Source: Agrocybe praecox
Taxonomy: Eukaryota; Basidiomycota; Agaricomycetes; Agaricales; Agrocybaceae
Length of the DNA stretch: 64,000 nucleotides
Reading direction: 5' to 3'
Assembly: GCA_964017145.1 (NCBI GenBank)
Contig: OZ024849.1
Coordinates: forward strand, 3,162,001-3,226,000
The stretch's first letter is position 1, and each line of letters opens with the position of its first letter. The position numbers were made by a program, and so were the translations under genes. Below the pieces are notes generated by a model that was given only the letters and a program-made list of their open reading frames with translations, had not been told where the DNA came from and searched no databases. Positions 1 through 64,000 of this stretch are shown piece by piece.

Positions 1-1859
1 CTACTGAAAATAACATTAAAAGAGACGTACGCCCAAGGCGCCGGTGATTGCCACTCGCGCTTCTTTTGTTTCTCGTGTAAGCTTCGCTCTTCAGGTAGCA
101 GTAGTATACTTTAGGATGAGGGGAATAGGACTATGAGGATCGAGCCGAACACATCGAAAAATGCCTTACTAGTCCCATAAGATAATTCCTAATACCACCC
201 CTGCGTTGAGAGAAAAGTAACCTGACAGAAGAAATCATTTTCAGGGAATGCTATTTTCAAAATGAATGATCTCGTACCAGCACGGAACTGCGAGTTCCAT
301 AAATCATCCATTGAATTGTTCGTGGCTGGCATAGGCGCCATAACAACAAAAATAAGATAAAGAACCTTCCAAAAGAACCAGTTCAGCGATATCGCACGAT
401 GGAGCCACAAAGAAAAATAACGACGACAACAAAGAGACATACCTGAAGATCGTGGTAGGCGAAAAGAAGCAACCCTCAAGGTACTTATTGACCAGGTAAT
501 AAGATAGGAATACTGAGAATCATAGCAGCAGCATCGCCGCCATTTTGACATCGACCGCACTTTGACCTTTTATGTCGGCCCATTTGCCCCTTTATAATGG
601 CTGAGCCTTAAGAGCGCAGTGCTCAGAATAACGAGCACTATACCCTGTCATGCCGCTTTACGCCACCAGAATTTGACGGAATGGGCCTCGCTTTCTGCCA
701 TAATGATATAAGGACTCTGTCCTTGTCCCGTATGCTGGAAATTGATATAAATTTGACAGAAACCTCAGTAATGCGACCAAAGTGCAACGGATAGTACTTC
801 TTGGAAATCCAAAATCTACGAGTAACAAATTGTCAGTTTATCGAAACTTTGACCTTCAAAAGATAGAACGCGACGTGCATTTTCTTGACTCAATAGATTC
901 CAGGTTCACCAATACACTGCAAGAGTGACGAGTCGCGATTTTTTTGTTGGTGCCAATTGTTACTAGTACTAGTAGTGGTCAGCTAAGCTCATGACCAGCC
1001 GTAAAACTGAGATATCGCGAAGCGATGGAAAATCTCGATTGAGGTCCTTTAAAAATTGGAATAGACACCTCATTTGACGGCCAGCCACAGGTCCAGTGGT
1101 GACCGGTGACTGGTCAGGACTGTGGCTGAGGCTGACGACACTGGACAGTAAGTACAGTTTGTATCCTTGAACGTTGTACCTATGTCACGCGGCACCGTCA
1201 CAAAGAGGTTTTTACTATTTCAGCCGTCCCGGCCCGTTCAACTGTCCTTCAATCACCTCATCCATTTCTCTTTCAGAAGATGTATGGGAAGTCAGAATCC
1301 CATCGTCATTATCTCAGTCGAGACTGAACTTCGCACTTTTTCCTGAAGTTACAATATCATTTTCCTTCTTGTCTGCTGTACATGGACTATTTTCCAGGCG
1401 TATACGCTGAAAATGCCTTATTTGATGCTATCTTTCACGGAAGCCAAAATGCGTACTAAATCACTTTTTCTTCAGACCCCAGCGCCGACATCGTTGTCCA
1501 CCGAAAACCACTTGTCCTCTACGCTTGCATGTTCTCTATATGATCTTCCATCATACCAGTTCACAGTAATGATTCTCAGATGCATGTGGATAAATATACT
1601 CCACGAACGTGGCGGCAGGGTCTCTCCCACATGATAATAATTCTGTTACCATCGTACAGCTTCTCCCGTGCGTTACTCGGTCGAGTGAGCTAGGAGACAA
1701 ACTTAATGATATCAGATGCAATGGTCTTAAAATAGGACCTTACCGCAACTGACTTTCCCTTTCCCATCTGCTCTGGAAGGGTGGCCTGACCTATAACTAC
1801 AAAGCATTCAACGATGTGTCCCTCTCACAGTCCCTCTTCTTTGTTGCCCAACTCCTGCC
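1..1859. other. No recognisable gene; two weak ORFs and a hairpin
   Basis: I see no protein family in this stretch. A minus-strand ORF (560-189) has a hydrophobic middle but no motif I can name. Two plus-strand ORFs (1174-1410, 1413-1634) have no recognisable content. The 5' leader and promoter of the phosphodiesterase gene presumably lie in the last few hundred bases. A dyad at about 1082-1134 (CAGCCACA ... TGTGGCTG) could form a hairpin. Confidence 0.4.
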
Positions 1860-3568
1860 ATGATCTTCCGCGAGCTTGGTATAGCACTGCTCGGTTTGTC
1901 TCAGGCAGTTTTATCTGTTTCTGTACCATCCCGTAGGCAAGTAATCTAGCATTTGCTTGATTATGGAGTTCTAATTGTATCTTGTAGGGCTACCGTTTGC
2001 AATGGTCATGCAGAGTTGTGTGACCGCTCATACGGAAATGTAACTTTTGTTGGTGCCCATGATTCGTTCGCTTTCAGCGAGGATCCTTTTGCGCGTACGT
2101 TTTAGTACAGACATTTCTCTCTAGAAAAGGCTAATTCTCAGCAGTCGCGCGCGATCAAATCGTTGACATTCCTACGCAACTCAGTCTTGGTATTCGTCTG
2201 CTGCAGGCTCAGTCACATGTGTTAGTGTACTTTTGTCCGACAAGATTCATGTCTTCTAAAACAAAAGCCGGCTGTTAGCAAAGATGGGCAATTGCATTTC
2301 TGCCATACCAGTACGTCTTTCTTGTTTTGGCCGTTTGAATTTTATCTAATCCTCATATGTTAGGCTGTGTAAGCGTTTCCCTCGTTCTCAACTTGCCTTC
2401 CTAACATTTTACAACTACCCAGGATCTTTTCGATGGAGGACTAGTCGTGGACTATTTGAAGCTTGTCAAAACATTCCTTGACGCTAATCCGAACGAAGTA
2501 TTAACACTCCTTTTCACCAATCCGGAAGGTCAATCGGTTAGCACTGTATGGCAGCCTGCGTTTGATGCAGCAGGTAAGCACACCCTCCGGAAATTAATCC
2601 ACATAATTTACTCCCTGCCTGAAGGAATAACGCCGTTGGCGTATGTTCCGCCCTCGGTTCCTGTTAAACAATCCGACTGGCCCACTCTCGGTCAAATGAT
2701 TGACACCGGGACGAGAGTGGTTGTATTCCTCGACACGGGCGCTGACACGTCTCAAGTTGACTTTATTCTGCCTGAATTCGAAATGGTGCGAATCGGAACG
2801 TTTTTGTTTTCAAAGCTCTAAAGCAACTAACGTCACACTTTCGAGCAGATTTGGGAAACCCCATTTAGTGTCACCGACTCCTCGTTCCCTTGTTCAGTCG
2901 ACAGAATTAATGGACCTTTGTCAACTGCGGATCACAGCTACATGATTAACCATTCGTTGAACAAGAACATCATACCCATCGGAGACGGTGTTATTATTAG
3001 CGATCCTCTAGATGCACCGACCACGAACGGAGTTGCGTCGTACGTATAATTCCTCGCATCTCAATATCCGCGTGCAGTTTTTCTTTTTGTGCTAAATTTA
3101 TCCGCGTAGGATTATGGCAAACGTAAACAAATGCGTTCCACTCAGTGGAGCAAATCGCAATCCTCATTTCTTGTTGTTGGACTTCGTAAATCTCGGTCAG
3201 GGCTTCCAGGCTGCAAACCAACTGAATGGGTTAGCGTGAGTAACTCCTCCACATGTCCAATCGCATCTCTTTTTTCCCTCTCTTTTTTTATTCGCGTGAA
3301 ACCTTGCTTTTGGGTGTGATGGTTCATTCTTATACTTTCATGTATATCTGCACTGCATCTTAGTTTTTGGCTTGCGTCCAACATGAAGTAAATGAATTAA
3401 AGCTTAAGTCTTCATATTAGTTCCCCGGCCAATTCTAGTACGGCGAATCCCAACGGCACCGTGGTCATATCGAACACAACATCGATCGCTCTTCAGACAA
3501 TCGATCTTCCTTCTTGGACGTTTCATGCACCGTATTTTGCCCTGGGATTATTATACATGACCGTCTAG
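1860..3568 (+). CDS. Secreted PI-PLC-X-like phosphodiesterase
   Basis: Multi-exon gene for a PLC-like (TIM-barrel) phosphodiesterase. The start at 1860 gives a hydrophobic signal peptide (MIFRELGIALLGLSQAVLS). The next exon holds CNGHAELCDRSYGN followed by VTFVGAHDSF; the His in GAHDS corresponds to the first catalytic His of the PI-PLC X fold. Later exons carry LGIRLLQAQSH, LHFCHT, LFDGG, YLKLVKTFLDANPNEV, RVVVFLDTGADTS, FILPEFEM, DHSYMINHSLNKN and FLLLDFVNLGQGFQA, a series typical of fungal members of this family. It ends in a hydrophobic C-terminus (FALGLLYMTV) that could be a GPI-anchor signal. There are about eight short introns; the first appears to use a GC-AG pair (gcaagt donor near 1937). 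The protein probably acts at the cell surface or outside the cell. The family assignment is strong, but the natural substrate is unknown. Confidence 0.85.
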
Positions 3569-4079
3569 TTAAACTCATGATACTTAATCTATTGTAACGA
3601 ATTTATGACATCTGACGAGTCACGAAATAATGTCTTTATCTCAGGCTTGTAAGCAAAACTTTAGCATGAGTCATACTTTCACTGAAATTGGATGAAGTTC
3701 GGGTGACTGTGCTCTATAGCGCTCGTTATTTTAACCGTCATTCACCTTCATTAAGAAAGGGGGGAAATGCGGGGAACACTTCAACATAAATAGAATATCT
3801 ATCTAAAACATTATCGATAGCAAGTAAACATAATGAAAGCAGTAGCTACATAGCATAATAAATTAGGTTGTCAGGGCACTGTCTACATAGACTCGGAGAG
3901 GGATCTGTGGTTAAAAATGATGTCTAAAAGCTACAAGGAAAAAAAAACGCTACAGAGCATGATGTATATGTTATGAAATAAAGATATTAAAACAAACACG
4001 AATCGGTGACCGTCATACCCATCGAGTAGGCATCGCATAAGTATTCCCAACGAGAATACTCCGAGTCTTTGCACAGCCG
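3569..4079. other. Intergenic, AT-rich
   Basis: This stretch lies between the phosphodiesterase stop and the tail of a minus-strand gene, so it should carry the 3' ends of two convergent genes. I see no ORF or repeat of note. Confidence 0.5.
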
Positions 4080-4900
4080 ACCCCGCTTAATGTTGCCAAC
4101 GTCTGCGCCCGCTGTAGATCGATGTGTTTACGGTGAGTCGACTCAGCAAAAAATCCAGCCTCTCTACCTAAGGATACCGCAATTGTTCAGAAAAAGAGTG
4201 CTTGCTGATAGAAAAGTAGCACTTACTGCGCAGATATATTCCGCGCTGCGAATCACCTCCTGTTTGAAGTCTGCGAGTGCGCGTACGCGTTTCTGTTGTT
4301 CCCTGATTTAGGTTGGCCACGACCATGGGATGCAGAGCGTCGGCCGTAGCTTTGCTACAGACATAGGGTTAGCTTCAGAAAATAATTGCAAGGTCAGGAG
4401 AGGGTACGTACAATAATATTCGATAATTCAGTAGCCAATGTGCTTGGATGCTGCCTCGTCATTGCATCCATGCACAGACGAAGAGCTTCGGGCCCAATTG
4501 CCTCTTCTAAAGACATAGGCTCTGAGCCATTAGGTGGGTGAGAGATTGAATATGGCAGTAGGTCGTAGAGAGATAACAGAGTCATTAATCGCAGACGGAT
4601 GCCTTCTTGAGAGTCCATATCTTCGGGTCGTCGATAGTTGTGCTTCGTATAAAACTTGGTTTCTGGTTGCTAGTGAGCAGCTAAGGCGAGCGGTATTACA
4701 AAAAAAGCAAGGAAGAGATATATGTTCTTGTAGTCTACATACACCCCACTTTTATATGAAAATAGATATATACTTAGGATCTTGTCATGCGTTCCAAGAG
4801 TACATAGCATAGCTAGTAAACCATAATAACTGACAGCCCCTGCCAAAGGATCTCCTGTACGGTGTTGCATCTAGATTCGATGGAAGTTTAACTGTTTTCC
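4080..4900 (-). CDS. Unassigned multi-exon gene, possibly frameshifted
   Basis: The minus strand shows coding-like exons separated by introns with good signals. One exon (about 4640-4410) reads MDSQEGIRLRLMTLLSLYDL and continues as an acidic and hydrophobic helix-like segment. The next exon (from about 4345) gives TADALHPMVVANLNQ and then, in a different frame, EQQKRVRALADFKQEVIRSA. After an intron (gtaagt donor near 4228), the last exon reads VERLDFLLSRLTVNTSIYSG to a stop near 4090. The two halves of the middle exon join only if one base is skipped in the run 'cagggaacaacag', which suggests a frameshift mutation, an assembly error, or an intron I cannot place. Upstream coding may continue to about 4900 (NTVQEILWQGLSV). 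I do not recognise the family. Confidence 0.4.
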
Positions 4901-5109
4901 GAGCGCAGGTGGTGCGCACACGGGCATACGATTAAACGTGACACATAATTTTACAAGACACGTTTCCGGCGCTTCTCGTTCCTGGTCTAATCCGAAAATG
5001 TGACTCTTTACATCAACCCCGCCACATTTACCTCATACCTAAACCGGATTTAGTGATCCGCACGCGTGCCAGTCTAGTTTTATTTCGTCTAAGTAAATAG
5101 CAAGAGGAG

Positions 5110-5301
5110 TCAGGGCGCATAGCCTTTTCTTTGGAGGCGGAAACTTTCACAAATGTGACTCGTGCACTGGCATGCAAAGTCTCTCAGACGGCAATCATAT
5201 GAGCTGCGTCTCTCGGACAGCGAATTTGCGCTTCCGGCGGAGCAATTCTGAATCCACAACAGAATGTAGATGAACAGGAATATAATGACTTGAAAGGCCA
5301 T
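5110..5301 (-). CDS. Small secreted CFEM-like protein or fragment
   Basis: A 63-residue ORF starts MAFQVIIFLFIYILLWI, a strong signal peptide, and is followed by a cysteine-bearing segment with YDCRLRDFACQCTSHICESF. The pattern C-x(3)-D-F-x-C-x-C resembles the core of the CFEM domain found in fungal surface and haem-binding proteins. A full CFEM domain has eight cysteines in about 60 residues; only five are present here. This is therefore either a partial or degenerate copy, or one exon of a larger gene. The next inframe upstream ATG (5367) would bury the signal peptide, so I prefer 5301. Confidence 0.3.
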   Translation of the reverse strand: MAFQVIIFLFIYILLWIQNCSAGSANSLSERRSSYDCRLRDFACQCTSHICESFRLQRKGYAP

Positions 5302-5379
5302 GATGGCGGAATTATCATCTAGATAATGTTGGCTGCACCCCAATTGAGTCAATGACTCAATCCTCATCGATGATGTATT

Positions 5380-6872
5380 TTATTCGGGTAGTAAAAATCG
5401 TTGCTTTAAAGAATTGATTGTCAATCTCTTAAATCGATAACTATAAGATGCCGCCTCCCCCCTATGAAAGATTTATACAAGCTGATACATATAATGACAC
5501 AGATTGGACATGGCTGCGTAAATAACTAGTTATATCATGTTGCGTACTTTATTTATTTGACAGAAATACCGACGTACGGGATCGGCGTACCCTCGGCAGC
5601 TTTTGAGGAGCACAAAAGGACTGAACAAGTCGACAACAATCTTTGACGTTTCGGGCCAGGCGTGGGAAATTTTCTTTGAATGTAAGACGTTGACGTTGGC
5701 GATGACGCTCATTCATTTTGAGGGTAGTGGACACCGCCAAACGTGTGCATGTCTCGATGATATATTGGGACGCACACGATTACTCAGACCAATAATCAGT
5801 TCCATCAAGATAATCGAACAGGGATTTCGACCCGTAGTATGGAAAGGGGAAAGTAAAGCTCTGCATTATTCTTTTACCGTTTCAAAGTGTAGTGCGTAGA
5901 GCCGGTAAAGAGGCCCATAATCGAAGTAGCCGGAGAGGTTTGACAAATATAATTCAGTTCCCCGACAATTTCTTCGCGGCATGAAAAATTAGACAGCTGG
6001 TATGTCCCCGAGTCTGTTTTTATCATGCAGCCGGATCAATCTGGCTTTAAGTCTGGCAGAGTAAAGGATAGATTGGATTTCAAGGGGGTATAATTTTTAG
6101 TAAGGTACTAGTTTGCCGGTGTATGTATCTTTTGCATAGTATTTCTTCCCCCCGCATCCCATTCCTAGCCGCAAGTTAAGCGATACGATATTGCTTCCTT
6201 TAAGGCAAAATGGGAAAGATTATCATTTTCCGATCATGCTCTGCGATATCGAAACACAAATAATGATGAAACTGGCCCGTCGCATATGCAGGCCCCTAGT
6301 ACTACATGAAAATAATTGCTCTCAAAGATATATACTCCCTCTAAGCTGCAATATGCCATGTTTGTATTACTATTATTATTAAAGTGCCGGGTTTTAGAAC
6401 ACTGGACATAGGTATGTTCAAGAATTAGCGCCTGCCGCGGCCGGTAGCTCGGGAGTATGGCCGCCCGTTACCGGTTACCGGTCACCGTCATCTTGGCACG
6501 AGGCACTGCCACCGACGATGGTTTACGACGCTCTTGAAATTTTCAAAAACGACGCCCAGGAATAGTTTATTTGTCAATGCGTCAATACAGTGCCTCGTTT
6601 GGTCTCCTCAGGCCCTATATGTTAATCCTCCAGACTCAAGTGTCCTATGTATTATAACGAAAAAGAACAAAAGATCCAAAGAAAGTAGCGATCGTAGCCA
6701 AGGCCCAAATCGTTGCCATGGCTCATGAAAAAGAGGCACGTGTTGCAAAAAACATGGCATTTATCATGACGCCAATGGTGAGTTGGTGTGTGAACCCGAC
6801 GGCGACGAGCTCAACATACTTATCTCTCATTTACTGCTAAGAGGGCCTTCCTGAAGGTCTCCTGTTGCTAGG
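5380..6872. other. Intergenic, no supported gene
   Basis: Several short ORFs on both strands (for example 5603-5899 plus) show no family resemblance. Near 6440-6490 there is a GC-rich run of overlapping ccggtaacc/ggttaccgg palindromes. The promoter of the OST-alpha family gene should lie in the last part. Confidence 0.4.
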
Positions 6873-9004
6873 ATGCCTTGCCCGACCTCACCAAACCAGA
6901 TTGCGGTTGATCAGAGCAAGTTCTGGGACCAGAATGGGATACATTGGAGTACGCATAGGATAGGTTGGGCGATTGCTGGGGGTTGTGCAGTCTTGGTGCG
7001 TATAGTTGTCAGCTGCCATCTTGAAACAGCGTGCTCACTGCTGTATGCGCAGACAACTGTCATTTCCATGATATCCATCCTACAACATTGCAGGTAACTT
7101 GGATGTCCTACGCAGAGTTGGGAGGAATCTAATGCCGTTGGCCCAAAAGGAACTACACCAATCCATTGCAGCAGAGGCAAATGCAGGTATCCTTTTCGTG
7201 GCACCGTCATACAGTTATGCTGACAGCGGTATTTTCTAGTCTGCGGATTCTATACATGCCGCCAATATATGCTATCATATCTTTCTTCTCATACAGATTT
7301 TATCGAGACTATACCTATTATTCGTTCATACAAGTCGGTATGTTCATTTGCTATTGAAGATGAAAGCTGTGTTCACTTTTGTTAAAGCATACGAGGTACG
7401 ACAACAGGCAACGGAATACTTAGGAATTATATGTTAACAATCTGCCAGGCAGTCACATTAAGCGCTTTCCTGTAAGTGACAATAACTTGTACATCTTTCT
7501 AAGCGATGATTAACAGTTTTCCAGCCTTCTCATTATTGAATATGTCGCTGCGACTGCGACGGAACATTCAGCGGAAAAGGCGCTTGAAAGAAAAGATAAG
7601 AGTCCGCTGCCCATGCCGGTAAGTCTTATTGATGGTACAATTGAAATCAGGTCAGTGCTCACAACATACAGCTCTGTTGTTGGCGGTATCGTCCCACAAA
7701 GGCTTATTTCATGTATACGGTCAAAGTGCGTTAACACGGATGTTGTACCCCTCCAAGATTTAGATTTTAATCATTATCATAGTGGTCCGTTCTACAATAC
7801 GTCATTATCCGACCTGGTACGTCTCGCTAAAACCATACCGCAATGCTATGTGTTCAAGAAAAATGTCAGTTGCATCAATCGCAGGCATTGTCTGCGAAAA
7901 GTTGGACATACTTTGTGAAGCAGATGGTTACTCGCTCAAGTATGCTGCCATCTATATTGACGGCCTTGATTTTATCAGCATCAGGTACCGTTATGTCCTA
8001 TAGCAGTTCCTATCTCCTTGCTTATTCAAGTTTGCAGCATAGCTCTCTACGGACTGTTCGTGTTTTATGGCCTTACCAAGGAAGAGTTGGCAGACCGACG
8101 GCCTTTGGCAAAATTCCTGTCCATTAAACTTATCGTGATGTTCACGTTTTATCAAACCTTCGTCGTGAGTCACTTCGCCCCTCGAAGACATCTTGATCTC
8201 TTACACACGGTTAGATCAAGGCACTGCACAATCAAATTCATGGTAATTTTGCGTTTTGACCTGGCCGCACCCCTTGCTTATGTATAACGTTGTCTACCGT
8301 AGCCACAGCCTATTGGACGACAACGAACATCGCGAATGGCCTCAACGCTCTCTGTATCTGCATCGAGGTTAATTTGCACATCGTTAATTCCAACGGAAGA
8401 CGTGAACTCATCAACTTCTTAGATGATATTCTTTTCGGCACTCATGTGGTGGGCATACACTGCTCGGGAGTATAAGAGACCACCGGGAACTCTACCAACC
8501 AGTGTCTGGCGACCATTGTGGGATTCGTGCGTATAACTTGATTTACTCTTCGTTCCCGTACTCATTTTCAGCGATCCACGTAATGTAGGATCAACTATTG
8601 TAAGCTTGTTTAACCGTCTCTATTTTTATTGATGCTGACATAAAATCCATTTCATCCGTAGCTGACTTTGGTCGCGAAATAGCGAACTCTCTCCGCTTTT
8701 ATTTCAACGCTGCCCGGGGTAAGCCCACCGGACACATATATGCACAGAATGATCCACTCGTTGGTAGCTACCACCGGCCTGCAACCTTTGAAGAAGCTTT
8801 CGGTGTCACGAACTACCAGCCTTTACCAACTCCATTGCCCTCACCGTACGATGATCACGGAAATGTTGAACAAACATCATACGCCTCGCAGCCTCCTTAC
8901 GCTCCAATGCAACCAACAAATCACAGTACTGCTAATCTTAGCACTGAACATATATTGCTGAAACCATACCCATTCTCCCCAGAGCATAACCGTCACCGAT
9001 ACTA
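6873..9004 (+). CDS. OST-alpha/TMEM184/LAZ1 family membrane protein
   Basis: Multi-exon gene of the DUF300 (organic solute transporter alpha/TMEM184) family of seven-helix membrane proteins. The start MPCPTSPNQIAVDQSKFWDQ at 6873 matches fungal members. Diagnostic blocks follow in order: HRIGWAIAGGCAVL (helix 1), ISILQHCR joined to NYTNPLQQRQ across an intron, LRILYMPPIYAIISFFSYRF (helix 2), RDYTYYSFI, EYVAATA-type helix, ALERKDKSPLPMP, WSVLQYVIIRP, IALYGLFVFYGLTKEELADR, PLAKFLSIKLIVMFTFYQ and TTNIANGLNALCICIE. A soluble Pro/Tyr-rich tail ends in EHNRHRY at 9004. Homologues act in lipid or sterol transport and vacuolar/endosomal trafficking; the substrate here is unknown. The donor after QQRQMQ (about 7186) does not join cleanly in frame to the next exon with canonical sites, so that junction needs transcript evidence. 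Confidence 0.9.
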
Positions 9005-9425
9005 AAGTCCCGGATTTGTATCTGTAGTATTCCGGCTTCCATCGTCCTTGTTGTTTGTTGTACAACCTCAGTTTTGTAACTTTGTTACAACATCACTATC
9101 TCTTCAATACCTGTAGTTTTGACGCCAATTCTTTGCATGACATCCTTTCAGTACTGGATACTGTCATATCTTGCAGTTATTATTATTCCAACACGCATAT
9201 AATCTTTTGAGGTTCCAGTGTCGTTTCAAATTCAAGCTTCAATATTCAAGCTTATGAAGATTAGATTAGATTGTCAGAACACCATGTGTCCGGCCGGAGA
9301 AGTATTTTACGTCCTTAACTTCGACGGTCACGATAATCAATTCGTAGTGTAACGTAACGATGTGGGCGCTCTAGATGTATTCTTCTTTTCCTTCATCCCA
9401 ATCGATTCAAAAAGAGTTCTATTCA
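9005..9425. other. Intergenic between OST-alpha family and PARP-UBC genes
   Basis: This is the short 3' flank of the upstream gene and the promoter of the next gene in the same orientation. I see nothing else here. Confidence 0.5.
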
Positions 9426-12400
9426 TGTCCCGGGTAAAAGGCGCAGCTATGGTCGCATCGCTGGAATCAATATCGAGTGTCGAGAAGCCCGCGCCAAAAC
9501 GTCAGAAAATCGCTGCAATCGATGACAATGGCGCGTTGGATTACGACGCGAACAGAAATGCTAACTTGAAGGGCAGAAGACGATTTAATGCCGATCTTTT
9601 GGATCTGAAGGACGCGTCTGGAAAGGGTCTGGTGTTGAATGGGTTGAGAGTGAAGAGTAAGCAAACGTTTTTCTATTGAGACTGGCTCCCGTTCTCATGG
9701 AACTTCCTAGAGGTCAGACCTGGTGACGACGATGGGTCGATGGAGGTTACGATTGAGAAAATATCATCCGAACATGTTCTTTCACTTAACATTTTGATAT
9801 CCGGTGGGTACCCAGGCGTATCTGCCAATTGTTGTTGTATGCTCATTAGTAGCCATCAGACACGTCCGAATACCCCAGTAGCCACTCATTATTCTGCTAT
9901 TCACCTGATGCCGATATTTCATCCAAACTACAGAGGATCGTTGACGACATTGCTGAAGAACCCCCGCGAACGCTAGGCAGTACTGTTGCGAACTTAGTGG
10001 CGTCGGTCGCCCGCGTCATCGGTGGACCGTCAACCCAGAAACTCCGTGTTGCTCACCACAGTAGCGAGGAGGAGGAGGAAGACGAATCTAGCGGGGGCGA
10101 GGGGTATGATGCCTTTGATGATTACGACGACATGATGGGCTCAGTGGTCGTTGAACCTGACTCTGTTCTGGCAAACTTGCAACGGTGAGATTTCATCCTT
10201 AAACGTCTTCGTGTTCCGCAGTGACATCGTTCATTTTCAGAGATTTTGTCGATATTGTAGCCACGGAATACAGGCCTGGATTTGTTCGTCTTAGTGGAAA
10301 TGACTTTATCCTCTCTATTTCACTCCCAGTGGTCAAGTTGGCGGAATGTATCCCTCCTAGAGCTTTAATGGCCTGGGATAGACGACTACTGTCTTGCTCT
10401 CAGCATCTCACCCTCCTCATTTCTGGTTTCCACGGTTTATATCCTGTTTTAGAGAACGATGTGACTTATACCTCCAGTGCTCAACGCTTCGGGGTCGATC
10501 TTACTTTCAAAGTGGGCTTGAGCAAAAGGTACAAACCCTCAACGGAGCATGTACAGGAAGTCGTTCGAAAACACGGACTCATTACTCAGGATGCAGAAGA
10601 CGAACTTCGTTTGCAAGCTGAGCTTGCTGCTCAGAAAGCTAAAATATACGATTTCGATGAAGATTATGACGAAGATGAACCGATGGCGGATCCCGTAGTG
10701 GAGGAAGAGGAAGAAGTTCCCAGTGATCCTGGTCGATTCGATAGTTTCTCCTTAAGCAGTTCTCTCGAGTCTCTGATGGATCAATCATTCCTAAAAATTG
10801 TCAGACTGCGAAGAAAGTTCAACCTTGGATGGGCTGGCGCGGAGCTTTTGAACGCAGAAATTGAAAAGTCCCAACAAGCAGAAGAAATCGTTCTTTCTCA
10901 AAAGTCCTACGTTCGTACCTGAAGCTTTAACTTTCCTTTTCTTATTTATAAACTTGCTGTTTTTTATTTCAGGAAATTCGTCAGGCAGATCGTGATGAAA
11001 GAGAGCTAGAACATACGACTGAACTGCCTCACGATCCATTGGTCGGCCTCGGTCTGAACGATGCTTTTAATATGCCATTGACAGCATTTTGTTATCTAGT
11101 CCGACGCCTATCGGTTTGTATCTCTACCCAAAGTTGAATATCTCTACACTATACTTACAACGTCAATAGCTCTGCCCTCGATATTGCATTGTGTGTCACA
11201 ATAAGTTGCACTTCGACTATGACGCTCTGAAGCCCTATGTCTGTGACTCAAAACTTTGTTCATACCAATACTACTCTCTCAATAGAGGCCCATCTCTCGA
11301 AGTATGTTTCTTATCGCAAATATAGAAGTATATATCTGATCGGTTTGATTCGCCTTCACAGTACGAAATCCTACACAACCCACAGACCGTTGACCTTCTC
11401 GTTTCTTTGGCTTATGTCTCTGCCACCGAAAGTGCAATGGAAGATCCTCTCCCGATAGGCCTCGGGTTGCGCGTGCCGTATCCTAGTGGCATTGCGCCTA
11501 TGGCCACCAATACAACGCACGTTCAAGACCATATGAACTCTACCACCACAACTGCGCTCCAAGAGTCTACGGGTGTCATTACAGATGAAAAAGGGATGTG
11601 TGATTTTGACGATCTTGCGTTAAATCAGGTGCGATTGCTTTCTGACCTACACCGTATGTCTCTGATTGACGTGATGCTGCGTGATGCTGGCAGATGAGAG
11701 TCATAATCGCGAAACTCATAAACTCTCTCCCTTCCGTAAATTTCTCCCAACGTAGTAAAGTCATCCCCACCATTATTAACAATCATCTCTAGGTCGACGA
11801 TATGAAAAGGCACTTGGAACGAAAGGTCAAGGCGGGCAAGTCGAAGCCTAAGTTGAAAGATATCGACCCGAATATTCTGCCTGCGGCGTGGTCCATCCTT
11901 CGCTGGTTTGATAATTGTCTGTGGTATGAAATGTACTGTATTCTAAAACTTTTGCTAGGGTCGTCGCTTCATGTACCGCACATATAGAGTCGATCGAGTC
12001 GAATGAAGAACTGATCAAAGGATTAGGTACTCCCAATTATATATGCTCATACGAGTAAATTCGCTAATCCAGGTTCTTAGACCCCAACTGGAGGCAATTT
12101 AGACTTACTGTCGGAGCACCAGATGCGGAGGCCAAGTTTAAGGAAACTCTACTACAGGCAGCTAAAGAAGAAGAGAACGTGAGGCGGTATCCTGTGATAT
12201 ATGTAAGCCAGAATTGCCGATCCTTTGTCAAGGTATTAATTCAATTTGAATCCCAGGCTTTTCACGGTTCTCCTTTGAAGAATTGGCACTCGGTATGTCT
12301 ATATCAATTGTGTTATTGCTTCGCTAACTGTTGTTTCAAAGATTATAAGGCACGGTTTGTGGTACCGATCTGTCGCTAATGGGAGGGCATATGGTGATGG

Positions 12401-14038
12401 TAAGTACAATATCATGACGACACCGACTGTTGCTCAAACCCAACTCGATACAAGGTGTATATCTTGCGAAGGACGCAGCCACATCCATGGGACACTATGC
12501 GGGTGCAGCAAGATCTTCTTGGTCCAAAAGTCTCATAGCCGCTACCAACTGTGTTGCCCTCACTGAGGTTGTCAATTTACCATCGAGATTCGTCAGTTCA
12601 AACCCGCACTACGTCGTCAAAGATACACACTGGATTATGTGGTAAGCTTCATCGCTCCTTCCAAACTATATGATCCAAGTTGTTAACGCCCCAACAGTCG
12701 CTACCTTCTGGTTCGAGGGGCCGAATCGGACGGCACAAAAAAGATAGAAAGCAAAGGCAAAGAAAGGGAGGACATCGCTGCGCCAGTTCCATTTGTACAG
12801 TTTGATCCATTACACAGGACTAGCGTCAACAACAAGGTCGTTGAAATCCCAGATCCATCTTACAAGGTCGAAAATTTGCTACAAGCTAGGAAGTCCGATT
12901 TTGTTCACGATGATCCTGATGAGGAAGATCTGGCTATATTCGCACTTGACTTGTCGAAGAAGCCAGCTTCACATCCGAATCAGCCTGATCTTGACGACGA
13001 GGATGATTACCGTGTTCCAGCTGCTTCAACGTCTAAGGTGTCGGGTCCGGTGCAGCGTGTGAAAGACGACTGGAAACATGATCCTGACTATGTACAAGCA
13101 ACTCTGGAAAACCTCATGATCCCGCCTTTCCAGTCATCTCCATCAGCCAGCATGGCAATACAGAGAGAGCTAAAAGCAATGCTCAAGGAGCAGGAAATGG
13201 CCCCGTGTTTGAGAGACCTGGGTTGGTATATGCCTCCAGAACTTATCGGCGATAATCTATATCAGTGGATTGTCGAAGTACACTCGTTGGACCCAGCGCT
13301 TCCGATAGCCAAAGATATGCAACTTCAGTGAGTTATTCTGTTAATTTTGGTATACCGGGACATTGCTCAAAGATGATATGGTGTATAGCAACATAAACTC
13401 GATTATATTTGAGATACGATTCCCTCCAACGTTCCCGAATTCGCCTCCTTTTTTTAGAATCATCACTCCACGCTTTTTGCCATTCATACAGGGGGGAGGT
13501 GGCCATGTAACAGGAGGTTAGAACTTCTCCTGTACGCAATTCATTTCTGGAATTTTATACCCTCTTTCGTAGGTGGCTCCATTTGCATGGATCTCCTAAC
13601 TAGCGATGGTAGGCTTTCGCTTATTATGATATTACCGCGAACTCATTTATGATTGTTTCACTAGGGTGGCTGCCCAGCTACAGGTATGCATGCTCCTTCA
13701 CATTTATCCAACGATTGACAGGGGTTAATGAATCAACGGGGTACCAGTATCTCTGCAGTTTTGATGCAAATACGGTTGGCCCTATCAAATCTAGAACCGA
13801 AACCCGCGAGATTAGCATTTAATTGGCAACAGTATGTGCAAGATTACTACCTAAAACACGATATATTGACTTTAACTCCGTCGTATTAGGTCATACGGAA
13901 TTGATGAATCGTTGGCTGGCTTCAAGAGGGCAGCAGCGACCCATGGCTGGACGGTAAGGATAGAGGGATACATTCGTGGCGTCAATTAACTAACTTTCGA
14001 CTATAGGTTCCTCCGGGCTTGGAACGTCTTGTCCGCTG
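9426..14038 (+). CDS. PARP catalytic domain fused to a UBC (E2) domain
   Basis: A long gene with many introns. The N-terminus (MSRVKGAAMVASLESISSVE, then LKGRRRFNADLLDLKDA and GDDDGSMEVTIEKISSEH) belongs to a fungal-type RWD/UBC-like N-terminal region. It is followed by an acidic linker (SSEEEEEDESSGGEGYDAFD) and a middle region with possible zinc-binding Cys pairs (CPRYCIVCHNKLHF, YVCDSKLC) near 11170-11260. The PARP fold shows the His of the NAD-binding triad in AFHGSPLKNWHS, then GLWYRSVANGRAYGDG joined to VYLAKDAATSMGHYAG (triad Tyr), WSKSLIAATNCVALTEVVNL and FVSSNPHYVV. This PARP6/8/16-like lineage with a C-terminal E2 domain occurs in fungi. The C-terminus has IIFEIRFPPTFPNSPPFFRI-type E2 sequence, GGGSICMDLLTSDGW with the candidate E2 active Cys, and SAVLMQIRLALSNLEPKP, ending at 14038. 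The gene could couple mono-ADP-ribosylation with ubiquitin transfer; activity is inferred. An alternative start lies at 9450. Confidence 0.9.
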
Positions 14039-14895
14039 ATGTGCCCGACTCGGACTCGGAAATCAATATCAAACCGTGTTTGGACCCTCGTATTGTTTCG
14101 ACTTTTTTTTGCTATCTACGTGTTCTTAGCTGTCTGTATAAAAATCATGTAACACCTGATATTGAACACTCAACAAAACATATATACCAATGCATCTCTC
14201 CCCGAATGACCGGTGTGACGCGTAGTAACCTCTCATTATTTTGCCACTAGTTGGTGGTTCGCATCGTGTTTGTCGCGTTGAAAGCCCACGGACACATGTA
14301 ATGGCAATTATAATGTGGATCAGGTAACATAATAAGTGAAATACGCCACTGGCAGCAACTGTTATTCAGCGTTTGCGCGAAGCGCCTAATTGGCAAATCA
14401 ACGGATCCCCAAGGGAGTGGTATGGTATATCAATCCCACCATTCTCTTCTCCATCTACCGGGCCCACTTCGTACTTGTTCTACTTGACAAAGGGGCGCTT
14501 ATAGTACTAGGAATCGAACAGGGACGCAGTTGCCACAATGAATCTATAAATAGAATATTCCCTTGTCTGCCCAGAAACAAATCATTGAGAAATCACTCAA
14601 ATACAACACCGGTTGAGAGGAGGGGATCGAATCGCTACTTTATAGCAGAAATATTCTCTGATAATAGGTATAATGAGGTTTAAATTATGCGTGTACTAGG
14701 AGCAATTGCTGGTACAAAGGAACATTTGATGGGATTTCACATCCAAGCCTTGGTTTTACTGGGTGGTGTGAAGTTCCTTATAATGATACGAGACTTCTTT
14801 TGATTTCTTGCTCGGTAATACACATCCTGAAGCTGAGCATAGTGCCATCTGAGGAGCTTGTATGAGCGTTGGATCATCAGAAGGAGAGGATATCA
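14039..14895. other. Intergenic; possible mitochondrial-like segment
   Basis: No coding sequence is recognised. Between about 14380 and 14700 there are two stretches (taggaatcgaacagggacg; ggggatcgaatcgctac) that look like T-arms of tRNAs read on the minus strand, in an AT-rich context. This hints at a nuclear copy of mitochondrial tRNA sequence, but I could not fold a complete cloverleaf. The 3' ends of two convergent genes also fall here. Confidence 0.25.
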
Positions 14896-15497
14896 TTATG
14901 TTGCTGGTGCATTTGTTGGTAGTGCCCCTGGAATATCTACCAGATCCTCATCTCTGGCTCCAAGAGCTTCCATCAGCTCAGTACGCTTAAACATCTGGGC
15001 TGCTTGTATCGCATTTGGAGTCCCTTGACGAGGGTCTGCTCCCTTTGCCATCAGAGCATGGACAATCTCATTGTAGCCTTTGAACACAGCTCCTGCTACG
15101 ATCGATTGACCGAGGTCGTTGGTACGATTGGGATCTCCGCCTCGTTCTAGGAGGCCCTTTGTCAATTCAGTATGACCGGCATATGCCGCTAACATTAGGA
15201 GGGTATTTCCTGTACATAATTTGACAAGTTGGCGTTAGTAAATCATCAACGTCAAGGCATCATATATCCGTTTCGATCTAACCTTTGGCATTGGTCAAAT
15301 TTGCAGGGAGGCCTGCATCAACGGCACTCAGGACGAGACTTGTATCGCCTGTTCGGGCTGCGTCGAACATACGTTTGGCGAAGTCCAGGGTTTCTGAAGG
15401 CAAAGAGTTGACATCGGGTTTCGTGTCCTGCGTATCCTGACGAATATGGGTGAAATTATTTCATTTGGCATATGATAGTTAGAAATCAAACCATCAT
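14896..15497 (-). CDS. Small ankyrin-repeat protein
   Basis: Three exons encode about 153 residues. The first exon is only six bases (ATGATG at 15497-15492), followed by an intron with a gtttga donor. Exon 2 starts at 15436 (DTQDTKPDVNSLPSETLDFA) and continues KRMFDAARTGDTSLVLSAVD. After the second intron (about 15285-15207) come the classical ankyrin blocks NTLLMLAAYAGHTELTKGLL, ERGGDPNRTNDLGQSIVAGA, VFKGYNEIVHALMAKGADPR and IQAAQMFKRTELMEALGARD, ending at 14896. The size and two-to-three repeat arrangement match a stand-alone family of short ankyrin proteins shared by fungi and bacteria, probably soluble binding modules. The partner is unknown. Confidence 0.85.
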
Positions 15498-15531
15498 GTA
15501 TTCGTGAGTGCGGAAAGAGAACATCAATCAA

Positions 15532-16277
15532 GATGAACTGGCCATCGTAAATAAGTGGAACGGGCCGTACGGTCTATCGGACCGTCATAAAACATAGTAC
15601 TGACACTAGCTTTGCACTAGCTACTGGCCATGCATTCCTTGCAATGCAGCAACATCTGATAAAAAAGATTAAACGCCTTTACGTCTCGAAGAAAATTTAC
15701 GATTATCTACACTTATGACTCTGATTACTTCTAGGCTAAGAGTTATTGGTTATTGGTCTTGTTTTCAGTTTTGCCCACATCATTACACTGAGTAGGACTT
15801 TGATGTAGATTATGGTTGAGGTCGCTAATGAATTCTTCATGATAACTCGCAAATGACTGATATTAGCATACCTGTATAGCTTTTCGGAGTCGACTTGGGA
15901 GGGAACAAGGCAGAAAAGCGCCTTCGTCGCTTGTTTATCGCAGTTGCGACAAAGTAATCTTATCTATCCGAGTCTGGGAATATTTCGGCATTGATACCGC
16001 TCTAGGCGGGACATTACATCTGAACACTGCCTGTTCGTGAAATAAGATGTGTACATATGTCACTGTCGGTCATCTCTGTGTGGAGAGTCGAGGCGCGGAG
16101 AGGGATATATATATATTTATTACTATGTAGTAACACGTTACCAACGTCACTTCTGACATATGTGCCAATTGATACATCTCTAACGGAACCCTACATCTGA
16201 TGTCCGGCGCCAGGCTTTACGTACTATGAATGCAAGGAGGATGTCGCGTTGCGGTTGCATAACAGACAACCTTACTC
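15532..16277. other. Intergenic region between divergent genes
   Basis: This holds the promoters of the ankyrin gene (leftward) and the F-box gene (rightward). A (TA)n tract lies near 16105-16120. I see no ORF or repeat beyond this. Confidence 0.45.
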
Positions 16278-17580
16278 TTGCTAGTACCACAATTTGAGAC
16301 TACAAGATGTCCTTCCAAGGGGATTTGTATCGCTCTCAGACCCTCGAACAAGGTACTCTCAAAAGTCATTCGAACAAATTCAAGTTCTAACAAATGTATA
16401 GAGTTCCCGGATGGTGACAATTGGACCTACGGCCAGAAACACGTTCCTGTTGAGCTATACCGGACGATAGTTGAAAATATCACCGACAAGCCGTCGTTGC
16501 TTTCGTTATGTCTCACAAACAATGTCTTCAAGGTTGAAGCTGAACGGATACTATATGAATCAATGACAACGCCTCTGACAGAAACAGGTGTAATTCTGCA
16601 TACAAGATTTTTGCAAACAGTGTCAAGTGTTAAGAGGCTGGCGTTCCTTGTTCATACCTACCACTTTTCGTGGGGCGAAAAATGCTACTCTGCACCTCCA
16701 AAATCACTTCCTTGGCTTCTTCGTTCGGCTCTTAAAGCAATGGTCAACCTTCGGGAACTTTGGCTAGGCATCACAGACACAATCCGAGTCAGCTCTGTAG
16801 GAACGGGCGCAGAACTTCCTTTCATCTTCGATGAGTGCATTTTCCAGCTGGACACGCTGCACATGCTACATTGCGTCGACACCAAGACGTTTTGTACGTT
16901 TCTTATGGGGCAGCAAAGGTTGCGAAACCTCACCGCCTATTTCAACCCATGTACCACCAACAGAAACTTGATCCTTCCCCCCTCTGCATGTCCCAGCTTG
17001 GAATTGTTGCAAGGCAATCGAAGCGCGATAGACGCATTACTTCCCAGCCGACAGATAAGGTCACTTTTATGGGACCCAGATTTGTACGAAATCAATCAGT
17101 CAATGCATCACTTGTGCGAGCCATTGTCGCATTTGAAAACCCTTGCTCTCGAAGGTAGCTTTCTACGCCCATCACTTCACTTCCTGGCCGAGTATTTAAA
17201 CTCAGTGGAATGCATGGAGCTCGTGACGGTGCATGTGAGTACTTGAGTTCGACTTGCTCTCACATGCTCAAATTGTTCATCGAAAGTCCGGGGAGCTGGA
17301 CGTTATCAACAGAATTTCATCACTTCGTGGACTGATTCTGACAAGCGCATTCTCGTACACTACGTGGATCCATCGTGCGTCCACGGTTCGCCAGGTGTTC
17401 TTGAGTTGCCCAAGGCTCGAATTTGTCGCCGTCCAAAACATTCTTTCCGTAGATTGTCATCAACGCAATACTTATGAGCGCTGGATATTCCCTAGCAAAT
17501 CGGATAAACCCTTTGTCGAAGGGGTACACCGCAAAGAGACTATTTATCAGGAATTTGATAGCGATAATCCGATTCACTGA
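16278..17580 (+). CDS. F-box/LRR-like protein of the Agaricomycete type
   Basis: Two exons: 16278-17234 and 17287-17580. The intron (gtgagt ... gaaag) keeps the frame, joining VTVH to SGELDVINRISSLRG. Residues about 55-85 (VPVELYRTIVENITDKPSLL then SLCLTNNVFKVEAERILYES) match the F-box-like entry motif of the many F-box proteins of mushrooms. After it come leucine-rich stretches (LRELWLGITDTIRV, LDTLHMLHCVD, LRNLTAYFNPC, SHLKTLALEGSFL) as expected for a degenerate LRR fold. The protein would be a substrate receptor for SCF ubiquitin ligase, but the target is unknown. The start at 16278 is the first ATG of the open frame; a later start nearer the F-box is possible. Confidence 0.7.
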
Positions 17581-18610
17581 TGATATCCTCATGTGTACAT
17601 TCTATTCCAATCTAGATCCCGTTCTTCCGAGAGCATATTCAATTCTTTGTCCGTTCCCGGATGAGTCCAAGAAATGCTGCTACCCCTGGGAGATTTCAAC
17701 GGGCCTCTTGTCTCTTATGCCTTACATTGATTCGAGCTATTATTTGACAGAGTACTTTCAGAACAGGATGGACGCAGAACTTCTTAACCATGAATGACGG
17801 TCTTCACAATACGGAATGAGTGAGTAAAATGACAGCATCTTACTCCTGCGTCGAAATGTTTGAATGAAATATTTCCCAGGCGATTTTCATTGAAAGCGTA
17901 AGCGACACTCTAATCGAGGGCCAAAGGGGCCCGCATGTATAGAAAGCACGATGAAGAGTAAACGAAGAGGTGGGTTGAATAAATACATATGGTCGGGACG
18001 ACATGCCTAAAACAGTGAACAATGGGCGGACCTTAAAATATCTGTCAAAAATCATCTTCTCTGTTCGCAACCAGCTTAGATAAAGGGTATGAGGAAACAA
18101 ACATCGCCGCTGAGATCCAATTGTGTGGCGAACCCACACGATTCTTGGAAGTTTTACCCACATTTTCGGACTTGTGAAGGTTTAATCATCCTATCATCAC
18201 AGCAAAGAAAAACAATTTACAAACTCCCCTTTGAAGTATAAATCACCCTGTGGTGGTGTCGAAACCAACGCCAGTGATGCCCCCTTCAATGTCTAACCCT
18301 CTGAGAGGCGCCGACCCGAGTGTAACGTTACTTCTTTGTTTTTGTGTTCTATCATTGAGGGTTGACGTTTTAAAATAGATAAGCGGCTTTGGTTCTAATC
18401 TGTAACTCCTCTTACCCGGTCTACACAACGTGTTTTGCACGCCGTTAAATTGTATCAAAATCCGACGAGAAGACCCGCCAATTTTGTTTTCAGAACTAAT
18501 CTGTCTGCATCGTGTTCGACACTTTTTGGATATTTTCGCCAAGTCTTATCAAACTTGACTTTTTTCCGGGACAAGTCTTCATTCCACTACATTGTGTAAC
18601 ACCATTCACC
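17581..18610. other. Intergenic; weak ORF after the F-box gene
   Basis: An open frame up to 17797 (AYSILCPFPDESKKCCYPWE and beyond) looks partly coding and may be an extra exon of the F-box gene or a remnant of a neighbour. The rest should be the promoter and 5' leader of the HMG-box gene. No repeat is seen. Confidence 0.3.
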
Positions 18611-19913
18611 ATGGTAGACCTCAGGACCGCGATGGGCGACGACAACTGCACCGACGGCTGGGTTACACCCGAAGAAGTCACCCTCGATGTCATTATGGAC
18701 CGTCCTCGGGCACACAGCAAGGCTATCCCAATACCCACCTACAATCCATCTCCAGACGTAACAAAGAAGTCTCATGCTAGAAAGAAACCGTTGGGACATA
18801 TACCGCGTCCACGGAATGCCTTTATACTCTTCAGATGCGATTTCGTCAAGCAAGGCAATATACCCACCAGCGTTGAAAGTGACCATAGAAACATCTCGCG
18901 CATCGTCGGAAGAGTGTGGAAGGCAATGAGCAAGAAACAAAAGTCGCCCTGGCTGAAGATGGCGGAAGTGGAAAAAGCTAACCATCGTAAAGCCCATCCT
19001 GGATACCGACCTGGGATGCGTAACCAGAAGGACAAACGAGGAGATAATGCTGAAGGCGATGACGAAGCTGAAGAACCTGTGGGTACTCCCGAATGGCAGC
19101 CAACCGAGTTGCCCTTGCAACGGGCCCTTGCCGAAGCTCTCCAAAGTTTCCTCGATTCTCAAAATGATCAATCCACTTCAGGCGGTCTCAACAAGGCCAG
19201 CACCTCGCAGGATCGTGACGATCCTCCTCCTCCGTACCAACCATACAACTCGAACCCAGAAGCAGATAATCCAAATTTCTTTGAGGACATCGTCAACCAG
19301 CACTATAACAACAATAACAACGTCGACACCACTGGTCCCTCGGGGAGCGAAGAAATTACCAGGTCATTCCCTGCAACTTCAGGTGTGCCAGAGGACGCAA
19401 ACTTGAACGATGTTAATGGCATGTTTGGGTCGGACTTTCTCCATGATATTCCTGTCAACAGTTATCCAGTCCCAGACTTCACCGTCCCTCCAGATTGGAT
19501 CAATATGAGATACGATCCATTCATGACAGGCTTGCCTTTGAATGATAACAACGTTGATTTGGTACGTTTTTTCTTACTTTCTGAACTTTCGAAACAACGT
19601 TGACTGAAAATCCATTCAGTTTGCTCCACCCCTACTTTTCCCCGATGGGTTCGCCTCTGGAGGTGCATGTCAGTCTCTTCCCGAACTTGCCATGCCAACG
19701 TTCGACCCGGCATATCTCGACTCCATATCAATCCAAGCTCTTGAAGAACAATTGCAGATGACCCCTGGCCAAATTGGCGAGTTCAACAGTGGCGGATCCG
19801 CTGATTTATTCAAGACTTTCATGTTTCCATTCACCGAAGATTCCAACGGCCAAGGGACCGACAATGGCAATGATGACTTCCTTAGCTCCTTTGTTGGTGC
19901 CTCGTCTAGTTGA
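18611..19913 (+). CDS. HMG-box transcription factor (MATA_HMG-type)
   Basis: Two exons (18611-19561 and 19620-19913) encode 414 residues. The ATG lies in a good context (caccatgg). Residues about 60-135 form the HMG box: HIPRPRNAFILFRCDFVKQG, SDHRNISRIVGRVWKAMSKK and SPWLKMAEVEKANHRKAHPG, then YRPGMRN. The IPRPxNAFILFR opening and the N-I-S-R-I-x-G-x-x-W core place it with fungal mating- and development-related HMG factors (Ste11/Prf1/Rox1 group). After the box the protein is acidic and rich in Pro, Asn and Gln, consistent with an activation region. It should bind DNA in the nucleus; its targets cannot be told from sequence. It is not flanked by a homeodomain or pheromone-receptor gene, so nothing marks this as a mating-type locus. 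Confidence 0.9.
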
Positions 19914-20104
19914 GGACTTTCTCTCAGTTAGATTTGCACTTTATTTTTTGTTTCCCCCTTCTCGACACCTGAAAGCTCAATGTATATAGTCCTCCGAAAC
20001 ATATGTTAAAGTACATATTTAATGTAAGCATTATGTGTGTATAACTCGAAGAATTTCGAATGACCAGTACAACATTGCGTCGGTGGTATCTTTGACGCCT
20101 GTTT

Positions 20105-20676
20105 TCAACTCTCCTCATTTTCGTGATCATCCGATGCAAGTTCTGCTGCAGAAGGAAACCATCCATAACGGCCGAGGTCAATGCGAAGCTCACCGGTCCT
20201 TCCAGCAACGACTTCGACGCCTTCTGCAACCAAAGTATCTCGTTGTCGTTGGGCACCATCGGTTCCTGGTCCTCGAGAAGAAATGGTACCAGAGGCTCCT
20301 ATGACACGGTGCCATGGAATAGGTGGGTTTGGGTTAGGCGGTAAAAATTTCAAGGCTTCATGGGGCACACACTCAGTAAGTAAGATGATCATCCCAGTAA
20401 GACGTCATGCAAGTTACCTTGTCCAACATGTCTAGAATGATTAGGCATTCCGATCAACTTTGCAATATGCCCTGTAGTATTTGTTAGAGTATCTTTCTCT
20501 GTGAAAATGGTAATGAAAACGTACCGTAACTCGTAACTCGAGCTAAGGGAATGAGACGAACAGTCTCGTATACCTATAAGCAAAACAAACGAAACGTTTC
20601 TAGGTTCGCACTGATGAGATGGCTGCATCTAATTTGGGCTCACAGCAGCATGAAATTCTGCACTATCCAGAGACAT
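20105..20676 (-). CDS. Alkyltransferase-like protein (ATL), MGMT family
   Basis: Four exons encode about 128 residues: MSLDSAEFHAA (start 20676), VYETVRLIPLARVTSY, GHIAKLIGMPNHSRHVGQ, then ALKFLPPNPNPPIPWHRVIG to the stop at 20105. The fold is the DNA-binding domain of O6-alkylguanine-DNA alkyltransferase, with helix-turn-helix GHIAKLIGMPNHSRHVGQ including the arginine-finger region. The active-site motif PCHRV is PWHRV here: the acceptor Cys is Trp. That replacement defines ATL proteins, which bind O6-alkylguanine without repairing it and hand the lesion to nucleotide excision repair. The gene is divergent from the Brf1 gene with about 490 bp between their starts. The call is firm; the NER role comes from family knowledge. 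Confidence 0.93.
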
Positions 20677-21169
20677 TAGGATCCAGAACTTGCTTAGATT
20701 CAGAATTGGCGCGTAGTAGGTTGCAACTTCAAGCTCGAATTGTGAATAGTCTTATTATCTTCTTCGTTGCTATGCGTATGGTGATATCCAACCTTGTATT
20801 GATTTTTACTTGGTAGGCTTTTCGACAAGGTGAAAATAAAGTGAAACGAGTTAAGTCGAGTCGAACACAAGTCGAACACTGACTCGGAAATAACTCGCGG
20901 GATTGAGCTGGATTGAGTCATACCCAGGCTAACCGGGCCGTTAATCACGCGATCAGATAACGAAGAGATCGTCACAAATGCGTGACTCCTTTGCTCGTCT
21001 TGACCTTCGACTTTTACATTTCTTGGTGTTTCTGTTCGTTTTATCTTTATTCGTTTTTGTTTATTGTTTGTAAGAAGGTGAGTATCAAATAAAATTCAAA
21101 AATAATACCTGAAGTAAACTGTTTCCCTAGACTTTTTTGTAATTATACCTTCGGCCTCTGCGGAATAAG
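20677..21169. promoter_or_regulatory. Shared intergenic region of ATL and Brf1 genes
   Basis: A 493-bp region lies between two divergent starts. It contains repeated gtcgagtcgaac/aagtcgaacac words near 20850-20880 and pyrimidine-rich tracts near 21000-21070 typical of fungal promoters. No TATA box stands out. Confidence 0.4.
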
Positions 21170-23517
21170 ATGGCAAGCAATTTGTTTCCTTCTCCAACAT
21201 TGGTGCCTTATTGTTTCGATTATTGTAGCCTGTATGCACTGACTGTGGAGGTACAGTCATTGAATATGACCAGGCTGCTGGAAATGGTTTCTGTGTCCAA
21301 TGTGGTACAGTCGTCGAAGAAAACACCATTGTGAACGAAGTCGGGTTTGGAGAGGCATCCAATGGAGCTGCTATTGTCCAAGGATCATTTGTCGGTCAAG
21401 GAGCCAGTGAGTATTAGTTATTTTTCTATCTTTATTAATTGTAACGCTTGCCTTTATTATCAAGCTCACGCCAGGATGAGTGGGCCTTACGGAAATAGAG
21501 GAAGCAACGAATCGAGAGAACAGACAATCGCAAATGGTTAGTGGACTTCTTGAATGAGTTAGATGCGATCTAACTTCCTTCGCAGCAAGCAAGAAGATAC
21601 AAAACATTGCAAATGTTCTTCGCTTGTCCGAAGTCGTTTGTCTTGCTGCTACAAGATTATACACACTCGCTGTGGAACACAAATTTACCAAAGGACGGAA
21701 AAGCATGAATGTTGTGGCTGTTTGCCTATACGTCGCTTGCCGGCAGAAGGAAACTCGGAATTACATGCTAATAGACTTCTCGGACGTTCTGATGGTACGC
21801 TTGGGATTTCTGGCTTTCATGCTGCTAAACTGATGCACTAATGTCCTTTAGGTGAACGTGTTCGAGCTTGGCCACACATATCTGCAACTTGTTCAGACCC
21901 TAAATTTACGACTACCTCTCGTGGACCCATCTCACTATATCTCACGTTTTGCCGCCCTTCTCGAGTTTGGAGATGAAACACACAGAGTAGCCTCCGATGC
22001 CGTTCGCCTTGTACAGCGTTTTGACCGCGATTGGATGACTCGTGGAAGGCGACCTGCCGGAATTTGTGGTGCTGCTCTGCTGCTCGCTGCACGAATGAAT
22101 AATTTCCGACGTTCTGTTGAAGAGATCGTGCAAGTTGTCAAGATCGCAGATACGACGTTGAAGAAAAGATTGGACGAGTTCAAGGCAACACCTAGTGGGG
22201 CTTTGACTTTGGCTGACTTTAGGAATGTATGGCTGGAGGAAGAGATGGACCCCCCTGCATTCACAAAAGGGAAAGAGAAGGAGGAAGCTGAGAGACTAGC
22301 TCGTGAGGAAGGCGAGGAAGATGCTGAAAAAGAACAAGGAAAGGGGAAAGGAAAGGCGAAGAAAGGCGAAAAGAAGCGTAAAGGAAAACGGAAAAGAGGC
22401 GAAGACTCGGATGGAGAGGAACTAGATCCCGTACCTGAGACTCCTGTACGACAGGCTCTTGACCCATCTATTCTTCCGGGCAGCATTTTGGATGATGTCA
22501 TCCAACCAATCTCTGCGGAACAACCAAGCGCAGTAGACGACTCCAACATCGATCCTGCTTTACTAGACCAGTCAATACCTCCCCCCACACTGCTGTCTTC
22601 ATCTTCAACAATCACCCCGAGTCTTACCCCCCCACCAACCACTCTTGTTGACGAGACCGTGTCAGAGGTTTTGGCGGAAGAAGTATCGACGTTTTTAAAC
22701 AATGCTCAGGGTAGCCTGCTATCTGAAGCTCTAGATGAAGCCGAACAGAGAAGACTGGCTCAAATTACTGTTGTAGATGAACTAACAGGATTGAATGAAG
22801 ATGAACTTGATCGATTCATTCTTTCCGAGGAAGAAGTTAAGATCAAGGAACGTGTTTGGGTCGAACTCAACAAAGATTACCTCGAAGCATTAGCAGGTAT
22901 GCATTCACCTTCATTTTCTTGACTTTGCCCTTTTTTCTTCGCTTCAATTCGGATGCTTTTGCTGAACTGGTTATTACAGCTAAAGGCGATCCGGATAGCT
23001 CGGCCACAGCCAAGAGTAAGAAGGTTCGTATCTCGGTTACGCCATTTTTTTATTTTCAATTTTAACATATCTTTCTGAACATAATTAGCGTCGAAAAACC
23101 AACAACAAACCTCGCGATGCATCTACAGCTGCAGGAGACACAACGGCCGAGTCTGTCAGGAATCTCATCAAGAAAAATCCCAAGTACAGCAAACGAATTA
23201 ATTACGATGCCCTCAAAGACCTTTTCGTGGATAGCGGGGGCTTGCCGTCCATGGCAGCACAGATGACTACCGGCGACGATGATAAAGATGACGCGGAATT
23301 GTATACCATTGGGATGGACGATGATACCGAAATGCCGACCGTCATTGTGGAGGAAGAACCGGGTTCTGTTTCCCTCCAATCTGTGTCTGAAGTGACCAAG
23401 CCCAAGAAAATGGGCATATTTGCTTTGGAAGACAGGGATATGGACGAAGATGGAAGCGATGACGATAAAGACGAGGACGTTGGTGGATGGGACGATGTTT
23501 ATGAGCAGGAGCTTTGA
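21170..23517 (+). CDS. brf1: TFIIIB subunit Brf1 (TFIIB-related factor)
   Basis: Multi-exon gene for the RNA polymerase III initiation factor that bridges TBP and Pol III at tRNA and 5S genes. The N-terminal zinc ribbon reads PVCTDCGGTVIEYDQAAGNG then FCVQCGTVVEENTIVNEVGF (Cys pairs CTDC and CVQC). Two cyclin-like repeats follow: IANVLRLSEVVCLAATRLYT with VAVCLYVACRQKETRNYMLI and DFSDVL, then VNVFELGHTYLQLVQTLNLR, PSHYISRFAALLEFGDETHR, GRRPAGICGAALLLAARMNN and ADTTLKKRLDEF. A Lys/Glu-rich linker and acidic C-terminal Brf homology region end at 23517. For the start, ATG at 21170 followed at once by a GC-AG intron (21173-21228) gives MPVCTDC, matching the usual Brf1 N-terminus; the alternative reading needs a 26-nt intron, which is implausibly short. 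Confidence 0.93.
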
Positions 23518-24671
23518 AATCATGGAATTTCTGAATCAGCTCATCCATATGTGGAAATATTAGGTTTCCGCAATTCGATGGTGTGTATTTTGTTTTTGCA
23601 TCCTGCTTTGTGAGATCTCTGACACGTTCACGGTTTGTCAGGCTACAAGTTATTTCTGGAATGATGCATCATCGTGTGACGTATGGCCTAAAACACATAA
23701 AAAAACGACTCGGAGGGAACGCAACTCATTATTACTGAAGTCGGGCGTCTTTCGTAATTCCTTCAGTGTACCCATTGCCAGGGAGAAACGTATGGGTAGC
23801 AATTTTTCAACATCTTTTCATCGCTATCTTTGGGCTTCCTTCTTGCATCTAGCTCCTAAATTGAATGTACATGTTTTCCGTGTTAAATGTCGTGGTTATT
23901 CTCGTCCATTTCTTGTGTGTGATAAGTAACGAGTCTCGAGGTAAGTAGTTCTGAGTCGTTGACTGGTTTTGATGCCTAGTAAGCGGTATAACGACATTTT
24001 CAATGGCGGTTCGTGGATTGATTTGCGTGCACTTCTTTGACAATTTCTTACGTTACTTTCAGTTCAGGCTTGCAACTCCTACCAGTGGCTGATTTGGGGT
24101 ACAGATTCTTCAATCTTCGCAGAGATATTTTCAGACAGGGCATCATTCCATCGGTCCCTCGAAGTGTCCTTGTCGACTGTGAATCCCTCATTCCGCCCAT
24201 TGGATTTGCCTTTCTCGTTCCCAGGTGCGACATGCGCTGGGAACACGACGTCATTCCATCACTTCCCGACCAATGATTTTATTGTACAATATCGTCCCTC
24301 TTCAGGATTTCGTTAGGGGCATAAAATTTATCATTCAAAAGAAACGGGCTGTGTCTGATTCTCATGGAAGTCCATACTCTTCTACATATGGTTACCTAGG
24401 TTGATTAATTCACCAGTGGCGCGCTCACGCACATGGTAGACTATTCATCCTTGATTTTCAAGTTAGAACTCGTGTTTTTCAAAACCATTCAAGGAAGGAA
24501 ACATCTCCGGTACCTGTTATGGTCAGTGCACAGGATTGTCATCTTTATGAAGAATAAAAACCAAATTTGGATACATTTTTTTAAGAATTAACAATAATAT
24601 GACCACGTGCCATTCCTCTTTCAAGTTCCTGAACGCCGATTCCGAACTTGTTCTTAACCACTTTCTTCGTC
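23518..24671. other. Intergenic, no supported gene
   Basis: This holds the 3' flank of brf1 and the promoter and leader of the histidine kinase. Short ORFs near 24037-24276 on both strands have no family resemblance. Confidence 0.45.
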
Positions 24672-27600
24672 ATGACTATCGACCAGCAGGAGGCACCTCC
24701 CGCATCCACGGATGCCTTCAAGACACATCTTGTCGCATTACTTTCTATCTACGAGCTTGGCCCTCATGCAAGTGCCCCGATTCCAAGATATGAAGGTCCG
24801 ACAGATTGGCAGACAGAGAATATCTTGCGTTCCTTATCGGCGGTCGCCAGAAGGATGTGGTCCGCAGAATCTGTCGTGTCCGAATTCAAGGGTGCACGAA
24901 GCCAGCTCGTATGAAATCTCCATCTTTTAAAATCTTCGATTTACATATATATTTCTCAAGGACGATGAAAAGGTGGCCGAGCTTGAGAAGGAGATCGAGG
25001 ACTCTTCGGAAAGTTCAACACCTAACGAAAGGACCCAGGAAAATCACTCTACTACAAACGGCTCACGGATGAACGGCGCAAACATGACAATCTCTCTCGA
25101 CGGTTTACAATCTTCAATTGATCCATCCAAGGTATTCACACGGGCATACGGAAACATGAAAGCACACCAGGCAGCGCTTGCTCAGGCAAACGCCAATGGA
25201 GGATACAGCTCTGCGCCCCCGACGGCTCATGCTCACTGCCCTACTTGCGGAAAATCGATCTCGGACCCACTCATGCTTTATAACAACGGTGTCGATGCTC
25301 CTCTTAGCTCTAGCCCTCTCGTCGTACCCATGGGCCCTCTTGCCGCTGCCGCCTTCGAAAGCGGAATGAGTGCAGTAGAGGAACTCAAACTTCTCAAGGC
25401 TCAGGTTCAAGATGTCGCAAGGGTATGTAACGCTGTCGCCCGAGGCGATTTGAGCCAGAAGATCACCGTGCCTGTGCAAGGAGTCGTTATGGTTCAGCTT
25501 AAGGATGTTATCAATACTATGGTATGTTTGGCAAACTCTATGCGTCTCTCTCCTTGTTCATGCCAGTAGGTCGACAAATTGGGTCAATTTGCAAAGGAGG
25601 TCACACGTGTATCCCAGGAGGTCGGAACAGAAGGGTGAGTGGAGCTGTAACCATGCCTTAATTAGGTTAAGCATCTTATGGCTATCCGAATAGAAAATTG
25701 GGTGGTCAAGCTCTCGTCCTCGATGTCGAAGGTACCTGGCGTGAACTAACTGGCGTCGTCAACAAATTGGCCGCCAATTTGACGTCCCAGGTTAGGTCTA
25801 TAGCCAAGGTCACGAAAGCCGTAGCATTGGGAGATTTGAGTAAACAAATCGAGGTCGATGCTAGGGGTGAAATACTGGATTTGAAAAACACGGTCAATGG
25901 AATGGTGGTTCGGTAAGCTATCCATTCACATCAGAATGCAGATATACCGATAAAGCCCTCTTTTAGGTTACGGGCTCTTGCAGCAGAGGTTACTCGTGTC
26001 ACGTTGGAAGTAGGAAGTCAAGGTAAATTGGGTGGTCAAGCACATGTACCGGACGTGGAAGGGGTCTGGCTTAATTTGGTTCGGAATGTCAGTAATTCGA
26101 TTCTGTTTTGCTTTCTTTTTAATTCGTCATAACTGATTTGCTTTGTAGGTCAATAGGATGTGTTCGTCGTTGACGGATCAAGTGCGATCTATTGCTGTGG
26201 TCACAACGGCTGTCGCTCGCGGTGATTTGACCCAGAAGATCGAGATCCAGGTAGAGGGTGAGATGTCGACTTTGAAAGGTATACTCGATTTTTTTTCCAT
26301 GTCCAACATGTTTATTAAGCAAATTTTTGACACACAAAGGCACGGTAAATTCAATGGTGGACCAGTTGTCTGCATTCGCATCAGAAGTAACGCGAGTAGC
26401 ATTGGAAGTCGGAACGCAAGGAATCTTGGGCGGTCAGGCCAAAGTCGAAGGTGTGCAAGGCACTTGGGCTGATTTGACCCGTAATGTCAACGTTAGTGTT
26501 CCCTGATTACAGTGGCACGCTTCATGCTGATCATATTCCGTTTAAAACAGAAAATGGCATCCAATTTGACCGATCAAGTGCGTTCCATTTCCGAGGTCAC
26601 GAAAGCCGTGGCGTTGGGTGACTTGGGCAAACTCGTCAACGTTGATGTGCAAGGAGAGATGCTCGACTTGAAGATGACCGTCAACTCCATGGTGGCTCAA
26701 TTGAGCACATTAGCTAACGAAGTTACTCGTGTCAGTTTGGAAGTCGGAACCGAGGGTATTTTGGGTGGTCAGGCTTTCGTACCTGATGTACAAGGCATGT
26801 GGAAGGTGAGCCTATTTTAATATATGATGTATTGAAGGAAGAAGGCAACAGAATACTAATCACAATACAATTCTCAGGTTTTGACTGACAATGTCAATCT
26901 TATGGCCATGAATTTGACGAATCAGGTGCGATCGATCGCAGAAGTCACCAAAGCTGTCGCTGGTGGTGATTTGACCAAGAAGATTGAAGTCGACGTGCGC
27001 GGAGAGATCCTGGAATTGAAAGAGACAGTCAATGGAATGACGGAGTCGTTGAGCGTCTTCGCCGACGAAGTCACGCGTGTCGCTAGAGAAGTCGGTACTG
27101 AAGGTCGATTGGGTGGTCAGGCAAGAGTGACCAACGTGGGAGGAACATGGAAGGACTTGACTGATAATGTCAACGTCATGGCTAACAATGTACGCCTTTT
27201 ACTATCTTTGCAGAGTCTACGTTTGCTCATCCAAATCTTCTTTAGTTGACCCTTCAAGTGCGAACCATCGCTGTTGCAACGGTGAGTGCACATTTATTAT
27301 GAATTCAAATCATTCATGTTGATTTTCTCCCTTCAGACTGCTGTCGCTCGAGGTGATTTGACGCAGAAGATCACCGGTGTATCGGTCTCTGGTGAAATGT
27401 TAAGCTTGGTCAACACCATCAACGACATGATTGATCAATTGGCCATCTTCGCCGCTGAGGTCAAGAAGGTTGCTCGTGAAGTCGGTACCGAAGGAAAACT
27501 AGGTGTTCAGGCTGAAGTCGGCAATGTGCAAGGGATCTGGCAGGAAATTACGTGAGTCGAATTACCCTTGTGACTGAGATGAAATTTTCTGTTGACAATT

Positions 27601-29846
27601 AAATTAATGAATTGCAGGTTGTCTGTCAATACCATGGCCGGAAATTTGACGACTCAAGTGCGTGGATTTGCCCAGATTTCGGCAGCGGCTATGGATGGAG
27701 ACTTTACACGGTTCATCACTGTCGAGGCTAGTGGAGAAATGGACTCTTTGAAGACCCAGATCAACCAAATGGTGTTCAATTTGAGAGACAGTATTCAGAA
27801 GAACACCGCCGCTAGGGAAGCCGCTGAATTGGCGAATAGGAGTAAGAGTGAATTCTTGGCTAACATGTCTCATGAGATCAGGTGTGTTGTTTCTTTATCC
27901 TGATTATCGAACTTTGGTTCTGATCTTGAGCATAGGACACCCATGAATGGTATCATCGGAATGACAGAGTTGACTCTCGACAGCGACTTGAACAGGTCAC
28001 AACGGGAAAGCTTGCTCCTCGTTCACAGTTTGGCTAGGTCTCTTCTTTTGATTATTGATGATATTTTGGATATTTCAAAAAGTAAGCTCTTATGACAATG
28101 GTCAGCAGGATTTAGCTAATTAATTCTTTCCTCTCAGTTGAAGCTGGTCGTATGACAATGGAAGCCGTGTCTTACTCTCTTCGACAAACTGTCTTTGGTA
28201 TTCTCAAAACCCTCGTCGTCCGCGCATCGCAGAACAACTTGGACCTCACTTATGACGTCGAGCCTGATATTCCAGATCAATTGATTGGTGATTCATTGCG
28301 TCTCCGACAAGTTATCACGAACTTGGTCGGCAATGCTATTAAATTCACGCCTTCTAAAGCCTCTCGCAAGGGTCACGTTGCGCTAAGCACTCGACTTTTG
28401 GCATTGGATGATCAGAGCGTCACCTTGGAGTTCTGTGTAACAGATACTGGTATTGGTATCGCCAAAGATAAACTCAACCTGATCTTCGATACCTTCTGTC
28501 AAGCTGATGGATCCACCACCCGAGTACGTCTTGTATTGGAGTTGTGGCTTTATATCTTTATTGACCCTTTGTGTGATAGGAATACGGTGGTACTGGATTG
28601 GGCCTTTCCATCTCGAAACGACTTGTCTCCCTCATGCAGGGCAACATGTGGGTAGAAAGTGAGGTGGCGAAGGGCAGCAAGTTCTTCTTCACCATCACAT
28701 CCCAAATCAGCCATTCCACGATGGAAGCTACTCTCAGTAAGATGGCCGCCTTCGCCAAGCGGACCATTCTCTTCGTCGACACACTCTTTGATAAGACTGG
28801 TGTGGTGGACCGCATCAAGGAGCTTGGCCTTAGACCATATGTGGTTCATGAAGTCAAGGAAGTCGCCGATAAAGAGCGATGCCCCCATATCGATACTATT
28901 GTTGTTGATAATCCGTCATTGGTGCGTTTTCTCTTCTCCTTCTTTGTCCCCTTTCTTATTTTGCCTGCAGACGGAGTTCATTCGTGAATACGAGCATCTT
29001 CGTTATATTCCTATTGTTCTTCTCGCACCATCCATGCCTCGTCTGAACCGTGAGTCTCGCATCGAGTATTTCATACTTATCATTGATATGTATATGCCGC
29101 AGTCAAATGGTGCCTGGACAATAGCATCAGCTCACAGGTAACAACACCAGTCACCGCACAAGACCTCTCGTCTGCTCTCATTTCTGCCCTCGAATCTAAC
29201 ACTGTCAGCCCTGTATCTGCACCAAATGATGTTACTTTCGACATCCTACTCGCCGAAGATAATCTGGTCAATCAGAAACTCGCAGTCAAAATTTTGGAGA
29301 AATATGGCCACACTGTCGAGATTGCCGAAAACGGAAGTTTGGCTGTCGATGCATTTAAAGGACGAGTAGCGCAAGGGAAACCCTTCGACATCATTCTCGT
29401 AAGTTCATATATAATTCTACATCTTCATAATGTCTTACTGTGTACCTTCTAGATGGATGTCTCCATGCCGTTCATGGGTGGTATGGAAGCAACAGAACTT
29501 ATTAGGTCTTACGAGCTCCAGAAGACTCTCACACCAACACCTATCATTGCCCTAACTGCGCATGCTAGTGAGTATATATTCTCTCATGGTTAACATCTCC
29601 ATTGCTAACATGCAATCTCAGTGATTGGTGACCGCGAACGTTGCTTGCAGGCAGGCATGGATGACCATATTACTAGTGAGTCATCTTCCACGTCCAGATC
29701 TCATTTATTAATCAATCCTTGCAGAACCTCTTCGCCGCGCAGACTTGTTGAACGCTATCAACAAGCTTGCTGGAGAACGTCATGGCGTTCAGAAAATCCA
29801 TCCTTTTTCACGCCGAGCTCACGCTATCACCCAGACCTACTCCTAG
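24672..29846 (+). CDS. nik1: Group III hybrid histidine kinase with seven HAMP units
   Basis: A large gene with about 18-20 short introns encodes roughly 1,370 residues. It starts [20 protein letters not shown] at 24672. After a low-complexity N-terminal region come seven tandem HAMP units of about 92 residues, each with a signature like [66 protein letters not shown] and [11 protein letters not shown]. The histidine kinase core has the H-box NMSHEIR joined to [11 protein letters not shown], the N-box [20 protein letters not shown], and the G-boxes [13 protein letters not shown] and [14 protein letters not shown] receiver domain near the C-terminus has [20 protein letters not shown], the phosphoacceptor region [10 protein letters not shown], the conserved ALTAHA, and the Lys of DDHITKPL. 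The stop is at 29846. Family members (Nik1/Os-1/Bos1) are cytosolic sensors upstream of the HOG pathway and the target of phenylpyrrole and dicarboximide fungicides. No transmembrane segment is seen, as expected. Confidence 0.95.
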
Positions 29847-30305
29847 AGGAAAGCGTCTTTTCAAATCACATCATGAACATTGAACCCAGGTGGTCAGCAC
29901 GCATACCCATTTTTATCATCAACTCACGTACTGTTAAATACACGCTTATTCTCTCTGGATCGTCACCTGCTTTTGCTCATCGCCAACTCTAACCGTGTAC
30001 TGCTAGCTTGTTTTCTTACATGACTCGTATTATGAAGTTAATATGCCCTCCCATTTTTCACATTGTACATATAATGAATGAATCTCTCCTTTTAACTTGA
30101 TTATTGATGTGGTCCGGGTTCGACAGGAGCCCAGCTCGGCGTGTAGCATGGTACCCAACTCTGGGTTCGTTGTGGATCTCTTACGCAACCGCCAGGTCCT
30201 GAAGTCGAAGTTTAACGAACGAGCGTCGAGGTTTGATGCGATGGAAGTCTTATCTGGGTCAGCATTCGTCGGTTTATTATCAACAGATTTAGCCAATAGT
30301 CAGTT
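29847..30305. other. Intergenic, 3' flank of the histidine kinase
   Basis: Overlapping short ORFs on both strands (30097-30390 plus, 30296-30030 minus) show no motif. The 5' part of the next small gene may begin here. Confidence 0.35.
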
Positions 30306-31018
30306 TGGGACTACTGTCGGTGCGGCGCCTTCGTTCAGATCATCTCTACATCAATATATTGAAGTCAGAGCATGGAACAGTTTTGTCTAACGTTAAAGAG
30401 AGCTCGAAAGATTGGAATCACTCCATACAGTCCACCTTTATATACGCAAGGCCCTTTAAAATGTCAAGTAGTAACTCATCTGCAAATCTCCTGGTACGTG
30501 AGCATCGTCTGACCGTCAAGATACAACACCAATGCCATATTCATGATATAGCCCCTACGCATGAACACAAGTGGAGGAGGGAGTGCATCTCTCGTGGGCA
30601 GCGGAGTACCAGCTCGATTATACTTCTCACAGGGAATGTTGACCGTTTACGACCCCAACTCTAACGCCTTCCCATATCGTCCTCTCATAAACACATTGCC
30701 TGGGCCAAACGGGTGCCAGACCTTCGGCGCTCTTACCTTCGTCCAAGGGTCCAGTACGAACAAGTGTGGATCGTTTAACACGTTCCAGATCCAATCCAAT
30801 GGCCAGGATAGCCAACTTGGTTCGGAGCTCGTGTTCAATTTTGTTGGAGGGTTTTATGCGTGCAATGGCGGAGAAGAGGTTGGTTGGAGTTGTTTAAGGA
30901 ACATGATCTTTTTTTTTGCGGATTATTGATTCATTTCGAATAGGTCTTTTATAAAGTGAACGAAACGGATGGACCGGCGCATTGCGATTCAACCCATCTA
31001 TGCACCGTTCCTGCTTGA
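30306..31018 (+). CDS. Small cysteine-containing protein, PhiA-like (tentative)
   Basis: The best supported exon (about 30575-30880) reads SASLVGSGVPARLYFSQGML, TVYDPNSNAFPYRPL, NGCQTFGALTFVQGSSTNKC, GSFNTFQIQSNGQDSQLGSE and LVFNFVGGFYACNGGEE. A typical intron (gttggt ... gaatag) joins it to VFYKVNETDGPAHCDSTHLC and the stop at 31018. The pattern of a Cys-rich beta-type domain ending in GGFYAC ... VFYKV ... C resembles small secreted cell-wall proteins of the PhiA type in fungi, but the match is by overall pattern only. The 5' exons (about 30306-30500) are uncertain and no clear signal peptide was found. A decayed copy lies just downstream. Confidence 0.45.
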
Positions 31019-31599
31019 TGCATTGTACTTGAGATTGCCTTTGGTCGTAAGATCGCGTGTTTAATCATAGCTTTCAACGGGGATGTATTAGCTTGGACTA
31101 ATACCGTTCCCAACGAATCCTATGTTCATGTCGGATATTTAACGTACCAAGCCTTGTTTAAAGCGGGTCGTTATCTTTCCCTTCCCCCTTCCGACATCTA
31201 GTGGCTGGCCAGGATTTTGTTCGAGCCTATCTTTTTCCTTTGAGAGTGGGAGATTATGCCGTTTAGCATGCCACAAGGGTGACTGGCAGTCATCGATTAC
31301 CATAGATAAACGAGCGCAGGTGCCTCTCAACTTCCCAGAAAGTCTGCCTTGCATTGAGAACTATTGAGAAATCTGTCCGAAAATCATCATCATCACGAAG
31401 CCCACGACCTTGCTCTTGACCATCGCTTCTTTGACTGTGGGCGTCATGTCTAGGACTGTCCCCAAAGTAGATACCCCCGTATTTTACTTCGTATCTTCGT
31501 CTGCGGAAAGTGGTTCAAATTTGCTTGTAAGCCCTTGCGAATTGTAAAGCTTTCTTTGAATAACATTTGACTGAATAACCTCTTCGACTTGGAGGGGCG

Positions 31600-31965
31600 T
31601 CGAACGGCTACGCAGCGTGTTCTGACTGCTCTTGACCCGGCAGGCTCGTCACACAATTACATGTCGACTGGGTCCGTCCAAAGGATGCAGTACCTATGGT
31701 CCATTGGGGTTTTTCCCAAGCACAGCATCGACAAAGTGCGCGGGGTATGGTGACGGTTTCTATCTTCGTTCCCACAAGGAAAACGGTCAGCTTGGGGCAA
31801 GCTTAGTATATAACTCGGTTGGTGGATTTTACTCGTGCGAAATTAAGAAAGAGGTGAGTTCGTGGGCGTTTATGCCTTTTCTTTGTTTTACATGGTGAAC
31901 GAAGCAGATGGTCGACATGACTGTGTACCGATTAGATCGAACACAGTTCCTCTGATTGACTGAGA
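31600..31965 (+). pseudogene. Decayed tandem copy of the small Cys-containing gene
   Basis: The reading GCSTYGPLGFFPSTASTKCA, GYGDGFYLRSHKENGQLGAS and LVYNSVGGFYSCEIKKE aligns block by block with the upstream gene (GCQTFGAL..., LVFNFVGGFYAC). The following exon gives VFYMVNEADGRHDCVPIRSN. The 5' part matching the neighbour's LYFSQGMLTVYDPN segment is missing or unreadable, and the conserved C-terminal Cys of THLC is lost. I infer a partial, probably non-functional tandem duplicate. Confidence 0.6.
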
Positions 31966-32048
31966 CAGACTGTAAAAACGATATATGTACAATGTTTAAT
32001 CTAATTCACAAATGATCAGAGAGTGAATTTCAAAGATATTTTATCCAC

Positions 32049-32894
32049 CTACCAATTTTTTACGAACCTCCCGGCGCTGTGCCAGAAAAGGTTTTCCTGG
32101 TCCTCTCCTTCTTTACCCCAAGTATCTGCGGTCTTCCAAATGGACTCCGATCCTCCGATCTTACTAACCATGATATCGGACGCGCGGTCCAGCCTGCATC
32201 CATCCAAAGCACATGCCCACATCGGCGCCCAAAACCTTTGCCACCAAGCAACATCTTCCCGCCTACTGAGAACATGCTCATACATCAAGAACTGTCCCCC
32301 AGGTTTCAATACGTCATGTACCAAGCGAGTGACATTCTTTTCTGGGTCTGGTATGGTGCACAGTGTCAATATAGAGACAATGGTATCCACGGGTTGGAAT
32401 GAAGACAGAGACGAAAGTATCGGTTGAACATCTTCTACCCCAGATGCCAGGATAACCAAGGTTCCGTCGGATTCATGATAACCAGCTTTATTCGCCCGTT
32501 CTCGAAGGACGGAATGCATCAAAGCATTTGGTTCCAAGGCTACGTACTTGGAAACAAGGGCACAATTGAGGTATGGCACAGTGTGGCCATATCCTTTATC
32601 ACAAGTGAGTTTTTCTTCTTCTTCTGTACACTAGGATCGATGCTCACCGGCGCCAACGTCCAAGACGACTCCATACGCGTTTGGGGTAATCAAGTTCTTT
32701 TTGACCCCACTACCGCCCTCATCTACACCGTCTGCAAATGCTGCCCACACATGGGACATGAAAATATGCGAAACTTCTTGTGGCTTCAGTAGCAAAGTTG
32801 GCTGGCGTAGTATAGACCTCAAAGTCGGGAAAACAGCCACAGATATTGCCAATCTGAGATCTATAAACAGAGCGAACGCATTGACGAGCTTCAT
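32049..32894 (-). CDS. METTL7-like SAM-dependent methyltransferase
   Basis: Two exons encode about 260 residues. Exon 1 (start 32894) reads MKLVNAFALFIDLRLAISVA with a hydrophobic N-terminus, then EVSHIFMSHVWAAFADGVDE and GVVLDVGAG, the SAM-binding motif I, split by an intron (gtgagc ... gataaag) from the following YGHTVPYLN. Exon 2 has VSKYVALEPNALMHSVLRER (acidic motif II after the beta strand), VDTIVSILTLCTIPDPEKNV (motif IV), HDVLKPGGQFLMYEHVLSRR (post-motif) and WWQRFWAPMWACALDGCRLD, ending at 32049. Order and spacing match the fungal METTL7/class I methyltransferases that are often membrane- or lipid-droplet-associated. The substrate cannot be assigned. Confidence 0.88.
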
Positions 32895-33949
32895 GTCGAA
32901 ATTTCAACCCTGTTGCTGGCAGCTGCTTGTGGGATCGTCGTGGTCCGTACTTGAGGGGAGATGTTCTGTCATTCTTGAGCGCTTGAGGTTTTTAACCGCC
33001 GGTCAGCAGTCCACCCGGTTCCCTCGGCTTCCGCAGAATTGGCATCTTGAAAAGGATAGATGTATGGAGATTCTCAAGGTCCTGAGCGTTCTGTGTGAAT
33101 TGGTTAAAATGCTGGTTACTGCAACTTGCAAGGGATGTTTACAAGCGCTGGCATTCACGGTGGCCTAGGCTCGTGACCAGCCGTTATCTGTCGAACATGC
33201 CGAACATTTCTCAATCTGCTATCTTCATACCCTCCTCGAGACCTTCATCTTCTTCAAGACCTCCCTCATGTCGACACCTTTCTTTCCCTCCTCTCCGCCC
33301 TCATTCATCTACATTCTTCTATTCTGTCTTCAGTGCCGACCCTGCGCTCGATCTTGAGCACCTCCGTAATCGTCGACGTCCATCGTCGTTTGCGAGGCTC
33401 TGCCGCTTCGATGGAAATGCGTGCTGCAGAGGTTGGGAATCCCATCGTTCGAGGCTGTGAATGCATGCAGAGGACGTTTCGCCGTCAATGTGTCAAGGAC
33501 GTGGTTTGCACGTTGAGGACGTTAGGCGATGCATCGTGTGGGATAACCCCAACGCATTATCAGCAGTCGTTCAACTGCGAGAGTCGTTATGAGCGGGGAC
33601 ATTCCACCATCGTCACCCACTCATGTCACTAGCTATCGTCCTCCTCTAGATTCCATCCCTCGTTCCAAATCATCCTGAGCACCTATGTAAATCGAAAATC
33701 AAAAGGGAATCGTTGATGTGTGAAGGACGTCGCTTTCACGCTGTGGACGTTGGGCGATGCATCGTGTGGGATAATCGTGATATCTCCCGGGAAGAGTGTG
33801 GAAGCTCATGGACTCTCCAGTGCTGGGATAATCACGGTGTCTTCTCAGCAGGCATTAGACTACGAGAGTCGTTATGACGGACTCACCGATGCTTCGCATC
33901 CCGTCATCCCCACCCACTCATGTCACCAACCACCAACCACCATCCTCGT

Positions 33950-34401
33950 TTCAAGCATCTCCCAAATCCATCCCGATGTTCGTTCGAAAGCACGTCCTGT
34001 GAGTGCGCTGATTACGGCCGTTCAAGCGGTATGGATTTCCGTAAATTCAAAGCATGTTATCATACTTATTGCTGTTCTAGTTTCATTGTACTATATCATT
34101 CCGGCTCACAGGTGAGCGTCTCAACATTACGCGGCAGATGCATGACTTTTGGAAGGACAACTGGGGTGATAATGCAGCCTGTAACGCCTCAAACTACCCA
34201 TCGTACCCTGCAAGTGCTGTGAGCAGCGTCGCATCTGGAATTGGCTGTACGAAAGTTGACGGATACCCAGTGGGATCGAATCGTGCAGGATGGAATGGCT
34301 GCCTCTCGTCGAAGGAAGACCATTCCGGTGGATGGAGCACTAGCAGTACCAGAGGCTGGGCTCGAGGCAGATGTTTCGTGATCCTCGACAAAGACAATTA
34401 A
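33950..34401 (+). CDS. Unknown small protein, copy 1
   Basis: Two exons can be joined in frame across an intron (gtatgg ... ttctag, about 34028-34080): SISQIHPDVRSKARPVSALI, TAVQA, then FHCTISFRLTGERLNITRQM, HDFWKDNWGDNAACNASNYP, IGCTKVDGYPVGSNRAGWNG, CLSSKEDHSGGWSTSSTRGW and ARGRCFVILDKDN to the stop at 34401. The C-terminal part has four cysteines and is Gly/Ser/Trp-rich, as in small secreted or binding proteins, but I do not recognise the family. The 5' end is not defined. A second copy at 37040-37365 keeps the exon 1, intron and exon 2 start, which supports the splice model. Confidence 0.45.
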
Positions 34402-34645
34402 CGCAGCCTAACGATACATATCTCAGTACTATGTGGTGTTAAGTAAATTAAATAATATGTGAATTTAAGCAATCGTAAAATTGGAATACATTGACCAAAC
34501 ATTGACGTTAATTTTTAAGTCCCAAAAGGCATCTATTTAATGTTATTTTATTACTTCCCGTCATTTCCATTTAATTTCCATTTATTTACCATTTAAGAGT
34601 TCAATATTTGAGGATCGAGACGCGATTTTCGAAAATATATACACC

Positions 34646-35467
34646 CTACTGCACCCATACGAGACGAACAGCGCGACAGACAAGGATGAGGTTTCCTACT
34701 AGAAGAGTAGTAATAGTGATGGAACCTATCAAACCGAATCCTGAAGTGCAGTTCCCCACATCGTTGACCAAGTCTCTGTCAATCCAGCTTATGATCAATA
34801 GCATCATCGCGCATAATATCACACCCCTATCATAACGATTAGAACTTCTCATTTGGAAGTGGATTTTTATTTCTCACCATAACACCAGTACGACAGGCAG
34901 CGCAAGGCATACCCAGAAATCAATGGAGGAAGATTTTTGCACGGCCCTCGAAGCCTATATATATGTTTATTATGCCGAGCTTATAATATGCAGGAGATAA
35001 AAATAAAATACCACCTACCAGCGTCCATGATTGCCGGAACTTTGCTTCACTCATCTTCTGTGTGGATACTAAAAATAGACCACCGACTGCCAAGCCTGTC
35101 AGCGAGAAAACACCGATGGCCATGGTTGAGGTACGCAAGAATACATTGCACAGAACCATGTTAATTTGTAGCAGAGCGACTGAGACTCTGCGTGTACGTG
35201 ACTGCGTAAGTATTAGGGTAAAGCACGGTGATATACCACGCACTGGAGCAAAACGACCGATGCACCACATGCACCCTTCCAGTGCACGTGCAAGGTCGCC
35301 AAAATGCTTGGCCATTTTTCGCTTCCCACTAATAGTTGCAGCATAGGGTCCTGGGAGTGCGCTCCTTGTATCGCTACGAACATGCCAAAGTGTGAATGAT
35401 AAACTGGGTATAGGAATAGAGTGTAGGCTTTCATTAAAGTTTGGAAGATTGAGACAGCGGTTTTCAT
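34646..35467 (-). CDS. Multi-pass membrane protein, family copy M1
   Basis: Minus-strand gene of four exons. Exon 1 starts at 35467 with MKTAVSIFQTLMKAYTLFLY and ends with HWKGACGASVVLLQ. Exon 2 carries two hydrophobic helices (VSVALLQINMVLCNVFLRTS; GVFSLTGLAVGGLFLVS) and KMSEAKFRQSWTL. Exon 3 encodes a helix ending in ALPVVLVLW in the paralogues. Exon 4 reads GVILCAMMLLIISWIDRDLV, GNCTSGFGLIGSITITTLLV and ILVCRAVRLVWVQ to the stop at 34646. Five hydrophobic segments suggest an integral membrane protein. I know no named family for it. At least four other copies lie in this window, always on the minus strand and always at the end of the repeat unit. Confidence 0.6.
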
Positions 35468-35598
35468 CTTGCAACTACAGGATAGAGAAAAGAGAGAAGG
35501 ACGCTGAGGGCTTCAGTTCGAAGGTTCACAGCTGGAATTCAGCGATATTTAAAGCACGTTGGACGGTGCCAAACCTACCACGAGATACATCTCTGGAA

Positions 35599-36027
35599 TA
35601 GGGTTGGGTAAAAAACTACTAATTTTTTACCGGTTTCGTTTTTTACCGGTAATTTACCGTAATTTACCGTAATTTACTGGTCACTTTTTCAAAGATGATC
35701 TATACATGTAAATAATTAGTCACGTGAGCGGAATATTTAATCCGCTAACGATGAATTTAAAGTCTCTAGGCCTTCAAATGCATGTGAGAGGAGTACATAG
35801 TAGGCCGAACCAGAATAAAGGCGGAGTACTGAAGTCCGTTCTGGCGTGAGCCAGGACGGCCAGAATCCTGGCCTGCCTTCTTTAAATGGACACTTCCAAA
35901 AATGGAAGTCACGTGGTATAAAACGTGACAGTAAATTACTGGTAAAAAAGGGGACCCCCTAAACGGATAAATTTTGACGGTAATTTACGGTAATTTACCT
36001 CGGATGATACTTTTTTACCCAACCCTA
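35599..36027. mobile_element. hAT-like MITE
   Basis: A 429-bp element has terminal inverted repeats TAGGGTTGGGTAAAAAA and TTTTTTACCCAACCCTA. It is flanked by the 8-bp direct repeat ctctggaa (35591-35598 and 36028-36035). An 8-bp target duplication and short inverted ends are hallmarks of the hAT superfamily. Both arms hold repeated ggtaatttac/gtaaattacc words. There is no ORF, so it must depend on a transposase made elsewhere. Confidence 0.88.
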
Positions 36028-36049
36028 CTCTGGAACCCCTTTGATTTGA

Positions 36050-36190
36050 TTGATGTATCGTTCGATCGGTATAAGTCGGCTAACAATTGATATCCCTCAA
36101 GGGAAAAACTATGTCGGCTTCGGGCGGCATACCATTGTTAGGCCTTCAGAAATGAATCTCCGCTGGAACATGCACCCGGTCGATCTCAGG
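36050..36190 (+). pseudogene. Gene fragment, plus-strand member of an inverted pair
   Basis: The frame ISRLTIDIPQGKNYVGFGRH then TIVRPSEMNLRWNMHPVDLR resembles the minus-strand fragment at 36653-36840 at both DNA and protein level. The source gene is not identified. The open frame continues to 36346 without further similarity that I can see. Confidence 0.4.
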
Positions 36191-36652
36191 ACTTCATTTG
36201 AAATATTCAATATAGAAAAGTCTCTTCCAGTCCCGCCAAAATCTAGGTTTTCTCGTGAATATGAACTCATCGGCGATGTGAAATATTATTCTGGCTCAGC
36301 AGTAGCTTTCAGCAACCACACGCGGTGCAGCATACCAGAAAGCTAGAGATAAAAATCGTCAGAATTGAATGGTCTCTGATATAAAGTAACCATAAGTTCA
36401 TTTCGGCTCACCAAGCGGCACACGCCAACAAAAACAGCAGTCGTCAATCTCAATGGTCACAAAATTTTACATGGATATACTAGATCAAGGCAATAAATTA
36501 TAAAGAGTGCAGTTAGAACTTACCAAGAATTTAGGTAGATTCAGTGCTAGGGGAAAAACTTAGATAGAATATATTTCATGTTACCAGGTAGTTAAGGAGG
36601 AAATGCAAGCATTTTTATCTCACTATTTATGCTACTCGGAACCTATAAAACT

Positions 36653-36840
36653 ACAGATCTAAGGCGCAGGCGTGCTGCTGTTCTTCTTGATTGGGTGTAA
36701 GAAGTTCGACCAGGTGCATGTTCGAGCGGAGATCCATTTCTGGAGGCACAAAAATGGCATGCCGGCTAGGGCCGCTAGGGTTTTTCTCTCCGGGGATATA
36801 ATCTGTTTGCGACTTCTACTGATCAAACCCAGAACTACGA
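36653..36840 (-). pseudogene. Gene fragment, minus-strand member of an inverted pair
   Basis: One minus frame reads KSQTDYIPGEKNPSGPSRHA, IFVPPEMDLRSNMHLVELLT and PNQEEQQHACALDL to a stop near 36653. It parallels the plus-strand fragment at 36050-36190 (PSEMNLRWNMHPVDL). It looks like the last exon of an unidentified gene. No upstream exon was found. Confidence 0.4.
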
Positions 36841-37029
36841 AGCTGTCCAATATTGACGGGCTTACATTTCTTTCCCCTTACCATTTGAATGTGCTGTGCA
36901 GTCATTGTGTCGGCAGTTATATTATCTATCATACATGGAGACTGAGGACAAGAATATCAGCGCAAAGGTAGGAATTCTGTTCTCTCTGTTCTCGTGCGTT
37001 TCATCTTACCTTTTCCAGGATATTTTTTG

Positions 37030-37365
37030 ATATCCACTCATTATTCAAGCATCTCCCAAATCCATCCCGATGTTTGTTCGAAAGCACGGCCTGTGAGTGC
37101 GCTGATTACGGCCGTTCAAGCGGTATGGATTTCCGTAAATTCAAAGCACGTTATCATACTTATTGCTATTCTAGTCTCATTGTGCTATATTACTCCGGCT
37201 CACAGGTGAGCGTCTCAACACTACGCGGCTGGTGCATGACTTTTCAAAGGACAACTGGGGTGATAATGCAGCCCGCAACGCGTCAAACTACCCGTCGTAC
37301 CCTGCAGGTGTTGTTCAAGACAAGCGATCAGCGTCGCATCTGGAATTGGTTGTACGAAAGTCGAC
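37030..37365 (+). pseudogene. Unknown small protein, copy 2, truncated at the gap
   Basis: Near-identical to 33945-34255 through the first exon, the intron and the start of exon 2 (HDFSKDNWGDNAARNASNYP). A 13-base net insertion after SYPA (about 37310) shifts the frame, and the first Cys of the exon is Arg. The copy then runs into the assembly gap. I infer that it is not functional. Confidence 0.6.
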
Positions 37366-37565
37366 NNNNNNNNNNNNNNNNNNNNNNNNNNNNNNNNNNN
37401 NNNNNNNNNNNNNNNNNNNNNNNNNNNNNNNNNNNNNNNNNNNNNNNNNNNNNNNNNNNNNNNNNNNNNNNNNNNNNNNNNNNNNNNNNNNNNNNNNNNN
37501 NNNNNNNNNNNNNNNNNNNNNNNNNNNNNNNNNNNNNNNNNNNNNNNNNNNNNNNNNNNNNNNNN
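37366..37565. other. Assembly gap of 200 N
   Basis: Exactly 200 unknown bases, a size usual for scaffold gaps of unknown length. Sequence on the right (37566 on) does not continue the copy on the left. Protein reads through this run are meaningless. Confidence 1.
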
Positions 37566-37759
37566 CAATGGACACAGATGATGAATAAACGACTCAGAAT
37601 GGACTGCTTAATGACGGACAGATCTAAATATGGGCGGAAGGCCCTGAGTAGAAAACTAGTAGAAAGAACTTGGTGGAGAGTCCTTGGGAATCAAAGGGAC
37701 CATTGGATAACAAACTCAACCGGGGTTTTAGTGGGTACTAGAGGACGTATGCCTGCACG

Positions 37760-37784
37760 GAACCGCTGAATTATTCAGCGGTTC
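37760..37784. repeat. Perfect 25-bp palindrome
   Basis: The arms gaaccgctgaat and attcagcggttc flank a single central base. It could form a hairpin or cruciform. It lies in unassigned sequence right of the assembly gap. Confidence 0.6.
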
Positions 37785-37849
37785 ACTCTAAACCCCACAC
37801 TACCTATCCCAAGGTGTGCCGATATCATATAAGGCATTACCCCGGTGTG

Positions 37850-39400
37850 GAGAGCTTTTTTTAAAATATTTCGTAACACACCCTCGTGCGCGAGGACGAC
37901 CTTGCCAAGATGACCGACCTCGTATGGAAACCAGGAACTATCACGCTAATTCTGACATGATGCCATCAACTTCGGCAGGTATGCCGTTCGCTTGCACAAG
38001 GTAGGACCTTGGGTACCTCCTCAGGGGACGAACGAGGAATAAATTGACATAAACAAGCCCACATTTCTGTTGATGACCCGAAACCGGCAAACTCAGGTAC
38101 CTGATAACAGGTATCACTCATATTTTGAAAGATAAATTCGTGAAATAAGTCGATTTTCTTTCTCATTATGCACGTAGTATATAGACAAATGAATAGAGCA
38201 TTTTTTTTGGGAAGATAATATTAATATTGGACGAAGTTTCAAAACGTTCATTGGTGACCAACCTCGGGTGTTGCCGGACACAGCCACACCTCGTACATAC
38301 CAGATTGTCTGTCCTCGTAGTCTTTATCGCTCAATCCACTTGCATCATCGCGTGTCTTGTCCGCTGCTACGTCTGTCAACAGATAATACAGAATGACTCG
38401 TGAAATCCTTGCAACGAGCGAGATTTTATCGTGTATGTCGTGATTAGTTACGATGATTTCGCCACGGCCGCTTCACGGTTTTCCGCCTTATTCACATCTT
38501 TTGTCAATTAGCACCTTGTGGATACGTGTATTAGATATATTTAAGCCTTAAGCATAAAATTTATGTCTCAAAATATGTTTTGCCACCCTTATTACTGAAC
38601 AAATCATAAATATATATGCAATCGTCTTCATTCAATCTGGATAATAGGTGAGATGTACATGATATTTTGGCATCCAGAGATATTGTAATATATGTAAGTC
38701 AATTGCAATGCCCGCTCAGTCAATAAGTCAATAGGCGCGGGAATGCGTTCCTACATATCGCCGAGGAAGGAATAAGTTGACCACATGTACAATTGCACTT
38801 GGTTTCGACATTGTTCTTCCTAATGAATATTTTGCTTGGCATTTAATATTTTGAAGGTAGACATATGTGTACATCGTTTCGTATGAAAGTGGCCGTGAGT
38901 TCGCCTATTCATAGGTGTGGGAAATTAGGAATACTTAGGTTGCGGGTCGATGTATTTCTATGAATCTTTACCGGTATAGTTAAACTGTCCGAAAATGCAT
39001 ATACTATATCTTCAAGCTACAGCCGTCACTTTTGTAGTCAAATCACGGAGTCAACTGACGCAGTGGACAGATAAAAATATAAAAGGGAGCAACCGTCTGC
39101 GGTATTTGAGGTCCTACCATGCCAAATCATCGGCACAATCTTCCGAATTGATGGCATCATTTGAAAAGTGAGTGTGATAGTCCTGCTTTCCATAACATCG
39201 GGTGTTGCCGGACACAACCACGCCATCGCATGTCTTGTGCGCTTCTACGTCCGTCAACAAGGGTGCCCAAACTATTGGGTAAGTTTTATGTTCATGTCTA
39301 TGACCTGGGCTGTGCAGGAATATTTAGTCAGTAAACCTGGACAGCATCTGGTATATCCTGGCTCTATTTTTGGCTCGGTCTATGACTTTCCTGGCTGTAT
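37850..39400. other. AT-rich intergenic with fragments of a dispersed repeat
   Basis: No gene is supported. The segment 38250-38410 (gggtgttgccggacacagcc ... gtcttgtccgctgctacgtc) recurs as a shortened copy at 39195-39265 and, inverted, at 61345-61500. The remainder is AT-rich without clear structure. Confidence 0.5.
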
Positions 39401-40079
39401 GCTATACATATCGTCACCTCTCCCCTCCTCTCCGACCAGTGCTTCACATTCCACCATCCTCACCCACTATCATCCTCGCTACATGATGCTTCGTACAGAT
39501 CCCATCCTTCGTTCCAAATAATTGTTTGCAAGGCTCTAGACGACGCCGCTTCGATGAAAATGCGCTCTGCAGAGGTTGGGGATTGAGATGACGTGTTGGC
39601 TGCCGCCATCTCTCTTCGAGGAAGGCTGTGGATCCTTGCAGAGGACGTTGGTGACGCTGCATGCGTCTATCTCCGCCGTCGTTTGTCGGTGGAGACGTTC
39701 CAAATCCGTTCCGAGGGCGTTCGGGATCCTGTTGGACGTTGCGTGCCTCTCTCCCGATCAAAGTTGTTCGTTGGCGGACGTTGTAGATGTCTGTAGGACG
39801 TGTTTTCTATGCGAAAACATTGGGAATCGAAAGGAGACGCCGAACGATCGTGTGGGACCTTGGCTGTGACATTGCTGGTCGCCGAAAGTTGTGGACATGT
39901 GTGGGACGTGCTCTCGATGTGAGTATGTCAGGAATCGAGAGTCAGACGCCAGACAATCGCGTGGGACGTTGACTTTGTCGTTGCTCGTCGGCGGAAGTTG
40001 TGGACGTATGTGGAACGTGCTCTCCATGTAGCGAATATGGATGTCTGCGTCTGTCGCACTCATTTTTTGCGTGGTTGTC

Positions 40080-40680
40080 AAAGCATGGGTAAATAAAGAT
40101 CGTTTTGAAGATGCATAGATCACTCACAAGTGGGTTTACAGCGTTACGAACTTGTACAGATTCCTAGCGGCGTGTTCGACTGCGAACGCATTTTGTCGTC
40201 TTGGAGTTGTGGGTAAGTCGATGTTTCATCTTCCAAATTGCATAGACGACTTACCAGTTCCTTAAACATCAACTAGATCAAGCAACAAGAGCACAGGTAA
40301 GCTTGGAATGTTTCCGAACACAAATAGATCACTTACAAGTGCGTGCTAGGACGTTGTACTCGAAACGCCGCTCAGAAGGCGTCTGTGTCGGCCATTCGAA
40401 TACATATCAAGGTCTCGGTGTGTTGATTTCGTCGTTCTGTGTAGTACTAACCTTTGCTTGCGAATGGACATGCCCACACTGGTCGGAGAAAATAAGGAGC
40501 ATACTCGGAATGGTATATAACAGCAAACGAACACTTACCTCGAGGTAGGTAGAGCTCGACGTCATTGCTTGCAATGAGCAGCGGACACGAGAAGTAGAGA
40601 AAAGTGGAGTAGAAGACAAAAGGGAAGATAAGCTCCGATGAGCTGTTTTCTCTTCCAGTTGAAATGCGCCAGCTTATATA
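40080..40680 (-). ncRNA. Repeat-borne spliced transcript unit, copy in unit 2
   Basis: On the minus strand a TATATAAG box (40680-40673) is followed by a region with conserved splice donors gtaagt and acceptors, including an 18-base micro-exon (ttgatgtttaaggaactg, near 40250) bounded by ctag and gtaagt. The same signals sit at the same places in units 3 and 4. Frames differ between copies and no protein family appears, so I file it as a possible non-coding or decayed transcript. Coding potential is not excluded. Confidence 0.35.
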
Positions 40681-41643
40681 CATTTTTGAACCCTTGTAAT
40701 AATTACATATATTGAATAAACCGAGTTTGACGCCAATTGCGTTTTGCCGAAGAGTCGAAATCAAGATCTCCCGAGTGTATTCTTCTGTTTCGAATATCGG
40801 GAGGAGGAGATATGGGTATAATGGTGGGGTAATTCATGAGTTGTGAGCTAGGTTTTTCTTTGATGACTCTGGTATTTCGCGGGAAGGTAATTGTAGTGTA
40901 CTCACATAGATATTATTTAATACACACTTGAGAGATACAGAATTGCCAAGGAGACTAAATGGAAACCACTCGCTGGCAGGAAACTAGCTGGGAAGGGGAT
41001 CGAGGCGAGGGTAGGGTAGGTTGGGTCATTGTGAATTGGACTCGAAGGATAGTCGGTGAGTCGGGGGGACATACATAAACATATAGGAGACATTTATAGC
41101 TATGTATTAAAGGTAAATTCACAGAAAATAGAAATGAAATGAAATATCTATTCGAGATACTAAGTTTAAGCGCCCGTCAAAAACATCGGTAGATAACAGA
41201 TTTCAAAATATTATCACAACCACAAAAGCTATCTAATCGTATATTTTGATACACTATACCCATTAATACATAACGGCACGGAAACAAGATAATCATGATA
41301 TGCTGCTGAAGAGGCAGGGTATTCCATACGAGGTGATTTCACTGTTTCTTGCCAACTACGTCCTCCTGGGGATCTTTCCCTCCGACCCTCGGCGGTTTCT
41401 TTCTCTATCATGGCAAGTTATACAACACCGTCGAGTGATGTCTTTGGCTCAGTCGGTGAGACAACTAGCCATCACTGATTGTCGAGTGGGAGGCTGCCGG
41501 TTCTAGCAGCCTCACTGAAGTTAGGCATTGATGAACGGGACAACATTGGGTTCTTGATTGCGATAGTCAGAAACTGTAGGTAAAATAGAATACATGTATG
41601 CGTGCGCACCTTGATTGCGGCGGTCAGAAACTGACCTGCAATC

Positions 41644-42371
41644 TAAGGTTGTCCGTTCGCCGAAAATAAAAAACTATATACTTTTACAATGTACTTACTA
41701 TGTAGTACCGATATTTCAATAAATTCATACATTACCTTTATTATCCAACATATAAATCCAATTATCCAACATACATGTAGGATTGTCCAACATATATATC
41801 AGGTTATCCAACACATGTACCGGATTATCCAACATATGTGTCGGGTTGTCCAACACACCACTTGGATTATCCAATAGATGTGTTGTATTATCCTTTATAC
41901 ACATTGGATCGTCCAATATATATGCTGTATTATCCAACATAGTTGAGAGTCATTCTCATACATCTAGTCGCTTCGAATGCCGGCGATGCCGGGAGTTCTT
42001 GATGGCCGTTGAGATCCGTTTGTAGGTGCCGAAGCATGGCAATCAGGAAAGGGCTCCAAATTGGCCGGCAAGGACGGCACCATAGCCGAGCGAGAGTAAG
42101 GTAATTGCCTCGAATTATGTTGGATAATCCAACATGCATGTTGGACAATCCAAATTATATGTTGGACAACCGAATCTATATGTTGGATAGCCCAAGTTTT
42201 GTGTTGGACAACCCAATATATATGTTAGACAATCCTACATGTATGTTGGATAATCGGACTTATATGTTGGATAATAAAGGTAGTGTATGAATTTATTGAA
42301 AAATCGGTACTACATAGTAAGTACATCGTAGAAGTATATAGTTTTTTATTTTCGGCGAACGGACAACCATA
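41644..42371. mobile_element. Foldback-like element, copy 1
   Basis: A 728-bp element is flanked by the 6-bp direct repeat gcaatc (41638-41643 and 42372-42377). The ends are taaggttgtccgttcgccga and, reversed, tatggttgtccgttcgccga, followed by long inverted similarity. Each arm contains about nine tandem units of roughly 21 bp built on the palindrome ttggataatccaa. The arms point in opposite directions around a ~150-bp spacer (about 41945-42105). Unit 3 keeps the empty site at about 49827-49837 (cctgcaatcaaggtg). No transposase is encoded. Confidence 0.9.
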
Positions 42372-42476
42372 GCAATCAAGGTGTTCTAAAATCTGTATAC
42401 TTGTGATCAGGTGATGAGAGAGGAAAAAGGAAAAAACATAGGAGTCGTAAAATTGGAATACATTGACGTTAATATT

Positions 42477-44090
42477 TTAAAGATCTTGATCAACCTCAAT
42501 GTCCTTGTGCACCCATACAACACGAGCAGCGCGACAGACAAGGATGGTGTTTCCTGCTAGAAGAGTAGTAATTGTCATGGAACCTATCAAACCGACCCCT
42601 GAAGTGCAGTTCCCCACATCGTTGACAAAGTCTTTGTCAATCCAGCTTATGATCAATAGCATCATCGCGCATAATATTACAGCCCTGTCATAGTGATTAG
42701 AACTTCTCATTTGCAAGTGGATTTTTATTTCTCACCATAACACCAGTGCGACAGGCAGCGCAATATGGTTGTCCGTTCGCCGAAAATAAAAAACTATATA
42801 CTTCTACGATATAATTAGTATTTAGTACCTATATTTTAATAAACTCATACATAACCTTCATTATCCACCATATAAGTCCGATTATCCAACATACATGTAG
42901 GATTCTCCAAGATATATGTCGGGTTATCCAACACATGTATTGGATTATCCAACATATGTGTCAGATTGTCTAATACACAACTTGGATTATCCAATACATG
43001 TGTTGCATTATCCATTATACACATTGGATTGTCCAGTGTATATGCTGCGTTATCCAACATAGTTGAGAGCCGTTCTCATACATATAGTCGCTTAAAATGC
43101 CGGCGATGCCGGGTTTTTTGATGGCCGTTAGAATCCGTTCATAGGGGCCGAAGCCTGGCCATCAGGAAATGGTTCAAAATTGGTCGGCAAGGACGGCATC
43201 ATAGCCGAGCGAGAGTAAGGTAGTTGCCTCGGATTATGTTGGATAATCCAACATGTATATTGGACAATCCAAATTATATGTTGGACAACCCAATCTATAT
43301 GTTGGATAGTCCAAGTTGTGTGTTGGACAATCTGACACATATGTTGGATAATCCGGCGCATATGTTGGATAAGCCGGGACATGTGTTAGATAATCGGACT
43401 TATATGTTGGATAATAAAGGTAATGTATAAATTTATTGAAATATCAGTACTACATACTAAGTACATCGTAAAAGTATATAGTTTTTATTTTCGGCGAACA
43501 GACAACCATAGCGCAAGGCACACCCAGAAATTGATGGAGGAAGGTTTTCGCACGGCCCTCGAAGCCTATATATATATGTTTATCATGGCTAGATTACAAT
43601 ATGCACGAGATAAAATAACACCTACCAGCGTCCATGATTGCAGGAACTCTGGTTCACTCATTTTATGTGCCGATCCTAAGAATAGACCACCGACTGCCAA
43701 GCCTGTCAGTGAGAAAACACCGATGGCCACGGCTGAGGTCTGCAAGAATACATTGCACAGAACCGTGTCGATTTGTAGCAGGGCGATTGAGACTCTGCGC
43801 GTACGTGCGTCGTGAATATGTAAGTATTAGGGTAAAGCACGACGATATACCACGCACTGGAGCAAGACCACCGATGCACCACATGCACCCTTCCAGTGTA
43901 CGTGCAGGATTTTGATGATGCTTGGCCATTGTAAGCCGCTGTTTTGGAATTGCACGAGTTGCGCCATAGGGTCGGACTCGTGCGCTCCTTCTGTCTTTAA
44001 ATTCGCGCGAAATTGTGAATGATAAACTGGGTATAGGAATAGGGTGTAGGCTGTCATTAAAGTTTGAAAGAATGAGACAGCAGTTTGCAT
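42477..44090 (-). pseudogene. Membrane protein family copy M2, broken by a foldback element
   Basis: Start at 44090 (MQTAVSFFQTLMTAYTLFLY), exon 1 and exon 2 (VSVALLQI-type helix, KMSEPEF-like segment before the intron) are recognisable between 44090 and 43620. Exon 3 is interrupted at 43510/42764 by foldback element copy 2, inside the codons for VCLAL. Exon 4 (42700-42477) is intact and ends in LVCRAARVVWVHKDIEVDQD L. The insertion adds 753 bp including its 6-bp duplication. I infer loss of function unless the element is spliced out. Confidence 0.75.
42764..43510. mobile_element. Foldback-like element, copy 2
   Basis: A 747-bp relative of copy 1 is flanked by the 6-bp direct repeat gcgcaa (42758-42763 and 43511-43516). 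Its ends are tatggttgtccgttcgccga and, reversed, tatggttgtctgttcgccga. It has the same inverted arms of ~21-bp palindromic units and a similar central spacer (about 43060-43225). Empty sites exist in copies M1, M3 and M4 of the host gene (gcagcgcaaggc). Confidence 0.92.
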
Positions 44091-44257
44091 CTTGCAACTA
44101 TAAAAGAGAGAAGGACGCTTGAAGGCTTCAGCTTGGAGCTTGAGCTTGAAATTTGAAAGTTCACTGGAGCGCGGTATTTAAGCTCATGTCTATAACCTGG
44201 GCACAAATGGAAAGACTTAAGTACTTATTTCCGTAAAGAAGCTGTTTCACGGATTTG

Positions 44258-46746
44258 TATAACGCACTGTATCGGACAAAAATACCCTTTTTATGCTTTT
44301 GTCTCAGAAAAAGGTGTTTTTGTATCATGAATGGTAACGGTTCGTGACGATTCGTGAGAAAATTAACGAACATTGACGAATGGACACGAATTGCGAAGGA
44401 CCGTAGCGAATCGTAACGAGTCGCAACCAGATCGAGATTTTTATTTTTTGTAAGACCTGCGTTCGAGGAATTGTGATTTGCGATCTGTAACGATCGCAAG
44501 AAATCGTGATTCAGAAGCAAAACGACATATGGATGTGTCGCAAAGGGTAAATTTCAGAAATTGCGATTCGTGACGAATCGTAATCTTGGAAATTATGTTT
44601 GTTTTTCCTCAAATATTTTCTTTTCTGAACCAGCTCATCAGATTGTTTTGATCTTTGATTGCCGTGTCAGCGGCAGGCGTACAAGTCACGTAACCATCAC
44701 GGAATTTGCCGCCCTCGACGGACTTCCACCGGACTTCATCAATTTATCTAATAAAAGTAGTACGCACTGCTGGCGCTGATAGCTATTTACTGGATAAAAA
44801 GATAATAAATTGCACGTCCTTTGTTAATTTCTTTTTTTTTAAAGGTGCGAACAGAGGCTCGGGCATACCATAGTTGACATCCCCGAAACATTTATGTATC
44901 TATTCGTATCAAAAACAGGTAAAAAGAAACACAAGACATGTAACTTAATATATGTTTTTCACATAAACAGACATCGGCGCCAGAAGTGACGCACACAAAG
45001 CCAAGAGGTAATATTTTTAGAAAAGAGATGATAAGCCGTCGTGGTTGCGTTCTGACAAATATTGGTATTCAATGTGCGATCACCAATGAGGGGCTAACAG
45101 TAACTCAGGTGTGGGTCCAAGACTGCAATCTAGATGACACAATAAAGTGCGAGATCAGGTGCATCGAGCTTGGCTCAAGGTTTGTAAGTGCAGCCCGCAC
45201 GACGTCCATCCAAGCTAGACCTGTGGGATATTGGGTCGAATTATCCCAACCCACAGACTAGCATGCAGAAAACACAACGTGTTCATTCAAACTGACAATG
45301 CGACCATGCTGTATCTCTACAGAGTTAGTTTTAAATTTTGATTCACACGTGTCCCGAGCGAGGAGATGCGGTGTGCGCTTGACCGCGTTCCTACCTAGGC
45401 TTTTGGGCATATTTATGCACATCATATCGACATTTATTAATTTCTTGTATTTCATTCATTTGAATACGGTATACAAGACTTATGCTCCTCTACCGGGTAG
45501 TACACACTATGTCATCTTTTAAAGTAAGCTAGATAAAACACAATGAAACAAGTAACCCTCACGGTGGTTGAGTTACACATAACAACCCACTGAACTCAGC
45601 ATTTCCATGCAAGTCCATGAGTGTCCTTAACCAAAATATATATAGCTTACCCACCAGGCAGACAAGTAGAGTAACTTAGTTAGATATAAATATGGCCCAT
45701 AGCAGTGTTAGAATAGAGGTTCAGAATCCCAAATTACAATTGCTTTGCTAGTAGCATTGGAACATCATAGCTATTGATCGTGCTATAAGAAACCACAAAG
45801 GCTATAAATTACTTTATCATGTACCCTGGAGCTAGTAGCCATGTGGAGCTACAAAATCTACCGTATATTCTTTGAACTACTATGTTACAGATAAATGTCT
45901 CGGTATATCTTAAACGTAGAAAAAAACATATAACTCATCAGCAAGAGACCTCCAACACCACGCACAATAATAGATATAAGCTGACACCTACTACCTTCTG
46001 ACTATCATCCATTACCGCCCGTCCAACTCTTGAATATGGCACAATGGAGGCTATTTATATATATATGGAAGAATCCCAAAAACGAGGAAACAAGGCGAAA
46101 AAAAAGGAAGGTACAATCAAGCAGATATACAGTACATAATAATGTTTGGGGCATAGGCCGCAACAGAAAGACTCCCGTATTTTAAATGCAATTGTCAGTG
46201 TTTGTTCGTATTGATGAGTCGAATCATGCGGAGACTGAATTATATGGCAGCGGGGCTCTAAGTCAAATCTGAGTTTCAAATGTGAATCAAATTATCTTTT
46301 TCATGAAGCCCTATGATGTCACAGGTTCTTGGGGAGAACCTATGACCTCATTAAATTAGGTAAATTACAGAAATTTATACAGAAAAAGATCTCAGGAGGA
46401 ACAAAAAACGCATGACACTGAAAATGCACTGAACTGTGTGAACAACGAATCGTCACGGATCGTGACGATCCTGCGGATAGATAAAATGCAAAAATTGAAT
46501 GATATTTTCTTTTTTGGGTTACGATTTGTAACGATCGTCAGAAATCCCACGACAAAAAATTATTTCCGGACGAGCAAAGACAGGCTGTGTAGGCGCTTTT
46601 TACGAATCGTTGCGATTCGTGACGATTAGCGACAAATCACTACGTTTCGGCACGACGTGACACGATTGTTATAGATCGCTACGTATCGTTACAAATCGGG
46701 ACACAGAAAAAATTTGTCGTATTTTTGTCCGATACGGTGCACCATA
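44258..46746. mobile_element. 2.49-kb element with 6-bp target duplication
   Basis: It is bounded by gatttg direct repeats (44252-44257 and 46747-46752). The left end is tataacgcactgtatcggac; the right end reversed is tatggtgcaccgtatcggac, and both continue aaaaatac. Unit 3 shows the sequence without it at about 51490-51510. Both arms (44330-44590 and 46440-46720) are filled with short palindromic words such as cgattcgtgacgaatcg. The ~1.8-kb middle has only short ORFs (for example 44986-45261) and no transposase that I can recognise, so it looks non-autonomous. Confidence 0.85.
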
Positions 46747-48239
46747 GATTTGGATTTGGAAGGGATATTTGAAGATGGCTGGTTACTAATATGGTTATGG
46801 CTCCGAAAGGCTCCGAGCTAAGTTTGAAGCTGGAAGGGCGATTTGCTGATGTGGTTACTAAATATGGTTATAGCTCCGAGCTATTGTCGTTCTCGCCATT
46901 TATCCGGTCGTAGTAAAACTTCACAGCTGCATCCTCTGTTTTTGGCTGGGTCTACCTAGTAGTACATATGACCTTTACGCCGATATCGTAGGCTCGTGAC
47001 CACCTCTCCTCATGTCATCACTTTCTAAATTCTCTCCTTCCTCATTCATCTCCATCCTTCCTTCGTTATCCCATCTTCAGTCCCGACCCTGCGCTCGATC
47101 CTCCGTAATCCTCGATATCTCAAGTCCTAAATCGTCGTTTGCAAGGCTCTGCCGCTTCGATTGAAGTGCCCGCTGCACAGGTTGGGAATCTCCCGTCGTT
47201 TGAAGTCTCGTTCGCCGTCGATGTGTCAAGGACGTGGTTTACACTTTGCGGACGTCGGGCGATCCATCACGTGGTATACCCCGAACGCCTTGTCAGCATT
47301 CGCTCGACTACCAGAGTCGTTATGAGCAGGGAAGAGTGTGGCAAGCTCACGGGCTCACCAGTGCTTCACGGTCAACCGTCGTCACCATCATCCTCGCTAC
47401 TTCCTGCCTCCTATAGATCCCATCTCTTGCCAAATAATCGTTTGCAAGACTCTGGACGACTGGACAATGCCGCTTCGGTGAAAAATGCGCGCTGCAGGGG
47501 TTGAGAATCGAGATGACGTGTTGGCTGCCGTCGACGAGGGCCGTGAATGCGTGTAGAAGACGTTTGGGACACTGTCTGCGTCTATCTCCGCTGTCGCAAA
47601 TCGATCCTTGTCAGCAGTCGTTCGACTGCGAAAGTCATCGTAAGCGGGAAAGAGCGTGGCAAGCTCGCGGACTCACCAGTGTCTCTCATTCCATCATCCC
47701 CACCCACTCATGTCGCCAACGATCGTCCTCGATGCCTCCTGCAGACCCCTTCCTTGCTTCCAAATCATCGTTTGCAAGGCTCTGGACGACTGGACGACCC
47801 CCCTTCGATGACACTGCGCTCTGCAGAGGTTGGGGATTGAGATGGCGTGTTGGCTGCGGCCATTTCTCTTCGAGGAAGGCTGTGGATTCGTACAGAGGAC
47901 GTTTGGGATACTGCATGCGTCTATCTCCGCCCTCGTTCGTCAGTGGAGACGCTGCACTTCCGTTCCGAGGGCGTTCGAGATCCTGTGGGACGTTGCGTGC
48001 CTCTCCCGATCATTGTTCGTTGGCGGGCGTGTTCTCGATGTGGGTACGTTGGGGAACGAAAGGCCGACGCTAAACGATTGCGTTGGTCGATAACTGCGTC
48101 ATTGGTCGGCGGAAGTTGTGGACGTGTGTGGGACGTGCTCTCGATGCGAGCATGTTGGCAATCGTATGGGACGTCGGCTGTATCGTTGCTCGTCGGCGGA
48201 AGTTGTGGACGTGTATGGGATGCTCTCGATATTGCGAAT

Positions 48240-48881
48240 AGGGATGTCTGTGTCTGTCACACTCCTTTTTTGCGTGGCTGTCAATGCATGGGTAAGTAAA
48301 GATCATTTTGAATACCCATAGATCACTCACAAGCGGGTTTACAGCAGACTGAGAAAGCATTTCGCCGTCTTGGAATTGTGAGTAAGTCAATGTTTCATCT
48401 TCCAAGTTGCACAGACAACTTACCAGTTCCTTAGACATCAACTAGATTAAGTAACAAGAGCACAGGTAAGCTTGAAATGCTTCCGAACACGACCAGATGA
48501 CTTACAAGTGCGTGCTAGGACGATGTACTCGAAACGTCGCTCGGAAGACGTCTGTGTCGGCCATTCGAATACATTTCAAGGTCTCGGTGTGTTGATTTCG
48601 TCGTTCCGTGTAATACTAACCTTTTCTTGCGAGTGGACATGCCCCCACTGGTTGGAGCGGGTGAGGAACACAGTGAAGTCCTTGCACGTCCTTCAGAGGT
48701 AAGCTTTGAAATGATATATAACAGTAAACGACCACTTACCCCGAGGCAGCTAGAGCTCGATATCTTTGCTTGCAATGAGCAGCGGAAACGAGAAGTGGAG
48801 AAAAGTAGCGTAGAAGATGGAAGGGAAGACAAGCTCCGATGAGCTGTTGTCTCTTCTAGTCGAAATGTGCCAGCTTATATA
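48240..48881 (-). ncRNA. Repeat-borne spliced transcript unit, copy in unit 3
   Basis: TATATAAG at 48881-48874 and the downstream series of gtaagt donors match the unit 2 copy. The 18-base micro-exon is ttgatgtctaaggaactg near 48430. Frames between copies are not conserved in an obvious way, so coding is doubtful. Confidence 0.35.
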
Positions 48882-49937
48882 CATTTTTGAACCCTTGTAA
48901 TAATTACATATATTGAATAAACCGAGTTTGACGCCAAACCCGTTTTGCCGAAGAGTCGAAATCAAGATCTCCCGAATGTATTCTTCTGTTTTAAATATCG
49001 GGAGGAGGTATGGTATAATGGTGGGGTAATTCATGAGTTGTGAGCTAGGTTTTTCTTTGATGGCTCTGGTATTTTGAGGGAAGGTAATTGTAGTGTACTC
49101 ACAGCTATTATTTAATACACACTTGAGAGCTACAGTAATGACAGGGAGACTAAATGGAAACCACTCGCTGGCAAGAAACTAGCTGGGAAGGGAATCGAGG
49201 CGAGGGTAGGGTAGGTTGGGTCATTGTGAATTGGACTCGAAGGATAGTCGGTGGGTTGGGGGGACATACATACACGTATAGGAGACACGTATAGCTATGT
49301 ATTAAAGGTATTTTCACAAAAAATAGAGAAGAAATGAAATATCTATTCGAGATACTAAGTTTAAGCGCCCGTCAAAAACATCGGTAGATAACAGATTTCA
49401 AAATATTATCACAACCACAAAAGCTATCTAATCGTATATTTTGATACACTATACCCGTTAATACATAACGGCACGGAAACAAGATAATCATGATATGCTG
49501 CTGAAGAGGCAGGGTATTCCATACGAGGTGATTTCACTATTTCTTGCCAACTACGTCCTCCTGGGATCTTTCCTTCCGAGCCTCGGCGGTTTCTTTCTCT
49601 ATCATGGCAAGTTATACAACACCGAGTGATATATTTGGCTCAGTCGGTGAGACAACTAGCCATCACTGATTGTCGAGTGGGAGGCTGCCGGTTCTGGCGG
49701 CCTCACTGAAGTCAGGCACAGATGGACGGGACAACATTGGGTTCTTGATTGCGGTAGTCAGAAACTGTAGGTAAAATAGAATACATGTATGCGTGCGCAC
49801 CGTGATTGCGGTAGTCAGAAATTGACCTGCAATCAAGGTGTTCTAAAATCTGTATACTTGTTATCAGGTTCGGATGAGAGAGAAAGAAAGGAAAAAACAT
49901 AGGGGTAGTAAAATTGGATTACATTGACGTTAATATT

Positions 49938-50791
49938 TTAAAGATCTCCATCAACCTCAATGTCCTTGTGCACCCATACGAGACGAGCAGCGCGACAGAC
50001 AAGGATGAAGTTTCCTCCTAGAAGAGTAGTAATTGTCATGGAACCTATCAAACCGAATCCTGAAGTGCAGTTCCCCACATCCTTGACAAAGTCTCTGTCA
50101 ATCCAGCTTATGCGAAATAGCATCATCGCAAATAATATCACAGCCCTGTCATAACCATTAGCACTTCTCATTTGCAAGTCCATTTTTATATCTCACCATA
50201 ACACCAATACGACAGGTAGCGCAAGGCACACCCAGAAGTCAATGGAGGTCGATTTTTGCACGGCCCTCGAAGCCTATATATATATGTTTATTATGCCGAG
50301 ATTACAATATGCAGGAGATAAAATACTACTTACCAGCGTCCATGCTTGCAGGAACTCTGCTTCACTCATCTTATGTGCCGATCCTAAGAGTAGACCACCG
50401 ACCACCAAGCCTGCCAGGGAGAAAACACAAATGGCTATGGCTGAGGTACGCAAGAATACATTGCACATAACTATGTCGATTTGTAGCAGTGCGACTGAGA
50501 CCCTGCGCTTACGTGAATATGTAAGTATTAGGGTACAGGACGGTGATATACCACGCACTGGAGCAAGACCACCGATGCACCACATGCACCCTTCCAGTGT
50601 ACGTGCAGGGTTTTGACGATGCTTGGCCATTGTAAGCCGCTGTTTTGGAATTGCACGAGTTGCGCCATAGGGTCGGACTCGTGCGCTCCTTCTGTCTGTA
50701 AATTCGCGCGAAATTGTGAATGATAAAGTGGGTATAGGAATAGGGTGTAGGCTGTCATCAAAGTTTGGAAGAATGAGACAGCAGTTTGCAT
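49938..50791 (-). CDS. Multi-pass membrane protein, family copy M3 (intact)
   Basis: The best preserved copy. Exon 1 (from 50791): MQTAVSFFQTLMTAYTLFLY to HWKGACGASVVLLQ. Exon 2: VSVALLQIDIVMCNVFLRTS, AIAICVFSLAGLVVGGLLLG, SAHKMSEAEFLQAWTL. Exon 3: ASRAVQKSTSIDFWVCLALP then VVLVLW. Exon 4: AVILFAMMLFRISWIDRDFV, KDVGNCTSGFGLIGSMTITT, LLGGNFILVCRAARLVWVHK, DIEVDGDL, stop at 49938. All introns have GT-AG ends and join in frame. Five or so hydrophobic segments predict an integral membrane protein of about 235 residues. Function unknown; the intact frame in an array of decayed copies suggests this copy, at least, has been kept or is young. Confidence 0.7.
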
Positions 50792-50889
50792 CTTGAAACT
50801 ATAAAAGAGAGAAGAGAGGGGACGCCGCAAAGGTTCACTGAAATCCAGCGATTTTAACTGAATACCACCTGAGTCCTGTGCCCCCTTTA

Positions 50890-51345
50890 TTTCTCACGTT
50901 GCCCTCGAAGCCTATATATATATGTATGTTTATTATACCGAGATTACAATATGCACGAGATAAATACCACCTACCAGCGCCCATGATTGCAGAAACCCTG
51001 ATTAACTCATTTTATATGCCGATCCTAAGAGTAGACTACCGACCACCAAGCCTGCCAGCGAGAAAACACAAATCGCTATGGCTGAGGTACGCCAGTCGAT
51101 TTGTAGCAGTGCGACTGAGATTCTGCGCGTACGTGAATATGTAAGTATTAAGGTAAAGCACGGTGGTATACCACGCACTGGAGCAAGACCACCGACGCAC
51201 TACATGCACCCTTCCAGTATACCTGTAGGGTTTTCACAATGCTTGGCCATTGTAAGCAGTTGTTCTGGAGTTGCACGAGTTGCGCCATAGGGTCGGACTC
51301 GTCACGGTGCGCTCCTTCTGTCGCGAATGAGACAGCAATTCCCAT
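50890..51345 (-). pseudogene. Membrane protein family, truncated copy next to M3
   Basis: Exon 1 remains as SDPMAQLVQLQNNCLQWPSI and VKTLQVYWKGACSASVVLLQ, but the N-terminus is replaced (MGIAVSFATEGA). Exon 2 lacks a segment around 51090 relative to M3 (the codons after LQID), and exons 3 and 4 are absent; the homology stops at gccctcgaagcctatatata. It is a partial tandem duplicate. Confidence 0.7.
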
Positions 51346-52237
51346 CTTCCAACTACAAGAGAGAGAAGGACGCTGAAGGCTTCAGCTTGGAGCTTGAAAG
51401 TTCACTGGAGCGCGGTATTTAAGCTCATGTCTATAACCTGGGCACAAATGGAAAGACTTAAGTACTTATTTCCGCAAAGAAGCTGTTTCACGGATTTTGG
51501 GCTTCGAAGGGATATTTGATGATGTGGTTACTAATATGGTTATGGCTCGGAAAGCCTCCAAGCTAAGTTTGAAGGGCGATTTGCTGATGTGGTTACTAAA
51601 TATGGTTATAGCTCCGAGCTATTCTGGTTCTCTCCATGTAATAAAACTGCGAGCTGCATCCTCCGTTTTCGGCTCGGTCTACATATGACCTTTACGCCGA
51701 TATCGTAGGCTCGTGACAACCCTCCGCCCTCATTCATCTCCATCCTCCCTTCGTAGGCTCGTAACCACCCTGTATGACAAGAAGGGTCAGGTGACCCATG
51801 CAGAGCATTTCTTGTCTATACAGGCTGGTGAAACTGAGTTTAAATTCCCGTAGCGCGCGGCTCCCCAGAAGTTCGGATCGGCTGGGACGGAGCCTGGAGC
51901 CTGTAGTCACGAGCCTCGGTTTTAACTTTTTCGCGCCACAACATGTGACACTCCGGCACTTCGTCGGCATGTCTGGCGTTGATGTGCCCGCTCACATTCT
52001 TTCCCCCTCCCTTCATCCTCTCTCTCAACACCCATACTTGTTAAATATGTAGGGTCCTTCTATCAGATAATTTGAACTCGTAGTCACTCGAGGTGGCTCC
52101 TTTCCTGCTAATGATCATGTATGTTCCTTTCCACACAAGAATGAAAATTTTTTCAACACCCTGTATCCGTCATTTCCTATTCCTCCTTGGCTAGCGACAG
52201 TTTCTTTCTTCTTGCAACCCCTCGAGCCCACAAAATG

Positions 52238-52420
52238 TCTAACCTCTTTTCAAAGCCCACATTCAATGCTCTTCCTAAGGTGTTGATTCGCTCTTGTCCA
52301 AAGTGCTATAGGACGGCCCACGGGGTTGTCCATCACCATTAACCGACATCTCAGTGATTGTTTCTTGGCAAGCAGACCATGTTTCATGAAGTTGATAGAG
52401 TTTTGAAGCTGACCGGTTCA
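52238..52420 (+). pseudogene. Degenerate zinc-finger-like fragment inside the MULE-like element
   Basis: MSNLFSKPTFNALPKVLIRS CPKCYRTA-type sequence is followed, in another frame, by GLSITINRHLSDCFLASRPC. Together they resemble a C-x2-C ... H ... C finger of the sort found at the start of some basidiomycete transposon proteins. The frame break and stop codons mark it as dead. Confidence 0.25.
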
Positions 52421-52894
52421 CCTGATCATTGATGATAGGTTGAAATCAATGGTGCCCATTATGTGCAGTAGAGTGTATAGTTCGCAGTCTCACTCTAGTG
52501 AATACACCATTGCTAATAGAGGGAACACTGACGACGACGACGACGAACAAACGACGAACTTACACTATCGGGACAATTAAAGCGCACGTGAGCGATGGCC
52601 GGACTGTGCCGAGGCTCAAGGCTCCAGGCTCCAGGCTCCCTCCCAGTCGATCCGATGTTCTCCGGCTCCCACGGTTTTTTCCCAAAAAAGATCGAGGTCC
52701 TCCCCTAAACAAGTCACGTTTTGTGGCCTAGCGCGTCAAGTCCGAGTCGCGTCGCGTCCCGAATTCTTTTCTCATACACATCGTAAATTGACGCAAGTTT
52801 GGACGCGTTTCCACATGTAAAATGCGTTCAATGTTGCAGTTAACTCCAAGGATATGAAGATAGCATTACAGAGCATCCAAGGCTTGTGTTTACT

Positions 52895-52985
52895 ATAGGA
52901 TTAATGTCGGCACTGGCTATGGGAAAACTCTGTGCATGATACTGCCTTCTTTACTGTATCCCAGCCAACTATTAATTATCAACAG
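52895..52985 (+). pseudogene. RecQ-like helicase fragment (Walker A)
   Basis: The frame INVGTGYGKTLCMILPSLLY then PSQLLIIN contains a clear P-loop (GTGYGKT) with the context found in RecQ-type helicases that are multicopy in mushroom genomes. Only about 28 residues remain and the flanks do not continue the domain. It is probably captured or residual sequence in the element. Confidence 0.55.
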
Positions 52986-52993
52986 TGTTTAAG

Positions 52994-53362
52994 CTAAATA
53001 AAATATAATATAATAGATACTACAGCAGATATGATAGAAATCAGCGAACATAGGTGAAGGAGGGACTGTACTCCCTGGGCTACTACTGCTTGTGTTGTCT
53101 GGTTTCCTCTCGTCGATTTGTAGGATTCATTCTGTCCAATAGCATAGGTGTCGGTTGCGATTTCTGGCTTGAATTTGAATGTTGTAGGGGGTGTATGGGT
53201 TTGTAGCTCCTGTTCCGCATTGTGAACAGGAGCTGTTGTCACCGCTGATGTCGAAACGGCAAACCGTGAATCAGACGCAAATTGATCGACCTTGGGAACT
53301 GCAGCCTTACGCTGCTTCTTCTCAGTTCTTTTTGCCGAGGCCAGGATGTCAGCAGAGGTCCT
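52994..53362 (-). CDS. Unknown ORF inside the MULE-like element
   Basis: An open frame of up to 148 codons (53440-52994); the ATG at 53362 gives MIPRTSADILASAKRTEKKQ, then RKAAVPKVDQFASDSRFAVS, ending with a hydrophobic C-terminal segment (ISIISAVVSIILYF). It is Ser/Thr/Ala-rich with a single C-terminal anchor-like helix. I recognise no family, and it could be a chance frame or cargo. Confidence 0.25.
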   Translation of the reverse strand, partial: RTSADILASAKRTEKKQRKAAVPKVDQFASDSRFAVSTSAVTTAPVHNAEQELQTHTPPTTFKFKPEIATDTYAIGQNESYKSTRGNQTTQAVVAQGVQSLLHLCSLISIISAVVSIILYFI

Positions 53363-54539
53363 AGGAATCATAACAATTAACAGCGACGGACAATCGTGGA
53401 TCCGCCAGTCATCGTTCACCGAGGGCCCGACACGCAGCACTTCCCTTTTAGGCCAGAAACGTGACTTGTTTAGGGGAGGACTTCAATCTTTTTTTGGGAA
53501 AAACCGTGGGAGCCGCGCGCTACGGGAATTTAAACTCAGTTTCCCCGGCCTGTATATACAAGAAATGCTCTGCATGGGTCACCTGACCCTTCTTGTCGCT
53601 TCAGCGGTATACAGGCCAGGTTACCGGCCTACTCCCTTCGTTATCCCATATTCAGTCCCGACCCTGCGATCGATCCTCCGTAATCCTCGATATCTCAAGC
53701 TCAAGTTCCATGTCGTCGTTTGCAAGGCTCTGGCGCTTCGATGGAAGTGCCCGCTGCAGAGGTTGGGAATCTCCCGTCGTTTAAGGTCTCGTTCGCCGTC
53801 GATGTGTCAAGGACGTGGTTAGCACGTTGCGGACGTCGGGCGATCCATCGTGTGGAATGATCCGAATGCCTTGTCAGCAGTCGCTCGACCACGAGAGTCG
53901 TTATGAGCTGGGAAGAGCCTGGCAACCTCACGGACTCACCAGTGCTTCTCATCTCATCATCGTCACCCACTCATGTTATCAACTATCATCCTCGCTAGTA
54001 CCTCCTGCCTCCTACAATTCCCATCCCTCGTCCCAAATAATTGTTTCAAGGCTCTGGACGACGCTGCTTCGATGAAAATGTTCTCTGCAGAGGTTGGGGA
54101 TGACGATGACGTGTTGGCTGCGGTCATTTCCCTTCGAGGAAGGCTGTGGATCCGTGCAGAGGACGTTTGGGACGCTACATGCGTCTATCTCCGCCGTCGT
54201 TCGTCGGTGGAGACGTTGCACATCCTTTCCGGGGTCGTTCGGGATCCTGTGGTCCGTTGCGTGCCTCTCCTGATCATTGTTCGTTGGCGGACGTGTTCCC
54301 GATGTGGGTGCGTTGGGAACCGAAAGGCGGACGCTAAACGATCGTGTTGGACAATAGCTGCGTCAGTGGTCGTCGTCGGTCGTTGTGGACGTGTGTGGGA
54401 CGTGCTCTCGATGTGATCATGTAGGGAATCGAGAGTCAGACGCCAAACGATCGCGTGGGACGTTGACTTCGTCGTTGCTCGTTGGCGGAAGTTGTGGACG
54501 TCTGGGACGCTCTCGATGTTGCGAATATGGATATCTGCG

Positions 54540-55190
54540 TCTGTCGCACTCATTTTTTTTACCTGGCTGTCAATACATGGGTAAGTAAAGATCATTTTGA
54601 ATATCCATAGATCACTCACGAGTGGGTTTACAGCGTTACGAACTCGTATAGAATCCTAGTGGCGTGTTTGACTGTGCGAGCATTTCGCCGTCTTGGAGTT
54701 GTGGGTAAATCAATTTTTCATCTTCCAAGTTGCACAGACGACTTACCAGTTCAGTAGACATCGACTAGATCAAGTAACAAGAGCACAGGTAAGCTTGGAA
54801 TGTTTCCCAACACGAATAGATGACTTACAAGTGCATGCTAGGACGTTGTGCTCGGAACGTTGCTCGGAACGTCTGTGTCGGCCATTGAAACACATTTCAA
54901 GGTCTCAGTGTGTTAATTTCGTCGTTCCGTATAGTACTAACCTTTTCTTACGCAAGGACATGCCCCCACTGGTTGAACATAGTCAAGTCTATGCACGTCA
55001 TTCAGAGGTAAGCTTCGAAATAATATGTAACATTAAGCGACCACTTACCTCGAGGTAGGTAGACCTCGATATCGTTGCTTGCAATAAGCAGAGGACACGA
55101 GAAGTGCAGAAACGTAGAGTGGAAGATGAAAGGGAAGACAAGTTCCGAAGAGCTGTTGTCTTCTTTAGTCGAAATACGCGGGCTTATATA
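54540..55190 (-). ncRNA. Repeat-borne spliced transcript unit, copy in unit 4
   Basis: TATATAAG at 55190-55183 with the same downstream donor series. The micro-exon position near 54755 reads tcgatgtctactgaactg, keeping length 18 while the sequence varies. Confidence 0.33.
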
Positions 55191-56464
55191 CATTGGAGAA
55201 CCCTTGTAATAATTACATACATTGAATAAAACGAGTTTCATGTTAAACCCCGTTTTTCCGAAGAGTCGAAACCAAGATCTCCCGAATGTATCCTTCTGTT
55301 TCGAATATCAGGAGGAGGTATGGTATAATGGAGGGGTAATTCATGAGTTGTGAGCTAGGTTTTTCTTTGATGACTCTGGTATTTTGAGGGAAGGTAATTG
55401 CAGTGTACTCACATAGCTATCAATCTTTTAAAGTGCATAGTTCGCTCGAATTGAGCTGTACAGAAAACGCAGCGCTTAAGAGGAAGATGCATACGAGCAC
55501 GGACATTGAACAAGATATCGGACATCCTGAGCGAGAATCCTTGACGGAAGACGCTATTCATGCCAAATATGTATCTCATAACGTATAGCGCTCAGCTCCA
55601 GACGCAGAAAATGCCCTAAAAACAACGAAACACGCCAAACGCTTCATTTCCGCATCGTGCGTGCGTATCTTCCACTTCAAACGGCGTTTATTTCGTGTTG
55701 GATTTGAATTATGACTCTTCAGATCTACCATGATGCGAAGGAGACTAAATGGAAGCCACTCGCCGGCAAGAAACTAGCTGGAAAGGGGATCGAGGCGAGG
55801 GTAGGGTAAGTTGACTCGCTTGTGAATCGCACTCAAATGACAGTCAGTAACTTGGAGATACCTACATACACGTATAGGAGGAAAGTATAGCTATCTAATA
55901 AAGTTTTTTTCCACATACAATAGAGGGGAAATGAAGTATCTATTCGAGATACTGCGTTTAAGCGCCCATCAAAAACATCGGCGGATAACAGATTTCAAAA
56001 TCTTATCACAACCTCAAAAGCTATCTCATTATATTTTGGTACAGTATACCCTTAAATACATAAAGGCAGCGAAACGAGAAAATCACTATGTGAGATATAT
56101 CTACCAAATCTGATACGCGAAATTACATCGCTTGGGCGTTTCCGCGCTAACGAACAAGTACCATAACGACTTGGTCGGGTATGTGTCGTTCAATCTTGCG
56201 GTATTTATTGAGTACAGAGATCTCCAGTTTCAAGTTGGCGGAATGGGATATCAAATATGCACATCTATTACGCGTATGTCCATGTATATAGATGTATGCA
56301 GAGATTCTGAAGGCCCAAGCCTCGATCGTTCTGTGTGAATTGTTTAAAATGCCGATTACTTCAGCAGTTGTCTTTGTCTCGTCGTTTCTGTTCGAGCATG
56401 GCATAGATTTAAGCAGTCGTAGATTGGAATACATTGACGTTAATATTTTAAAGATCTTGATCAA

Positions 56465-57308
56465 TCAACCTTTGTGCACCCATACGAGACGAGCAGCACG
56501 ACAGACAAGGATGAGGTTTCCTGCTAGAAGAGTAGTAATAGTCACCGAACCTATCAATCCGACACCTGAAGTGCACTTCCCCACATCGTTGACAAAGTCT
56601 CTGTCAATCCAGCTTATGATCAATAGCGTCGTCGCGCATAATATCACAGCCCTGTCATAAGGATTAGAATTTCTCATTTGCGAGTGGATTTTTATTTCTC
56701 ACCATAACACCAGTGCGACAGGCAGCGCAAGGCACACCCAGAAATCGATGGAGGAAGGTTTTCGCACGTCCCTCGAAGCCTATATATATGTTTATCATGG
56801 CTAGATTACAATATGCACGAGATAAAATAACACCTACCAGCGTCCATGATTGCAGGAACTCTGCTTCACTCATCTTCTGTGCTGATCCTAAGAATAGACC
56901 ACCGACTGCCAAGCCTGTCAGCGAAAAAACACCGATGGCCACGGCTGAGGTACGCAAGAATACATTGCACAGAACCGTGTCGATTTGCAGCAGGGCGATT
57001 GAGACTCTGCGCGTACATGCGTCGTGAATATGTAAGTATTAGGGTAAAGCACGACGATATACCACGCACTGGAGCAAGACCACCGATGCACCACATGCAC
57101 CTTTCCAGTGTACGTGCAAGGTTTCGACCTTGCTTGGCCATTGTTTGCCGCTGTTGTGGAGTTGGGCGCGTTGGGCCATAGGGTCGGACTCGTCACGGTG
57201 CGCTCGTTCTGTCTCTAAAATCGCGCGAAATTGTGAATGATAAACTGGGTATAGGAATAGGGTGTAGGCTTTCATTAAAGTTTGGAAGAATGCGACATCA
57301 GTTTTCAT
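56465..57308 (-). CDS. Multi-pass membrane protein, family copy M4
   Basis: Exon 1 starts at 57308 (MKTDVAFFQTLMKAYTLFLY) and ends HWKGACGASVVLLQ. Exon 2 has VFLRTSAVAIGVFSLTGLAV, GGLFLGSAQKMSEAEFLQSW and TL. Exon 3 corresponds to the M3 segment ending in a helix, here with ACRTGVMV in another frame near 56700. Exon 4 reads AVILCATTLLIISWIDRDFV, GKCTSGVGLIGSVTITTLLA, ILVCRAARLVWVHKG, ending at 56465, a few residues shorter than M3. The splice joins look usable, so this copy may be intact. Between exon 1 and 2 the reading gtgaatatg ... cgcgtac carries a small insertion relative to M3, inside the intron. Confidence 0.55.
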
Positions 57309-57420
57309 CTTGCAACTACAGGAGGGAGAAAATAGAGAGGGACGGTGAATGGCCAAGGCTTCAGCTTGAAGCTTGAAATTTTGAAAGTTCACTGGAGTGC
57401 CATATTTAAGCTCATGTTTA

Positions 57421-58500
57421 TGATAACCACGAGATGTTCTTGTCCATGTAATATCTCTGCAAAGCCTTGGTATAACTGAGATATGGATCTCCCCCAAAAT
57501 AGCAGGACGAACTTTTTTTTTTTTTGCTCGGCAGTGCACTAGCAGCAGGTCCCAACACTCCAATAAGAGATTCGGCATTTCGGCCTTGCTCTCTCACTGG
57601 GCTCAATTTGGATTGGCCGAAATGCCGCTTGCTATGTATTGGACTGGAAATCGTGTAAATGTGAGTTCAATGTGTCGTTTTAAGAGACGACATTGTTGAA
57701 TGTTCTTCCCTATATGCTACTTAGTTGTGGTCCATATATACATAAATCTGTAAATCTGATAGATCAATGTATATGTGTATGATAAAGAAGTGAACTGTAA
57801 AACAGGTTTGTACCGGGATCTGGTAAATAAAATGAGCTTGGTTGATTTTCATCGTTCTTGTAAAGCCAGAGAAAGGATATTTTGCTTGTGCTCGCACATT
57901 CTCTTACATGTCACCGTGATCATACATTTTTGGTCAATAAATCACTGAGGAGGCAGGACGGTAAGTCATTCTTATCTATCGAGATCTACTAATAAGCATT
58001 TTATACATTCTCTACTTTTTATTAGCCTAGTATTACGTTTGTTTTTTGAGACCAATTACGAATTTCTATCTTATTTGAATTTATATCACAAAGTCCTGAC
58101 CCACGGCCCGACGTCGGCATTGTTGCTACGTTCAGGCTCAGCTCGTTTTGGGTAGAGATTTGCCGGTGATCCGAAAGCTTATTTATGCTGGAGAAGCTTT
58201 GCAGTGATTTCCGATTGTACATATCTACTATTACAATTGCAATTGGCGTCTTGGCGTTTCCCACGGGACAAACAGGGTCCTCAAAGGAAGAATCTGATTG
58301 GCTGTCGCACGCGTTTTTCGCACGCGGCACGGGGGGTAAAGACGCTTTCTCATTGGCTAGACAAACCACCTTTTTTTGGTATACGGGCCTCGCTGCCTTT
58401 CTTGCGCTCTCGCTCTCACTCTCGCTATGATTATCACATTACTTTCTCACTCTTGATTGTGCTTGGGTTTTGGTCAAAAGTCAATCTTTTACAGTCCTCC
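57421..58500. other. No supported gene; A/T-tract and inverted repeat
   Basis: A T13 run lies near 57510-57523, followed by an inverted pair cggcatttcggcc (57572-57584) and ggccgaaatgccg (57612-57624). ORFs at 58185-58506 have no recognisable content. A promoter for genes to the right is possible. Confidence 0.35.
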
Positions 58501-58858
58501 AACTGATACAGGTACTTCTTTGTATCCTAATATGCCAATATCTATATTATAATATGACAACACTTTTTTCCACCAGGGACAAAGAGGCGTTCTGATTGAC
58601 TGAGGACAAAGCACAATTCTCAAACCTGATTAGCTGAAGCAAAACGTTAAGCGGTACTCACATGGCGTACGTCTCTTGCTTTTCATTTCCAGAATTTTCG
58701 AGAGCTCAGGGTTGTGTGGTGCGGTTATTCCAGCATTTTCGTGACTGACGCGTCCCTTAATCCCTTTCCATTACATTCCATTTCCCTTAACGGATTAGCA
58801 AGGTGTGAGCCATTTTTCGAGAACATTCGAAGACATTCTGATATTCAATACACCATGG

Positions 58859-58868
58859 TATATAAAAG
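58859..58868 (+). promoter_or_regulatory. TATA box with pyrimidine-rich leader
   Basis: tatataaaag is followed by about 150 bp of CT-rich sequence with ctctt repeats, the usual look of a strong fungal promoter or of the R region of an LTR. The ORF downstream (59274-59555) shows no family. I cannot decide between a solo LTR and a gene promoter. Confidence 0.4.
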
Positions 58869-59559
58869 GCATCAGAATGAAAGCCGATAAATCACCCTCA
58901 TTATTCTAATTTCTCAGGCAGGCTCACTCTGTTACTTACTTTCTCGAGACACTGACCTCTTCTCTTGCTCTTGCTAAGTTGCTCTTACTTTGCTGTCTCT
59001 CCTGCTGTGTGCTTTTCAGAGTTTTAAATTACAAGTGCATCACGACTTCTGTGGTCCTGTGTTCTGTGTTTATTCATTGATGAAGGTGGCATCGAAGGCA
59101 GTTACTTGAAATTTGGAGGTTCGCTGCTGTCGCACAACCAATCTCTGATCGCAAAATGGTTCTCCGATATCTATAACGGACTCGAGAGCATCTCATACCC
59201 CACCGTACCGTCACCGATAGTGCGCTTGGCAGATTCTTTCCCCCACATTCACTTAATGCATGTATGACGCAAGGTGCTCCCGGCCCCGCTGCAGCAAGAC
59301 TGGATCTACTGTTATGGGATACGTGGAGAGAAATATTCCATGTTTCAGACACTTTCCTTCCAGATTTATTTGGGAGAATGGCGTCCCGCGCAGGTTCAAG
59401 GTGAGAACAGTGCCCAAGCCACTATAAGAACGAGATTTCATGCTGCAGCAAAACCTGAAACACTAGCCCTTGCTCTGGCAGAGGAAAACGGACGTTGTGA
59501 CCTGCGCCTTGCGAGCGCTGGAGCTCTTGCAGGCTTATATTTGGCTCCTGTTTAAATTG

Positions 59560-61160
59560 TGCTTAAGACGTCTTATTAGCACTACATTCGTATTTTGCAG
59601 AATCTAGATACCATGTATTTCTATTTATCTCGATACATTTACTTTATTTCTCAATATTTCCAAAACTGGGCCATGAGGAGCCAACCAAAGGCTGGCAACA
59701 AGTGGCAGCAAAGAAAGCAAGTAAAAGTGTTACAAGTTTGGCAAGCAGCAGTGTTGCCTTTCGACTGTATCTTGAGAAGTTTTATTTTCACTTGGAAGTT
59801 GGAGTACAGTAAGGTAAAACAGGCGTATATGTCACTTTCATTAACAAAAGCTAAGTAACTTCCATAAAAAAAAGGTCAACCAATGACAGAAACTTCTTAC
59901 ATTCAATAAATATGAAATTTATCCATCCGTGTATCCATCCGCATTGAATGAATCCACGACCATTTGTTCATCCGTGTTTGATTATTTTACTGCTATTTGG
60001 CTAGCTTTTTATAGTCCGATTGAGTTCCACTTGGGGGCTTCGGAAAAAAACATTAAAAAAAACAAATGATCAACCATGGCCGGCCTGGCCCTTCATCACC
60101 CCAAGAGTGTTTGATATACAGAAGAATGTTTTATTACTGGAGAGGTGCAAATCAGAGTAGCCCTGTTGGCACCCGCCCGGTGGCTAGCTTCCAATCTATA
60201 TCAGAGGGGCAAATGCCGAAGTATGCGTCATTTACCCTATTCAATGTGACAGGCCGCGGTTCCGTCATGTGTTTTGGGAGATTGTAAATGAAAAATAATA
60301 ATGGAGGTTTGTATATATTATATTGTGCCCAGATAAATACATTTTTGCGCAGAGGAAAATTATACCTTTCATATGATATGCTTGCCAGGGTGATTGGTTT
60401 ATGAATGAGTAAAGGTCAGAATGGTGCTGAAATGTGTGTATACTCAAACACGATTTACTATTGTAAACTTGAATGATGATCATGGGTTGCCCACAATTCC
60501 CTCACATATTTTCAAAAAAGTTGCATATAATCAAGCTAAAATCATACATTATCATGAGAGTTATGTTGAGGATTTAATCTTGTGCGATATAGAGAGTTGG
60601 TAACATGACAAAGGGACAAAACAAACCTGAACTTACAAACCCAGAATTTGGCGCCGGGAATCACTGATTTTTGCTGAAAATCTTGGTCTGTCTTTTAGAT
60701 ATACTATGGATTTACATGTACAGAATAAAGATACAGAACTACTAAGACAAGGAGATCTGCAGCTAAAGATTCAGAAATACGGAGAAATGCGCGGGCAAAT
60801 GATGTGGGTACACCGTGCAACGCAGCGCAAGACGAGCGTCTTTGATGCGTCATGGAAGTATCCGAATTGTCCAAGCCGGCGGCTAGATGCCGCTTATTAA
60901 AGAATTTATCGATAAATATGCGTGAGCGGGATGGATAAATCAAAAGCGGGTCTATCCATGGAACGAGGATGGATTAATCCGAGAGAATTTATCCATCACA
61001 CGGGATGGACAAATCCACGTATATTTATCCATTGAACGGGATGGATAAATTCACGCAGATTTATCATTACTTGGTGTAAGGGCCATCGCGTGCGTGGCAT
61101 GTACGAGTCTTTCAAACTTTGTGATGGAATATTTACTTTCAATTTCAAGAAACATGCAAA
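59560..61160. repeat. Decayed repeat region with atttatccat words and a possible LTR primer site
   Basis: tttatccatccg words at 59915-59945 and a cluster of ggatggataaat in both orientations at 60925-61060 (including atttatcca ... tggataaat hairpins) flank this region. At about 60646-60668, ttggcgccgggaatcactga resembles the primer-binding site that follows the 5' LTR of some retrotransposons; a short ORF (60706-60900) starts after it. No integrase or reverse transcriptase is visible. Confidence 0.3.
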
Positions 61161-61344
61161 TATTTGTATTTACGTAGACAACAAGGTAAGACTGAGGAGG
61201 GTACTGCTATGATTGTGCAAGGATATAGGATAAAGTATCCTAAATTCTTACTATTGCAGACTCATAATAATGCAGAGATATTAAAAAGCCGCATTGATAG
61301 GCCATCATTATATTACTTAATTTTCTCAAAGCAAAACAGTGTTG

Positions 61345-61500
61345 ACAGGTGTGGCAGTGGACAAGACAAGCGATGGTGCAAGTGGATTGAGCGATAAAGA
61401 CTACGAGGACAGACGCATAAATCTGGTATGTACGAGGAGGCGTGGCTGTGTCCGGCAACACCCGCGGTCGGTCACCAATGGACCTTCGTCTAACAAAAGG
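61345..61500 (-). repeat. Inverted copy of the 38.3-kb dispersed repeat
   Basis: The reverse complement reads gggtgttgccggacacagcc, then cgtacataccagat, tcctcgtagtctttatcgct and caatccacttgca, matching 38265-38410 closely. The similarity is high enough for recent dispersal. No ends or duplications could be set. Confidence 0.7.
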
Positions 61501-61749
61501 AAAGAAAAAGAGAATAATAAAAAGAGGAAAACAAAATGAGAGCTGTTGGACTATGTCCCTAGGTACCTCACATCGTCTGCTCACGGGATCATTCCCACGC
61601 CTCGTACTCCATATGTATTTGCGTACGCGCCGTGTTTTCCTCCTTAATCTATTATCATTTCTCTCGTCGTGTCTCGTCCCTGCGTTGCTGCACCTCCTTC
61701 TGACAAGAGCGAGAACGTGTCGTTTGGTTGTCGTCGCCAATATTTGACA

Positions 61750-63740
61750 TCATTACGGAAAGATGAAGAACTTGAAGTTAGCATCGAGTAAAATTACAGG
61801 AGATTACCATGCATCCTACAAGTGCAGTTGGTTTTTTCTTTTTATCCCGAGGTGAAAAGGTCGGCCTCGTGTTCGTAAAGAACATTGCTAAGCTCGGTCT
61901 CTCAAATCGGTCCCCAAGCTCATTCTCGAGTGATATTATGTGTGCTTTTGACTGTTTTTAATGCCGGACTTAACAAGACGAAGATAGACGGCCGGAGGTA
62001 TATCGATAAGTCCTGCATGAGGCATGGCATAGTAGATTCTATCAAACGACGTGAGTGAGGCGCTAATCCTCGGATGAATCTCGGAACTGAACCAGTGAGT
62101 TTGATTTCATTTTTTCAATCAGGGCTTCGACCTTCGAAGCGAGGATGGAAATGGAGATGGTGCTTAGGTATGACGTCGTTTGTAGTATGTACATTGTACT
62201 ATACAAATTATATACATATAGCCACACGATGTCATGTAGGGTAGCTTTGAAATTTTAGATTCATTTCAATTCAAAGATGTCGCAGTACAAAATAAGAAAA
62301 GTTAGAATATGATGATCATGTTAACTACTGCATGTACTCCCTGCGTGAACCGGCGAATAAATGAACATTAAACTGACGTGATTGGCTATTTCCTTTCGTT
62401 CTAGCCATTACATACACACGTAGTATAGCGATCCACAATAGAATACCTCAAACCTTCTTTCGCATGGTATGACGTGAACAAACTCTACAGTAAGGTTCAT
62501 TGTACATGCTCTATGTATGAAATGCTGATATTCACGCTCGCTTTCCATTTGATTTCTTACATACTCATTGTATTTTAACGTACATTACCATATTGCACTT
62601 GTTCGTAAGCGGTTTGACCGATTTTGCGAGTTTGATGTCAGCCGCCTTAGCACATCATTTGTAATTTAGAGTGTTGAACCCGAATCAGTACATAACCTCG
62701 CAAAAAATGTATCTATGCTTGTTTAGTATATAGATATCGTACATATACATTTAAAGGTACGCTGTAAAAATGTTATATCAAAAGATAAGATAAGAAATCA
62801 AACGTGAAGTTGCAATGACTTTTGAGTGATCGAAATAAGCGCCCTCGAGATTTACAATGCATATAGCATGATTATACTCAAAATACACATATTGTGGGTT
62901 TTTAATAAATGTCTAGTATTCATACCTACCTCGTATCAAGTGCCCCAGTCAGTCCAAAAAATACACAAGACGTCCAAGAGTCGGTATGGTCCCACATCAA
63001 CGAACCCTCTCCTCAATCCCCTTTCACCTAGTTATTCGCAACGAAGTACGCCCAGTTCTCTTGACTGACAGTCAATAGTGCTAGTGTGTATCTATTCTTG
63101 GAACACCGGAAGTCTCAGACCATTCCGTCACGAAATGGAAGTGCAGGGATGGGGGAGACCCCTTCAAATGCGTTCTACGCATTTTTCGCATTTTAGGGCC
63201 TGTTTATGCCGTGTTTCTCGGGCGCTATGAGTGCGTGGATGTGCCAGCGCACTGATATAGCGTCTTGAAGGTGATATTTTGTATGAAACTGTAGTATAAA
63301 GGGACGCTCGATTCGATTTTCTACCTTTTCGCTTCTTTCTACCTCTCAGCTCGTAGAAGTGTAGAGATGTGGGATTATTTAGATATAAAAGCTTGATAAA
63401 TTGAATTTAATATACATATGCGTATGTTAAACATTTCACGAAGAAATATTGAGAATCAGACGAGTGATTTGCGAATTACTCTCCCCTTTCCTCCTAGTCC
63501 TAACCTTCCAATTCAGCCAAATTTGACGTAAAAGCGGTGTTTTTTTTACTCGCTAGTATGATGTATTTTGTTACATACTCGGCTACACTTAAATAAGCAC
63601 ATTAAAATGATTCTCTAGTGCGACAGGTGAGTGAACATACTATGGTATGGTGATCTCTTTCTTCCTTGGCGCTCAGTGGAGACTTAATTCGATTCAATCG
63701 CATTTATCGATAATCCCCCAGACGGTGATTCCCATGGATC
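61750..63740. other. No supported gene
   Basis: An AT-rich, low-ORF stretch. The only long-ish frame (62826-63068) has no family resemblance. It may hold promoters or decayed repeats. Confidence 0.45.
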
Positions 63741-63889
63741 TCAGAAAATGTTCATGGCCGTCACAGCATCAGTCTTTGCTTGGACATGTAGATCAAATTT
63801 CATGAGGGTGTCCTTCCTGCCTTGATGGATGTCTACTTGTAGTCCTTCCACGTTCTGTTCTAGCTGGTACGCTGCAATACGACGCCTAA
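63741..63889 (-). CDS. Partial exon of an unidentified gene at the window edge
   Basis: After a typical acceptor (gaacacttttag) the minus strand reads RRIAAYQLEQNVEGLQVDIH, QGRKDTLMKFDLHVQAKTDA and VTAMNIF to a stop at 63741. The amphipathic heptad-like pattern looks like a coiled coil. Upstream exons would lie beyond 64000. I do not recognise the family; coiled-coil N-terminal regions of fungal NACHT/STAND proteins look similar but the evidence is thin. Confidence 0.35.
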
Positions 63890-64000
63890 AAGTGTTCAGA
63901 GATTTTGATTTAAATAATTTCTTTCTCAAGTCAATTTTCAAATCGATTGAATCACCATGAAAACGTTGATATAAGTACTAACTACGGCCGTAGTTCATTC

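What the first reader, a model, noticed from the sequence alone, without database searches (positions are those of the whole stretch)
41638..43516. Foldback-like elements with palindromic 21-bp arms and 6-bp target duplications
Two related elements (728 and 747 bp) sit 0.4 kb apart. Each has inverted arms made of tandem ~21-bp units around the palindrome ttggataatccaa, a ~150-bp spacer and ends tatggttgtccgttcgcc. Each is flanked by a 6-bp direct repeat (gcaatc; gcgcaa), and each empty site is present in paralogous sequence in the same window, so ends are known to the base. I know of no described fungal family with this combination of foldback arms, palindromic minisatellite and 6-bp duplication. 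6-7 bp duplications are reported for the Dada superfamily, but a link is speculative.
Basis: partly seen in the sequence, partly recalled or inferred. Interest (0 to 1): 0.85.

Follow-up and report, generated by a model that had tools for sequence, protein, structure and literature searches.

The report
Non-autonomous IS3EU transposons with repeat-built arms
Two short jumping-DNA pieces in what looks like a mushroom-forming fungus appear to be passengers of a known transposon group (IS3EU), and the odd 21-base repeats in their arms also occur in enzyme-coding elements of that group, which suggests, without yet proving, that the repeats are landing pads for the transposition machinery.

Summary
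All 13 complete copies found of this ~750-bp family carry an exact 6-bp duplication; of 40 related two-ended elements checked, 34 have 6 bp, 3 have 7 bp, 3 have none. They are best explained as non-autonomous members of the IS3EU superfamily. They share arm repeats and spacer with short elements whose outer 30 bp are identical, at both ends, to a 6.5-kb element encoding a DDE integrase-type transposase. Published fungal IS3EU have 6-bp duplications and TAYGG..CCRTA ends; ours end TATGG..CCATA. A related transposase core in this genome matches bacterial IS481 and IS3 models, below their curated cut-offs. The Dada guess is not supported. New, as far as I could search: subterminal arrays of 20-21-bp units with a TTGG-rich core occur in all three autonomous families examined here. 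I infer that they are multi-copy binding sites for the transposase, by analogy with Galileo; this is untested. A new variant of a known kind.

The parts
41638..41643 (.). left 6-bp target duplication of E1 (GCAATC)
41644..42371 (.). E1, non-autonomous IS3EU element, 728 bp (one 21-bp unit shorter than the usual 749 bp)
41740..41941 (.). E1 left array of 21-bp units
41944..42110 (.). E1 spacer used as query; 23 matches genome-wide, 21 in complete elements read, one between two facing ends (L073), one beside an end (L074)
42116..42275 (.). E1 right array of 21-bp units
42372..42377 (.). right 6-bp target duplication of E1 (GCAATC)
42758..42763 (.). left 6-bp target duplication of E2 (GCGCAA)
42764..43510 (.). 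E2, non-autonomous IS3EU element, 747 bp; 99.5% identical (gaps ignored) to the copy L031 at G000:C2:711240-711987
42860..43061 (.). E2 left array of 21-bp units
43235..43415 (.). E2 right array of 21-bp units
43511..43516 (.). right 6-bp target duplication of E2 (GCGCAA)
49829..49834 (.). paralogous empty site of E1 (single GCAATC)
56725..56730 (.). paralogous empty site of E2 (single GCGCAA); further empty copies at 34900-34905 and 50219-50224

Best explanation
E1 and E2 are non-autonomous DNA transposons of the IS3EU superfamily. A transposase made by full-length IS3EU elements elsewhere in the genome recognises their ends, cuts them out and joins them to staggered cuts 6 bp apart, so that repair leaves a 6-bp duplication. 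The arms are the subterminal repeat arrays of these IS3EU elements: tandem 21-bp units (about two DNA turns), each a near-palindrome, which I infer to be multiple binding sites, most likely for the helix-turn-helix region of the transposase itself, since one autonomous family (C) has arrays without detectable accessory genes. The foldback look follows from two such arrays facing each other across a short spacer once the genes are gone. Shown: ends, duplications, empty sites, shared arrays and spacer, and autonomous relatives with a conserved DDE triad. Inferred: superfamily name (by published features, not by a tree), cross-mobilisation of this exact subfamily, and the binding role of the arrays.
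For: Duplications: 13 of 13 copies of the 750-bp family have exact 6 bp. Published fungal IS3EU: 6-bp duplication, TIR over 30 bp, ends TAYGG..CCRTA; IS3EU in general TA..TA and usually 6 bp. Autonomous relatives: L049 (6616 bp) and L050 (6459 bp), both with exact 6-bp duplications and 21-bp arrays, encode PF24764. Bridge: L058, L059 and L061 share 30 of 30 terminal bases with L050 at both ends and a 114-120-bp spacer core with E1/E2 at 79-86%. D254, D311 and E346 kept in 65/65, 66/66 and 66/66 residues of a 66-row alignment. IS481 model E 1.9e-10 and IS3 model E 2.1e-9 for the L070 frame. Arrays also in autonomous families B (L051) and C (L070); C shows no match to the two accessory genes. 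498 of 541 adjacent motif spacings are exactly 21 bp (shuffled control 2.1 motif centres per kb). In 12 aligned copies every length change in the arms is 21 or 63 bp, except 4 and 17 bp close together in one copy (L043), which add up to 21.
Against: No autonomous element with the exact TATGGTTGTCCGTTCG end was found among the places; the nearest autonomous relatives differ at 3 of the first 16 bases, so this subfamily's own helper may be absent or extinct here. Within-unit compensation is not seen consistently: complementarity of symmetric positions is below the shuffled expectation at 5 of 10 positions and above it at 5 of 10 (positions 7 and 9 by 2.5-2.8 sd). Families B and C have periods of 20-21 bp with indels, so strict 21-bp phasing is not universal. 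L060 and both family C members examined give 7-bp duplications; L055, L058 and L073 have none, and L058 is one of the bridge elements. IS3 and IS481 matches lie far below the curated cut-offs (37.1 of 160 and 40.7 of 224 bits). The alpha-kinase gene of rust TET+ IS3EU was not seen in the L050 frames tested.
Confidence: 0.92

Rival explanations
1. The arms are a passive minisatellite: tandem duplication of units by slippage or unequal exchange, carried along without any role in transposition.
For: Arms change length in whole units between copies; no consistent compensatory changes within units; such arrays are prone to slippage (established knowledge).
Against: Arrays at the same subterminal place in three autonomous families whose unit sequences differ but keep a TTGG-rich core (A TTGGATWATCCAA, B TTGGTGGATAAT, C TTGGTAGACAAT); all 27 rows of a genome-wide unit search lie within about 300 bp of a listed element end by my reading of the lists (the list was cut at 100 of 132 places). 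The B and C logos (20 and 38 sites) are biased by anchoring on the core.
Confidence: 0.3
2. The elements are Foldback/Mutator-type transposons, or Dada elements.
Against: Tetris has 8-10 bp duplications; the autonomous relatives encode PF24764 integrase-type transposases with IS481/IS3 similarity.
Confidence: 0.03
3. The palindromic arms act as long hairpins (cruciform DNA or hairpin RNA feeding small-RNA silencing) rather than as protein sites.
For: Very stable predicted fold of E1 as DNA, z -32.7; symmetric positions 7 and 9 of the unit are complementary more often than shuffled.
Against: E1 arms are 86% and E2 arms 76% complementary, lower than the identity between near copies (E2 to L031 99.5%), so the two arms of an element are not being kept alike; compensation is absent at the inner core positions 1-6.
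Confidence: 0.12

Closest known systems
IS3EU superfamily (Repbase; fungal families in PMC12730594, abstract and passages seen)
   Same: 6-bp duplication, TA..TA and specifically TAYGG..CCRTA ends, inverted repeats over 30 bp, DDE transposase related to IS3/IS481
   Different: the passages seen mention no subterminal repeat arrays or foldback-like derivatives; rust TET+ families carry TET/JBP and alpha-kinase genes, not detected by Pfam in the seven L050 frames tested
Styx of Zymoseptoria (PMC10853768, passages seen)
   Same: fungal IS3EU-like element, 6-bp duplications, extra genes beside the transposase
   Different: described with a 36-bp TIR; arrays are not mentioned in the passages seen
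Galileo (P superfamily; PMC3688188, abstract and passages seen)
   Same: foldback-like long arms with internal tandem repeats; transposase DNA-binding domain protects positions 63-80 and binds two further sites in the repeats
   Different: THAP-domain P-type transposase; four long direct repeats, not 21-bp palindromic units
Foldback-type Tetris (PMC4079207, abstract and passages seen)
   Same: non-autonomous, tandem repeats inside inverted arms
   Different: 8-10 bp duplications, 220-bp repeats, autonomous partner unknown
Satellite DNAs with similarity to IS3EU in oyster (PMC8268682) and beetle (PMC5844308), passages seen
   Same: tandem repeats linked to IS3EU sequences are already in print
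   Different: oyster monomers of 690 and 129 bp; a beetle repeat with about half its length similar to IS3EU-1_TC; not described as arm arrays in the passages seen

Membership tests
IS3EU | 6-bp target duplication (usual) | tested here: met
   13 of 13 copies of the 750-bp family; of 40 two-ended elements of the wider group 34 at 6 bp, 3 at 7 bp, 3 without
IS3EU | TA..TA termini; in rust families TAYGG..CCRTA | tested here: met
   TATGG..CCATA at both ends of 12 of 13 copies; E1's left end is TAAGG. Families B and C of the same genome end TATGAG, that is TA..TA but not TAYGG
IS3EU | inverted repeats longer than 30 bp | tested here: met
   E1 arms 251 nt at 86%, E2 252 nt at 76%
IS3EU | DDD/E transposase related to IS3/IS481, on autonomous members | tested here: met
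   PF24764 4e-41, 6.7e-57; IS481 1.9e-10 and IS3 2.1e-9, both below the curated cut-offs; triad kept in all aligned residues. Met on relatives; E1/E2 carry no transposase match (window in the database)
IS3EU | no HHCC motif upstream of the core | not tested
   stated for IS3EU in PMC10045372; not examined here
IS3EU | transposase clusters with Repbase IS3EU/GingerRoot in a tree | not testable with these tools
   no Repbase sequences on hand
Dada | 6-7 bp duplication | tested here: met
Dada | Dada-type transposase | tested here: inconclusive
   the autonomous relatives examined have PF24764 instead; no Dada sequence was available
Foldback (Mutator/MULE type) | 8-10 bp duplication | tested here: not met
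   6 bp in 13 of 13; 8-10 bp stated for Tetris
Foldback (structural sense) | long inverted arms containing tandem repeats, little or no coding capacity | tested here: met
   no ORF of 150 aa or more starts or ends within E1 or E2

The most novel reading that the evidence does not exclude
IS3EU transposons carry, as a conserved working part, a subterminal array of 20-21-bp dyad sites laid out at about two helical turns, on which the transposase builds an extended complex; the array's unit sequence evolves with the transposase and sets which non-autonomous foldback derivatives it can move.
Probability: 0.45. Interest if true: 0.6.

Novelty: new variant of a known kind. Interest (0 to 1): 0.45.

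Why it matters
It assigns a puzzling foldback-like element to a poorly studied superfamily with candidate helper elements in the same genome, and it points to a candidate end-recognition module (subterminal dyad arrays) in eukaryotic relatives of IS3/IS481. Three diverged autonomous families with three array variants in one genome make a natural test of whether arrays and transposases evolve together. Copies at 98.5-99.5% identity point to recent movement.

Tried and rejected
Rejected: L033 (2.3 kb, exact ends) as the autonomous partner; its extra DNA holds a Tc1/mariner-like frame (DDE_3). Rejected: L069 (8 kb, exact 6-bp duplication) as partner; no transposase match at a useful E-value, an internal frame with a weak, below-cut-off GCM hit (E 0.00035) that I read as a nested Mutator-type insert from recall. 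Rejected: C6:34099-38378 as a relative; its ends show no array and the inverted repeat runs on outside the ends. Led nowhere: the PDB sequence search with the L070 frame (0 matches); homologs of a second-gene piece of L050 (none of 8 candidates); a basidiomycete foldback literature search (0 papers). Tested without support: compensatory change within units. Rows dropped before counts: the spacing table used 32 of 36 elements held (L033, L037b, L051 and L069 left out) and neighbours 70 bp or more apart were not counted; the alignment used 12 of 13 copies (L033 left out); the triad alignment used 65 of the 120 listed homologs. The two single-ended copies (L038, L039) and L074 were not counted as two-ended. 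Of the TATGAGTG group (98 end matches) only L051, L037b, L070, L071 and L072 were read, and not all other end pairs were checked. The 27-of-27 statement rests on comparing lists by eye. An earlier count said 23 of 23 spacer copies before two of them had been checked; one search then found two facing ends round one (L073) and one end beside the other (L074).

Full report
What is there. The window is G000:C10:3162001-3226000 of a 59.17-Mb genome in 347 contigs. E1 (41644-42371, 728 bp) and E2 (42764-43510, 747 bp) are as described: ends TATGGTTGTCCGTTCGCC (E1's left end reads TAAGG), arms of 21-bp units, a central spacer of about 170 bp, and exact 6-bp direct repeats GCAATC and GCGCAA. Flanks joined over one copy of the duplication align straight through the junction with paralogous sequence: E1 at 49635-50032 (93.2%), E2 at 56531-56921 (94.4%), 34706-35102 (89.7%) and 50025-50417 (89.6%). 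The ends are therefore known to the base, and neither the ends nor the fold is what chance would give.

Genome census. The end 21-mer with up to two mismatches gives 37 places against none for the reversed control. Thirteen complete copies belong to the finding's own family; all 13 have an exact 6-bp duplication. Adding related subfamilies, 40 two-ended elements were checked: 34 have 6 bp, 3 have 7 bp (L060, L070, L071), 3 have none (L055, L058, L073). The set is not all pairs in the genome: of the TATGAGTG group (98 end matches) only five elements were read. After orientation by the spacer, E2 is 99.5% identical to a copy on contig 2 (L031), and E1 98.6% to L032 (gaps ignored), so movement is recent.

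Autonomous relatives. Two elements with the related end TATGGCTGTCCATCCG, L049 (6616 bp) and L050 (6459 bp), have exact 6-bp duplications (CATATG, TTGCAG) and arrays of the same 21-bp unit. Their minus strand encodes a transposase in pieces that I read as exons; two open frames of L050 hit PF24764 at 2e-15 and 4e-41. The spliced 653-residue protein has 520 relatives at E 0.001 or better among 6926 candidates; most of the 120 listed that name an organism come from Agaricomycetes, others from Rhizophagus, a willow record, sponge, coral and tardigrade. Aligned with 65 of these, D254, D311 and E346 are kept in 65/65, 66/66 and 66/66 residues, with 34 residues between the last two. A second family, B, is L051 (7569 bp, ends TATGAGTGCCGGATCG, duplication CTGGTA). 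It has the same three genes: transposase pieces at 48-77% identity, second protein 43%, plus-strand protein 51%; its integrase domain occurs at three places with close scores (142.1, 142.1 and 141.2 bits). A third, C, is L070 (4157 bp, 7-bp duplication). It has the core in one 361-residue frame and no match to the two accessory genes, with PF24764 at 6.7e-57 and helix-turn-helix hits, mostly below cut-off, N-terminal to the core, and matches to the IS481 (1.9e-10) and IS3 (2.1e-9) models, well below their curated cut-offs.

The bridge to E1 and E2. No autonomous element with the exact GGTTGTCCGTTCG end was found among the places, and the transposase pieces do not match L031-L048 or the window. 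But the spacer of E1 has 23 matches in the genome: 21 in complete elements that I read, one between two facing TATGGCTG ends (L073) and one beside a degraded end (L074). Among them L058, L059 and L061 have outer 30 bases identical to L050 at both ends. One non-autonomous lineage thus runs from the ends of the autonomous L050 to those of the finding. L058 itself has no duplication; L059 and L061 have exact 6 bp.

What the arms are. The unit consensus in the finding's family is TATGTTGGATTATCCAACATA, palindromic but for its central base (224 units of 12 copies). Across five groups, 498 of 541 adjacent spacings under 70 bp are exactly 21 bp. In the 12-copy alignment, length changes in the arms are 21 or 63 bp, plus 4 and 17 bp close together in one copy (L043, 84 bp lost in all); outside the arms there are four changes of 1 bp. 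These copies are related, so the counts are not independent. A genome-wide search for the unit gave 27 rows, which all fall within about 300 bp of a listed element end when compared by eye. Families B and C have arrays at the same place with other units (cores TTGGTGGATAAT and TTGGTAGACAAT, period 20-21). Self-match at the best period is 0.42-0.85 in the arms and 0.31-0.38 in the middles of the 11 elements tested. The simplest reading is a multi-site binding platform. Against a role for dyad symmetry as such: symmetric positions of 300 distinct units are complementary less often than shuffled at 5 of 10 positions and more often at 5 of 10, the excess being clear only at outer positions 7 and 9.

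How it most likely works. Shown: DDE integrase-type transposase in relatives, 6-bp duplications, precise ends, shared arrays. Inferred from established biology of DDE transposons: end binding, pairing of ends, cleavage, and strand transfer with a 6-bp stagger. Inferred by analogy: arrays as secondary binding sites, as measured for Galileo, where the THAP domain protects positions 63-80 and binds sites in the arm repeats (PMC3688188, abstract and passages). In the present elements the array starts about 95 bp from the end. That family C keeps arrays without detectable accessory genes favours the transposase as the binder.

Comparison with the known. IS3EU is stated to have TA..TA termini and usually 6-bp duplications (PMC10045372, passages and section 3.3). 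Fungal IS3EU of rusts are stated to have 6-bp duplications, inverted repeats over 30 bp and ends TAYGG..CCRTA (PMC12730594, abstract and passages). Membership of E1/E2 rests on these and on the linked autonomous elements; a tree with Repbase proteins could not be made. No paper in the library holds both IS3EU and subterminal; one holds IS3EU and foldback, an oyster satellite-DNA survey where foldback appears only in a reference title. That survey and a beetle paper do report satellite repeats with similarity to IS3EU, with monomers of 129 bp and more. Repbase Reports and most subscription journals were not searchable, so novelty of the arrays is provisional.

Verdict. Confirmed observation; a known superfamily; a new structural variant with a testable end-recognition hypothesis.

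Noticed in passing
L033:1998-4343 (G000:C7:202831-205176): A copy of the 750-bp family carries a nested Tc1/mariner-like frame (DDE_3 and Tc3-type HTH hits).
   Followed up: partly
L069 (G000:C199:6320-14415): A short IS3EU element swollen to 7996 bp by an internal insert with several long frames, one with a weak GCM-motif hit; likely a nested Mutator-type transposon (recall).
   Followed up: partly
L070, L071, L060: Exact 7-bp instead of 6-bp duplications; both examined members of family C show 7 bp.
   Followed up: partly
G000, pattern TATGAGTGYCSGWTYGTA: 98 end matches of a second IS3EU group, many paired about 1.1-1.7 kb apart: probably a larger population of non-autonomous elements than the finding's own family; one pair (C2:4540415-4546884) is 6.5 kb long and was not read.
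   Followed up: partly
L050:1330-2258 (-) and L050:4937-5662 (+): Two accessory proteins conserved between IS3EU families A and B but not detected in C; a piece of the first found no homologs, the second found four metagenome proteins; no Pfam match.
   Followed up: partly
window 34706-57038: Duplicated sequence, probably a tandem gene cluster, is the target of both insertions; the E2 site falls inside an open minus-strand frame of a paralog (56667-57038, no Pfam match), so E2 may interrupt a coding exon.
   Followed up: partly
window 60927-61065: An unrelated 36-bp tandem repeat whose units contain inverted GGATAAATCC/TTTATCC-like stretches; possibly another repeat-armed element.
   Followed up: no
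window 39823-40029 and 54315-54519: Related 109-bp tandem repeats in two places.
   Followed up: no
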